The notes beneath the pieces are model-generated. The model was not told the origin of the DNA and did no database searches. It was given only the letters and a program-made list of their open reading frames with translations. Of a DNA stretch of 64,000 nucleotides, positions 1 to 64,000 are shown piece after piece. Source of the DNA: Lichtheimia corymbifera B2541. Taxonomy: Eukaryota > Mucoromycota > Mucoromycetes > Mucorales > Lichtheimiaceae. The position numbers were made by a program, and so were the translations under genes. Positions within the stretch are counted from its first letter, which is position 1. Each line of letters begins with the position of its first letter. The stretch lies in NCBI GenBank assembly GCA_000697475.1, contig JNEU01001087.1:31277-95276 (forward strand), read 5' to 3'.

Positions 1-649
1 TGACAATTTGACAGTTTGCTCTAGGATGGTGGATGTTCATTGACACTCTAAGCTTTTCGTTCACACTGTCCGAACGCAAGGTGCTATTTGGTGTTGAAGA
101 CTGGGTTCCTGGTATTATCACGACGTTAGGCATGATTGTGTGAGTCATGATTATGCGGTTTACCGGTATACGATTACTTATAGCATGATATTTAGTGTCT
201 GTCTGATAGACAAAAGTTCTCTTCGAGATTCATGGGGCGAATCAGGATCTTGGCAAGCTCGCTTATGTTTATTTTTGGTACCATTCTTCACTATGTGACA
301 TCCTCAAGGACAGTAAACTAAATCGATACCGATATTGTAGGGATTTGCTATGATGGCAGGTGGTTTAGCAGGCGCGGTTGTAAGTTGCTCTCACACATAA
401 GACATGATACAAAGAACCTGTTGGATTGATATGTTCTTTTGCAGAGTGTTCTGGTGGTAAAGTACATCATGCACGATCTCGACTCTGCCGACTGTTACCC
501 TGGTATCGGCATTGTAGTGCAATGCGGACTTCTTATGCTCAGGTATTTGCTTTGTTTGGTGCATAAAAGATGCCACTGACATCGATTTTCGTTGTAGCAC
601 TGCCATTCTTTGGATATCACAGACAGAAGAACCATCTTTTCGCATCTAA
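1..649 (+). CDS. VPS68: Vps68 / TMEM50-family membrane protein (5' truncated)
   Basis: The start lies outside the window. Exon fragments read WWMFIDTLSFSFTLSERK, then ARLCLFLVPFF, then MMAGGLAGAV spliced to SVLVVKYIMH, and a last exon TAILWISQTEEPSFRI ending in TAA. Introns have GTAAGT-type donors. The order (tryptophan-rich helix, W-x-ARL helix, GG-AG helix, final TAILWISQ helix) is that of the four-helix UPF0220/TMEM50 family. In yeast Vps68 partners Vps55 in late-endosome-to-vacuole sorting. The last exon boundary (AG at about 598) keeps the frame. Family assignment is firm; the sorting role is inferred from yeast. Confidence 0.85.
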
Positions 650-791
650 GTTTAGGAACGGGAATTAAATCATACTATTTCCATATATCTTTCCAGAAAA
701 TTTAAATCATATGAATATTAATATGAGCCTGGTATCTTTATGTGACGAGGAGTGGTTTACTAATCATTACTTTACATTACGATATTACATA

Positions 792-2543
792 TTACATAAT
801 ATGACATTCTCTATTATGAGCTCCCATGCGCATTAGCTGCTCTTCGGTATATGCACGACCTGTCATAGCTTGAATATCTTCCATGGCCTGCTCACGTTCA
901 TTATCTTTCTTTTTTTGCTTGATTTCTCTTGGAAAGTACAGCTTCAAGAAGTTCTGCATCGGAATATCCAAGTTTAAAGAGCTTGCATGTTTGACGGCAG
1001 TGGGGTGTCGGCATAGCGGGCAACTATCCATTTTCTTTTTCTGGGCTTTGATTAAGCAGCGTACACAGAATACGTGACCACATGCTAGACGTATGGGTCT
1101 CCATGCCACTGACATACATACAGGACACACTATGCACATAAAATGAGCAAGATGTTGGAGCACAAATGTAGGATAAACTCACGATAATCATCAGGTTGTG
1201 GTATGATTGTTGTCAGTTTTCCCAAGATGGATGCACAGAGGATATCTGCTAACTTGGTATTAAAAAATCGACTTTGTTGTATAAAGCTTGGAAAGCTTGT
1301 GCTAGCACTAAAGAAAATGCATATCAGTAAGATATAGTACATCATAAGCTTTTCTCCCTACTTACTTTAGACCACTGCGCTTGTCATGCTTTTTCAAAAT
1401 CTTGGTTACTGCCGTTTGATTCAAAAGCTGATAATGCTTCATGGTGATTAATTCTGTATTGAGTGCAATAAACTGCTCAAAAGATTCTCTGGAAGCTTTA
1501 CTCTTGAATTTGCGCAAAAGATTGAGTTCCCCGAGTTGTTGTGTGAACCATTCCATCTGCGCTTTGGATTTGTGAGCCGAATGTATCGATCTGTCGGATT
1601 CAACTCTGCCTTTGAAGATCTGTGCATCCATATAAAGACTGAAAATAGCACGCCATGCGTACATATCGGTCACGTGATTTGGCGCCGTCTATAGATACAG
1701 ATACATGGATTAGTTCGGGGAGTATACTTCTGTATTTGAACACGCTTACCAATTTGGCCATGCGCCTCTCCAATTCGTTTACATCTTGTTTAAATCTTTG
1801 TGAAGTCATATCCTGAAGAACTGCCGCTTGCTGTAACTCGGTCATCAATGTCGCAAAGAATTCATCATCGTGTTCCAATTCAATAACGAGACTACGCATA
1901 TCCTTGTTCTCCTGTCCTCTTTCCAACTTGTTGCTGATTTCAACCTCTCCATCAGTTGTAATATCGCTTATTCGATCTGTTTCTTCTTTGCTGGATAGTG
2001 TCATGTCCATCAATTCTCGGAATAATTCCGCTGCTGCACTTTGTCGGCGCTGCATGGTATCACTTGTTAAGATACGTTCATCTTTTTTGCTGAGCGTGAA
2101 GAAATCCGTGTCGTTCTCTGTGCGTTTGTATTGAAGCTTAGGCCTTGATGCATTGCAAGCATTGTTGTCGCTTTCATTTTCTTCCTTGCTTATGATCTTT
2201 TCCAAAAGCTCTTCCACATGGGATTGATTCGGGTCGTAAATGAACTCAATGCAGGGATGTACATTAGGAGCTTCACCTATTAAATCGTTAAGAGACTATA
2301 CAAATGACCCAGTACGAGTGCTTATTTACCAGTGAAATAATATCTTATCTTTGGACCATTGTCATTGTTGGCTGAATTGTTGCCGAGACATTCTCGTAAA
2401 AAAGAAGCAGACAGTCCACGACGCTCAATTTCGACTGCGACCTTTGCAATGAGCTTCTTGAGTGCTTTATACTGAATGAGATATGGTCGCCACTCGGAGG
2501 GAATGTCCTCAGCTTCACTTTCTAACTGTTTCCCAAACTTCAT
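792..2543 (-). CDS. SPX-RING E3 ubiquitin ligase-like protein
   Basis: The N-terminus MKFGKQLESEAEDIPSEWRP is a classic SPX start, followed by the Lys-rich helix YKALKKLIAKV, which in this family binds inositol pyrophosphates. Central exons supply an acidic linker and the rest of the SPX helices. The C-terminus holds a C3HC4 RING: CPVCMSVAWRP, CGHVFCVRC and CPLCRHP, then a basic tail ending RECHIM. At least four introns interrupt the gene; the first, after FTG, restores frame into GEAPNVHPCIEFIYDP. SPX-RING proteins act as phosphate-sensing ubiquitin ligases (plant NLA is the best known). The substrate here is unknown. Start chosen because the SPX domain begins at this Met. Confidence 0.88.
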
Positions 2544-2698
2544 TGAAAGAAGAGATAATTCATGGTTTTATCATCCCCGCTACATATTGACATTTTTGGA
2601 AGAGAAAAGAACCCTGCAGATTGCCATGCAACTGTAACACAAACTTGAATGTCTAGCTACGCTACTGCTACTGTAAAACGACATCGGATGCCATTTCA

Positions 2699-5438
2699 CT
2701 ACCATACAAGACATTTATCTTCAGGATTCATAGGCCTTCCAACCGGACATGAGAATGCTTTTGAAAATTCTTTAGAATTCATCAGCGGACCATTCACGCG
2801 CCAACGACTAGGGGCATGGCTACTTGTCGATAGCTAAATGGGCAACATTATTAGTCACATGAACATCTCTTGATAAAGAATAGTATAGATACCTCGTGCA
2901 AATCACTCTGTGTCGTACTCTTACTGCATTGCATCCGAGCAAAGCTAATAAAAAACAATTGTTCCCGAGACCAAGCGTCTAATCCTGGTGGAAGATCATT
3001 TTGTCCGACACGACGTTTCCATGCAAGATAAGCGTGCAACAAGCCTCCATTATCTGCGATATTCTGCTTCAAAGTTTGTTCACCATCCACATGGTAGATA
3101 TCTCCATTTTCTCCTTCGATGGTAAACTTGGAATATTGCTGAATAAAACATTTGGTCTTATTTTCGAAAGCTGTTGTCGTTGAATCGCTCCATTCTCTTC
3201 CATTAAACGCATGCAGAATTTCTCGGCCCACCATCGCTCCAAGTTGACCATAGTTCAAAAATTCAGGGAGCTGTACATTGAAAAAAGGCATACGAAGAAT
3301 CGATGCAGGAACTTGAAGCTGCCATACGATATCAATAAGATTGACTTTCACTTCTTCATTATCCAATTATACGTTACCTTGTTTTGTAAAGGATCATACA
3401 AAGCTTCAGTGTGCTGGGGTGATATATCCCATGCATTGGGATCCACACTAGATGATAAGCGCCCCATGGTCTGTTTTACATGCCATTTGTTGACACTTTT
3501 GATGCTCTCAAAGAAGTTATCCTTATTGACGATAGCATCGGCATAATATTCGGCGAGTGAAATAGCGGATCGGGTGTCAGGATGCGATTTCGGGTATCCC
3601 ACTTGGTGATTGATATGTGACATCTAAAACAACTTCCAGATGAGAATGGCATTGATTCCTTAGAATCATAAGCATACCTGGTATTGGAATTTTTGCTTAT
3701 CTTCACCATGTATCCAATCCAAGGATTGTATACGTTCAGAGAGAGTATGACCAATACTTGTTAATAGTTCACCCGCCTGTTGTTCTGCAACATCATCCAA
3801 TATGTGTCTTACAAGGTAACGACCCAGTAGAAAACCAAAAGGATGATCAGCGTAAGCTAAACAAGTCTGCCACCTCGGTGGTTTGGCACGTACTTCAACA
3901 CCGTACAATTTAGCATCCAACTTACGGCGAGGTGCTATAAATTCTTCTCCAAGGGTATCCAAATATTTCCAAAGAACCCGCCAAATCAAATATAACTGCA
4001 GTGTACGTGTGTTGGTGCCTTGTACAATTCGATCTGACAAGTCAATGACAAACGTTGATGATGGGATCAATATATCTTGAGGAATGGGCGTGCCACGCGG
4101 TAATAAAGCTTCAATAATGATCGACCAGTCAATGTTTGGAGCTGCTTTCTGTAGCTGATCTGGGGACCATCGTTCCATGTTCTGATGATACGTCGTTGCT
4201 AGCTCCTTTTCAAAGTTGATAATTCGTCGTGCAGTAGCTACTGGGCTCCATGTTTTCCATCCAAACTCGTTTGCGTCGTCTTTGCTGAACACTGTGCTCA
4301 AGATCTCCTCTACAACTTCACTGTAGACATTCATAATATCTGAATCTTTATAATATGCATGCGATGGAAGACCGAGTTCCCCCTGCCATATAGAAAGGCT
4401 TGGACGTGAACTATCTTGGGGATCGACACCCACATGGAATGCGAATAGTGGCCAAACATTATGTTGAGTAAGATAAATCAACGCATGACTGAGACCATGA
4501 ACAAAAGGAGGAGGAGAAGAGCTCATTGCATAATAGTATTTGAGTGGTAAGTAATCTCTGATTGTTCGAAACATGTCGTAAAGAGGCGTAATATCATATC
4601 GTTCGATTGTTTCTTCATCCATGCAGGCATGTTGAAAATCCCGTAACTTTTGAAATAGTTGTTCATCAAGGATACGGTCTGGAGGTGGCAACAAAGACGA
4701 TAGGGGAGGAGTAGCATGACTGTCATTGAATGGATGATTGAGAATCTCGTTGAGCAGTTGCTTGGTTCTCTCGTTTGCCACGCTTTGCACGCTCGTTTTA
4801 GCCATGTCCTCGCGTAAGACACGATCGTTAATCCAGTTACTGCCTAAAATAGGTCATGAATAACAATGGCGCGGATATATAACTTTGATATTTACATGCA
4901 TATGCATAAAAGTCGTCACATGGATTCATATTCAAGTTCACATCCTGCAGTTATCGTGAGAATCGTCACTTGGAAACCGTAGCTTATATTACTCACTTGA
5001 AGAATATGTGCAGATGCCAAAATGCAGCTTGGTTCCAGGCAGTAATGCTATCAAATTGTGTAGAATATAAGCATCTACGCTATATGTCATCATCTGTCGT
5101 AGTATAAATAATACCTCGTCCTTATCAGGTGGTGGTATCGGGGTGGGTTCAGTAGTTGGTGACGGAACAGGTGATGGTAAACTATCCCCAAAGCTGCTGC
5201 GTGCGTACAGCCCGATGAAGATACAAAGGAAAATAAGCAATATCGAGCTGACGAAGAACATTAACTTCTCCAATGAAGTGAATTGCCCAGGTTGTAGATA
5301 GAGTGGATATCGATAAACGCCGCTGCCGTAATCAGTATTCGACACCGCTTCATCAGCACTATTGCGTGAGACATTGTCGGCTTCGTCAATTCTGTTTCGC
5401 GATAATAACGGAGCGCGTGGGTCATCAGTTAACGCCAT
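2699..5438 (-). CDS. M13 (neprilysin-like) type II membrane protein, probably catalytically dead
   Basis: A cytosolic N-terminus of about 65 residues precedes one membrane segment ([20 protein letters not shown]), a Pro-rich stalk, the [12 protein letters not shown] start of the M13 ectodomain and a C-terminus [13 protein letters not shown]...EDKCLVW, the usual M13 ending with its terminal Cys-x-x-Trp. Length is roughly 800 aa, normal for the family. Key residues are lost. The HExxH zinc helix reads GREILHAF (CGA Arg for the first His). The third ligand segment reads KQNIADNGG (CAG Gln for Glu). The substrate-binding Asn-Ala-Tyr segment reads EALYDP. Two of three zinc ligands are therefore missing, while the fold and reading frame are intact, so this is probably a pseudoprotease rather than a pseudogene. 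Exons were joined by eye. Confidence 0.88.
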
Positions 5439-7649
5439 GGAGAGAATGGATAGAAGCGCTCTGACAGCTCAGGAGTATCTTTCGCCATTTTAGTCGTTGT
5501 CGGTGGCTCAACTCTTCATTCCTTCCCATTCATATACCCCGTTTTGTTATCATGAGATCAACACCGAATGGTTGTGCTCATTCATAATTCAATGACCCAT
5601 AGATCACGTGATTCATCGTATAAAAATACTAGCGCGATTAGCATCAATATTGGAAATTGCTGGGGGATATCGGCTAGCGTCCGGGGGTCGGAAGCATTTA
5701 TGCATTGTACGATGCTTATCGATTAAGGTGCCAATAACGACTTTCAAAGTTCCTTTTTGAAACGAACACCCGGACAAACTTTGAACAATGTATCACTTCT
5801 CTCCACTTGAGCTTAACAAGAAATTTGATTGATGTCATTATTTGATGATGATGATTGAAAAAATGTATAAGGGGAGATTGCAATGAGATAATTGAGAAAT
5901 TATACATGTGGGGTTGCAAAGGATAAAAACAATTAGGCACTCTTAAAGTGCATAAGCGCATTTGCTGATAACAGGGGTGTGCTTCCTGTCCAAGGTTGTC
6001 GGCGTATTGATCGTTGTATGACCATAAGACTAATCAATGCAACAAGGGCCTTTAACTGGTTGCATGGGCGCAATATTGCCTGATAGGCTGGCTAATAGCT
6101 ATTTGATTGTTGAATCCAAAGCAGTAATATACGATATATCATACTTTGTATTGCTTGCCTAAGCGTTCAGCTTCCTCAATGAAACGCGTATACGACACTT
6201 ACTTCAGTTCTTCCGCATTTTTTGTGGGCTTTGGGCCATTGCTTTAACCTACCGCAACGAAAAGCGAAAGTTCTATGCGAGTATTAAGTTCTTTTGTTTA
6301 AACGTTTAGAGAAGAAATTTTACTTATCAGCAGCACCAGCTTTGCATATGCATCTCGGGAGCTAGCAAAATAAAAAAAATATGATATGTGCTTCATCAAG
6401 ATACATGATCAGCCTTTACCTTCATAAAGGAGCTAGGTATCACAATGACCGCAACGACAATAAAAGTAGGATAACAGCGAGCCGCTAGAGATCTTCACAA
6501 ATTCTATATTAATCGGTCGCTCACGAAGCAATGTCATCTAACATGATACTCACCAAGGCGTTAGCAACCAAGGAGTAGTATATGGAGGAGAGGAAAGAGC
6601 CGTGTGGAAGTTTGATAATAGGACAACATCCTCGTTGATATGTGCATGGTGAACGTATGTAGGTATTTCTGTGACTATCAAAACGATGAAAGAGTGATAA
6701 AATGTTTATTAGGAATGGAGCGTTGGAGTTTTTGAATGTCGATGCATATAGGTCACAGTCTGCAATAAGCAAGCTGACAATATCCATCATCAAATAATGT
6801 CATTAACTGGCCATCACAAATCGCTTGCTGTGCTCAGATTCCATAAAACAAGACGTTATTCAAGGACGTATGTATCAGTGTTCTTTCAGAATGGAGTGGG
6901 AGTGTAAATGGTATCTTCATGTCAACATAGTGCGCACGGGACACGGCCACTACAACCCAATATGAGGTATAGGATAATGTATTTGCAGTTTCCAAATGCC
7001 TGCTCTGTTTGCTGTGCATATTTTCAATGATGATAATGCATACCTGGAATTTGATGACAAAGATCCAAGGGGTGATCTCCACTCGTTGGGAAAAGGAACA
7101 AGTGCAGGTTTGAGGAAAAATCCTTTAGCACCAAATACAAATTCGATTTGAGTTGACTAGTACCGTTGGTTATCATTTTTGGCTCTACGCATGATATGTT
7201 ATTGCCCCATCTATTGCCACTGAAAACAGCCATTTCTCCACCCATCTTTTTCTTTACTGCGTGTTCCTTTATCGCTACAGTCAGTGGGAGTGGGTCTTGG
7301 GAAATCTCGGGTAACAATGCGATTCCAAGTGGTAGCACAATTTTAAGTTTCAGAACGTGCCGATCCATCCACCTGATTTCATGTGACCTAAAGATGTAGC
7401 GGTAGCCTGTACAACAACCCATTTACTCGTACCATTGCGACACGGTTATACGGGATATATAAACAAGGTTCTGTAGGGAAAATGCTCTTTCCAATAGACC
7501 ATGGATTGTGGGTTTTTATTATAACGTTAAGGAAAGGCCAATCGTGATTGTTAGGCGCGTGAGTCATACCCGGCTAACCCCGAAACACAAAAAGACCTCC
7601 ACAGGTTAGTTCCTGGTTGTGTCTCTTTCCCTTTTTGTTCCACATTACC
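5439..7649. other. 2.2 kb without a clear gene
   Basis: No recognisable gene. The left end is the 5' flank of the M13 gene; the right end is the ODC promoter. A minus-strand frame at 7024-7422 (132 codons, possible donor GTATGC at its end) has somewhat coding-like composition but no recognisable motif, and no convincing partner exon follows. No tRNA or long repeat was seen. Confidence 0.4.
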
Positions 7650-8927
7650 ATGTCTTCCACTGAGACAGCACAGAAGCGTGAGTCGCTATAGAGTTATCAT
7701 TAAAGTGATTCCAGTGTCCTTATTACGCGTTCATTAGCTTTGCCTTTCCACTTTCAATTCTTGGCTGGTGCCATTGCTGGCATTTCCGAGATTCTGACTA
7801 TGTACCCGTTGGACGGTAAGAAACAACATGGTAGGTTATATAGGTCGACTTATTGATACATGATCGCAGTTGTCAAGACTCGTGCCCAGCTTAGCACTTC
7901 AGGAAACACGGGCATTCTTCAAAGCTTGAAAGATATTGTGAAAAAGGAAGGGTAAGGGCATAGTTGAGTAAGTCAACGCAATAGAAGATAACGTTATCTC
8001 TTAAAAAAAGTCCCGCGACTCTGTACCGCGGTATTGCTGCCCCTATTCTCGTGGAAGCACCCAAGCGTGCCACCAAATTTGCCGCTAATGAACAATACAC
8101 CGCTTTGTACAAGAAGCTCTTTGGTATGGAGAAGGTTACCCAACCCCTTGCCATTGCTACTGGTGTCAGTGCAGGTGTGACCGAAGCTGTTCTTATTGTT
8201 CCCTTTGAATTGGTCAAGATTCGTATGCAGGATAAAGCCAACGTAAGTGTAATGGGCTATGAGAAAAAAATGGCGTAAAACTAAGTAATGAAGGGTAGGC
8301 TGCCAAATACAGCGGTACTGCAGATGCACTTCGCAAGATTTTGAAGCAGGAAGGTCCTTTGGCATTGTACAATGGTTTGGAAGCAACAATTTGGCGCCAT
8401 GCAGCATGGAATGGTGGTTATTTTGGTGTCATCTTTGGTGTTAAGGAGTGGTTACCTAAGGCAAAGGTAAGCGCTATTAATTATTGGTATTACAACGTCA
8501 ATCTTACATTTAATACTTTTTAGAACAAGAATGAGCAACTCGTCAACAACTTCATTGCTGGTACTATCGGCGGTACCTTTGGCACTATGTTGAATACCCC
8601 TATGGATGTTGTCAAGACCAGAATTCAGGGCTATACTGGCCAAGGTCCCAAAAAGTACAACTGGACATTGCCATCAATTGCTCTAGTCGCAAAGGAAGAA
8701 GGGTATGTTGGATGAGTGAGAAATGAAGATAAGGGTATTAAACCAAATTATAGATTTGGTGCGTTGTACCGTGGCTTTACAGCTAAAGTACTTCGTCTTG
8801 GTCCTGGGTAAGTGATGGTATTCGCCATTAATGCACAGACCCTATTTAACACTCGAATCATAGTGGTGGTATCCTTCTGGTTGTCTTTGAAACAGTATCG
8901 GGTTTCATGCGCAAGCACTTTATGTAG
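7650..8927 (+). CDS. ODC: Mitochondrial 2-oxodicarboxylate carrier (ODC type)
   Basis: Inner-membrane carrier of the MCF/SLC25 family, exchanging C5-C7 oxodicarboxylates such as 2-oxoadipate and 2-oxoglutarate; it links lysine and glutamate metabolism to the matrix. Three repeats each show PxD/E-x-x-K/R: MYPLD|VVKTR, VPFELVKIR and TPMDVVKTR. The ODC-specific stretch EAPKRATKFAANEQY, then GLEATIWRHAAWNGGYFG and LRLGPGGGILLVVFE, aligns closely with yeast Odc1/2. Seven or so small exons; the first encodes only MSSTETAQK. The stop lies 31 bp from the convergent stop of the RhoGEF gene. Confidence 0.93.
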
Positions 8928-8957
8928 AGTCTTAGAAATATTATATACACAGGATGA

Positions 8958-11927
8958 TTATTGAGCAAAAAGGCTGTATATACGAACAATGTGATCTTCA
9001 TGGTGAAGAATGCTAACGTGAATGATTGGTCGTTGCAAATCGCCGTCGTATGAAGTGTGAACACATTTAATATGGTTACCGGCTAAGACTTGAACCGTTT
9101 TCCCCTGTATATCATAAATCAATCCTGTACACAGCATATGTGAATGTAATAAGACTTACTGTTTCCATATGTCGGATCTCGATCACTGAAGGCGAAAACC
9201 CAATCAAATACGGAGAGATGATCACTAGTTTTTGCAGTCGTGCATCAAAGTCAACCTTGTGCTGGATCGAAACGGGGTTCGTATTATCATAAAAGCAAAT
9301 ATTCCAAGCCGTATGTAGGTCATATGCATATCCTGAATCACGTGAGAATGGTACAAATCCTATCACGTTGCTAGGAAAGGTTGTGACCTTCTTCCATTCA
9401 CAACGTCCGTTGTGGATTCGTCCAATACCAAGGCTAGGTGACTGTAAAAACACCGCATCGTATGCAACTTGAATATGGTATGTATCGCGAGACTCCAATC
9501 GATATTCCTTTGCTTTACGGAACCATTCCCCCTTATACTGCATGATGACCAAGAGAGTGCATGATCTTTTTTGTATTAGATAACAAAGGACACGCGTGTT
9601 GTAGATAGTGCCAACTGCAAATGATATGACAGATGATCGATGAATGTAGCCCCATCGGTGATGTGAACCTGCCAGAGATACTTGTTGGATATCATATGCC
9701 ATTAATGCAGAGCGCTTTGTGCGCACCACCAGAGCTGTATTATCCAAAATGGCCAGTTGTCTACAGTCTTCTTGGGCAACTGCCAGCTGAAATTCATGTG
9801 ATACGCCATCACGAGGGCCAATCCATATACCATACTGCGTCCCAAGGGCGAGCATAGATGAGCCATCCGAAAGATCTACGTGACTGTTTGCTTCAGCTAG
9901 AGCTGGTGAATGTGTCATTTCAGTTGGTCATACCGAAAGGCAGAGTGCACCATATCCGACCACAGCCAGTGGGAAACATTGCACCACCTCCAACTACCAT
10001 AGAGGACTGGCGATTGCTGGACCCAGTAGCCACCTCACATAACGGATTCAATGAAATAGGGCCGCTGCTAATTTGCATGTCTTGTATAGCTTTACATAGT
10101 AGTTCACGCCATTCTTCCCTTTCTTCGATGGTAGAGCAAGCAAGGTAAAATGAACAATCACCGAGTCCAAGATGGGAAAGTGCGAGCATACGGTACCTGG
10201 GTCCTGCTCGAGAGGAAGTTGTATTGGGTAATGTGCGCCGTGTTACAATATGTTGCTTGTTATCTGATGGTGATGTCTTGGAATGCCGCAAACTGTTCCG
10301 AAGGCGGCGAAATCGCGCACGAATGTAAAGACCGGTAACGGTTTGATCTTGTGATGACGATGATATCACTGGTGCTGCTGTGACAGTACCTCCATAGATA
10401 CGTGGTAGATTCAGCCGTAACATATGTAATGGTATAGGGTGTCCTGCCACTATAAATTCCTCATGCTTACCCGAGAACCGAGGTCGTGTGACCACCACGA
10501 GATGTGTAAATAGAAAAACACGACATGGTACCATTGTCCAAGAATGTAGAGAGCGTGCTAGCATTAAATCCCCTTCATGCAATAATGATGCGTGTTCAGG
10601 GAGAATTTGCTCAAGTGTGATTGGAATATGATTTGGGATCAAGAGTGTAGACGCGATTCGTAGGCGTTGTGTTTCTATCTCGGCTTGACGGGTCGATTCA
10701 TTCATGCGTTCCAAAATATCGCCGAGTTCTGCCAATGCAGCTCCCAGAGCAAGCTGATCAGCTTCATCTGTAGTGTACTTGAGTAATGCCTCAATAAGCA
10801 ACTTGTATTTTCCCAGGCGAAGCGTTGGCAATGTCAAATAGTGCCGTAGTCCTAATCGTCGAGTATTTGTATGTGTATTTTGTTGTTCCAAAAATGTCCC
10901 AAAACGTGGGCTCCTGTTTGCTTCCACTGTGGCGACAAATGTTGCTTTCATGTGGTTGGCTGCGTATGTCACGTAGGGATCCATCAAACGAGAAACATGA
11001 TTCCAAATGACAATCCCGATCGGTCCAACGTATAAACCGTTAATAGGATCTTGCTGCTCTAATAATTCTTTATAGCCCCTGGAGTGCAAATGGTGAATCG
11101 CTTCATAATTGCCGAATACGATATCATGGAATTTTTGACGTCGGGTTTCCTCAATGACCGCTGATGAATCAAGCAACGGTTGTGCATACACTTTGGAAAT
11201 GATTTCTAGGTCATGACAGTATTGCTTCTCCGATACCACTATTTCTTCAATGGCATTCTGGCGTTTGTGCTCTTCAGGTGGTAAAGCGCTCGTATCCTTG
11301 AAGAAATGTTTCTATTAGTACCGAACTTTTCAATTGTGCCCATTAAGATTTACCGAATTGCTATATGTTTCATGGTTAAAAAAATGCAGATTGTCGCCTT
11401 TGTTTGGGCAAGATGGTGCGTAACACAGTTGATGTTGTGGGCTACAATGCGGAGAGTAGCAAGTGGCTAGTGGCACAAATACGCCTTGAATGGCAGACGA
11501 AGGATTGCTGTTCACTCGATAAAGTCGTTCTTCCCGATAGAGATCAAGACACTTGTTGTCAACAAGTGAAAGTATAATATGTTCGATTGCTGTGCTGTTA
11601 TCGGCCATACTGGTATTACGTTCGGCTACTATGTCACGAATGACATCCTGATATCATATAGTAATCCTAATAAGTTACTACTCTTGATTTCTTTTCTCTG
11701 GGGAAGGGCAACGGTAGTACATACCAATAGTCCATCCCTTGATATTGTTGGAGAGCTTAATAACATTGTTATCCGAGCCCACAGCGATGATAGTAAAGCA
11801 TTATGTATCAGCTCATCCTTTTTGTAGTAGCACGCGATGTCGCTGCTCTTAAGAATGTCATTTCCTCAAAGTTACTTAGTGGAGGGGTCAAGTAAGACAA
11901 TCATGTACTTACAGATGCGTCTGACAT
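8958..11927 (-). CDS. Rho guanine nucleotide exchange factor (DH-PH-CNH, Rom/Rgf type)
   Basis: Probable activator of Rho1-type GTPase in the cell wall integrity pathway. Order from the N-terminus: a short leader MSDAS spliced to SSDIACYYKKDELIH; a degenerate DEP-like region ending REERLYRVNS; the DH domain beginning VVSEKQYCHDLEII, with QPLL and the helix LRHYLTLPTLRLGKYKLLIE (conserved DH segment); a PH domain with two insertions rich in Ser/Thr; and a C-terminal CNH (citron homology) domain running to IVRIYSLFAQ. About 880 aa, shorter than the 1100-1400 aa of yeast Rom2, mainly because the N-terminal tail is short. The start was chosen at an ATG followed by a GTAAGT donor; an upstream exon cannot be excluded. 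Confidence 0.85.
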
Positions 11928-12670
11928 GCCCAGTATAAGAAAGAAAAGAAAGAGAAAAAAAAAACAAGTGCTAAAACTTGAGAAAGATATACCACATGTG
12001 ATATGGGATAAACAAGCGTCATGTGTCTTGCTTCAAAAAGGAAATATCCTTACTATGTTTTCTATACTATGCAGCATGTAATACAATGAAAACACGAATG
12101 ATAACACACCACTCCATGTTACGAGTCCTAGAGCCTGACATATGGATACAACTTGCAGCTTGGGTTTGAGATATCAATTTCTCATGCCTCGAGTGATCTG
12201 GAAACAAGGCTCACGTTGCAGACGTCACAATATCCTCATTAGATAGAAACGTTTATAGTTCAAAAATTCTCCAAGCGAAGGAATGGACCTACGGCATGTA
12301 CTCTACCACTGGAGTAAGCAATAGATTCTTCTACTATAGTAGTGACCCTTAAAGTGATAGCTTTCAACGCTTCGTTGAAGGCTTGAATGGATTGTTTATA
12401 ACAAAATGCATCATGCCCGTCTACCAAACGTTTGTATAGCACTAGTCAGTGGTTTGCTGTTGCAGTATGCTGGTACCAAACGTACATTGAATACGACTAC
12501 CAGCTTGGCAACAGTTTTTGTGTGCGGATACGCTCGAGGTGGCATGACTGGGTCTGGTTGTGGAGGGTTGCCAGATGCAGTCCAGTCACATTGGAGATGA
12601 AAAATAGGCTTGTTGTCTGCTTTAGCGTATTTAATTCTTCCTTCACCCCCAAAAAAAACACACATACAAA
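11928..12670. other. Divergent promoter region between RhoGEF and Tom6-like gene
   Basis: About 740 bp between two divergent starts. No coding feature is supported. Several AT-rich tracts occur, including an A-run near 11955. A minus-strand frame at 12260-12442 has no recognisable motif. Confidence 0.4.
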
Positions 12671-12844
12671 ATGGACCGTCGATTGCAGCAACCCGAAGAC
12701 GAGCCTACTTTCGGCCAAGCACTTAAAGCTCAATTGTTCGCTCCTGAGGTTCGACAGGGAAATCTCAACATCGCTTTGTCATTGACGGTGTTCGCTGGTG
12801 CCGTTGTCTTCTTGCGCAACTTTGGTGATTTGTTGGCTGTCTAA
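12671..12844 (+). CDS. Small single-helix protein, candidate Tom6-like subunit
   Basis: An uninterrupted 57-codon frame starting ATGGACCGT, preceded by an A/C-rich leader typical of fungal start contexts. A soluble N-terminal half (DRRLQQPEDEPTFGQALKAQ) is followed by FAPEVRQGNLNIALSLTVFA and GAVVFLRNFGDLL, a single C-terminal helix. The pattern R-x-N-hydrophobic-F-A-G-V-x-x-x-R-N-x-x-D resembles animal TOMM6, and tail-anchored length and topology fit small TOM subunits. The resemblance is short, so the TOM assignment is an inference; another small mitochondrial or ER tail-anchored protein remains possible. It is too short for most gene finders. Confidence 0.55.
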   Translation: MDRRLQQPEDEPTFGQALKAQLFAPEVRQGNLNIALSLTVFAGAVVFLRNFGDLLAV

Positions 12845-12950
12845 AAGTAATTGACGACGACGTTTTCACTGTACTTTCGAAAGCTTACAGTGTGCGATAT
12901 GTTTAGGTATATATATTTATGTATTAGAAGCGTCTTTTGAGCAAACTATA

Positions 12951-13954
12951 CTACAAATACAATCGGTGTTGCGGCTGCTCGTCTATGTAGACCTTGCTCT
13001 TGTCATATCCCAGCCGAGCAATATCAATTTTTTTCAGACCATCTACGTATGCATCAACTGTTTCGATTGTAACAATGTGTTTTCCAAGATACGATTCTTG
13101 CAAACTGAGCAATACATAGCCGGGGATATCATGGATTTCACACTAGATGAAGAGGGTTGTTATTAAGTAAGCATATGAAAGTTGAGAGGAGAGTACTTGC
13201 ATAAGAAATGAGAGCAGCAGTCAAGTCTTGTATCATGTTGGGAGGTTCAAGTTGGTCTCCAATCTACGATGAGAAAACATGATTGAGCACAACAAAACCT
13301 CACTCAAATCAATCAACGATTGCTTACCAAAATTTGCGTATTGGATGATTGCAAAACACGCAAGAATGGAGGATTGACATTACGGGTGTTAGAGATATAA
13401 TCTGCACCTGCCAGGCTATCCAGGATGACAATGCTAGATAGAGTGATTAGCGTATAATGATTTTCCCTCGTTCAATTAATTCCCACCTCTTCAGCTTGGA
13501 TAAACCAACAATCGATTTTGCCATGGCTTGAACCTGGTCACGCTCCACCTTTTTCTTCAAAGGGATACAGAGAACATCTTCCGAGATTTGTAGAATAGGG
13601 CAATCCTAATCATATGGTTCTCTCTATTAGCCAGCTTGGTCTTATAATAAAACCCATATACCCCTGCTTACATTGATATCACCGATATGTTGCGTGCTAC
13701 AATTCAGTGCTTCGATATATGCGCTACCTGGACCCTGCATACCGACAAGAAGAGTAATGGGTTGGGATAAAGTGCAGGTCAAATTGACGTTGATCGGATG
13801 CGAATTGGGTTCCACCTCGTTCTCAACATCGCTATCGTCATTGTCAAATGCGTAGCGTACTGGGGCTGAAGGAAACGGTTCGTCGAAATCCTGTTATTCT
13901 TCTAGTTAAAATGGCTTCAAAACGCATGCGTGTATCTCTTTGCATATGTACCAT
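12951..13954 (-). CDS. PSMG1: Proteasome assembly chaperone 1 (PSMG1/PAC1/Pba1)
   Basis: Cytosolic chaperone that, with PAC2, promotes alpha-ring assembly of the 20S proteasome. Visible exons: MDFDEPFPSAPVRYAFDND; a segment with ITLLVGMQGPGSAYIEAL; CPILQISEDVLCIPL; then PPFLRVLQSSNTQ and LEPPNMIQDLTAALISYA, which match the most conserved part of animal PSMG1; last exon CEIHDIPGYVLLS to the stop. The start at 13954 is the Met just before the first intron, giving phase 0 into DFDEP; an upstream in-frame ATG near 14021 would add 24 residues. Confidence 0.82.
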
Positions 13955-14362
13955 GGAAATAATCAAGCAATGGGCGTTGTAGGGGTGTTGAGACGCGCGT
14001 TTGGAGCAATGTAGTTTGGCCATGCCCCGCCCAATCGGGATGCATTATGTACCTCACATGCCTAATAAAAATCAAACAAAAATGCGGCTCCTCTCAAGGC
14101 ATGCTCACAACTACGATACATTTTTTACTATGTTTAGCATACAATGTATTTCACAAACACCAATAAAGATGACTTCTACTGTGTGGATACATCATTCCAT
14201 TGTAGATCGAAACCTTGCTGCACTGGTACTGGATTTATTATTATTAATGAATTTTACATAGGTTCGAAAAGGTAGATTACAAAGGAACAATCGACTACAT
14301 TTGGAAGTGCTACCGCTGAGGCTACAAGGATAGGGACATGAAGTTACGAAGAAGTACGAAGC

Positions 14363-14920
14363 TTACCATCGACCACCCCGATATTGTGCGTGGAGATGCG
14401 CTCTTCGTTCTGGTTCGAACACTGGAGACAACCAAGGATATTGGTAGGCATGAGGATGGACATACTTCTGAAAGACATCAAAGGGGACGTTTTTAAGGTC
14501 TTCAATACGGATAAAGATAGGCCGTGAAAGCGGATCATTGTTGTCACCGATGACGAAAATGGGGGGATCAATACCCTTCTTAGATGCGATATCCAAAGCA
14601 TCGAGCGCTTTTCTCAACGATACGGCCATGGCATCATCCCCAATGTAGACTGCATTGTCAAACAAGCCCGAGGATTTCTGGGTGTGTCTAGAAGCACTAG
14701 AAGTCATTTGACTTTGCAGTGTCATAGCCAGGAGGATCACCACGCAAATAGACAGTACGACATTTTTCAATTGGCTTTTGAAGAAATAAACCGTGCGACG
14801 AAAGATTTTGTAGAAGGTTTGATAAAGACGTCTGCAAAGTAGAATGACCCTGGCCATGACAAGATTTACGGCTTGAGTGTATGTGAAGTGGAAGGGGGTG
14901 GGTTGAGACTGCGGATCCAT
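14363..14920 (-). CDS. Unknown single-pass membrane protein
   Basis: An uninterrupted frame of 185 codons from MDPQSQPTPFHFTYTQAVNL. A basic stretch (RVILLCRRLYQTFYKIFRR) precedes one strong membrane helix, NVVLSICVVILLAMTLQS, then a soluble C-terminal domain with YIGDDAMAVSLRKALDALDI and PPIFVIGDNNDPL and a Trp/Arg-rich end RGGRW. No family is recognised. In-frame codons continue upstream to 15016, but the 14920 Met gives a more usual hydrophilic start. Topology is probably N-in with the C-terminal domain in the lumen, an inference from the positive charges before the helix. Confidence 0.6.
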   Translation of the reverse strand: MDPQSQPTPFHFTYTQAVNLVMARVILLCRRLYQTFYKIFRRTVYFFKSQLKNVVLSICVVILLAMTLQSQMTSSASRHTQKSSGLFDNAVYIGDDAMAVSLRKALDALDIASKKGIDPPIFVIGDNNDPLSRPIFIRIEDLKNVPFDVFQKYVHPHAYQYPWLSPVFEPERRAHLHAQYRGGRW

Positions 14921-15752
14921 ACTTAAAACTTGAATGAAACTAAGGACTTTAAAGACGAGATCAGCGGGCTTTATATAAAGATCAGAATGAAGAAGAATAC
15001 ATAGTAAATGGATCATTGTTCGTCAATCATCAATTACCTCATTGTTCACCCAATAATGACTAGTAATATCCCTTCAAGAGACTGATTGTGCTTAGGAACG
15101 TAAAATATATGCATAAATATTAAGATCCAAGCGGAACATGGGAATATACTACATAGTTACTGTACATAAAAGTTAGTTTTGCTCAATTACAGCAATTCAC
15201 AAGAATTCATAAGGGAATGTTGTCCATGGCAACATGCTGCCCAGCTATTGAAAGTACAGTTCTTTGTTCATGCCAAGCGGTTCTTTGTCTCCTACCAGCA
15301 ATGGTTCTCTCTGCTACTGCTACTACTGCTGCTGCTATCATTCGTGTTAATTGTGAAATAAATATAATCCCTCCTCGGTGTATCATCAGCTTGGAGAAAC
15401 AAAATCTGAACCACACAAGATAAGCGATCCGTTTTCAGTTCACGGGAGGCCCACATTCATAAGCAAAACGAAGTCTGTGGGAAGATCAACTTTTTTGCAG
15501 TGAATATTCAACATGCGTCATACAATATTAAAGAGCCAGCGGTAGTAGTATAAAACAAATGAGGTGAATCGCGCTTAGGCTGCATAAGACCATCCTTGTG
15601 CAACTTGGCAGTGGGTTTAATCATTTTGGGTTGGAACCTAAAATTATGCAGCACCCGTATTCAATATGCATAACACGGTAGCCGAGTGCCATTGACCCAC
15701 CCCTCGAAGATCCCAACTTCATATCCCAGAATGTATGGTAAAAGATAGAATT
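14921..15752. other. Intergenic, 830 bp
   Basis: 5' flank of the membrane protein gene and 3' flank of KAE1. Contains a short CTG/GCT-rich patch near 15312-15340. No gene supported. Confidence 0.4.
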
Positions 15753-17062
15753 TTAATCCTCTCTCCATGACACATAAACTTCATCTGTACGGAAGCGTTG
15801 AGTACAGTTGCTCTTATCTAACGGTGTACAATATCCGGTGTGATGAGCCAACAATCCAGCGTGTGCAATCATGATGCCATTGTCAATGCAGAATCTACAA
15901 GACGTTGGGTGTTAGTATATGAGATTGCCCTTTCAGCCATCCCTACACTTACCGTTCATCCATAGCACACACTTGACCACCACGATCTTTAGCCATCTGT
16001 TCCATCATTTCTTGCAAACGAATATTACCTATGGAGCCAGATAAGATTATCATCTTCCAAGAATATGTCTGTATATAACCACTTACATCCTACACCACCG
16101 ACAATCAAGACTTCCTGTGATTCCACATGAGCCATGGCGCGTTCGGTAATTTCCACCAGCATAGCGAATAAGGTTTCTTGCAACGAAAAGCATAGATCTT
16201 CAGGAGTTACTTGTCCAGTTGGAAGTTTTTCCTTGGCAACCATTTCAATGTGGGATAAGATACCAGAAAATGACACATCCATGCCTTTGACCGTGTAAGG
16301 TAATGGTATATAGTTCTTTCCTCTAGTAATTCAGAGGAATAAGCACGGTGAATACTGTGAACTGATATTTCTTACCGCTTGGCATATTGTTCAATGTTGT
16401 ATCCAGGACTTGGATCGTTGGATAAGTTGAGAATTCTTGCAAATCGATCAAGACAATTTCCAATAGCAATGTCCAATGTCTCGCCAAAAATGCGGTATCG
16501 ATGCTGCGAATAAGCAATCACTTGTGTATTGCCACCACTGACGTATAAAATGACAGGATTCGAAGCACCCGTCACCTCGCGTCCCATTTCAATATCTAAA
16601 CATGATCGAACGTCAAATTCATAAAGGTACTCAAGGTTTCCTAAGAACGACTTACGCCCTATGCAATGATTGACACCCACTAATGGTTTGTCCCAAAGTA
16701 GCGAGAGCGTACGAGCCACCACGGCAACCGATGTCAGCGGTGCTCCCATACCAGGTCCTGTTATTTCCTAGTTGTCAGCCAGCCATTAAGTCATGCCTTG
16801 TATCCTATTACTGACCCTTTGTAAAGCATATCACGTCAATGTCTTCGGGTTTGACTTGGGCCTGATCCATTGCTTTTTTCATGACAGCGAGAATACAATC
16901 ACGGTGATGCTGTGCTGTGTCCCTTGGAAGGAAACCTTCGCCCGGTGGCGTGATATATGTGTCTCGAACGTTGGCTAAAATGTCGACTTTGGCCCCAATG
17001 TGGCGTATGATACCAACACCAAGCTTGTTGGCGGATCCTTCAAAACCGATTGCGATCGTCAT
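15753..17062 (-). CDS. KAE1: KEOPS tRNA N6-adenosine threonylcarbamoyltransferase Kae1/OSGEP
   Basis: Catalytic subunit of KEOPS, transferring threonylcarbamoyl to A37 of ANN-decoding tRNAs. Starts [19 protein letters not shown]; the metal-binding histidines are in the TAQHHRDCI segment; the ATP/phosphate loops show [20 protein letters not shown] and [21 protein letters not shown] and [16 protein letters not shown] follow; the C-terminus [12 protein letters not shown] is that of the cytosolic eukaryotic form (no mitochondrial targeting, so not Qri7). Several short introns. Length is about 340 aa, usual for the family. Confidence 0.94.
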
Positions 17063-17661
17063 GGGAAGAGAAAAGGGTTGGATTAAGCTCCGCGGGGCGA
17101 TGCAGCAAGCAACTATGCGCTTTTGAAAACAGATCACATGACTCGAGCAATGCACTCTCATCGTTTTTGGCGGCCCATCATTGTCCAATTGATCTCAAAA
17201 CGTATGCACTGGAAATGCGATTCATTTTAAATAATAGGGCATCTGGCCATCCTCTTTTATATCATCTTGTCATATACTTCAATACATCCTCTCTTCATAT
17301 CATTAACTAGATGGCTTGGATACAACAGTTTTTCCTTTAACGAATGGAATATAAAACAACCCTCATTTCCGAAACGCGTTCTCAATGTTCTGCCATCCCT
17401 TCTATCACATCATTGCTAAACTACGTCTTTTGCCCACGTCCTCGTCAATATAGATATATGTATCACGTCGCTTAGAAAGCTGATAGTAGTATAGCTGTGA
17501 ATCGTCTTTGCATAGAGTAGAGAAGCAATAATTGTTGTAATAACATCCAATCTCATGTCACGTGGAATACACTGCATTTCCCATCATCATCATTCAAAAT
17601 ATGCTATCGACAAATGCCAGGATCTATTCGCTTTTTTGATATTGATTGTGTCGTATCTAGG
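17063..17661. other. Intergenic, 600 bp
   Basis: Between the KAE1 start and the NDUFB7 stop, both on the minus strand. AT-rich, no gene or repeat seen; the KAE1 promoter must lie here. Confidence 0.4.
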
Positions 17662-17998
17662 TTACTCGTCCTGTTGCTTTTCGAGTTCACGCATACGTCG
17701 CTTGTAACTATAGTCACGCGTAAGTTAAACGTCTCTATAAGCCAAACTTGTACTTACTCATCATATTGACACTTTTCATAGGCATGACGCTCGTTCTCGC
17801 ACTTCCATGGAAGATAGAAAGTTTCGCCTCGGCACTTGTTGAGTGGGATGAGAAGATGGGCACAGTAATCCCGATATTCCAAAGGAATGCGAGACTTGTT
17901 CATATCTTGTTGGCTTGCCTTCATTTCTATTGTAGATTAAAGTCAATGCGAAAGTTGTAGTGAATGGGGTCCGTTTGCGTTTCTCTACCTTGAGCCAT
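17662..17998 (-). CDS. NDUFB7: NADH:ubiquinone oxidoreductase subunit B18 (NDUFB7 type)
   Basis: Accessory subunit of complex I on the intermembrane-space side. Three exons: MAQ(E), then MKASQQDMNKSRIPLEYRDY onward, then the tail KRRMRELEKQQDE. A twin Cx9C CHCH motif is visible: CAHLLIPLNKC and CENERHAYEKC, separated by RGETFYLPWK, the signature order of NDUFB7. Such proteins are oxidatively folded by Mia40. Roughly 85 aa. Presence implies an organism that has kept complex I. Confidence 0.92.
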
Positions 17999-18149
17999 GG
18001 CGGTAAGAATCTGTGGGTTGGTTTGCTTTGTACCGCCAGAAATTGTTTTTGACCTCTCAGTCCCACTGCTGTAGAGATTCGGATGTGACGTCACATTGTC
18101 CCTGACTCCTTCAAGTCAACCCACCTTTATATGTTCGACAGTCTTTTTT

Positions 18150-19242
18150 TTATTTACCAAATAAACATAGACGAGGTGGGAGATCATGCAAAGTCATAAT
18201 CGACCGTGGCTTTGTGCTACCATCCATCAAGTCTTGATCGGATTGCATAGAAGGTGTATCTTCATATGAAAGTTTTCCTGCATCAATATTACCATTATGA
18301 TTTGAGCCTGTGTCAATCGCATGATGCAACATTAACTAACCTCTCTCAAGCAATAATGCGTTCCAACCAGCGTCAAGAGCTCCTGTACCACGCTCATCAG
18401 TATATCCAGGATCCCAAGTGCCGTACGTGCAACCATCATCTGATACCTTTATAATCCGCATTAAGATCGTCGCCTACGTGCAATGCTTGATCAGGACGCG
18501 TTGGATTGTATGGATGCATTATTCGTAAAGCTTGATCAAATATCTCTTTTTTAGGTTTCTCATAGCCAGCACGGTAGCTGGGTAGCACAAAATCAAAATA
18601 AGGTCGAATCCCCAGATTATGCAACACCTCTGCTGCATGAGTTTTACATATACAAGATGAGAAAATAGTTCGATTGTTTAAAGGTATATCATGTACATAC
18701 ATAATCGTTCATCTGAATTACTAATGACACCCGTTGAGATACCTTGCTTTTTGAGATAAACAAGAGTATCGTGTACGTCAGGGAAGGTCGAATAACCACG
18801 ATCGCTTGTGAAGCGCTCGTACAAGGAATTGAACAATAAATTGAACTTGGGGTCCAGCTCTGAGGTTGTTGAGATGATTACTTATTGACAAGCTATCCAA
18901 CCATCTGCCTACCTTTCTTTGGAACTCCAGCAGAAATAAATGTGTCGTATACCAGCTCTTCCCACCATTTACGAGGGTTCATGCCTTCTTGGAAACCATA
19001 GAATGGATGACGTATCATTTGATCCTTGTATGCTCGTCCGAATACTTTGGTTAACCTATCTCGACATACATGGATTCCCAGTTGTGATGCCTCGTGTATC
19101 TGTAATCCATCTTATAGCGATCTGACTCGATGTAACTTTGGCATCAAGAACTCACATACTGCGCAGTGGTGCTACCTCTTGGTTTGAAGAGTGTGTTATA
19201 CGCATCAAAGGTGACAAGTTTAATTCTAGGAAACATCCGCAT
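18150..19242 (-). CDS. HAD-superfamily hydrolase, HDHD3-like
   Basis: The N-terminus MRMFPRIKLVTFDAYNTLF carries the HAD motif I region in the altered form FDAYNTL, as in several HDHD3 relatives. Motif II appears as the Ser/Asn segment before IGIRPYFDFVLPS. Motif III is the Lys of AGYEKPKKEIFDQAL, and motif IV is ALHVGDDLNADYKG. The last exons give GALDAGWNALLLER and a C-terminal tail ending PPRLCLFGK. Substrate unknown. The second Asp expected two residues after the nucleophile is not obvious (FDAYN), so phosphatase activity may be weak; this resembles other HDHD3 proteins. A second Met at 19236 is an equally possible start. Confidence 0.8.
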
Positions 19243-19682
19243 AAGACAAGGATAAGAAATTCGCCTATGAAATTACTTTATGGACCACTTTAATTTGTAT
19301 CTAGTGGCAAACACAGGTTCTTCATTTCAGCTACATCATGCCACTTTTTACCAGGAGAGGAAGGTGGAAAGAGAGTTCTTTGTTTGCGGTTTTTAATCCT
19401 CATCCGTGACACTAAACTTCATTTCCACGAGAATCCTGGAAGTTATTACAATATGAGTGGTATACAAAAAGTAATGGTACTGGTAAAGATGATGCAAGGT
19501 TTATTATAGCCACTGATGCTCCGGATATAATAAAGTATACGTAAAAAGCTGACAATGATGAGGGTGTAGAGACAAAGTACGTGGATCATACTCTAAGGTC
19601 GTCCTACCATGAATCTTTTCACGCCCCTGTGGACGACACGATTAGAGCAGAATCTGAGTGGATGATATGGCGATTCCTACAT
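19243..19682. other. Intergenic, 440 bp
   Basis: 3' flank of the CSN7 gene and promoter side of the HAD gene. No gene supported. Confidence 0.35.
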
Positions 19683-20672
19683 TTACCTCTTTTTGGCCCT
19701 TCCTGATGCGTCTTCTTCTCCATAGATAGCCATAGGTTGATGCCTTCCACGTACATTACTGTTTGCTGGATCGGAGGGGAAGGACGAAGCAACATCTTCC
19801 ATGTTGTCTTTTCTCGCACGAATGGATCGACGTACTTGTTCAACTTGATTGTCATATTCTTCACGTTCATTCTGGTTGGTCTTCAAGGTTTCATTCGCAT
19901 CCCGAATTTGATTATCAATGGATTCCAAGACGAGGCGTGTTTGAGTGGACCAATCTTCAAGTGCTTGCATGGTGCGATCCAGCTGTTCCGGCAAAACATC
20001 ACGACCCATGGTGGTTTCAACTATCAATTGCTGTGATCGCTGATCGAGCTTGCCGACAATGATGCCTTGATAGAATGTGTCGATGATCAAATCTTCAAGC
20101 TCACGGACATTGGGTATATCGAGATATTCTTGTAGTAGCGTGTATTGAAGTGTCTATGTGATGATATATCTCAAAATGTCAATGATTGTGTTTATACCTC
20201 ACTACTTTTCCATCCCATACCCTGTTCGTCTCAGAAAGTGATACAATGGATAAATGCTTCAACTTGGCTTTTTGTGTAGGATTCAACTGTGGAAGTTGCT
20301 GTTGTTGTGCTGCCGAGTAGAACGCATTTGTTACACATATGCATCGATATTATTAGGATGAGAGAAAAACGAGCTTACCTGTATAATCCTTATACGTCCC
20401 ATAAAGGAATATCTTGAGCAAAGCATAATAAGGTGCTACCTCGGGCAGTGTTGAAGCCTGCCAAGAAGGGAACAAATGAGATTCGTTATGTACTCGATTG
20501 AAAGCTTGTAGCATACCTCCATCACATTCGGTGCCTGCGCTAACTCTGAAAAGACGTATACACCAGGTGCCGCCAACGCATCACTGATCAACTTTGCATT
20601 GGCTGATCCCTTGACCGATTTGGACAAGAGTAGAAAAGGCTGAAGCTTATAACTAGTGGACAAGTCGCTCAT
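19683..20672 (-). CDS. CSN7: COP9 signalosome subunit 7 (PCI domain)
   Basis: Subunit of the CSN deneddylase complex, which removes Nedd8 from cullins. N-terminal helical repeats ([39 protein letters not shown]) lead into [14 protein letters not shown]. The PCI winged helix ends with the diagnostic [20 protein letters not shown] and [13 protein letters not shown]-terminal coiled coil with [20 protein letters not shown] follows and the protein ends GRAKKR. Start at MSDLSTSY; an in-frame Met at 20711 would add 13 residues. Confidence 0.88.
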
Positions 20673-21220
20673 GTTGCAGGAAAGGGAAACGTTTTGAACC
20701 AAGAGAGACACGGTACGCGAGTTCGCCTCGGCTTGAATTTCCGACGCCTCATCTTTATGCTGTTAACCGCCCTTTGAAGCTGAACAATAAATATCAAAGG
20801 CATAAAATGCTTTAAACATATCATTGTTATCCATTCATTTATTCATCAAATCCCGTTTTCGAGTCGATATGATCTTTTTTACATGTATCATCTCCAAAAG
20901 AAAGAGAGCACCAATTCATCAACGTGGTAGTATGTAAGGTAAATAGGGGTATCACTTGGGTCAATATTTCACTCTCATCACATGAATAAGTATTTGATGA
21001 ACATGATATATTGGGTTGGGTAGCAAGGTAACAATGTACATCAAGTTGAATGATGAGTCTGCCGTTAACAACCAAAACAATAAAACGCTAGTTCTAGTGA
21101 ATGATCGTTATGCAGCTCCAGTTTTTGGTACTGGGCATAGGATAATGGAAAATCGGGATCTAGAGACACTCAAGTCAGATGATGTAGCAGAGGTTTTGAA
21201 AAAAATGAAAATTCTTACCT
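20673..21220. other. 3' flank of the Fanzor gene; possible guide-RNA region
   Basis: About 550 bp between the CSN7 start and the Fanzor stop. On the Fanzor strand a strong donor-like AGAG|GTAAGA lies four bases past the stop. A near-palindrome, CTAGTTCTAG at about 21089-21098, matches in core the arms of the dispersed repeat near 26.9-27.1 kb. In Fanzor and TnpB loci the guide (omega) RNA usually begins at or after the 3' end of the ORF, so this is where one would look; nothing in the sequence alone proves an RNA. Confidence 0.3.
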
Positions 21221-24200
21221 CTATCTTTGGAAAGCCGTCGGCCGTCCATGTCCTTTGATCAATGAATACGCGATGGAGTACATGTTCTTCGAGGCATTGA
21301 TATCCCGATTCCAAATGGTTTTGCAATTTTGATGTGTACAAAGCAAAACAGAATGCAATTTGTATAGATCTCCAATCTTAACGTTCTCCAGGGACTTGTG
21401 ATGACATTTGGAGCAGATCTAATAAAGAAAATAGCGTAACAACATGAGAAAGCGATCGCTTAATGATAAATAATGATTGATACGTACCTTTGACGTGTTG
21501 AACTCGTCAACCGAAATAGTCACACATCTACCGTCTAGTTCTGCTCTTCGAATACCGGCACGCAGCTTACTTGACAAGCCTGGTCTCGACCCCTTCCATC
21601 CTGTTGTCCTCCACTGCCCATCTCCAAGTGCTATCAAAGGTATTTTTGTTGATCCTTGATTGGGTAGCGGCCTCCACTTCTTCTTATTGTCACGGCTATA
21701 GGTATTACAATAACGATATAAGTAAAAGCAGTGTGATCACTCCAAAAAGACTTACCTTTTCTTAAGCACACGCTTGTTTTTCTTATCCTTCCTCTTTTGC
21801 TTCCTTCTGGCACGTCTGAGATGTGTATTGTTAGTAGCCGTTTCACACAATGTTAAAGGATACACCACTTTACCCTATTCTCTTGTGTCGGTTTTTCTTT
21901 TTACACCTCTTCTTGTTTTTTGGACTTGTTGGGTACTTTTTTCCGCCATCCAGCAATGTGTTCACCATAACATCCAATGCTCGTTGTCTCCCTTGGTAGT
22001 TCAGGAAACGCAATGTGTTGAATCTTGAATCATAGCGTCGTAACAATTGCGGAAGGACCACACATAGTGCTGTTGTGTATGTGAACAATGTATCATAAGA
22101 AGCTGTTTTGTACGTCGGCAATCTTGATTCAATATCCTCGATCGATACACCATCCATCTTCTCCTTTTTGTACTCAAGAATTCTCCTATTTGACTTGTCG
22201 ATCCCTGCATTGTCGTAGTACTCGTTTTTTGAGAAATGTCGCACTTGGTGAGTGCCTTGCCCCATCCCATCGGATGCTGTGAATACATCACGTTCCCCGG
22301 GGTCCACGCCCCAAAGCTTGAAATGATCATTCAAATCTTCCTCGTCAAAATCGTCGGCCTCCAATTGAGGTAGTGCATCTGTAGACGACGACTTGGTAGC
22401 GAAGATGACACTCGCACTGACTCCATCAGTCAAAAGCTGGTTGGTAAACACATGTCTCCTTTGTGCATCGCCATGACCCTTGATGGACTCAATCTTGAAT
22501 ATGGTACGAAATTGCAAAGCATGTAACTGATGTGGATTCAAATCTGGATGATCTCTTTCCTGAACAACGTATCGAGCAAGGCCTGCTTGTCGAAGAAATT
22601 GAACAAGGCCTTCCGAGCTGATTGTAATATGCTGCCTGATCATAGAGTAATGTGGAAGCAATGAGAAAGCCTTGATAGGTGTATTGTTCAAGATTGGTGG
22701 AGGGATAAAGCATTCATCTTTGTTCACAGTCGGCTGCATCTGATTGTTGACCTGCTGAAGATATTGACGTGATTTTTGCAAACGAGTTCTGACTTGGATT
22801 AGCTGCTCTCTGATCGCCTTTGATGCTGCATCAGGCAATGGCATGGTGACATTTTTGTTGGTATCATTGGCAGCGTTGACAAATTGACGTGCTAATAGCG
22901 ATCTTCGACGCTTGGTTAATTCCTTGAATTCAGCGTGAGAGTCGATTATCTCCTTGTAGACCCATGGTGCTGTCACTGTTGTGCGTGGCTCTAGTGCTTG
23001 ATAATGCATCCTCTCATTGTGATGTTCAATGGATTGTAGAGCAAGGTGGTAAAATCGTAAGAAAGGCCACGGGTCGCGTGTGATTAATGCTGGCGTGATG
23101 CCGCTGCTTGGCAAAGGTGTCGCATCGACAATGTCGGCCAATTTCATGTCCAGATTCGAGGTGCGTTCGACGTCCTTGGGCCACTTTGGATCATCATCGG
23201 TGATTCTAGCGAGCATATACCTTGCAATCTTGTTTCTTTGAGCACTCGTAAGATCCTATATCCAATAAATTGTAAGATAACCATACAAGTATATGATTGA
23301 CACAAGGGTCATTACCGGAACGCGTATCTGCAAAGTGAATCGGAACCACGAGAGCGCCCGCGATGGAAATGCCTCGACAATTTGATTGATAAAGATGGTC
23401 TTCGATTGTTGTGCAAGATAGGCCATCATTGGCGAAAAGCTGCTGTGTCTCAGTTGTTCACCGGGTACTTGAATGTTGCTAGCATAACGCTTCACTGCTT
23501 CGTACACTGATGTCAACTCTGCAACTGGTATATCGTTTCCGGAGGCTGCTCTTCCAAGGACAAGCTGTTGACATGCGTAAAAGAACGCTGACGTGAAAAG
23601 TCGCGGTGGTGGTTCTTGATTATCTTCTTCAAGCCATTTTGTGATGAAAATGGTGGCAAATAACAAGGATGTCACTGCAACATGACGAATCAAATCCGTA
23701 ACACGCTCAACTTGATTGACGAATCGATCCGCTTCAGCTCCTTCTAGCCGTAACAGCTTTTTCAATCCTGTCTTCATCGAGGTACGCCTAAACTTGTCAC
23801 CGAGCAAGTTCTTCAAGTAATCGTTTATGTTTTCTGCTCGTAAAGGGCAATTCGCAGAACTTGAACGTGAATGATGGTTCAAAGGATCGTAGATCCCTGC
23901 CTTGACGCAAGAGGGACAAGGAGGCGTATTGATAGGCTTGTCAAGCATTCTCCGTTTGTTACGAGCGTCCTTTTTGTCATCATCCGCTTTCCTCTTTAAT
24001 GCTCTCTCTATGTAGGCAAAAGCAATGAAATGAGTAAAAGCAACGAAACACATCCTTCTTATACTTACTGTTGAATGGACAAGCGGAACTTCTTGCATCA
24101 GCGTGACCTTGCTTCCCACATCTCTTGCAAACTATGTATATTACATTATCAGTTACATGTATACTATAATGCCCATATACTAGCTTATTCATACCTATTG

Positions 24201-25733
24201 CATTCTTTTTATTTTTTTCCTCCTCCTCTTTGCGTTGCAGTCGCTGTAGTTTGCTTTTCTTCTTGAAGAGAATAATGCCCTGTGTTGTCATCCCAGAGTA
24301 CCGTCTTTCTCGGACACCTAGTAGCTCGAAGGCTCTGTTCACGTCACATCCGGATTGTCGTAATGCCTCTTCTGCCGCTTTTTGGCTGTAGCGACGGGTG
24401 TTCATTAAGATCTCGAGAGCATTGTCATACTCTATTAGCCACCATGCATTAGTAAATGAGACGCCAAACGATAATGTTATAAATACCTTGTTCACTTTGA
24501 CTGAGATCCTCGATAGTCGTGCGATAGTTGACCTCCACAGCTGTAGCTATTACAATTTCCATTAGAAAATGAGCCGCGATTATTCAAAGCCAAAGTACTT
24601 ACGTAAGCTTTTTTCAAGTCGCGATTGATGCTGCTCTGCATGATGATGGTCTTCTTGCCATTGTTGGGCTTGTTGTTGTTGTGATTGATGAGAGTCTCTT
24701 TGCCGTTGTTGGGGATTGCTGCAGCGCACGTGCTTGATTACGAGGGTACCGTATCCCCTACATAGATAATATGGTAAGCATCTCGTTATGAGTATCTCGA
24801 CAGCACATACCGCTAAGTAATCTAACGCATTTTCAATGTCTATATCCGGCGAGACTTCAGCCACGACCTCGATTGCTTCTAATGAATAGCCAGCATCAAG
24901 AATGGCCCGTCGCACTTCGTCGTTTACTGTTTTTGTGAGTCGATACGCATACGATGATTAGAGCAGGATATAACAAACAATTATGCACGATTACCTTGAG
25001 GCATTGGTATAGGATCCCAAGGCAGTTGGTATGTTGCTGTTTTCATGAGTCGATACGCACACAATGATTAGAGCAGGATACAACATACAACTATGCATTA
25101 TTACCTTGAGGTGTTGGCCTTATGGGAGCCCAACGCATGTGGCTGGATGCTGTTTTCATGAGTCGATACGCACACGATGATTAGCGCAGGATATAACACA
25201 CAACTATCCGTGATTACCTTGAGGTGTTGGCCTTATAGGAGCAGCACTACCTGCTGGTGATCGAGTAACATGTGTATCAGCTTCAGCTACATGAATACAC
25301 AGCGTTGTTAATAGGAATCATATCCATCAAAACGGCTTCTACTTACCCTGCGGCTCTGAGGTAACCGAGGGAGTATCCGGCTGTGTCAAACCAATATCGA
25401 TTGCCTGCGGCTCTGAGGTAACTGGGGGAGTATCCGGCTGCGTCAAACCCAATAAGAATGTTGTTACTGAGAACACACGAATGAGCACATACCTCGTGTG
25501 AAAGAAGGAATTCTAAGGCATGATTCATATCTTTAAACTTATTCAAGGCGATACATGAGAGCTCCCGATCAAATCCCATTTGCACCAAGTAGTCAATTTC
25601 TTTTTTCCCTTTGTAAGGTTATACAGAATGAGATCCCAGCTCGAATGTCAATGTTGCATGATCTACGTTGCTGTTGCTCCGACAAAACACGCCTTATGTC
25701 CCTTGATGACCTTGACTTCTTCTTGGGTGGCAT
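21221..25733 (-). CDS. Fanzor: eukaryotic TnpB-like RNA-guided endonuclease with UBA/zinc-knuckle N-terminus
   Basis: About 1,190 aa from some 15 exons. N-terminus MPPKKKSRSSRDIRR is a likely nuclear signal. Then come a UBA-like helix set (EIDYLVQMGFDRELSCIAL), a PDTPP/TSEPQ repeat, three tandem micro-exons, a second UBA-like segment (VRRAILDAGYSLEAIEVV), a Gln/His-rich linker, a third UBA-like segment (ALEILMNTRRYSQKAAEEAL), and two zinc knuckles (CKRCGKQGHADARSSACP; CPSCVKAGIYDPLNHHSRS). The C-terminal half is the TnpB-like core: RuvC-I WGVDPGERDVFTAS; a basic RARRKQKRKDKKNKR helix; PLIALGDGQW, with Gly at the usual Glu site; VDEFNTSK with an alternative Glu 40 residues on; a zinc ribbon CSKC...CTHQNC; and RuvC-III WNRDINASKN, ending RPTAFQR. 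A Gly-plus-relocated-Glu RuvC is the published hallmark of Fanzors. All three acidic residues are present and the frame is open through every splice I tested, so it may be active. No transposase lies beside it. An upstream in-frame Met at 25787 is possible. Confidence 0.88.
24927..25240 (-). repeat. Tandem duplication of an intron plus micro-exon inside the Fanzor gene
   Basis: Two full units of about 110 and 113 bp and a partial third, starting at 24927, 25037 and 25150. Each contains an almost identical intron (GTAATC/GTAATA at one end, GAGTCGATACGCA and CATGAAAACAG near the other). Each is followed on the coding strand by a short exon of 42-45 nt, or the end of a longer exon, closing with P-x-PQ|G. 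All junctions are phase 1, so each copy adds 14-15 residues without changing frame (ASSHMRWAPIRPTPQ; ATYQLPWDPIPMPQ). Confidence 0.85.
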
Positions 25734-27255
25734 GAGGTGAATAAAGAGTATGGGACAAGAGAAAAGAGAGTAATTTTGACAATCCAAGTTTCAGTAGCAC
25801 ATTGCATGACGCACCATCAAAGCTGTCAGCCACTCCGGTGTCGTCACCTACCATCGTTCATAATACAGCTTAAGCATTATTGGGGGCCAAAAGATTGTCA
25901 TGCACACATAATCCCTTTATTGATTGTATATTAAACCTTGACGAATAATAAAGGCAATGATATTGTCTTGAGCTCGATAATGGAAACAGGGTGAGCAGTG
26001 GAATGTGTTGCTTGCTTTCGAACAGGAGCAGCAATGAAGCAAAGAAAGATGATGATGACTACTAATCGCAGCAATAGCGTAAGAGCAGAATGCTACAGAA
26101 CACGAAGAAATGGAATGAGACAGGGAAATGACACCGGCTGCATGAATACGAATGTTGTCAGCAGGATTCTCCCTCCGCAAACCAATGAACTGCAATCGAT
26201 GGAGATCGACCGCTTCTTATTGGACCAAAAATTCCTGAGGATCTCTGTTACGTTACTGGTATCTACTACATGGATCGGCGGGATATAACCTTCGTGTCAC
26301 CAAATTTTGCACCCAGGAATTTCACGCAATCCCACCACTAAGCGGAGTATACTACGTGAGTGAAAAAGACGTTTTGACACCTTTTTGGATAAGTTGTTGC
26401 AATATCTATGTTATATATGAAAGAAACTGTAGGCCATAGACTTGCTCTAACCAACCTTGGACTTGGGATAGCTGTCAGTCAGCACTCCCAACGTCCCAAG
26501 CGAGCTCGAATTTAATGCATATTACAATAGTAGAGAGCATTTGGGCCTGAATCGCTTCGTGATATCACCCATTTTAAGTTTTGAGAAAGGTTGGCAAGCG
26601 GGTTGGCACACATGTATGGGCCTTCTCAATCTGAAACCATTGTTACCATTCGTGGAGATACTCATGAACTTAAAGGGTTTTGATAAAAGGCTTATGAGCA
26701 ATGGTAGGTATAACTGGGTGCAAAAGGATAGCCAACACTGCAAAAGAATAAGTCCGCTAAATGTGCGCCTGAACCAACAAGCTGCCTGCCGACATTGTGT
26801 TCAAACACATTTTAGTAACGCCCATGCTTTTGATACCTCCATGCATAAAATATATAGAAGTTGAAGTATCCTTCCCATTAATTCGCTCGTTCTTACGATG
26901 ACTCTTGGTATTGGAAATATGCTTGCAGAAAAACTCTAGAACTAGTAATTGCCAAAGCTAGCAATTGCCGGATCACCAAAGATAGCTTCTTGCAGCTAAC
27001 ACAGGTGTTATAGGATCAACTTCTCTCAGAATATCGAATGTATACATGCAAAGGTGCTTTATATGAAAATCTCAGGGTTCAACCATCACTGCTCGCATAA
27101 CATAAATAATGTGAAGTTACCACTAGTTCTAGTGGCGAAACTTTAAAGATAGCCGTTAAAAGTCATCGATCCAACGCTGACTGAGATGGCTCCTATCACC
27201 ACTGCAATTCCAATCCAGGTGTCCATCCATACTCCGTATCCCAGACCACAACTAA
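25734..27255. other. 1.5 kb divergent region between Fanzor and CCDC174
   Basis: Upstream of both the Fanzor gene and CCDC174. Holds copy A of a dispersed repeat at its right side (listed separately). A plus-strand frame at 26541-26864 shows no motif. No transposase or other mobile-element gene was found here. Confidence 0.4.
26845..27165 (+). repeat. Dispersed repeat, copy A
   Basis: About 320 bp that aligns, with many substitutions and small gaps, to 33065-33400. Shared blocks include ATAAAATATA-AGAAGTTGAAG at the left and AATAATGTGAAGTT near the right. Two inward-facing arms, CTAGAACTAGTA (26936) and CACTAGTTCTAGTG (27121), sit about 190 bp apart and are near-palindromic. It looks like an old non-autonomous element, or a conserved regulatory block; no coding capacity. 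Confidence 0.6.
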
Positions 27256-28378
27256 ATGCCACCCAAAGGCAAAGCAATTGACATTAGCTCATCCTCGGTA
27301 AGTGTTATCCCATTGTCCACCATTGGAATACTGACTTTGAGAGAAATCTCTTTCAAGGTAGTCGATCTGAAGGCGCAATTGGCGCAACACACCGAAGAAT
27401 TTCAACGTATACGAGCAGGAGCGAAATATGGACGAGCTTCCACCCGACCTACAGATAAGGTATTGAGAGGGTTTATCATTGTGTATAGAGGTTATTAATA
27501 TTACTATTAGAAACCCACTGTATGGGCACGACAAAACAAAGGCGTATCATCAAGGTCTAAACGAGACGAGGTGCAGCATATGGACGAGGTCGAGAGTCAT
27601 TCGCTTGAACGAAGCCGGGAAACGTTGGAACGCAAAGCCAAGTTATATGAAGAGATGCGAAAACGGATACATTCAGATGATGAGGATGATGATGAAGAAG
27701 GATACTTGATTGACTTTGATCGTAAATATTGGGAAGAGGTAAGAAAAAAACAATGAACAGATAACTTGTTATCCACGGGGCTAAATGGTTCATTAGAGGG
27801 AACATCAAGATACAAAGAAAAGGAAAACAAGAGAGGAAAAAGATATACCAGCACCAGAAGTTAACGATGATGATGATCCATGGGTTGAATATGAGGATGA
27901 ATTTGGACGCACCAGAACAATACGGAAAAGTCAATTACCACAGCAACGAGAACGATCTCCATCGCCAAGTCCTTCACGTAGTCCTTCACCGCCACCACCG
28001 ATGAATGATGATAAGTTTGAACCTGCAGATCGAGCTAGTATACGACATTATGATTCTACGAGAGAGGTGCGCACTCGAGGCGTCGGTTTTTATCAGTTTG
28101 CACTCGACGAAGAGGAACGTGATGAACAAATGCAAAGATTGAATGAAATTAGACAAGAAACAGAGATGGCTCGAAAGAATGCAAAAAGTGTGGCCGAGCG
28201 AAGGAAGGCCATGTTACAAAAGAACGCTCAGCGAATTCATGCAAGACGTGCACAACTACAAGCTAAGCGGAGGAATGATCCACAGCAACAACAATCACAA
28301 TCGCAATCACAGTTTACTGTCAATGAAGAAAGTGTATCCAAGTTTCTGAAAGCTGTCAGGAGTAATTTAGAATCTTGA
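27256..28378 (+). CDS. CCDC174: CCDC174-like nuclear protein
   Basis: Starts MPPKGKAIDISSSS, splices to VVDLKAQLAQHTEEFQRIRA, then to the motif PTVWARQNKGVSSR, the diagnostic W-x-x-QN-x-GV-x-x-R of CCDC174. A long charged coiled coil follows (SRETLERKAKLYEEMRKRI), an acidic patch, DDPWVEYEDEFGRTRT, then VGFYQFALDEEERDEQMQRL and a basic helical tail. This order matches animal CCDC174, a nuclear protein linked to exon junction complex factors. About 300 aa. At least four introns. The function in fungi is inferred. Confidence 0.86.
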
Positions 28379-28452
28379 TGAAAGTAGCATAAGAAATAAA
28401 ACTTGTCGGGATGCACACACGCTCTTTGATTGTATATTTAACCCTTTCCACA

Positions 28453-30281
28453 ATGACACACACACGACCACGCACCACAGCTGAACTCAATAAACTCGGC
28501 ATTCCAGAATTCAACCCTCACATCAACATTAAGCACTATTTCCGGTCGGCAGAATTGCTACTTCGACAAGCAAGAGTGTATCGAACCGAAGGCGATCTTG
28601 AAAACGCTTACGTGTTGTACCTTAAATATACAAAGTACTACTTTTTATTACGTCGTTTATATACCACGACAACTCAATGAAGCTTATAGTCTGGGCATCA
28701 ATGAACTACCAAAGCATCCTGCATACAAGCACCCTGACAGCAAGAAACCGATCAAGATTATAAAGTTGGTAAGGTCTTGGCAACCGCGTTGACTGGGATC
28801 ACGTGTTAAATGGATGGGTAGAATTGTCTCGAAGCGCTGGATGCCTTGGAGACTATGAAACCGCGATTGGATGCTGCTTATCACGAGCACAACGAACGAT
28901 TGCAAAGGATGCAAGAGGAAGAAGAAGAAAGGAAGCGCAGAGTATATCCATCCAGCAAGATACAAGTCGAAGAAGAAAGCAACCACGGGACATATTCATC
29001 CAACAAGATACAAGAAGAAGAGGAGGAGGAAGGCGACAATGACAAGACCTTGTTGGAGGAAGAAGATTGGTCAGTACAAAAAGCCTTGAGTGGTGTTGCA
29101 GGTATTGGTCGTTACAACGAGCAACACCAACAATCATCAGGGTAAGTTGGGTGGTTTGTGTGCTTGATATGCACTAATGGAGGATTATACCTTTAGGCCT
29201 GCCGAATTACCACCACTGCCAGCACGATACCCATCGCATGATGTATTTCGCAATCAGAGTGATAGCCGCATTTCCTATGAATCACCATCCATATCATCAC
29301 CATCACCAGCAGCCCCCCCACCACCACTCCCTCCGAAGCCAGCAATGCCCCCACCGTTGCCAGACAGGACGAATTCAGTATCTCCACGTGCACCAGTATT
29401 GCCTCCAAAGATCAAGCTAGAAGAACAAAAGGCTGTTGAATTAGGTAGGGATATTGCAAGCGGTTCTCGTCACTTTTTATCTAATGCGCTTGTTTTAGCA
29501 ACAACTGAAAGTGGTGAACCTCTTCGTACATTGTATGTACCTACAGGAATACAAGAACAGTTTTTGAGGATTGCTCGGATCAACACGGACAAAAACATTG
29601 AGACTTGTGGTATTCTTTGTGGCTCTTTGGTAAATGAAGGATATAGATTTTGGAAGGATATCAAGTGCATTAACCTTTGGATCGTTAGAAAAATAACACT
29701 CTTACGATTACCACTCTTATTATTCCAAAACAATCAGGCACCCCGGATACATGTACCACCGAAAATGAGGAAGAGGTGTTTGAGTACCAAGATACCCATG
29801 ACTTGTTGACATTGGGTTGGATACATGTAAGATTGAGTTAAAGGAGAGCGAACATCATATACTAAAACGTTGCATAACAGACGCATCCTTCACAATCCTG
29901 TTTCCTGAGTTCATTGGATCTTCATACCCATTGTGCTTATCAGATCATGCTTCCTGAAGCCATTGCCATTGTGTGTGCCCCAAAACACGAGCCAAGGTAC
30001 AATGAGATTGGAAATAGCTTTGCCTGGACCATTTTTTAACATGGCTCTTTAGTGTTGGTGTATTCCGGTTGACAGATCCACCAGGCTTATCACTCATTAG
30101 CAATTGCAGGGAGCGGGGTACTTTTCATCCACATCCTGATAAACCTATATACACTGTAAGTGATGATGATGACGATTAGCGCATGTCTAATTTTGAGTTT
30201 GTTGTAAAGGATACACATAATGATACTGGACATGTGCGCATGACCCGTGATTCCTTCAAGGTGGTGGATTTAAGATGTTAA
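28453..30281 (+). CDS. AMSH/STAMBP-family JAMM deubiquitinase
   Basis: Endosome-associated zinc deubiquitinase of the AMSH type, selective in this family for Lys63-linked chains. The N-terminal MIT/USP8-dimer-like helices read [21 protein letters not shown] Glu/Arg-rich coiled coil with an internal duplication and a Pro-rich linker ([19 protein letters not shown]) follow. The catalytic domain has IETCGILCG (catalytic Glu), [32 protein letters not shown] (JAMM H-x-H-x7-S-x2-D, complete, split by an intron after the first His) and the two AMSH insertions. Ends [17 protein letters not shown]. All catalytic residues are present, so it should be active. An in-frame Met upstream at 28411 is less likely. 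Confidence 0.92.
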
Positions 30282-31420
30282 GAATTGGTATTAGCATGAT
30301 GCATGAACCATCGATGATCTGTACTACACATTAATAGATAAAGATTGTTAATTCGCAAGCTTGGAAAATAAAAGGTTCTAATAGCAAATGGTTCACATGA
30401 CTTTTATCTATTGTCGGTATTTCAATAAATGTACAAAAGTAGTATACAAAGAAAAGGGGAGGTCCAAGTGATGGTAATGGGAATAGCAAGTAAAGAAAGC
30501 CGGATATAGAAGGGCCAGCAAGAGGATGGGAAGGAGTACAGTCAAAGGATTGGATTGGTAATAGTGAAATGTTGTTAGTATTCATAATAAACGTGATCCT
30601 TCATGATCGACTTACCTATGTAAGGATGGCTGAGGCTTCCTTTGAAGGTACAACGCCATATGCAGCAAGTGAAGTGCAAACCCAGGATAATCAGCATGAT
30701 ATGTTGAATGTTTACATGAGATAAGATTCCCATAACAGTTGACTGGCGAATGCACGTCGGATATCCATAAAAAAAACGCAAAGAGAAGAAACAAGGCGAG
30801 AGAAGTGGCACAAGACAAGAGAAATGGCACAAGGCCAGACAACAAGGCGGGGGGACCACTAACTAGAATGGACACGTTGCAATGAGTACATGAAGAAGCA
30901 CAACATGGATGAATACACGATACGAACCCCTCGAAGACGATGCGTGTGTGAGTGAGAGAGTGAGAGATAAAAGTGGTCTAACATGTCAAAGATGGGTCGT
31001 ACCCCATATTTATATCGTGTCTCAACCAGCGCGGTCCTACGTTGGCGCCAGAAAAATTATGCCGCCATTCATGCATCATTCCTCACACCATCATAGAGTA
31101 CAGAAAAATAAAACAATGAGTCATCTATATTGCACCTATCGGATCCCTCGCACAAGCTCACGATAAGGGAAGAAATGACATTTGTTGGGGATCAATGCAT
31201 GCATGAATGCAAGAGTATCACGAGTGACAAGCGGAAGACAACATGAGTCGAAAAGTATGCCTCGACCTACATGGTCGCGTGTAATAAAAAAAAAGTGTAA
31301 TTGTTGATACCATTGCATTGGTTTAGGAGGAGGAGATAAAAGATGGGTAGTGCATGGGTCCACCAAGGGCTGATATAGGATCTCCCGTAGGGTATGCCAG
31401 TGCATCTTGACATCTGTTCT
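30282..31420. other. Gene-poor region, 1.1 kb
   Basis: No supported gene. A minus-strand hydrophobic frame at 30612-30875 (LLSGLVPFLLSCATSLALFL) has a donor-like GTAAGT at its end but no acceptor at a usual distance. A short direct repeat of GGCACAA units lies near 30809-30845. From about 31300 the plus strand may hold further decayed RasGAP sequence, too damaged to read. Confidence 0.35.
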
Positions 31421-32166
31421 TAAGGATTCCCAGAAGCGATGCATACCGCTCTTGGTGCATTTGTGTTGTTACGGTTCTTTTGACCTGTTATTGTTGCTCC
31501 TGAAACGGAAGGCTTGGTCAAGAACAGTACATCTATATCAAGAGAGATTTGTCGTGGCTATTTGATCGCTACCAAGGTCATCCAAAATCTTGCCAACAAC
31601 GTGCTTTTTGGTATCAAAGAAGCGTATATGATCGTCCTCGATGACTTTTTGACAAGCAACATCTACAAAGTGGCAAGCTTTTTACGCGAGATATCCAAGG
31701 TCCCACAGGATACCCAAGAGGATGATACAACCTGTAATGAAACACGACATGATATGAATAGCAAAGAGTTGCCTTATTGCACCGGGTCTTGGTCGATAAT
31801 ATGGAACGTATCATATCACATGTGATCTTGCGACACGGTGTTCGAAACAATTCAATGAACAGGAATCGCTTGCATCTTGGAAGCGCTCATTTGGCACATT
31901 TGCAAACTTGTTGGCTCAACTTGGTCGACCCCTTGAGATCACAAAGAGAGGTACATGGGATCCACAGTTACAAGTTTGCCACCTTCAATCGTTTGTATAT
32001 CTAGTTTATGCGACGTAACAGCCATCGAAGTGTGGAGAATATTATATGCAAGAACATCTCTTATGAGAGTGGCACATCAAAAGCGGGTCGCAATGTCTTT
32101 TATCTTGTTCCTCGCAACATTGTGGGAGACAGCATTGATTTCGAGCTATTGATTTATTTCATTTAG
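31421..32166 (+). pseudogene. Decayed RasGAP / neurofibromin (IRA-NF1) fragment
   Basis: Plus-strand translation in pieces gives the second half of a RasGAP domain: MHTALGAFVLLRFF, a TGA stop at 31481-31483 where the family has Cys, then PVIVAPETEGLVKNSTS, KVIQNLANNVLFGIKEAYM and FLTSNIYKVASFLREIS. After an intron-like gap come QRVALLHRVLVDNMERI and, in another frame, DLATRC and ASWKRSFGTFANLLAQLGRP. A last block, RNSHRSVENIICKNISYESG then TSKAGRNVFYLV, matches the start of the Sec14-like domain that follows the GAP domain in neurofibromin. The in-frame stop, a 2-nt frame change near 31820 and a stop at 32164 show that it is not a working gene. No intact copy is in the window. Confidence 0.78.
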
Positions 32167-32221
32167 CAGCTAATGATATACTTTTGTAACAACGTTTTTG
32201 CTAAGATTGTCATTTATATGC

Positions 32222-32690
32222 TTAATGTGTGTTGTGAGGGTTGCCGCCAAATTCTGTCAAGTGTTTGTTGAGGGGTGTATTTCCAATGATGGTGATTGCT
32301 TCCTTGGAAAGGAAAAGACCGGTAATTGCAGTTATGATATCCTGTTGTTTTCCGGGCTTCATTGCGTTGTTTATCTCCTGTACAACACTCAATAGCAATT
32401 TTACTTCCTTCCCATGTGAAAAAAACTTGCAACGCCAGTTGTCGAAACAATTTTGAGGAGAGTGATGATGAGCATGGTAGGAGACTTACACCAAAATCCA
32501 TTGCTGTCCAAATTGTTGCTGGCCGGCATTGAATGTCGTTCGTAAAAACCGACGACGCTCGACAAGGCGTGCACTTATGTCACCTATAAAGGAGCCCCAA
32601 ATCTCCCACCAGACTGAGGTTGCCTTTTGCCTATAAATGATAGGTATACCTACCACAAAGGATCCATCAAGGAACACAGTCAAGTGCCAT
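32222..32690 (-). pseudogene. Unidentified coding-like remnant
   Basis: Two minus-strand blocks look like protein sequence: SVWWEIWGSFIGDISARLVE followed by RRRFLRTTFNAGQQQFGQQW, and, after a possible intron, EVKLLLSVVQEINNAMKPGK then QDIITAITGLFLSKEAITII to the stop. The donor joining them would be a weak GTGTAA, and the upstream exon contains a TAA unless an unusual splice is used. No family is recognised. It may be a small gene that I cannot splice properly, or a remnant like its RasGAP neighbour. Confidence 0.35.
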
Positions 32691-33064
32691 TAGGCACCAA
32701 TGATCAATGAAGTGAGCTACATAGATGAATGCTTGAGTACCCTCATTTTGGGGATCGCATAAAGACCATCCTTGAGACTTACTAAGGGCCATTGATTGAT
32801 GATGGTATGCATACAAGTAGAAAGAAAAGGTGTGTAATAGTGTTGGTGACAACAGCCCTGTTTATATGTGAGTAGGTGTGGGAATTTTTGTCATGATGGA
32901 CCGAACTGATAAAGTGGTCAAGCACCTTGGAAAATCAACAGTTGATGCACAATCCACCTGCGGCTTGAAAGGTGATTTTTTTGTAGGTGACATATAAGTA
33001 TGTCCCTCTGCATTGAATGTGTTTCCAAGCACTTTGAAGATGCCTACACATTTCGTATCAATAT

Positions 33065-33400
33065 CTAATAAAATATACAGAAGTTGAAGCATCTTTACAA
33101 CCTATCCGCATTTTGTTATGTTGACTCTTTGTGTTGGAAAAATGCTTTTGAAAAAGTACTAGATCTAGTAGTTCCCAAAATTGGTAATTACCCTGTCACC
33201 AACAATGGCTTCATACAACTTCCACACGCGATATATAGCAAATCTCTCTCAAGATACCATAAGCGCACAAGCAAAAGTATTTTATTTCAAGATCTCAGTC
33301 TCCAAACATCACTTGTCGTCTCTCAAAAATAATGTGAAGTTGCTACTAGATCTAGTCACAGGAGTTACAGAGATACCCAAATAATCAAGTCATGTATCGA
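33065..33400 (+). repeat. Dispersed repeat, copy B
   Basis: Second copy of the element at 26845-27165, same orientation. Here both internal arms are perfect 12-bp palindromes, ACTAGATCTAGT (about 33158 and 33345), whereas copy A has AGAACT/AGTTCT at the centre. The two arms change together within each copy. No coding capacity. Confidence 0.6.
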
Positions 33401-34061
33401 AGCAACAATCAACATAGCAACATCATGTTGCTGAGATACGATAAGTAGCTTGGAACCCATCAACTACTGCCCAGCAGGACCCTGGTATCTAGCTGACAAT
33501 TTTCAGGGGTGTACGAAATGCCTGTGTGCTAACCACAGAAGATGATGGTTGGTAATGTTCGTTATACGCGTGCACAGGCACAGCAAGGGCCTTGTATACG
33601 TTATCTAGTGCAAAGCAAAGCATTGCATTAGCAATATCAGCGTGTGCATTGTTCAAGTTCATAGGCATACCTTTTTCCACCACCTTAAGAATCACATCCA
33701 CCACAATAATAGATAATCCTTATTAAAGGAACCATGCAACCATCACGGTTGATATAACACGTGACCATCATAAAAGACATGCAACAAGCGTAGCAAGAAC
33801 GTAAAGTAGTGAAAAGTAATATGGGTCTACCACCGACTAATAAAAGGAGGAGGAGGAGGAGCAGCAGGAGGAGCAGTGATTGATTCTCCCAGCTTTGCTG
33901 CTGCTGCTCTGCTGCTGCTGCTGCCTGCTGCCGCCTTCTTTCTTATTATCAATATTCTATTTCCTAATCTTGTTCATCCTGAAAGGTTGGTTGCATTACT
34001 ATTGCAATCCCTATTACGAGACTGTACTGATTCATAACGATAGTCGATTCCGTCATCTACA
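33401..34061. other. Intergenic with GGA/CAG-CTG microsatellites
   Basis: A 71-codon minus-strand frame at 33489-33704 has no recognisable motif. At 33846-33935 an interrupted GGA/GCA purine-rich run is followed by a CTG-rich run; the GCAGCAG and CTGCTGC parts could pair in a hairpin. This lies just upstream of the coiled-coil gene. Confidence 0.45.
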
Positions 34062-35076
34062 ATGCAGGACGAGCATTGGGATATGGTACCAAAGGTAAGA
34101 GGGCACCCATACACCTACCCAAACGTTTGACAGTATCAACTCGTACTATTGACAGCCCCGCGTCTCATGCTCAAGCCCGTTAAGATCTTCTGAACACTAC
34201 AGCCGAGCCAAGTTTGTTGAAGAATTCCAACTTGCACGCGAACAAGTATCTCGTTTCCGCAACAAGATGCATGGTCTAGCAAAACAAATTGATGGCATTG
34301 AAGCTGATATCGTAAGTATCCAAAAAGAAAACAATTGCAGTGGGATGATAAACATGATGGTTGACTTTTTGCATCTATTATTATTGTTGTCATGAAGCGT
34401 TTGTCGGGTGATCGAGTGAGTAAGTAGTAGTAGATAGTATTATACAACGCCATTCACACCACGTTGACTCCTTAAACCTTTTTTCCCTAAAATAGTCGAG
34501 ATTGAGCAGGACTTGACTCGGACCCAAGAGACCAATATCAATCTACAAATACGTTTGGAGAATGCCGTAACACGACAAAGAGAATCAGATGGTCATGCTA
34601 CACGTGCTATTCGGGATTTACATTCTGATTTAGCAATGGTATGTATGCATAAGGGCGTGTGCGTGTGTGTAACCTATGTATGGCTTACATTGTAAAAGTA
34701 GATGGCTTACGCTAATAATCAGCTACAAGATCGTTTGGCCAACCTCGCCGACTCTCAAAAGAATCAAACAGGAAATGCTAGTGCCACGGTGGATAAAATG
34801 TTAGAATACGTTAAAATGTTGGAGGAAGCCCAGAATTCAATCCATCTTTTGAAACAAAAACCAGCCACCGTCAGCAATAGTAAAATGCTACAAGAACCAC
34901 TGACATCCTGCATGGTGACAAGTATCCCGGTGGAGCTCACTGACATATACCGACATCGTATTATCCGCAAACGCACATCATTGCACGGGATCAGCTCATC
35001 CTATGGCAACAACAAACAAGGTTTATCATCCTCGAACCATCATAAACAAGAAGGACTAAGGATTTTACTTGATTGA
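34062..35076 (+). CDS. Coiled-coil protein of unknown function
   Basis: Four exons. MQDEHWDMVPK splices to PRVSCSSPLRSSEHYSRAKF and then a long coiled coil (VEEFQLAREQVSRFRNKMHG; LTRTQETNINLQIRLENAVT; NQLQDRLANLADSQKNQ; KMLEYVKMLEEAQNSIHLLK). The last 80 residues are Ser/Lys-rich and disordered, ending LRILLD. Heptad-like spacing of Leu/Ile is clear; no catalytic motif is seen and no family is recognised. Introns are 60-190 nt, with GTAAGT/GTATGT donors. Start chosen as the only ATG giving an open frame into the first coil. Confidence 0.65.
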
Positions 35077-35526
35077 GAGTACCAATAAAACAAGCGTCTA
35101 TACCTTGCCTTTAGCATGACTCTATCGTTGTAGTAATCGACCGTCGTACATGCATACAACATAGTAATAAGAGCTTCCCGCTTTCAGCTTTATTATGAAT
35201 ATATTATCAGGCATCTATTTTCCTATCGCACTAGATGTTCGTACCCTCTTTTAAACCTATCATTTGTGTATAATGAAGCTGACAAAGGGTGGGTGATTCG
35301 GAGCAGGAGAACTCTCACGTGATGTGACTTGACCCAGGTAGCTTGCAAAACAACGCAGCCAGAGTTGCGGGTTGTTGGTCCTTTTTCCTCAGAGACAAGA
35401 GGCCCCTTCCCCCCAAAGTAGACGATTCGAACGCACAGCAGTCCCCATCTGATACCAAGGCTTGCGTTTCAGTCGATAGTCTTTCATCAGAGTACACCAT
35501 CTTGTAGCAGCATCGACCCCAAAGTC
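35077..35526. other. Intergenic, 450 bp
   Basis: 3' flank of the coiled-coil gene and 5' flank of the polyQ protein gene. No gene supported. Confidence 0.35.
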
Positions 35527-37383
35527 ATGTCTCACGGCGGACGTGCATTTCAAGCCCATGGCTACTCGGCCATTTCACCTGACACGATGCGGGCTCATCG
35601 ACAGACACTACTAAGTCAACAGCAGCATCAGCAACAGCAACAGCAACAACAGCAGCAACAAGCATTTGCCCAACATCAAGCAGCAGCAGCAGCCATGGCA
35701 GTGACGAGTGCTGCTACACCGACCACGACAACGTATAGTCACCATCCGTCGAATGGCAGTAATCATCCTGCAGCAGCAGCGGCAGTGGTGGCTGCAGGCG
35801 TGGCAGGAGGTGGACCTGGACCCGGCAATAGCAGTGGAGCGGATGCACGACGTAGTATGATGGCTGTGGCAGCTGGACCGGATTCGGGTTATTGTGAGAG
35901 TTGCCATACGGTGCGTGCACTTTCTTTCTTTTACGACGAGCGAGCTGCAAAGTACAACAACATTTGTTGTTTTTGTCGTCCATCTCCATTACAAAAACGC
36001 AAACAACGCTATGAAGTGTTTGAAGAGCATGAACGAGCCCTTAAACAAGCACGGTATTCGCAGCAACCCCATCAACATACACACGCGCATCATCCGTCTC
36101 AACACGCTCAACAACAACAACCACCTCCACAAGCACATCAGACGCCTTCACCAGCCCATCATCATCACCATCATCACTCTCATCACCAAACTCAACAGGC
36201 TACACAACATTTGATTCCACCTCCACCACCTTCACAACAACAACAACAACAAGCAGCAGCAGCAGCAGCTCAATCAGCAGCAGCCGCAGCTGCAACAACG
36301 CGTGGTCCTTTTATGCAACAGGCAACGATGCACGATCCACCCATCCAAGTCAAAGCATCACCACCTAATAAGCCTCAAATGTTCTCGGCTTCACCTTCGC
36401 CACTGCGTGGTCAATCTCAGTTACAACCTCATGTACAAGCTATGCAACCATCACCCATGATGCCATTACCTCTACCTGTTCCTCAGCAACTACAAATGCA
36501 TATCCAGCAAAGCTTCTCACATCAACATGATCCACAACAACAACAACAACAACAACAACAGCCACCTCCTTCACACCATCATCAGCAACATCCTCCCCCT
36601 CCTCCTACACAACATCATCCTCAACAAAGACCGGTGCGTTCTACTCCTGATATTGGTTCTACTATGGCTGCTGCTGCAGCTGTCGTGGCAGCATCTGCAG
36701 GTCAACCACAACCTACCATGCCAATCAAAGCTGGAACTGGATCTACTTCATCACCTCGGATTGATCGTACTACGACAGGTAGTGGAGCAGGAACATCATC
36801 ATCAGGTGGAGCAGGATCAAGTGGAGGAGGCACTCGTCCTGAAGTATTGTCATTGGAGGCTTTTGTACATGCTCTCGAACAAGAAAGCGAATTTGATCGT
36901 AAAGTATATGATGTGGATATTACACCCTTGATTCTTCGATTGGGAGAAGGAGCCGGATTTTCACAACTTGGTCGTGGTGTATGTGAACACGTTTTGAATG
37001 GAACAAAATTCAATTTTAGGTAAGTTTTCAAATTGCTTGAAGATAAGAGGGGAAAAAAGACTGATGGGAGAATGGTTTTTCTTTATTCTAGTTTAAAAGA
37101 TCAACGTCGATCGATCAAGACACCGGATACTTTATCAACCCTTCGTTACTATTGTTCACAACGTGCTGATACTGCCAAACCAAGAAAGGCCAATGATCAT
37201 CCCAAGGCTACCAATCGTTATGACTGTGCTGGTGCATTAACAATCATCATTGATTTGATCAAAAAGACGGCTCACGTGACCTTAATACACAAGCACCCAC
37301 ATCCACCCTTCATTCCACACCACAACCACCACCATCATCATTACGGTCAGTCACACCATCAGAATCAGCAACAGAGGCTTCAA

Positions 37384-37418
<35 letters not shown>

Positions 37419-37686
37419 ACAACAACGTGTCATGCGGCAAAGGCAAGCCAAGCAAATTGAAAAGCAGTTTGAAGGATTGCGACAACGGGTGGCAGACTTT
37501 GGAAAGTTAATTGAGTCCCAGCAATCTCTCAACAATCGTGAATTTGTCCAAGTAGCTTTGGAAGCTTTCTCTGGAGCAGAAGAGATGCTTAATGCATGTC
37601 GGGAGGCTGACCGTGCCACTGCCGCTGCTATCAACCATCCTCAGAACAAGTATACCATCCACTACAACAAAAAGGGTGATTTATAG
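35527..37686 (+). CDS. Large polyQ/His-rich nuclear-type protein with a CxxC cluster and a FAR1-like C2H2 finger
   Basis: Two exons; the single intron is about 37020-37091 (GTAAGT donor). Long Gln, His, Ala and Pro tracts make up most of the protein. Two ordered islands stand out. Residues about 120-155 carry YCESCHTVRALSFFYDERAA and NICCFCR, a four-Cys cluster. The C-terminal region contains VYDVDITPLILRLGEG and then YYCSQRADTAKPRK, NRYDCAGALTIIID and VTLIHKHPH, spaced C-x23-C-x20-H-x-H, much like the WRKY-GCM1 finger of FAR1/MULE-type DNA-binding proteins. A coiled coil (RQRQAKQIEKQFEGLRQRVA) ends the protein. A transcription regulator is a reasonable inference; no named orthologue is recognised. 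Confidence 0.75.
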
Positions 37687-38335
37687 TGCTATTTCTCTCT
37701 TACTATTACCTATTGGTTGCCTGATATGATCTCGTTTTATCTCTCTCTTACTCTTTTCTCCCCTGTGCATGCAGCTCTTTACTGTAAATACACACACACA
37801 TACTTTTTTTTATTGAACTTGCTGAATATCTTGGGCAGAGCATCGTGATTTGTGTTTTTATTCCATAAATGATAATCCGTCATGTATACGTGCCTTTCAA
37901 TTAAATCACAATAACACTTTTTTGACAAGTGACCATACTACCTGCACCAAGTCCTTAGCTCCATCCACCTATAATATAGGATGCGAATACACGTTCTGAC
38001 CTTTGCGGCTTATAACATTATACCTTTGAATGATTGATGGATTATAAAACGATGTCAATAGTGGGTTCAGTTGACTTTTGATCTATACGTACGAGGATCG
38101 CCCATTCAAGCTTAAGAGTACCCCAGGTTCCAGATGTCATAGTCGTAGTGTGTTTTATGTTTGGATTCCGCTGACTACGGAGAATTTCGCGGTACTTCCG
38201 GAAAGATTCCCATATGGGAAAAAAGGGCACAGATGATGTATTCCGCTCCATCCTATAAAGAAAAACGCGGTGTACGTGAGGATAATGAGCTTTTTCTTTC
38301 TCTCTTTCACTTTCCTTTTCCTTTGTATATATACA
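37687..38335. other. Intergenic, 650 bp
   Basis: 3' flank of the polyQ gene (a CA-repeat near 37790) and the promoter of the SDR gene, with TATATATACA just before the SDR start. No gene supported. Confidence 0.4.
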
Positions 38336-39247
38336 ATGGCTTCCGTACTTCCAGAATTCTCACTCAAGGGTAAAAAGGCGATTGTTACTGGTGGTGCTCG
38401 GTAGGAAAATAACAACGCCAATTCGACGACAAAGAAAGACTTATAACGTGTAATGATCTCAGAGGTATTGGCCTTGAGCTTTGCCGTGCACTTGCACAGT
38501 CAGGTGCAGATGTGGCACTCATGTACGTATCCAGCGACTCCACCCACGACACAGCTGCTGAGATTGCAAAGGAGTATGGTGTTACATGCAAGGCATACAA
38601 AGCGGACGTTCGAGATGCTGCAGCAGTACAATCGGCCATTGATACCATCCACAAGGATTTTGGTCGAATTGATGTTTTTGTTGCCAATGCTGGTATTTCC
38701 ATCAACGGTGCTGCAGAAACCTTTGATTTGAACGACTGGCACAAACTTTTTGACGTGAATGTCCACGGCGTCTTTTACGGTATTCAAGCAGCTGGCAAGT
38801 ACATGCTCGAACAACAAAGCGGAAGCATCATTATCGTTTCATCCGTATCGGCTCATTTGGTGAACCAACCACAACCTCAATGTGGGGTAAGTCAAAATGG
38901 CAGCATTATTTTGGTAAAAGGAGATTGTTGACATGGCATTATGTGTTACATAGTATAATTGTACCAAGGCAGCTGTATCCATGATGGCCAAATGTCTTGC
39001 TTATGAATGGGCACAACGCGGAATCCGAGTCAATGCACTTTGCCCTGGCTATATGAGAACGGATATGATTGAACAATTGATTGACGCAAAACCTGATCTT
39101 GCTGGTGCATGGACTGAGCTTGCCCCCATGAAGCGAATGGGATACCCTCGTGAACTCAAGGGCGCTTTAGTCTTTCTTGCCAGTGATGCAAGCAGTTATG
39201 TCACAGGCACTGATCTCTTGGTTGACGGTGGTTACTCTGCCATGTAA
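38336..39247 (+). CDS. Short-chain dehydrogenase/reductase, sorbose/xylulose-reductase-like
   Basis: Three exons. The Rossmann motif TGGARGIG is split by the first intron (MASVLPEFSLKGKKAIVTGG). Also visible are NAGISINGAAE (NAG), the catalytic Ser in IIIVSSVSAHLVN, YNCTKAA (Y-x3-K) right after the second intron, and the NADP-SDR ending LASDASSYVTGTDLLVDGGY. About 265 aa, typical of classical SDRs. The best family match is the fungal NADP(H)-dependent polyol/sorbose reductase group (mannitol or arabinitol metabolism); the exact substrate cannot be told. It lies tail to tail with the GBD/FH3 gene, 25 bp apart. Confidence 0.9.
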
Positions 39248-39272
39248 ATATATACGTTTGTTTATTATTGTT

Positions 39273-40982
39273 TCATAACATGGGTTTACAACTATTATTG
39301 TTCTCGTGAGCTACATCATCTTCATCGGTCCATTGATCATCACCATCATCATCATCATCGTTATCATCGTCGTCGTTGGGGGTATGTGGTGAGCTTTGGT
39401 TATGGGAATGACGAGGGGTGATATCAGCCCATGGCTCGAGAAGTGGTTGGAGGTATCTGATATATGAAGCGTATAGGGTGGGATGTGGACATCTGTAAAG
39501 ACATTTTGCTACCTTGTCGAATCCTGAAACCATGATCTCAAGTCTCATCTTTTCTTGCTCATACTTGTCATATGTACCGCGGAAACATGTAGCTGGTGTT
39601 GTCACTAGGGTGCATATCAATCGCAAGTGGGAAATCTATTAATGATAGGAAGGGTATGAGACATTCTAGCATCAAGCAGCAGATGATCGCTTTTTCCTTA
39701 CCACATAATCCACCACACCTTCATCCACCATCACTGTTGGCTGTTGTTGCTGGTCTAATTGCTGATGTTGCTCATATGGGTTTCCAGAGCGTGTCTTCAA
39801 TTGCCTAAACGCGCTTTCAAAGTTGTAGTCGAGAACCTGAGCCAGATAGGTCATGGGCTCAATATGGCGGTCAACTGTAAGCTGCAACTCACGCATCCAG
39901 GCTGTGTAACGTGGACGTGATACACCTGGAGCTATGGTACGCATGACTGTTTCTGGATCTGCTTTGAGACGCATACGGAAAGGTTCTTTGGAGTCTGGTG
40001 ATTCGACTATATCGTGTGGACGATCAATCAAAAGCTGTCGAAGAGCATCATAGCCATGAACATAATGTGGTTGTGCTGTTTGGATTGTTGGCAGGGTGCA
40101 TAATAGGGCGAGTAGTTGTTGACGAGTAGCTAGCTGTAAGTTGTAGAGTGCTTTACGCTTGGGATCAGAGGGTCCGAATAAAAGATCACGGATATGCTCA
40201 AGAGGCTCAGTATGGGTCAACACTTGAGCAGTGCCCTTTGGCTCATGGGTCATGATCGTCTTGAAACACTTGCACAAATGCTGTAGCTGCTTGTCGTCAT
40301 GGCTTGTTCGTTTTGGCGCTTCTTTAAGTTGTCGTAGCAAGTCTGTTAATAACGCATAGCCGCCCTTGTCAAGGAATTCAGTTGTCCAACTTGCTGCTCC
40401 ATTACGTAAAAAGATACGCAGACTCATAAGCTCTCCTTCATCGATGCGTTGCACTTTCCGGCCCTGAAGTTGTCGGATCATTTGTTCCGGTGTCTTATTG
40501 GGTGCTTGTCCTCCACCATGGTGATGATGATGGGTATCGAAACGTCCAAACAGTATGTTGCTGCTACTGTTCTTCCCCCCTCGTAATGACAATGAAGATT
40601 GTAACATGGCACTCTTTTGTTCAGTTGTCAACTGTGTCAACGTGGGACGTACATTGGATGCTAATGCGATCTCTTGCTTTATCCAGATAGGTGTTATTAC
40701 CTAGCAACAATCAAATGCCACCAACCCCACTACCCCCCAAAATTTCCATCATTGTATCCTCACCATCAATTGGTCAAATGCTGCATCCACTTGTTCTTTG
40801 TTGGGCTCAGGTGATACATCTAGCCGCACTGTACGTAATGGTGGTGGTGAACTTGGGCTATCTCGGACAGGCGACGGATAAGAAAACACGGAATCCCCGT
40901 CCATGTCGTCTTGCATTTCACTAGGTTGCCGTGAGATGCTGAAGAAGCGAGACACGCGATTCAAAAGGCGTGGTGATGCCAT
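39273..40982 (-). CDS. Formin-type GBD/FH3 protein lacking FH1 and FH2
   Basis: Three exons. An N-terminus with Ser/Pro-rich phospho-type sequence leads to VDAAFDQLM spliced to VITPIWIKQEIALASNVRPT and LTQLTTEQKSAMLQSS, the formin GTPase-binding pattern. An armadillo-like FH3 region follows (LRIFLRNGAASWTTEFLDKG; LKEAPKRTSHDDKQLQHLCK; FKTIMTHEPKGTAQVL). The last exon, ISHLRLICTLVTTPATCFRG onward, ends in an acidic tail and a stop, only 25 bp before the SDR gene. There is no Pro-rich FH1 and no actin-nucleating FH2. About 480 aa. The domain calls are from the fold pattern; a Rho-GTPase-binding scaffold is an inference. Confidence 0.75.
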
Positions 40983-41160
40983 TACAAAACAAAGAAGAAA
41001 TAAAGAAAAAGGAAAAGAGTGAGAAAAATACGCAACATGTACTTTGCTGTGGTGGGCACCATGTTTATGTTGCATCCAAAAATGGAATATTTTATGCCCA
41101 AATCAGCTATTGGAGATGCTACAACTCTATGCAGAAAACCCGACCCCAGGAGAAGGATGA

Positions 41161-41673
41161 TCATGATGGCCTTGTTACTCTCTCCATCTTGTTAACACCA
41201 TGCTTATCATGTTGTTGCTCGTCGACTAGCGACAACGCAGGACACCATCCACGGTTAGGAATCGGTCGCAAATCTACTGTTTGTAAACGAAGATGACCCT
41301 CGTGATCAAAACGTCGGCAACTCTGCATAAATCCTTTGCCAGGCGATAACGAGGATTGTTGCTGTTCTATTTCATTATTCTCTTCAGGTTCATATTCATG
41401 GACTTTGGGTGGTTCAGTGGTAAAGCTGACTTTTCGTCGAGTCTTGGTACTGCTTCTAGCACCACCATGATTATTGTGTGTCATCTTTCTTGTTGGTGGA
41501 TGTGGGGGTAATGGTTTTTGCTGCTGCTGCTGCTGTTGTTGCTGATCGACTCGTGCTAGCCTTAGTGTCTCGCTGTAAAGTTTGGCCAAATCAATACGTC
41601 GTGTACGTCCATAGTAGCTGCTGGGCCATGCTGACAGGTCCGACTCATTTCTTCTTGTACTTGCTGCGAGCAT
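41161..41673 (-). CDS. Small basic protein with an RVxF-like PP1-docking motif
   Basis: Intronless, 170 codons from MLAASTRRNESDLSAWPSSY. Visible features: YYGRTRRIDLAKLYSETLRL, a Gln run of nine, a basic Thr/Arg patch RSSTKTRRKVSF that ends in KVSF followed by TTEPPKVHEYEPEENN, a pattern very like fungal PP1-regulatory segments (K-V-S-F ... P-x-V-x-x-Y), and a C-terminal region with RRFDHEGHLRLQTVDLRPIP. No family name is recognised. The upstream in-frame codons (to 41790) are hydrophobic and probably not translated. Confidence 0.6.
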   Translation of the reverse strand: MLAASTRRNESDLSAWPSSYYGRTRRIDLAKLYSETLRLARVDQQQQQQQQQKPLPPHPPTRKMTHNNHGGARSSTKTRRKVSFTTEPPKVHEYEPEENNEIEQQQSSLSPGKGFMQSCRRFDHEGHLRLQTVDLRPIPNRGWCPALSLVDEQQHDKHGVNKMERVTRPS

Positions 41674-43117
41674 AATGGATGTTATTGTAAAACACCCAAA
41701 CGTGCTCAAAATATTGAAAGTGAAAACGAAAAAAAAGAGAAGATGAATAAAGAAAAAGGAGAAGCACTCTATCTCTAATGGTATGTGCACGAACTCTGGA
41801 ATGCCAGCAGCTCCTTAAAAAACAATCTTCAGGCCCATATCATTCTCTTTTCTTTCAAGTAGTGTGTACGAATGAAATTGCCGGATGAGCAACCCCGTGT
41901 AACCCTAGAATTGTGCTTTATCTCCCTCTTCAGGTCATTACATCTCCTCCTCCCTTTGGTCGGTCCTTAATATCCTCCATGTCAAAGATAGGTTCAAGCA
42001 TTGGGTATACCTTGATATTACAGGCAAGCATCTTTCATTTTTTGTCGTTAGTTCAAAAGGTGATTTATTTAGTTCTATCTCAAGTGAAGGGTCACGTGCA
42101 CAGCATAACTTTTATATTGGATGCTTCCGCATAATAAAGACACTTTATACTTGCAGTAATGGTCGACAAAGTTTAATGTTGGATTGGAAAAGCGTTGTTA
42201 GCACTAGTAAAGCCCCAGGAACCCTCATATGCAAGTCGGAGATTTCAACGAGGTTTCATCCTTGTGGGATCATGCTTTGATGTATTCCATTTTTGTCAGG
42301 GTATCTACCCCACCTAATCATTACAAGAATTACTCCCATACTAAGCTTTGTCTAGTATAAAAGTGCTTGAACATATGCCGCTATTCGCATATAATGGTTG
42401 TAATCAGTATTATATAAGCTTGGATGACACTGCAGTGGTGGATGATCAAAACTTCTACTATCTACGGCTGTGCTGGGTAGGGTTGTTCACTTGAAGTCTC
42501 CATGGCTGTATTATTGCCAAGATACTGTATCTATCATTTAGGGGATACCTAGGCTCACGAAAAATATCCTTAATCATTTTTCATCATTAAGACGATCAGG
42601 TCTCTGATGACAAGCAATGAGCAACGAAATATCATTATTCGTTAGTATGACATGCATTAACTAGTATTGATCCAGTAACCCAGGAATGCCTAAGATCATG
42701 CGTGAATTTTTGCCGAATCAGAAGGTTAGAAGCTCTGATGACTGGTGACATTGAATCATCTTCACCGTGCTCTTGTTCAAAAAGCTGTTAGTGATGGCAC
42801 ATTTCCCTAATCGCTTGTTGTTGGCATATTGCCAGGCTTGTTTGATCAGCCATAAGAACGCTGCAATAATCGGGGCATGAAGAATATTGTTCTACTACTG
42901 TTTATTGTGTGCGACTGAATAATGGTTGCTATTGCTCTTTCTGATGGTTTAGGATATCTGTTAAAGCTATTATCTCTATTTCATGCATGAAACTAAGTTC
43001 CTGATACAAATAAACACAAGCCAAGTAGGAGAGGCAAATTTATTGGCTGTCGGTGTAGTGCATACGTGGTACTCAGCATTAGGCGACCTCTTTGGAGCCT
43101 GCTTCTCTTTTTTGCTC
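41674..43117. other. 1.4 kb without a gene
   Basis: AT-rich, with frequent stops in all frames. No repeat, transposase fragment or RNA gene was recognised. The right end is the PIG-S promoter. Confidence 0.45.
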
Positions 43118-45153
43118 ATGAGCACGCGTTTGGTGATCGTTGCTTTCTGGGCCTTCATCCTTGTCGGTCTACCGTTTTGGTGGAAAACTACAGAAGTCTA
43201 TAGAGCAAACCTTCCTCTAAACGAAATAAAAGCTTGGCAAGAAGACCAAGTAAGTTTTTCCCTTCACGTTCAAACACCTCGCATATACAAACAGCTTCAT
43301 ATAGACACCTCGCCTTGAACTTCCCATTACGTTCATTGTCCATTCAGCCATCGATGTCACTCGTTCTTTACAAGATCGGCTATCAGAGAAAACGCAAATA
43401 ATAGCATCCTGTGCAATATTCCCTGTGCAGGTCAAGTGGCAATATTGGACAGAGGAAAAAGGTAGCTGACAGGGTCGAGCCTATTGAATATGCTGCTCAT
43501 ACCGTATCCTAGATGACAATGTAGAGGAATTACTGGCGAGACACAACGACATGTCTTTTGGTCATTATCACATTTATGCATCTTCATCGCCATCATCATC
43601 CTCAGCCGTACCTTGCAACATCACAGTAGGTAATGCACGCACAAGCCATGTACGAGTGGTAGACATGTCACAAGGTACCTGTATAAACATTGGCAACATC
43701 ATTCATAGCTCATAATGGTTATCGATGTTAGAAAGCATTGCCGAGGCTGTCATGAAACTCTTTGATTCAGCATTTGTCGAAGAATACAAGCAGCTAGATC
43801 AAATGGCATGTGGCACAAGAAATAGTGATAGCAAGGTATATACATATATCAAAGGTCCTTTCATGCGATTCCAATATTCTGATCATGCTCCCCTCTTACA
43901 GAATGACATGAGCAGTATGCGTTCATTCAAGTATTCTCCAAGATATCAGATTACCTTTAGCCTTATGAACAATGATCCGGAACATTTATTGGTGGATTGG
44001 GATATCCGTGAGGCAGTAAAAAGTAAGTTGAAACGTGTGAATGCTTGGGAAGAAACAGGAAACCTTATCGTCTTTTCTCTTTGTAGGTTATATGCATCCA
44101 TTGTTAAAAGAGATATCCATGGTGTCCAACTTTACGGTGGATTCCCAAATCCAAAATTATGCGTCGTTATCGATACCACCCTTTGAACGGGAGCGACCAG
44201 GGAAACCAAGCTATTATTATTATGAACAGGGACAGCTTTCACACTTTATTAATTCAGCCGATTGGAATCTTGGTAAGGTGCTCAGTGGGGGGTTTCACAG
44301 AGCTCAACTCACCAGCGCACATACAGCATCCACCATTTCATCCTATCCAACTGTCAACTTCATCCTTTATATACCATCTCCCACACAACGCCTCTGGATC
44401 CATGACGTTCACAGTAAGCGCTAATGCATCATTGTGTTTTGTTCCTTGTATTTACTTTTTTTTTTGTAGATCGACCTTTACCTGATAACGCCTTTTTGAT
44501 TCCTCGGTGGGGAGGTGTGTTAATCAAAAACTTGCCAAAAGCTCCAGATGGACATTACATATTGGACAAGCAAAAGCTACACTCTACCATGCGCATTTTT
44601 GTATCACAGCTTCGCAGCCTAATCGGAATACATGAGCACGACTCTTTAGAGGTAGGATCTTTTTGGTTGTGTTTGTATAATATCATTAAGCTAAGTAGTT
44701 TAGACATCCGACACAAGCATTACATATTTAACATCACCACACACGGGGATCACTTTATTGGAGAAGGATAACCTTATTCGGCGGTGCACAGTGGAAAACA
44801 TTGCTAATGCAGCCAAGACGTTGAATTCGCTTGCTCAACTCGTGACAGAGATTCCAAACATGGTTGTTCTGGAGGAAATCAATACGCAAGTACGACATTC
44901 TTTACGTGATCTGGAACTTGGACGTGAAGCCCTGAGGAATGCAGATTATGAGTCGGCTCTCAAGCATTCAATACGCGCTACCAAACTAGCTGAAGAAGCA
45001 TTTTTCAACCCTACCATGGTGTCCATGTTGTATTTCCCTGATGAACACAAGTATGCAATTTATATGCCGCTTTTTGTGCCGATATCTGTACCTTTAGTCA
45101 TGGCAGTATTAAAAGGATTAAAACGAAAAGAGCCAAAAAAGAAAACAGAATAA
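43118..45153 (+). CDS. PIGS: GPI transamidase subunit PIG-S/Gpi17
   Basis: Subunit of the ER GPI-transamidase that attaches GPI anchors to proteins. The N-terminal exon MSTRLVIVAFWAFILVGLPF then WWKTTEVYRANLPLNEI is the family signature: first membrane helix followed by the P-x-WWKTTEVYR-x-x-LP motif. Later exons include FFVDRPLPDNAFLIPRWGG and the C-terminal helix IYMPLFVPISVPLVMAVLKG. The C-terminus KRKEPKKKTE ends in KKTE, a dilysine KKxx ER-retrieval signal. At least six introns. Confidence 0.9.
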
Positions 45154-45253
45154 AAGGTTTTTATGGGACTGGTTTGCAATTGATAATAATAGTGATGCAT
45201 AATCAAAAAAAGAAACGATGAATGCATGTGTATTGGGTATGGTTGCTACAATT

Positions 45254-46619
45254 TCAGCCTTCTTCATTCAAGTGATGTGCGAGATGTTGATTTCCACCAA
45301 CAGAGGTTTCTTTGGTCACATGGCCTCCCGAGGAAGATTCGTCGTCGCTGAGAGAATGGGTGTCTTTGTGAGTCTCTTCCTTCCGAAATTCCTGTACACG
45401 TTGTGGCATAGTACAAAGGGAACTTTCACTGCGACTTGTATTCAATAAGGTATCTGGCATGCCATAATCTTCTGGATCGAGTACAGGTGTTTGAGGATGG
45501 TCAATAAGTGATACTGGTGGCAGCACAGTGAATATCTCTGTTGGCTCATCGGTCAATGTTGAATATGCACAGAAAGGATCCGGATTTTGTTGCATCATCT
45601 ACCTCTGACTGTAAGTAAAGGCCATTTTTTTTTCCCTTGACAAGAGCAAAAGCAATTACCTGTTCCAGCATTGGATCGCCTAGTCCTTTGTTTGCAATAC
45701 GTTCATGAATATCCACCTCTGCACGAACCACTGAAGCCACCTTTGATAGTGTCATGTAGTTTTGTCTACGCTCCACATCCACCATATGCCTGTGATATTC
45801 TGTTTTGATACGGTCCAATTCATCCACTTGGTGTGTTAACTCTTCTAGTGCCTTGCGGAATTGCTTAATGTCTTTTGGTTATGTTAACTTCCGCTATGTT
45901 GAGATCAATGTTACTGTCTACCTCGTTGTCCCTTGCGACCGTTCTTCATGTTCCTTGATTCTGTATCCCGAATTCTCTTGCTTATAATCTTCAATGCTGC
46001 ATTATAATTCTCCTGACTTTGCTATGAAAGAGGGTTGGTCGTTGCACACAATGAATGTTCCATTTGCTCTTGCTTACCTGTACAATCTTGCGATGATGAT
46101 CAATGCTCTCTCGTAATGGTTCTTCGAGTGTCTTTTGGAACATGTCCCCCTACATAATAGGTTGCTTAGTAGCTATCGAGTACAACATTGAACTGTTCTT
46201 ACAAATATCTGCTGATGATTCGATATCAGAAATTGAAGACCTGCTGCTGCTTGAAGGCCTTGACCAGCTTCTGCGACCGCCTTGCCTTTGGCCACACGTT
46301 CAAGTGCATAACCAAATCCTGCTGCTGCCCCTGATAATTGTTGCATTTGCTCTCGATACACTTTTGCTGCTTTCAATAGGTTCTCATACGAGTCGAGTGA
46401 AGCAGCGAGATCTTGTTTTGATAAATGAACACCGTTGTCGGGAGGGAGCGTTGCTGATCTGATCGACTGATTGTCGTCGGCAGTGTATTGAAAGCTGGAA
46501 GACGACATTACTGACATTGCCCTTCTTGCAAACATGTCGCTATCATCGGTGCTGTAAAAACTGTTGGGAGGTACCAGCGAATTGTCATAGTGTTTTTTTT
46601 CAGGTGAATGGTATGTCAT
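45254..46619 (-). CDS. IVY1: Ivy1-like I-BAR phospholipid-binding protein
   Basis: Vacuolar/endosomal I-BAR protein in yeast, binding phosphoinositides and Ypt7. The N-terminus is Ser/Thr-rich (MTYHSPEKKHYDNSLVPPNS). The BAR helix follows: LAASLDSYENLLKAAKVYRE, GAAAGFGYALERVAKGKAVA, AAGLQFLISNHQQI, then DELDRIKTEYHRHMVDVERR and KVASVVRAEVDIHERIANKG. The last intron ends in TCAGAGGTAG, restoring frame into MMQQNPDPFCAYSTLTDEP; the tail is disordered with a Ser-rich acidic patch. About 350 aa. Confidence 0.8.
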
Positions 46620-46912
46620 CGTGTGGGTGTGGGTATTGTAGGGGCAAGGAGAGAGAGAAAGAAAGAAGAGGAAGAGCGGGAAATGGCCTTGCTGTGATAA
46701 ATTATCATTACTTGTTTAATGCTTGTATTGGACACAGCCCTTCAAAGGAACATGAATCTCTTATGATCTTATGCAGACGTTCCTCGCTAAAAATGCTTGG
46801 TATTTTTCATACACATGTCAAATAAAATGGTCATCCAGTTGCCATGGCGACGTTGCTAAGAACAAGAACCCGACACACCTTCATTGATTGTAATGCATAT
46901 AGACATGCTTTA

Positions 46913-47856
46913 TTATCCAGTCTCTGACATGATATCTATATCCACAGAAGGCTCAGCGCCCGGTACACCTTCAGATATCCGGTCTCCTTGTACGGATGGT
47001 TCATGTGTATTCGCATTTTCATCAGCAATACTATTCACTGCTTCAGACATTGGGGCCTGGGATGCCAAGGATTCAGATGCTTGATGTTCAGCTGGAGTGG
47101 GTATAACTTTGGTGGTGATGGGATGATAATGCTCCAATGATCTCAATAACAGTCCTGATACGTTCTTTTGTTGTAAAGCAGCAATTTTGATGGCGCGTGC
47201 AATCTGGTCACATATTCGACTACGCTGATTCTCATCCTGTATTGTATCTATTAATCTACAGATAGCTCTCAATAATGCTGCACAATGAATTACCTCCAGG
47301 TTTACTCGAAATCGAGGCAAGCCTACGGTATACTTGTCGGTCAATTGCGTAACATCGTTCTCGGTGATGGTCCAAAATTTGACAGCATCCACTATACATA
47401 CACACATATAGTAAGCATTCAACTCTTACCCACGATCGTAATGATATTGCTTACCTCTAGTAAAAACAACGCCACATTTATTGTAAAGATATGCTGCTGG
47501 GATCTGCTTGAGTGCTTCCTGGAAGATAGTAAGGCTATTCCTGTTTGTCATATCCAGCATGAAAAGAATATAATCGATGCGATCAATCACATCCATCGGA
47601 TCTTTGGAAAGGTTTTCGGCCGTGGAACTAGAAGCAACGTATTAGCGACATGAGGGTCACGATCAAGCTACTCTATATTACATGGAAAAGTAAGTACTTG
47701 GGCATTTCAGTAATTCGGTAGCCAAGGTACGTTTGCCGCTCAATGACGGTCCAAGTAACTATGAAATGTATTAAGATCAACATAAGTCGATTTGAAATCG
47801 GGGGTAACGCTCACCAGAACCTGGACTGCACGTTGGGTGTAAATAGGACGAAGCAT
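46913..47856 (-). CDS. CENP-M-like kinetochore protein (pseudo-GTPase)
   Basis: Five exons. MLRPIYTQRAVQVL joins LLGPSLSGKRTLATELLKCP (a degenerate P-loop, GPSLSGKRT). Next come SSTAENLSKDPMDVIDRIDY then ILFMLDMTNRNSLTIFQEAL and IPAAYLYNKCGVVFTR. Then FWTITENDVTQLTDKYTVG and PRFRVNLE, and finally DENQRSRICDQIARAIKIAA and VSGLLLRSLEHY with an acidic, disordered tail. The block order and the RIDYI/RIDLI, HVDAS/IPAAY and DLE/NLE anchors match animal CENP-M, a small-GTPase-like member of the inner-kinetochore CCAN. The tail of about 80 residues is an addition. Other small-GTPase-like families are the main alternative. Confidence 0.72.
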
Positions 47857-49038
47857 GAAAGAATAAAGAATCGAGCCTCTGAGTCTGGTATTAAAACAAT
47901 AGCATTATCATCGCTGCTCATAATTGTGAGGGTTGCTATTCATTCTCTCATCACCGTAATGATTTCGGGTGTGTGCCTTAAGACCTACGCCATTTGCATG
48001 ATGGCTAAGGTAGTTACAAAAGGCGGTGGTACGGCACCTGAGCTCATGGATAAAAGTCATCCAAGGGAACGATGCCTACTCAACAACGTCGATTCGCCTT
48101 ACTTCTTATAGTCGTGTCCACCACGATTTCCTATACATGCCCATATGACTCTTTCGCCCAAAATAAATGAAGCATTTTTATTATTTACTATAATACAGGG
48201 ATAGCTTGTGGAAGGATATTGTTTTCCAACGTTCGGGGAACAATTCACGTGGTCCATTCATGCCTCAGCGACTAGGCTTCTTTGGTGTTGCATGGATGTT
48301 GATGGTTGGCCCCCTCCCGCTTTTGCTTGGTGACAAGCGACTGAATGATTTCAGGGTGTCCCAATAAGCTGCTCTCTAGAACATTATCGTCAAGGACGAT
48401 GGGCCCTAAGCCAAGACATCAATGATCTTTAATGATCGTTGCTTCGTATGTTTGCGCTCGTCCACATCGTTGATCGTGATGGTTACCGCCTCTGATTGTA
48501 GAAGGTGGGGGTAACGACGGCGTTTGGAACTGGTAATGTGGGCACTGGATCGATTGTTAACGCCTCGACGACGACTTCAACATGTATGTCTTCGTTTTCT
48601 TTTACACAGCTCCTGGGTTCTGATGCAATGAAAGAGACGAACAAGAGATGTATGGATGGCAACGGCCTTGTATCGATTGGGCGTGGGAATTGTCGTCAAT
48701 AGGAAGCCATGATGTATTGAACTGATAAAGTGTAAAGCACCTTAGAATACCTGGTAGGTAAAAGGTAATGCGCCGTCAACAGCTGATAAATCAACCCACC
48801 CATGCTTGCGACTTTCACTTTTCCACTAGCATTACCATTGATGAACAGCTTGTAGACTATGATAAGGGATCCACAAATAGTGCCATGGCAATCCTTGCAC
48901 ACACCGCCTATGTAACGTGTTAGTATCCAGCATTGATAACTCATGAACCAAGAACACTGACTTTGAATCGTACATACCGTGTTCTCTCGCACCTAGCAAC
49001 AGGGCAACGTTGACCTCTACATTGTATCCATTTTACAA
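47857..49038. other. 1.2 kb between divergent CENP-M-like and LOG genes
   Basis: Contains the decayed ORF listed separately; otherwise AT-rich sequence and a short palindromic-type AATGATCTTTAATGATCG patch near 48420. No intact gene. Confidence 0.4.
48272..48610 (-). pseudogene. Frameshifted remnant of an unknown protein
   Basis: Three consecutive coding-like blocks on the minus strand lie in different frames: ENEDIHVEVVVEALTIDPVP, then SEAVTITINDVDERKHTKQR and SLKIIDVL, then IVLDDNVLESSLLGHPEII and QSLVTKQKREGANHQHP to a stop at 48272. Each frame change happens where the blocks meet, with no splice signals between them. This pattern fits a decaying gene; the family is not recognised. Confidence 0.4.
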
Positions 49039-49986
49039 ATGACCAGTACCTTGCCTTCATTGACTTGTCCAGCACCCGCTTCGAAATCCATTACGAGCGT
49101 CTGTGTGTTTTGTGGTTCAGGTGATGGTGGCAATCCAGAGTATAGGGAACAAGCGACAGGTAGGATAACCAACCTATCCTCTACTCTATCTTCAACGTCT
49201 CTCTCATCAAGTGAGCAGCTCTCGGCAAGGCATTAGCGGATAATGGCTATTCGCTCGTCTATGGTAATATAAACTTGGCTACAACGAAGATGGGTGTAAA
49301 CATGTGCTGTTTTTTTAGGTGGCGGCTCTGTGGGTCTTATGGGTGCTGTTGCCAAGGCAGTCATTGATAATGGTGGAAAAGCCAAGGGTATCGTTCCCGA
49401 ACCTCTCTACCGGAATGGAAGCAAGCAAATATGCGAGACAATCATTGTGCCTGATATGCATACACGCAAGAAAACTATGGGTGATCATGTAAGATAGGAA
49501 TGAATTTACGATAACCTTTGCTGTGATTGAATTTAACCCGCTGGACCGCAGTGTGATGCCTTTGTCGTCCTTCCCGGTGGTTACGGCACTGCAGGTAAGA
49601 AGAAGATTAACATCTCCTTTTTCGACCTAATCAGAGCTATTTTAATATAGAGGAGATGCTGGAGATGATTACTTGGTCACAGCTGAACATCCATTCCAAG
49701 CCCATTTTGGTATTGAACACCCGAGGATTCTTTACCCCTCTTGTTGAATGGGTTAATGTCGCCGTGCGAGGTGGGTTGGAACAATCATTTATGACACACA
49801 TATGACTTATCAGTTGAACAATATATAGAACAATTCATTCGACCCAACAACGCAAACATCTTTGTGACATGCGATACGATAGACGATATCTTGCAGGCAT
49901 TGAAGACCTACCAGGCGCCCAGTAGTCGTTATGGATTGGATTGGGTTACCAACAGCGATGGTCAAAATGGACGTAGCATGACTTAG
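49039..49986 (+). CDS. LOG-family nucleoside 5'-monophosphate phosphoribohydrolase
   Basis: Enzyme of the LOG/lysine-decarboxylase-like family, which releases base and ribose 5-phosphate from nucleoside monophosphates (cytokinin activation in plants). Visible: SVCVFCGSGDGGNPEY, ALGKALADNGYSLVYGGGSV then GLMGAVAKAV (nucleotide loop), MHTRKKTMGDH (Arg/Lys pair), and LPGGYGTAEEMLEMITWSQL, the PGGxGTxxE catalytic motif intact. About 230 aa; five or six exons. The N-terminal 15 residues are a Ser/Pro leader not found in bacterial forms. Active site complete; the substrate in fungi is an inference. Confidence 0.92.
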
Positions 49987-50007
49987 ATAGTCCCCATCTA
50001 TTCACTT

Positions 50008-51148
50008 TTATAGTTTGCTATTAGAACCATCATGCAAATCTAAGTTAACCAATCCTGCTAGCGTTTTGATAGCTTCCTCAGACCGCCCCAATTTCACATC
50101 TATGATACATAAACATATGAGAATTGAATATTGATATAACCCAAAGTGAACGTTGCTTACGGATCGTCTTCATTCCTAATTTCTTGGCTGCACGCAAATT
50201 CATGCCAATGTCATCCAAGAATACCGTTTCGTGTGGCTCTACACCAATGGTCTTGCACGCATGCAAGTAGAATTTTGGATCTGGTTTTCTAAAACACAAT
50301 TGCAATTGGTATATCCGAAGAACCAGTACGGAAAGGATTTTACCTTAAACCGACTACTTTGGATTCAATGAAATAATCGAATATTTTACGTAACGAGTCA
50401 GAGGTCTTATTCTGGTCCTGAGCCGTTTCAGAATTGTTGGTCAGGGCGGCCGTAATGAATCGCCCGCTGTCTGTCGTGTTTGTGTTAGGTTCAATGCTAA
50501 AAGATAATATCCAGGACCTGTAATACCTTTCAGCCGATGGATGGCATGCATCACAATTGGATCGACTCTCTCAGTCTCATTCATCATCATATCCCAAAGT
50601 TCTTTGCCATCGACAGCGATATCGGGTATATCTTTGGGAGCAGCTATCAACAGATGGATCAGTGACATATCAAAGGTAACTTGATCTCTACTAACATTTG
50701 CCTGATTTCTCTAGGTATTTCCGGTAGGCCAACTTATTCTTTGGGTCCGAAAGCTCGTCGCCGAAAGCCTTATAAAAGTCCACAAGCTTGATTTCACTTC
50801 GCTCCAGTTTCTATGCAAAAACGAGAATAACATAAGCTTCTCTCAACGTATTCTCCCAAAAAAAAGGGGGGATCATCAAATACGTACTTGGAAAGCGCCA
50901 TGATCACCCTGATTGACGCTGTTTATGTCGTTGTTAGTTTTGTGGCACCATCAAAGCTCTGTCGTCTTACATGGCCACATTGATGTAGTTGAACGGCAAC
51001 CCGTGTAATTTTTCGTAGCGGTGAATTCCAGCGATAGGTGAACCTACACAAACACCGCCTGATACAACGACCTGTAAGTATTGCAACATCATTCTTTTGA
51101 TCCATGATCTTGCCTACCGATATCAAAAATCACTGCCTTGATGGTCAT
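50008..51148 (-). CDS. HAD phosphatase, ACAD10/epoxide-hydrolase-N-terminal type
   Basis: Starts MTIKAVIFDI, with the nucleophile Asp in the split motif I, followed after an intron by GVCVGSPIAGIHRYEKLHGL. Then come FYKAFGDELSDPKNKLA, ELWDMMMNETERVDPIVMHA, the Thr/Asn motif II in FIT-ALTNNSET, VGLRKPDPKFYLHACKTIGV (motif III Lys) and ETVFLDDIGMNLRAAKKLGM (motif IV), the arrangement of the phosphatase half of ACAD10 and soluble epoxide hydrolase. Ends VNLDLHDGSNSKL. Its stop lies 22 bp from the LOG stop. Substrate unknown. Confidence 0.82.
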
Positions 51149-52045
51149 AATGCGGAAGAAAAGAAGCTTTTGCACACGGATTCTTAGCGCTGACTAAAAG
51201 AAAAGGTCGGGCTTTCATTTGTCTACACGTAGGACTTGACAATCTCATTGGCGATTATTTGCAGCCATTTGCTTATTGACACCTTTTGCATTAGTCAGTA
51301 TAATCAGGGGAAGTTCTGATATTAGATAAGCTGAAAAGCACGAAGGTTTAACTACCAAAGACCTGGGGTCTGATCCTGATGTGCTGTGTAAGAAACCGGA
51401 GGGTTCCACGGTGTGGATGTTGGTATACACAACAGAGTCATAATATTAACGCCCAACATTGATAGCTCTAGTCATCTGCAAGCCATTACGTATACACATG
51501 TCACTGCGTGTTAATAGTACAGCGATATGTCGCATTACGAGCAAAACTGCAACTTGAGCTAGATGCCATATAAAAGGTATGACCTTTGTTAATGCAAAAA
51601 CAGCAGGTAGCCATAGCAACCGTGCTCAAGGCATCAATGGCGGATGATGGTGGTAGAATATGACATATCCGTGGCAACAATAAATTATATCTGGGAGGAT
51701 GTGGTATGCATGATAGGATGCACCAGCCTGCTTTATGCCGACCCCTTTTCCCACATTTTGTATCTCGATGATGTACCTGAAGTCCGATACGTGGAGCATC
51801 CTCAAGCAGTAAAGCAGCTTGATAAAAGGCCATGTTGTATCAACTTTATTACAATTGAGGTTATATATTTCGAGTGGCAAAAGTCCATAGCAATACCGAA
51901 GGATATAAACTAAGTTCAAAAGTTGGGTAATTCGGTTTGTTCGGCCTTAAATGTCATTGGCTTGCTTACTCTCAGTGTAGAGATCGGCAGTGTAACTCTC
52001 CTTCTTGAAAACTGCTTTCCAGCCAGCGTCTTTTTTTTCCACTCC
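51149..52045. other. Intergenic, 900 bp
   Basis: Divergent promoter region between the HAD and glycosyltransferase genes. No coding feature supported; the frame of the glycosyltransferase is open upstream to 51923, but this part looks untranslated. Confidence 0.4.
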
Positions 52046-53248
52046 ATGCAGCGAATCGGTGACTTATTCCGAATACGACAATCTCTGCCTTATACAAGAC
52101 TCAATGGCAATACGACAGCCTATGTGAGACATAAATGCTGGCGGCCATCTGTGGTGCTAAAGTGGATCGTTCTTTTGGCTCCAGTTGTTGTGCTGGCCTT
52201 TTTCGCTCTATTCAATCTCCAATTGAACATTCGAGTCTACATTCGCAACTGGATCTCGCATGCAGATGAAGCGTACAAGAAACCACTTAACGGCTGTTTC
52301 AACCGCCTACCTGAGGACAGCTTGTATCATACTGGCGTCAGTGAATATACCTATGATATCACCCCTGGTGTCGCTCTTCTTGATGGCTTTGACTGTTATG
52401 ATTTCGCTGCCACCATCCAACCCACCAATAGTACGAGCAACAACAACAACAACAAGAGAACCATCTATCATGCTTATTGGCGAGCCGATCTGTCACCCGT
52501 CGGTCCAAAGCAACTTGCAGTGATCCGATCATTCTTTGCTACACAGAATCCAGACACCGCTGTATTGTACTTGTGGTCAAATGGCGACTTATCAACCTCT
52601 CCTATCATTCAAGACGTCAAAAAACATGTTGGGGAACGACTTCAAACATTGATCTATGATCCAAAGGAGCTCTCCAAAGGCACTCCCATGGAGAATTCTT
52701 CTCATCTCGACTTCAAGGATGGACTAGGCTATTTGGATGGTGATTTGATCCGCTTAATGGTCATCTATCGTTATGGTGGCATGTGGTTCGATATGGATGC
52801 ATTATTGATTCGTGACATGTCTCCGTTATTTGAATACGAATGGCTATCACAATGGGATTGTTTCCAGCCTGGTCAATTCCCCTTTAATGGCGCGTTTATG
52901 CACTTTGCCAAGGAGTCTCCGTACCTGTGTGAAATGCTTGCTGAGATGGCCAATGGACCCTTACCACGACCGGGCACGATTGACTGGGGAGGATACATGT
53001 ATTATCGCGTATATCGTCGACTACTCTATCATGGTATACGACCATGGTCGGTCATTCCCTGGTGCTTCACCGATTCCATGGTATGCACACCAAGTAACTC
53101 GATGCCAGGTGCTTTCGATGAGGTGGAATTCGATGAAACGAAGCTTTTGCAGACGTTTGCTTATCATTGGCATAACCAATGGTCCAAAACACCAGGTTCA
53201 TTATTTAGATTTTTAGAAAACAGACATAAAAATATTACTGGCTGGTAG
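52046..53248 (+). CDS. Type II membrane glycosyltransferase with DXD motif (GT32-like)
   Basis: Intronless, 400 codons. A short cytosolic N-terminus (MQRIGDLFRIRQSLPYTRLN) is followed by one membrane anchor, WIVLLAPVVVLAFFALFNLQ, then a lumenal domain. Sugar-donor motifs: GDLIRLMVIYRYGGMWFDMD with the DXD (DMD), followed by ALLIRDMSPL, a pattern of GT32-type sugar transferases using UDP- or GDP-sugars. C-terminal FAYHWHNQWSK is the usual late His/Trp motif. A Golgi location is inferred from the topology. Start at 52046 gives the short positively charged N-terminus expected; an upstream Met (51923) would add 41 residues. Confidence 0.85.
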   Translation: MQRIGDLFRIRQSLPYTRLNGNTTAYVRHKCWRPSVVLKWIVLLAPVVVLAFFALFNLQLNIRVYIRNWISHADEAYKKPLNGCFNRLPEDSLYHTGVSEYTYDITPGVALLDGFDCYDFAATIQPTNSTSNNNNNKRTIYHAYWRADLSPVGPKQLAVIRSFFATQNPDTAVLYLWSNGDLSTSPIIQDVKKHVGERLQTLIYDPKELSKGTPMENSSHLDFKDGLGYLDGDLIRLMVIYRYGGMWFDMDALLIRDMSPLFEYEWLSQWDCFQPGQFPFNGAFMHFAKESPYLCEMLAEMANGPLPRPGTIDWGGYMYYRVYRRLLYHGIRPWSVIPWCFTDSMVCTPSNSMPGAFDEVEFDETKLLQTFAYHWHNQWSKTPGSLFRFLENRHKNITGW

Positions 53249-53359
53249 TACTGCCTTATATCATTGTTGTATGAAATGCAGTTGTAGCATACAAATTAGA
53301 AGTTAAGAATATGTTATTGTATGAATAATAGAATAGATGGGTCCATTACAAAGTACCAA

Positions 53360-54260
53360 TCAACGAGCTGGCCCTAGTTTAAGTGATGGTGGCATTTCAA
53401 ACGCTTCAGGTGGAATACGCTTGCTGTGGTGGTGTCTTTTTCCTTTGACATGTTGTTGCCGACGTTTAGTCGATCTTCGACCAGCATGTTGTTGCTCTGT
53501 TGCTAAGGGATATGACACATCTTTGAGAACCTGTTTGTTAACGTTTGATGCTTTCATAAGCTTGGCTCGTCGTAGAGCCAGACTACTCCAGTGGGGAGGA
53601 GGTAACGGTGGTGGATCGTTACGGCGGCAGGATCGGATTTTGTCACGCGAAGGTGACAACGATAATGGTTGAGTAGTATCAGCTGAAGTTGCATCGAGAC
53701 GTTGTGCAATATCAAGTAGCTGTGACGAGATGATTGGATCATTCACCTATTCGCAAAATTGCATTAAAATCTCTCTCACACACGTACGAATCTTGACATA
53801 CTTACATGGTATGATCGTTGATAAGGTGGATTTTTGGCACTGTATCCAACATGCTGCATTTTGAACATCTTAATATATATGGCGATTGGTATCTCACGCT
53901 CACCTGGACTCTCACCTGAAAATTGGAAGGTTTACCGATAATGCTTTTGGTAACCTTTTTGCGCTTTGCATTTTTCTTTCGTGATATACTTGCTACATTA
54001 TGTTTCTTTCTTCCACACGATCTCGAGTGTTGTGGTTTGTTATGGCATTGTTGCTCAGTCGCTGCATTGGATATCCTTCGTAATCGTTGATGCAGCCAAG
54101 GTGAAAGTGGCAGCTTTGCATTCTTGTTAGCTGAGTCCAATTCCTTATTTCTGGATGTAGCCCGTGCGCATGGCTTGATTTTCTTTTTCGGCTTTTTGTC
54201 GTTGATTGCCGGTGGTTGCTGTTCGATGTCGATGGTTGCTTTGGAAGTTGTGATTCCCAT
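53360..54260 (-). CDS. Small CRIB-motif protein, candidate Cdc42/Rac effector
   Basis: Three exons. The N-terminus MGITTSKATIDIEQQPPAIN fits an N-myristoylation signal (Gly2, Ser6). Strongly basic stretches follow (KKPKKKIKPCARATSR; SRKKNAKRKKVTKS). The exon junction builds SIIGKPSNFQ|HVGYSAKNPP, close to the WASP-type CRIB core I-G-x-P-x-N-F-x-H-x-G. The last exon has NDPIISSQLLDIAQRL, a Pro patch (NDPPPLPPPHWSSLALRRAK) and a His/Lys-rich C-terminus. A lipidated, basic N-terminus plus CRIB resembles animal SPEC (CDC42SE) proteins, though this is longer (about 270 aa). The last CRIB residues (H-x-G) are degenerate, so GTPase binding needs proof. Confidence 0.62.
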
Positions 54261-55012
54261 GTGGAAAAGAGTTTGAAAAAGATCTACATGGCCATAGGCA
54301 CAAAAGAAGGGGCCACTTTGACCGATTTGATGTGATTCAAAACATTTACTAAATATGGCTATTGGCAAATAGGCCCCCTCATTTCCTTTACAGTATCATG
54401 ACCCTTTGACAACGCTTGTTTGCGTGATGATCTTCTTCGTTTGTGCTAGCAACCTTAACCAATCGGGTGCAATCACTTGATCGGCTCAGTGTGCTGGATA
54501 ACATCCCTCTACCTTAACAGCTTGTTGACAACACTGGTTCAAAGAAAAAGAGGCCCAGTTCCATCCAAGAGTGTGCCACGCTTCACAACTTGAGATGTAC
54601 TGCTGATTGACTATAGGTAGTGAGCGATGGAAGATAAATGCTTCTACCGTAGCAACCATGTTATGTATGCATGTTAACAACAACAACTTGCGCAAATTGT
54701 TATTCTGAAAGACAGAGCACTCCATCAGAAGAAATTACCATTATGACAGCGACTTATTTATTAGCCCCATCAAGATAGGTTAACTGGGTAAAGCAAGTAT
54801 ATCTATAAGAATGTAGTATCTGGTATCCTTGTGGGTTGTTATCATCCGCAGAACATGCTCGAATCTTCATCCCACCAATTCCATTTGACAGCGCGGAGTT
54901 TGGTTATGCTGGCTGGACGCCAACCAGGGTAGTAGTAGATGATGAATCGCAGCTGCTACTGTTCTTGCTTGTTCCTTGTCAGTCGTTTAAAGATCTCGGC
55001 CATTGTCGCAGC
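54261..55012. other. Divergent promoter region, 750 bp
   Basis: Between the CRIB-protein and Lon starts. A frame in the Lon phase is open back to 54836 but is probably leader. No gene supported. Confidence 0.4.
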
Positions 55013-58000
55013 ATGAACCATTCTATCCTTGTCCACGTCTCCAAAAAGATCACGCGGTCTCAATTGAACCGTGCCATTGCGTCACAGTTGCATTCACAAG
55101 CGCCTCAAGCGAAACGAGCATTTTCGTCAACCAGCACGTCAGCATCAATAACGATCTGGGGATCGCAGAGCACAGTTGAATCACTCCAATCTCGAAAGAC
55201 AGGTTCATTGTTGGTCGGTTTGCAACCTATTCGAAGCACGAGTTCCTTGAAGCGACATATCAGCACACTCCAGCTTAGAGAGAGGGATCCTTCCAGCGAC
55301 GGCTCTTCGGCAGAGAATGGTTCCGGGATTGGTTCTTCCTCCTCTTCATCCAGCGGTGAAAACGGCAACAACGGCGACAATGATGACAAATCCTCCAAGC
55401 ATTTATTCAATTCAAGCGACAACAATCAGCTACAGAAACCATCCGTTCCTGAAGTATATCCACAAGTACTCGCACTTCCCATTGCTCGACGACCTTTGTT
55501 CCCTGGATTCTATAAGGCTGTCGTTATCAATGACCCCAATGTCACAGGTGCCATCAAGGATCTTCTTAAGCGAGGTCAGCCTTATGTCGGTGCCTTTTTG
55601 CTCAAGGATGAAAATGTCGATGTCGACACTATCACCAATCTTGACCAAGTTCACAAAGTTGGCGTGTTCGCTCAGATCACTAGTGTTTTTCCAGCGAACA
55701 ATGGCTCAAAGAATAAGGACGAGGATGGTGGTTTAACGGCTGTCTTGTATCCTCATCGTCGAATTGAAATCACCGAATTGATCAACACCAAAGGAAAGGG
55801 AGCCATAGAGGCAAAGGTGGAAGAGCATGACAACAAGGTGGAGAATGTTAAATCTGAGACCGAGACACAAGAGCTTGCTACAAAGGAAGCGAGTAAGTTT
55901 ATTAGCTAATTCCTTGATATCACATTTATACTAATCCAATTTATATATCAAAAGGTGAACACGAGGTTGTTGAAGAAAGCAAAGGCTCGCAATATGCTAC
56001 ATCATTCTTGGCGAACGAGCATTCTGTTTCCTTGGTCAACGTTGAGAACATGTTGGATTCTACCTATGACAAAAAGGATCCTGTTATCCGAGCAGTTACC
56101 TCTGAAATCGTATCCGTATTCAAGGAGATTGCTTCTCTCAACCCACTTTTCCGTGACCAGATCGCTAGTTTCTCAATGTCTCAATCTGCCGGCAACGTAT
56201 TTGAAGAACCTGCCAAGCTAGCCGATTTTGCTGCAGCTGTTTCGACCGGTGAACCCCTTGAATTGCAAGAAGTTATGGAGACGTTGAATGTTCAAGATCG
56301 TTTGCAAAAGGCCCTCGTCGTGTTGAAGAAGGAGCTCATGAATGCCCAACTCCAAAACAAGATATCCAAGGATGTCGAGAACAAGATTGCCAAGCGACAA
56401 CGAGAATATTACTTGATGGAGCAATTGAAGGGTATCAAAAAGGAGCTTGGTCTTGAGAGCGACGGCAAAGATAAGCTTGTGGAAGGATTCAAAGAGAAAG
56501 CATCGAAGCTTGTGATGCCAGAGGCAGTTAGAAAGGTCTTTGATGAGGTAAGTCATCTTTAACATGAATCTGTAAATGATCAATCATGATTAATCTCGAT
56601 GGTAATTTGCGCACAGGAAATCAACAAACTTGCCCATCTTGAACCTGCTGCATCAGAATTCAATGTTACGCGCAATTATCTTGACTGGCTCACCCAAGTT
56701 CCATGGGGCCAACGTTCTCGTGAAAATTACAACATTTTCCATGCCCGAAGTATTCTTGATGAAGACCATTACGGATTACAAGACGTCAAGGACCGGATCC
56801 TTGAGTTTATTGCTGTTGGAAAGCTTCGTGGTACTGTGGAAGGAAAGATTTTATGTTTGGCTGGACCACCTGGTGTTGGCAAAACGTCCATTGGCAAGAG
56901 TATTGCTCGTGCTCTCGATCGAGAATTCTATCGCTTTTCAGTGGGAGGTTTGACGGATGTGGCAGAGATCAAAGGTCACCGAAGAACATATGTTGGTGCT
57001 ATGCCTGGCAAGGTCATTCAAGCACTCAAAAAGGTCAAGACTGAAAATCCTTTGATTCTTATTGACGAAGTCGACAAGATTGGCCGTGGACATCAAGGCG
57101 ATCCGTCTTCAGCACTTTTAGAGCTTCTTGATCCTGAACAAAACGGCAGTTTCTTGGACCACTATATGGATGTTCCAGTTGACCTTTCAAAGGTGTTGTT
57201 TGTTTGCACAGCCAATGTGCTCGACACTATTCCTGGGCCCCTCTTGGATCGAATGGAGATTATCCAGCTGTCAGGCTATGTCGCAGAAGAGAAGGCTGCT
57301 ATTGCATCAAAGTATTTGGCACCGACAGCAAAGGAAGCTTCAGGATTACAGAATGCCAATGTTAACCTGACACCCGAAGCTGTGGACACATTGATCAAGA
57401 ACTACTGCCGCGAAAGTGGTGTCAGAAATTTGAAGAAACACATTGACAAGATCTTCCGCAAAGCTGGTTATCAAGTGGTCCAAAAGGTCTCAGACGATAG
57501 CAAAGAACCATCGACAACAACAGAGGATGCTGAAGAGAGAAAACCATTGGAGGTCCCAGAAGACATCAAACTGGATATCACAGCAGAGAATCTCAAGGAT
57601 TATGTTGGACCCCCTATTTTCCAATCCGATCGCATTTACGAAAGACCACCTCCAGGTGTGATCATGGGATTGGCATGGACTAGTATGGGTAAGTTAACCA
57701 ACACAAGGACCAGCCATTGTGAGCTTTTATTGACGACCATTATATAGGTGGATCTTCTTTATATATTGAATCTGTTCTTGAATCATCCTTGAAACCAAAG
57801 TCAACTCCTTCATTATCGAAGACTGGTCAACTCGGAGATGTCATGAAAGAATCTACCAGTATCGCATATACATTTGCAAAGTCATTGATGGCTGTCCGAT
57901 ATCCCAAGAATAAGTTCTTTGACAAGGCCCAAGTTCATTTGCATTGCCCTGCTGGTGCCGTACCTAAGGATGGTTCGTTTTAATGAGGGACAAGTTTAGG

Positions 58001-58406
58001 ATTTTGACCCTGAGTGCTAATACATATTTTCTTAGGACCATCTGCTGGTGTCACTATGGTTACTTCGCTTCTCTCTCTCGCACTCAACAAGGCTGTGAAC
58101 CCTGACATTGCCATGACGGGCGAGCTCACTGTGACAGGCAAAGTATTGAAGATTGGTGGTCTCAAAGAGAAGACAATCGCTGCAAAGCGTTCCAATGTCC
58201 ATACCATTCTTTTCCCCAAGGACAATTTGCCTGATTGGGAAGAGCTTCCAGAACATATCAAGGAAGGAATGAACGGCGTGCCGGTGGATTACTATGACGA
58301 CGTCTTTAAGATTTGTTTTGGTGACGTTGCGCAAGAGGAAGCTGAAAACGCTTGGGCAGAAGCATTGAAGGCTGCTGCTGACGACTCAAACGACAAGAAC
58401 ATCTAA
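55013..58406 (+). CDS. PIM1: Mitochondrial Lon protease (Pim1)
   Basis: ATP-dependent protease of the mitochondrial matrix. The N-terminus [20 protein letters not shown], rich in Arg/Ser and without acidic residues, is a presequence. A Ser/Gly/Asn-rich linker is followed by the LON substrate domain ([20 protein letters not shown]), a coiled coil, the AAA+ module with Walker [16 protein letters not shown] and Walker [13 protein letters not shown], sensor-2 GVRNLKKHI, and the protease domain [14 protein letters not shown]. The catalytic Ser is in the PKDG|PSAG segment, split by an intron exactly before PSAG, and Lys is in [16 protein letters not shown]. All catalytic residues are present. Five exons. 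Confidence 0.96.
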
Positions 58407-58725
58407 TTCCTATTCTATTCTGTACCTATACGTCCACATACTCCTTTATCCGTCTTAAACCCCACCCCTCTCTCACATAGATTGTTTCTACCCTACCGAC
58501 AATGTCATCTTTGTAATTAAAAAGGATGGATTTAAAGATATGTAAAGATTTAATGTCTGTTATCATTGATATTGTCTACTTGGTTGCCATGGTAACAAAT
58601 CCAGGTAGCGGGGGAAAATTGAACCAACAACATCATCGTCATGCAGCAGCAACAGTCGTAATTTTTTATTGACCCCAGGCGCATTTATAGGGGGGTGAAA
58701 CACTATCACTAGCTCACCAAACAAC
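58407..58725. other. Intergenic, 320 bp
   Basis: 3' flank of Lon and promoter of the next gene on the same strand. No gene seen. Confidence 0.35.
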
Positions 58726-59723
58726 ATGTCTTCTACTTTGGATTCACGATGGGCCACAGATACAGATCGCAGGAGGGCTGATGAAGGCCAAAATGTGTCC
58801 CGATTCACTGCGGCTCTACAAGCATCCCGGGATCTCCACCCGGCATCCGATCAGCAACCACAGCACAACGACAACAATAGGTGGACTAGCTCACCGACGT
58901 ACAACTCCACTGGATGGAAGAGAAGCAACTACCAATCTGACAAACGCAAGGTCACAAGCTCACCGTTAATATCTCGGCCTTGGAATGTTATTGCTCTTAA
59001 AAACAAGAAGCCGGTTGAACAAAAGAGCTCGTCACCTCCACCACCTCCACCTCCACCACGACAAGAAAGTGAGAGTTCGTCTTCAACTGATAGCCAAGCA
59101 ATGCAATCCACGCCTATTACATCAAGCGCACAAAATGTATCATTCAGCTCAGTATCTGAGAAGCAGCAGCAGCAGCAGCAGCAGCAACCTACATCGGAAA
59201 AGGTACCACATGGACAAAATCCAGTATCAGATCATGAGCATGATGATTACAGAAATTATCCACATGAAACAAGACAAAGTGTACGTGTTCAAGAATAAGA
59301 GGTATGATCGATATTGACATGTTGACATACTATCTATGTAGACATTGGATGAACAGATGCTGAATCTTCGAATTGAAAGCGGTGGTGCAAACAACAACGA
59401 TGCAGACCTGAAGCAAAAGGTGAGTCCTATTCAATCCAATATCTACCCATCTCAGTGGACTAATGTATAACATTCTAGGTCTTGGAGACTGAGAAAGTAG
59501 GAACAATCAATAGCCAGCCTCAAAACAGCGGGTCAATGTCAGCTGATGCATACGATATACAGGAAGAAATTCGGTACGATGTTTGCGGCGTGCAATATCC
59601 ATGATTATCATCTACTAACTATGTTATGATAGGAGGGAACGTGAGGCCAATGCTGCCCGAAAACTACGAGCCGCACAAGCTCGAGAATGGGATTGCGATA
59701 AAAGCATGGAAGGATGGACATGA
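58726..59723 (+). CDS. Unknown low-complexity protein with a conserved-looking C-terminal helix
   Basis: Four exons. First exon MSSTLDSRWATDTDRRRADE, with DSRWA-type start, then Ser/Pro/Gln-rich disorder with a run of nine Pro and one of nine Gln. Later exons give TLDEQMLNLRIESGGANNND, VLETEKVGTINSQPQNSGS and a basic helical end, REANAARKLRAAQAREWDCD followed by KSMEGWT. The ordered ends and open frame through introns support a real gene. No family is recognised; the Arg/Ala helix and the terminal Trp motifs suggest a protein- or RNA-binding adaptor, which is a guess. Confidence 0.6.
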
Positions 59724-59992
59724 CATCCATTAGCTCATAATAGATAAAATGACATAACTGGATTCAATAATAGCATTGTATTTAACATTTTGAAGTGGAT
59801 GTTCTCCAGACCATAGTAAATAATGACTTTTTTTGCAATAGTGATTTATTTCATACACAAAGAAATGCTCATACATAACTACTGAAGTTTTTGATAAGGC
59901 TCATAAACATAGAAAATGGTAGACACGGTGATCAAAATCATATCGGGAAAGGAGACCAAGTCATCCGCACTTTTTTACCCAGTACAGATCCG

Positions 59993-60629
59993 ATGGAGGA
60001 AGAAGCACGAAAACGTAAAGAACGATTGTCAGCTCTTCGTAAACGCAAAGTCGATGGAGACAACAAATCAGAAAGGTATTTACAGACTCGCATGGTTTTT
60101 GCTTATGGCTTACTGACCCATGGAAGGAATAGGACACTTGCATTCCGAAGCTATACACCCAATGACGAGAATCTCAAGCAGCATGTCAATATTGCCACTC
60201 CTAATGATGTGGGAGAAACCGTTGAATCTGAAACGAAGAGCTTTACAAAGGATGTCCTTGCAGAAGCTGCTGTGAAGGAAAAAGAGGAAGTGGTATGGAT
60301 CATTTGGGGATATATGTAAAGGATCAATGCACCCAACTCACCTATGTAACCTTAGGATCTCTTCAACCTGCAACCCAAAAAACCGAATTGGGATCTTAAA
60401 CGCGACGTCGAGAAGAAACTTGAACGATTGGATAGACGCACTCAAAAAGCCATACTTGAACTCATCCGTAAGTCGAGAGCGATACACGCGTACAAGATTA
60501 ATCAACCATGGTTGTATTCACACTCTGATGATAGGTCAACGTTTATCAAATGAGACTGATAAAACCGCTAATCTTGCTGAAGCCGTAGCGAATGCAGAAA
60601 AGCAGCAACAGTTAGAGAAAGAGGATTGA
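59993..60629 (+). CDS. CWF18: Pre-mRNA splicing factor CCDC12/Cwf18
   Basis: Small spliceosome component of the Prp19-associated set. MEEEARKRKERLSALRKRK (family start), then after introns LAFRSYTPNDENLKQHVNI, EVDLFNLQPKKPNWDLKRDV (the diagnostic L-x-P-x-KP-x-WDLKRD block) and EKKLERLDRRTQKAILELI, RQRLSNETDKTANLAEAVAN and a charged end. Matches animal CCDC12 across its length (about 150 aa). An upstream in-frame Met at 59891 would add 34 residues; the 59993 start fits the family better. Its stop is 70 bp from the convergent epimerase stop. Confidence 0.93.
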
Positions 60630-60699
60630 AACAAAGGGATTTTGGGGAAATAAATTATGGTTTTATTGAAAACACATCATTGAATGAATCGCACACTCT

Positions 60700-61903
<1,204 letters not shown>

Positions 61904-63187
61904 CGTGAAGTGCTTCTTAACGGGATAAAGCGGAAAAAGAACACACTGCTTCCCATGGCGGACTGACAAAATCATGTATACGCGTGCCCAGCAGCATAAT
62001 GCAAACAGCGCTAAATTATATTGGTTGGAGCATCTTTGATTACACACACTCCCTTCGTATAGGAAACGACCACTTGCAAAGCATATATGTCAACATTTCA
62101 GCATACTAGCCGTGCAGTATTATCTCAGCTGACTCATTCCTTAGTCATTCGCGCTTGCTTTATTTATCAAAGAAGTAAGGAAGACATCACCCATGCCATA
62201 TAACTTTTAAGTATTCACAATAAATGATCTTTGTTGTCAGCAAAGACAATATCTTACTAATGATCGGCACTGCGTTTTGCTACACCAGCACCGGAAGTCA
62301 TTATTGAGTCGTGATGATGTTTGGCACTAATCCTACCAAGGTTTTATGGTATGTGCTATGTGTTATTCTCAACTGGCTATCCTTCCTTCTCTTCTCTATA
62401 TACACTGCTATAGAAATCTTTGTTTCCGTCAAAAGGATGATGACAATGACGTAGAGGAGAAGGATGACAGCCAACCACCACCTGTAATTCTTCCTTTGGT
62501 TGATATCGACCACAACCATGAAGATGTCAAACCAAATGGCATCCACATATCACAGATACATATCAAAAATTACATGCTGTATGTGGCTATCAACAACACC
62601 GACTCCTTCGCATATGCCTTCACATACATAATGTATCCAAAGGAAATGCTTGGTCATAAGGAGGACAGCTTTGGTCTGGATGTAGATGTATAACGTTCCA
62701 ATAGTAAGCGTCAAGTAAAAGAAAACTATGTAGATAAATTATGGATGGTTGGGGGCAGCATTATCATTGTCCTCGTTTGCAGTGAAATGGCAACCATGAT
62801 TCTCAGTGGTTGGTTTAAGCATCGACTTTAGTGGATGGACGGTCTGATTATGGGTGTACGCAAACGTTAGTGCAAAAGGTTTTTTTATTCTATCCAAACA
62901 TGAAATGGAGAAGGGAATAACGAAAGCGGGGATATCGAATATGCTCGTAATAAGCAGCTGTAAGTGATCCCCATCTCCCCATGATATCTGAATAGAAAAC
63001 TCTTTCAGAGATCAAGGATCCCATCTGCCAACTTTTTGAAACCATTGTATGCAATACATCTCGCTTGCCATTACAAGTTCAATCCATACATTGTAATAAC
63101 ACGTAATCATCCTTGCTTTATAACAGGTGTATAAAAGTTGGATTGCTGATGCAATAGAGGTGATACTAATAGGCTGTCATTCTACTA
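61904..63187. other. 1.3 kb without a clear gene
   Basis: A plus-strand frame at 62346-62693 has an acidic stretch (KDDDNDVEEKDDSQPPPVIL) and a tyrosine-rich end that could be coding, but no motif, start or splice partner is convincing. No repeat or RNA gene recognised. Confidence 0.4.
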
Positions 63188-63600
63188 TTACATGCCGCCA
63201 GCACCACGTAAGCTCTCCAAACGCTTGACAATAAACATGCTAGTATCGAGGAAACGCTCCACACAGTTGGCCAAGCAAGCTTCTTCGCTACGATCGAGCT
63301 TGTTGTTGACCTTGCTGATGCACTTGTCCTATGTCACATGGTATCAACATGTTAGCATATTCATCTTCCCAGTCGTCGTATATATGTGTATATTATATCC
63401 TACCCAGCATCCATCGGTCAAGGTGTGCACAGTTTGTTGAACGCGAGCTTTGGCGTTTTCACCTTCGAGAAACTAAATGAAAAAAAGAGGAATCAGCCCA
63501 TCACGGTTCAAAGCTACAGCACCAAGAATACTGTTGTTGAATATACCTGAGCCAATTCACGCTGGTCTTGTTCATTAAAGTTGCCCAATCCTTCAGACAT
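63188..63600 (-). CDS. TIM8: Mitochondrial small Tim chaperone Tim8
   Basis: Intermembrane-space chaperone that, with Tim13, guides hydrophobic proteins to TIM22/TIM23. Three exons: [38 protein letters not shown] then GCW, and [20 protein letters not shown] onward. The twin Cx3C motifs are CWDKC and CLANC, followed by [18 protein letters not shown], the Tim8-specific ending (R-F-L/I-D-T-S). About 85 aa. Confidence 0.93.
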
Positions 63601-64000
63601 GATGTGTGTGGAGAAAAAGAAACAATGGTAAGCCACGACAGCTTACAGCAGCCGGGGACTTTGATCATGCCACGATCGGACTTAGCTTTCTCAACAAGCA
63701 ATGTCGCCTCTAGTCACTGTCTCACTGACGACCATCCAACTAGGAAGCTCTCATTATACACACCAACAAGAATACATTCTAAAAGATAGCAACATATACA
63801 CAAGACGCCACATATACTTCCTGTAAATGCTTTTAACTACCATGCTCCCGATAATGAAAACACGTTTCCTTTCATTCTTTGCATTATACAGGATTTCCGA
63901 GATGAAAGTCCCCCTAATGATAAAAAGTTAAAGGTCCATGATTTATTGTTCACGGTTAAGGATTCTTTTTTCATGCTCAAGCATTGTTTGTTCGAGTGGG
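63601..64000. other. TIM8 upstream flank to the window end
   Basis: 400 bp with stops in all frames; it contains the TIM8 promoter. No gene supported. Confidence 0.35.

Follow-up and report, generated by a model that had tools for sequence, protein, structure and literature searches.

A Fanzor nuclease gene, probably of Fanzor1 type, in a probable low-copy DNA element of Lichtheimia corymbifera, with a predicted UBA-like N-terminal extension

RESULTS

A probable Fanzor1-type gene with the catalytic residues of its family. The window (the whole stretch of 64,000 nucleotides analyzed here) carries a real Fanzor gene, probably of Fanzor1 type, on its minus strand. Our best explanation, at a probability of roughly 80%, is a Fanzor1-family gene borne by a low-copy DNA element of some 6.1 kb in which no transposase gene is visible and which has inserted itself between two host genes, CSN7 and CCDC174; we propose an omega-RNA-guided RuvC mechanism for it. 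From translation of the window, the gene runs from a start ATG at 25733 to a stop codon ending at 21221, and our hand model divides it by 15 GT..AG introns of 53 to 69 nt each into 16 exons, for a total protein of about 1,200 residues, N-terminal extension included. The features of the gene from the zinc knuckle onward are as follows.

21221..25733, minus strand: Fanzor gene, 16-exon hand model (translation)
24069..24131, minus strand: exon 11, zinc knuckle CX2C..H..C (zf-CCHC_6, E 0.024, below cut-off; motif also present in Mucorales relatives)
23316..24007, minus strand: exon 12, second Cys/His cluster (from 23918), then start of the core
21874..23255, minus strand: exon 13, core with RuvC-I, VDPG inside
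22307-22296, minus strand: VDPG (RuvC-I; translation)
21488..21695, minus strand: exon 15, GDG and VDEF
21625-21614, minus strand: GDGQ (GDG at 21625-21617; translation)
21511-21500, minus strand: VDEF (Glu at 21505-21503; translation)
21221..21418, minus strand: exon 16, four-Cys zinc ribbon, RDIN and stop
21415-21404, minus strand: CSKC (translation)
21340-21323, minus strand: CTHQNC (translation)
21307-21296, minus strand: RDIN (Asp at 21304-21302; translation)

An earlier note on this DNA had listed a RuvC set consisting of the VDPG Asp, GDG where the canonical Glu would be, a relocated Glu in VDEF and the RDIN Asp, together with a four-Cys zinc ribbon; translation returned every one of these, the ribbon being formed by CSKC and CTHQNC. 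The first RuvC Asp lies in a DPG (VDPG), the canonical Glu is absent, with GDG in its place, and in the string VDEFNTSKIC six residues separate the alternative Glu from the first zinc-ribbon Cys; the C4 ribbon is then followed by the RD of RDIN. PMC10711439 gives the combination of DPG and a Glu six residues ahead of the zinc finger as the Fanzor fingerprint, so that the shifted Glu, as the note had stated, is a rule of the family. The Pfam TNB zinc domain was matched with an E value of 3.4e-5 at 24.3 bits, slightly below the curated cut-off of 26.3.

Family placement and relatives. The identification as Fanzor, likewise made in the note, was upheld by these residues and by homology. In a phmmer search, the core matched SpuFz1 (E 2.4e-6) and also GtFz1, and the same search gave no match to PpFz1. 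Exon 13 alone as a query retrieved eight homologous proteins at an E value of ≤1e-3, and a second set comprised 39 proteins (only lengths of 0.55 to 1.75 times the query were taken in the searches for relatives, whose proteins carry P labels here); the named homologues come from Mucor, Helicostylum, Thamnidium, Pilaira, Hesseltinella and Rhizopus. A model of one of them, P0009, from Mucor flavus, was compared with solved structures; its seven best Foldseek matches were all Fanzor1, as were its five best VIA rows. The model itself is weak (pLDDT 59.8, pTM 0.32).

Two M. flavus proteins, P0009 (MFLAVUS_006482, 948 aa) and P0002 (MFLAVUS_002890), show the same order of knuckle, second Cys/His cluster and core, contain VDPG, and are 30 to 31% identical to the window gene over exon 13. 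P0009 further has GDA, the shifted Glu (in TEY), the four-Cys ribbon and RDIN. The P0002 sequence, unlike the window gene, is without zinc ribbon and RD motif, perhaps through a fault of its gene model. Among the 18 relatives scanned for TNB, P0002 being without that region, the domain was above cut-off in 8 (P0003, P0006, P0009, P0010, P0011, P0012, P0013 and P0035), below it in P0007, P0008, P0016 and P0043, and unmatched in the other 6.

A probable element around the gene. Both sides of the gene are occupied by terminal modules that recur elsewhere in the genome (labels such as C199 denote other contigs of the same genome), and from these the element was delimited.

21069..27151, minus strand: probable Fanzor-bearing element, about 6,083 bp, each end placed to within some 20 bp (recurring end modules)
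26832..27137, minus strand: 5' terminal module with two ACTAGNNCTAG palindromes (27122-27133 and 26936-26946)
26309..26530, no strand assigned: repeat of about 220 bp within the element, also at C306 and C316
21088..21136, minus strand: 3' terminal module, a CCAGT..ACTGG hairpin followed by a palindrome (21098-21088); candidate 3' part of an omega RNA; common to C138 and C370
27152..27159, minus strand: TTAACGGC, candidate target-site duplication, left copy
21061..21068, minus strand: TTAACGGC, candidate target-site duplication, right copy

The 5' module was found at three other places (C199, C8 and positions 33363-33068 of the window) and the 3' module at two (C138 and C370), with the hairpin predicted by folding in the window, C138 and C370 alike. 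Homology between the window and C199, an internally deleted copy, starts near the palindrome at 27133, and ACTAGNNCTAG has eight strand hits (five sites) in the window versus 0.22 expected. TTAACGGC occurs on the window's minus strand solely at 27159-27152 and 21068-21061, and on the plus strand it occurs at two unrelated places. Two random 40-nt stretches shared an 8-mer by chance in 353 of 20,000 draws. C138 has a similar TTAAAGGC where the duplication is proposed, which counts against a target duplication. The note's remark that no other element gene lies beside the Fanzor gene agrees with what we found: CSN7 and CCDC174 are the closest genes to give a family match, and no ORF of at least 140 aa is present between 24547 and 27796.

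Other copies in the genome and past selection. At an E value of ≤0.001, Fanzor pieces were found on seven other contigs (C396, C138, C328, C106, C337, C344 and C199). Some belong to a second subfamily, about 50% identical to the window gene, whose 3' ends at C396, C106 and C337 are pairwise 99.3 to 99.7% identical with differing flanks, and whose 5' ends at C328 and C157 are 95.8% identical. Since near-identical copies lie at different sites, this subfamily has moved recently; a search of its terminal 8-mers gave no convincing duplication.

Compared with the C328/C396 pieces over 704 codons, the window gene differs at 41% of the first, 27% of the second and 65% of the third codon positions, with a dN of 0.45 and a saturated dS. 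Within its own subfamily, dN and dS were 0.114 and 0.764 against C138 (85 codons; dS saturated for exon 16), 0.317 and 1.134 against exon 2 of C199 (36 codons), and 0.307 and 0.879 against exon 10 of C344 (43 codons). These values fit a long period of purifying selection and some decay among the fragmentary copies.

The note had suggested a stand-alone or domesticated gene. Because the element ends recur elsewhere, a stand-alone gene is not supported, and the dispersed, near-identical copies of the second subfamily point the same way. Domestication, that is, an immobile host gene retained for a cellular function, would account for a core under purifying selection, for the two housekeeping-type genes that flank the locus and for the fact that the assembly yielded no second full-length copy from this subfamily. 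A domesticated gene should, however, be free of mobile-element ends, and here such ends, common to other loci, are present on both sides; with the candidate target duplication and the frame shift in exon 8 (see below) also against it, we regard domestication as very improbable and retain the reading of a low-copy element.

Reading frame and exon 8. The nuclease core of the window copy is open, and the N-terminal part is of unproven integrity. Exons 1 to 7 are open over 182 aa and exons 8 to 16 are open in another frame over 1,017 aa plus stop; a canonical 53-nt intron 7 joins the two blocks out of frame and leads to a TGA in exon 8.

24603..24757, minus strand: exon 8, Q/T-rich, frame shift inside under canonical splicing

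The open frame over all of some 15 exons that the note had described therefore does not hold under canonical splicing, and the hand model has 16 exons. An alternative 78-nt intron with a weaker acceptor, AAG, read by eye, would preserve the frame, but in the paralogue C328 the 25 nt matching this alternative are exonic. Because the matching exon opens alike after the same kind of acceptor (AIRGPPDQ in C328, GIRYPRNQ in the window), we place the shift inside the Q/T-rich exon 8. Elsewhere in the genome, single-base indels separate the near-identical, overlapping contig ends C328 and C396, both of which carry a frame shift of their own in the core; assembly error and decay are therefore both possible in this genome.

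One rival reading is that the window copy is dead or dying, the relic of an old element that yields no full-length protein owing to the shifted exon 8. The TGA under canonical splicing, at a splice site that C328 backs, speaks for such a relic, as does the state of the other recognized members of the subfamily (C199, C138 and C344), which are fragments or internally deleted. Nevertheless, the frame is open from exon 9 to the stop with every catalytic residue present, dN/dS against C138 is about 0.15, the AAG acceptor would rescue the frame, and the single-base indels separating C328 from C396 make an assembly error possible. We give a dead copy somewhat less than an even chance. Of the note's word "intact," the open core and the past purifying selection stand, and the full-length protein is doubtful given the exon 8 shift under canonical splicing. 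A Fanzor1-family gene in a low-copy element remains our preferred reading of the locus.

A predicted UBA-like array ahead of the knuckle. The N-terminal extension appears to consist of one UBA domain and two UBA-like stretches, followed by the zinc knuckle, an arrangement that seems to be previously unreported.

25493..25608, minus strand: exon 2, UBA1 (Pfam UBA, PF00627, 18.8 to 19.2 bits; cut-off 22.4)
24811..24926, minus strand: exon 7, UBA-like stretch 2, tentative (41% identity to its C328 counterpart)
24195..24431, minus strand: exon 10, UBA-like stretch 3, tentative, plus basic helix, in a single open exon (UBA_HYPK, E 6.3e-4, below cut-off)

While UBA1 of the window copy falls below the Pfam cut-off of 22.4, related copies pass it (C328 with 37.4 bits, C199 with 24.1 bits). 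The exon 7 stretch gave no UBA family match in either the window or the C328 copy, and nothing UBA-like was found with it in the PDB. The exon 10 stretch is 56% identical to its C328 counterpart, for which a marginal UBA-like match (E 0.062) came second to an ATPase lid. As a profile against the PDB, it returned five rows, none significant, of which the best was the archaeal MTH177 (E 0.036), a NAC with a UBA domain, and the third was mitochondrial EF-Ts (E 0.39). Ubiquitin binding is not known for every UBA domain, those of NAC and EF-Ts being examples without it. A weak model of exon 10 (pLDDT about 55 to 75 in its first part) comprises three helices together with a long helix, and Foldseek found nothing significant for it. 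Between the window and the second subfamily, UBA1 has changed fastest (dN 0.71; 26% identity), with a dN of 0.49 for stretch 2 and 0.34 for stretch 3.

The UBA-like exons might instead be a separate upstream gene that is not spliced to Fanzor. The frame does change between exons 7 and 9, and P0002, P0009, P0013 and P0035 begin shortly ahead of the knuckle (29 to 41 residues; 39 to 41 in P0002 and P0009) and, unlike the window gene, without a UBA match, though their annotated starts may be incomplete. P0010 begins about 117 residues ahead of the knuckle with another stretch, P0012 begins after it, and no UBA match came from any of the 18 relatives scanned, of which many are fragments. Against two genes, however, stretch 3 is linked within one open exon (24431-24195) to the basic helix ahead of the knuckle, the second subfamily (C328) keeps the same order of UBA1, UBA2, UBA3, knuckle and core, and C199 holds exons 1 and 2 in one place together with Fanzor 3' pieces. 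We therefore consider separate genes unlikely and treat the UBA-like stretches as the N terminus of the Fanzor protein.

We give somewhat less than an even chance to a further reading, in which a fungal Fanzor lineage gained an N-terminal UBA array ahead of the zinc knuckle, allowing the nuclease to read ubiquitin marks carried by histones, PCNA or repair factors and so to reach chromatin or pass breaks to repair, and in which selection has kept the fusion since the two subfamilies split. Among the titles seen in the open-licence literature, we found no UBA or ubiquitin-related Fanzor fusion, and that literature had nothing pairing Fanzor with Mucoromycota by name.

DISCUSSION

In the mechanism that we propose, a putative omega RNA from the 3' end of the element would be bound by the Fanzor protein, with its guide presumably taken from flanking DNA. 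The RuvC site (VDPG Asp, shifted VDEF Glu and RDIN Asp) would then cut matching DNA, and cutting may favor retention or copying of the element. The UBA-like extension would probably tether or regulate the nuclease via ubiquitinated proteins.

How Fanzors act in chromatin and which host factors they use is largely open, the cyclophilin-binding insertion of PpFz1 being the one case that we found in the papers seen (PMC11423790). A conserved array of UBA-like stretches would add a second case, and one that is easy to test. Moreover, the recurring ends, together with the near-identical copies of the second subfamily, provide a fungal setting in which to ask whether Fanzor aids the persistence of its element.

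Among known systems, the window element resembles, by description rather than by sequence, the Fanzor1 elements MCi, ROr and PBl of Mucor, Rhizopus and Phycomyces, which, according to PMC3627910, are multi-kilobase elements, several without recognized transposase or inverted repeats. The duplications given there measure 11 to 12 bp (MCi-2), 9 bp (MCi-4 type) and 6 bp (MCi-5), compared with the candidate 8 bp in the window. SpuFz1, the Fanzor1 of Spizellomyces punctatus, has the same RuvC and zinc-ribbon plan, and its WNRD and last residues align with the window gene. However, it is a 633-aa protein from a single ORF in a 2.1-kb element, according to PMC3627910 and PMC10432273, whereas the window gene has 16 exons and about 1,200 residues with an N-terminal extension. 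Finally, PpFz1, the Fanzor1 of Parasitella parasitica, carries its extra part as an insertion in RuvC that binds cyclophilin (PMC11423790), in contrast to the predicted N-terminal UBA-like array here; this insertion is the nearest parallel to the extension of the window gene.

Repeats and a further 5' module copy in the window

The following features were located outside the Fanzor gene (window positions):
26309-26530, repeat of ~220 bp in the 5' part of the Fanzor-bearing element, with relatives at contigs C306 and C316
32566-33005, multicopy repeat of ~440 bp
33068-33363, further copy of the element's 5' terminal module, with both palindromes present
35422-37023, ORF of 533 amino acids, strongly enriched in Q, H, P, and A

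No Fanzor gene was seen adjoining the additional 5' module copy, which lies next to the ~440-bp repeat; module and repeat are likewise neighbors in C199, an internally deleted copy of the window Fanzor subfamily elsewhere in the same assembly. At least 41 matches were listed for the query, of which 38 (after exclusion of the window and C199 rows) fall mainly on the ~440-bp repeat, and the copy count of this repeat is a lower bound, with 40 of 180 candidates scored. As for the 533-amino-acid ORF, a Cys pattern was noted around residue 155, and a comparison with Pfam yielded no match at an E value of ≤0.001.

Fanzor gene structure and second-subfamily copies

Intron 1 of the Fanzor gene (25609-25666) was far closer to its C199 counterpart, differing at 2 of 58 positions, than were the 5' noncoding stretch (71 of 427 positions) and exon 2, the UBA1 exon (24 to 41% difference per codon position). 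Further downstream, linker exons 4 to 6 of the N-terminal extension, together with their introns (24924-25242), resemble tandemly duplicated copies of a single ~110-bp unit made up of an exon and an intron, with 84.7% identity across 209 columns.

Copies of the second Fanzor subfamily were found at contig ends, namely, L045 (C328), L046 (C396), L048 (C106), L049 (C337), and L064 (C157). The overlap between C328 and C396 is almost identical, the differences being single-base indels and one stretch of ~130 bp.
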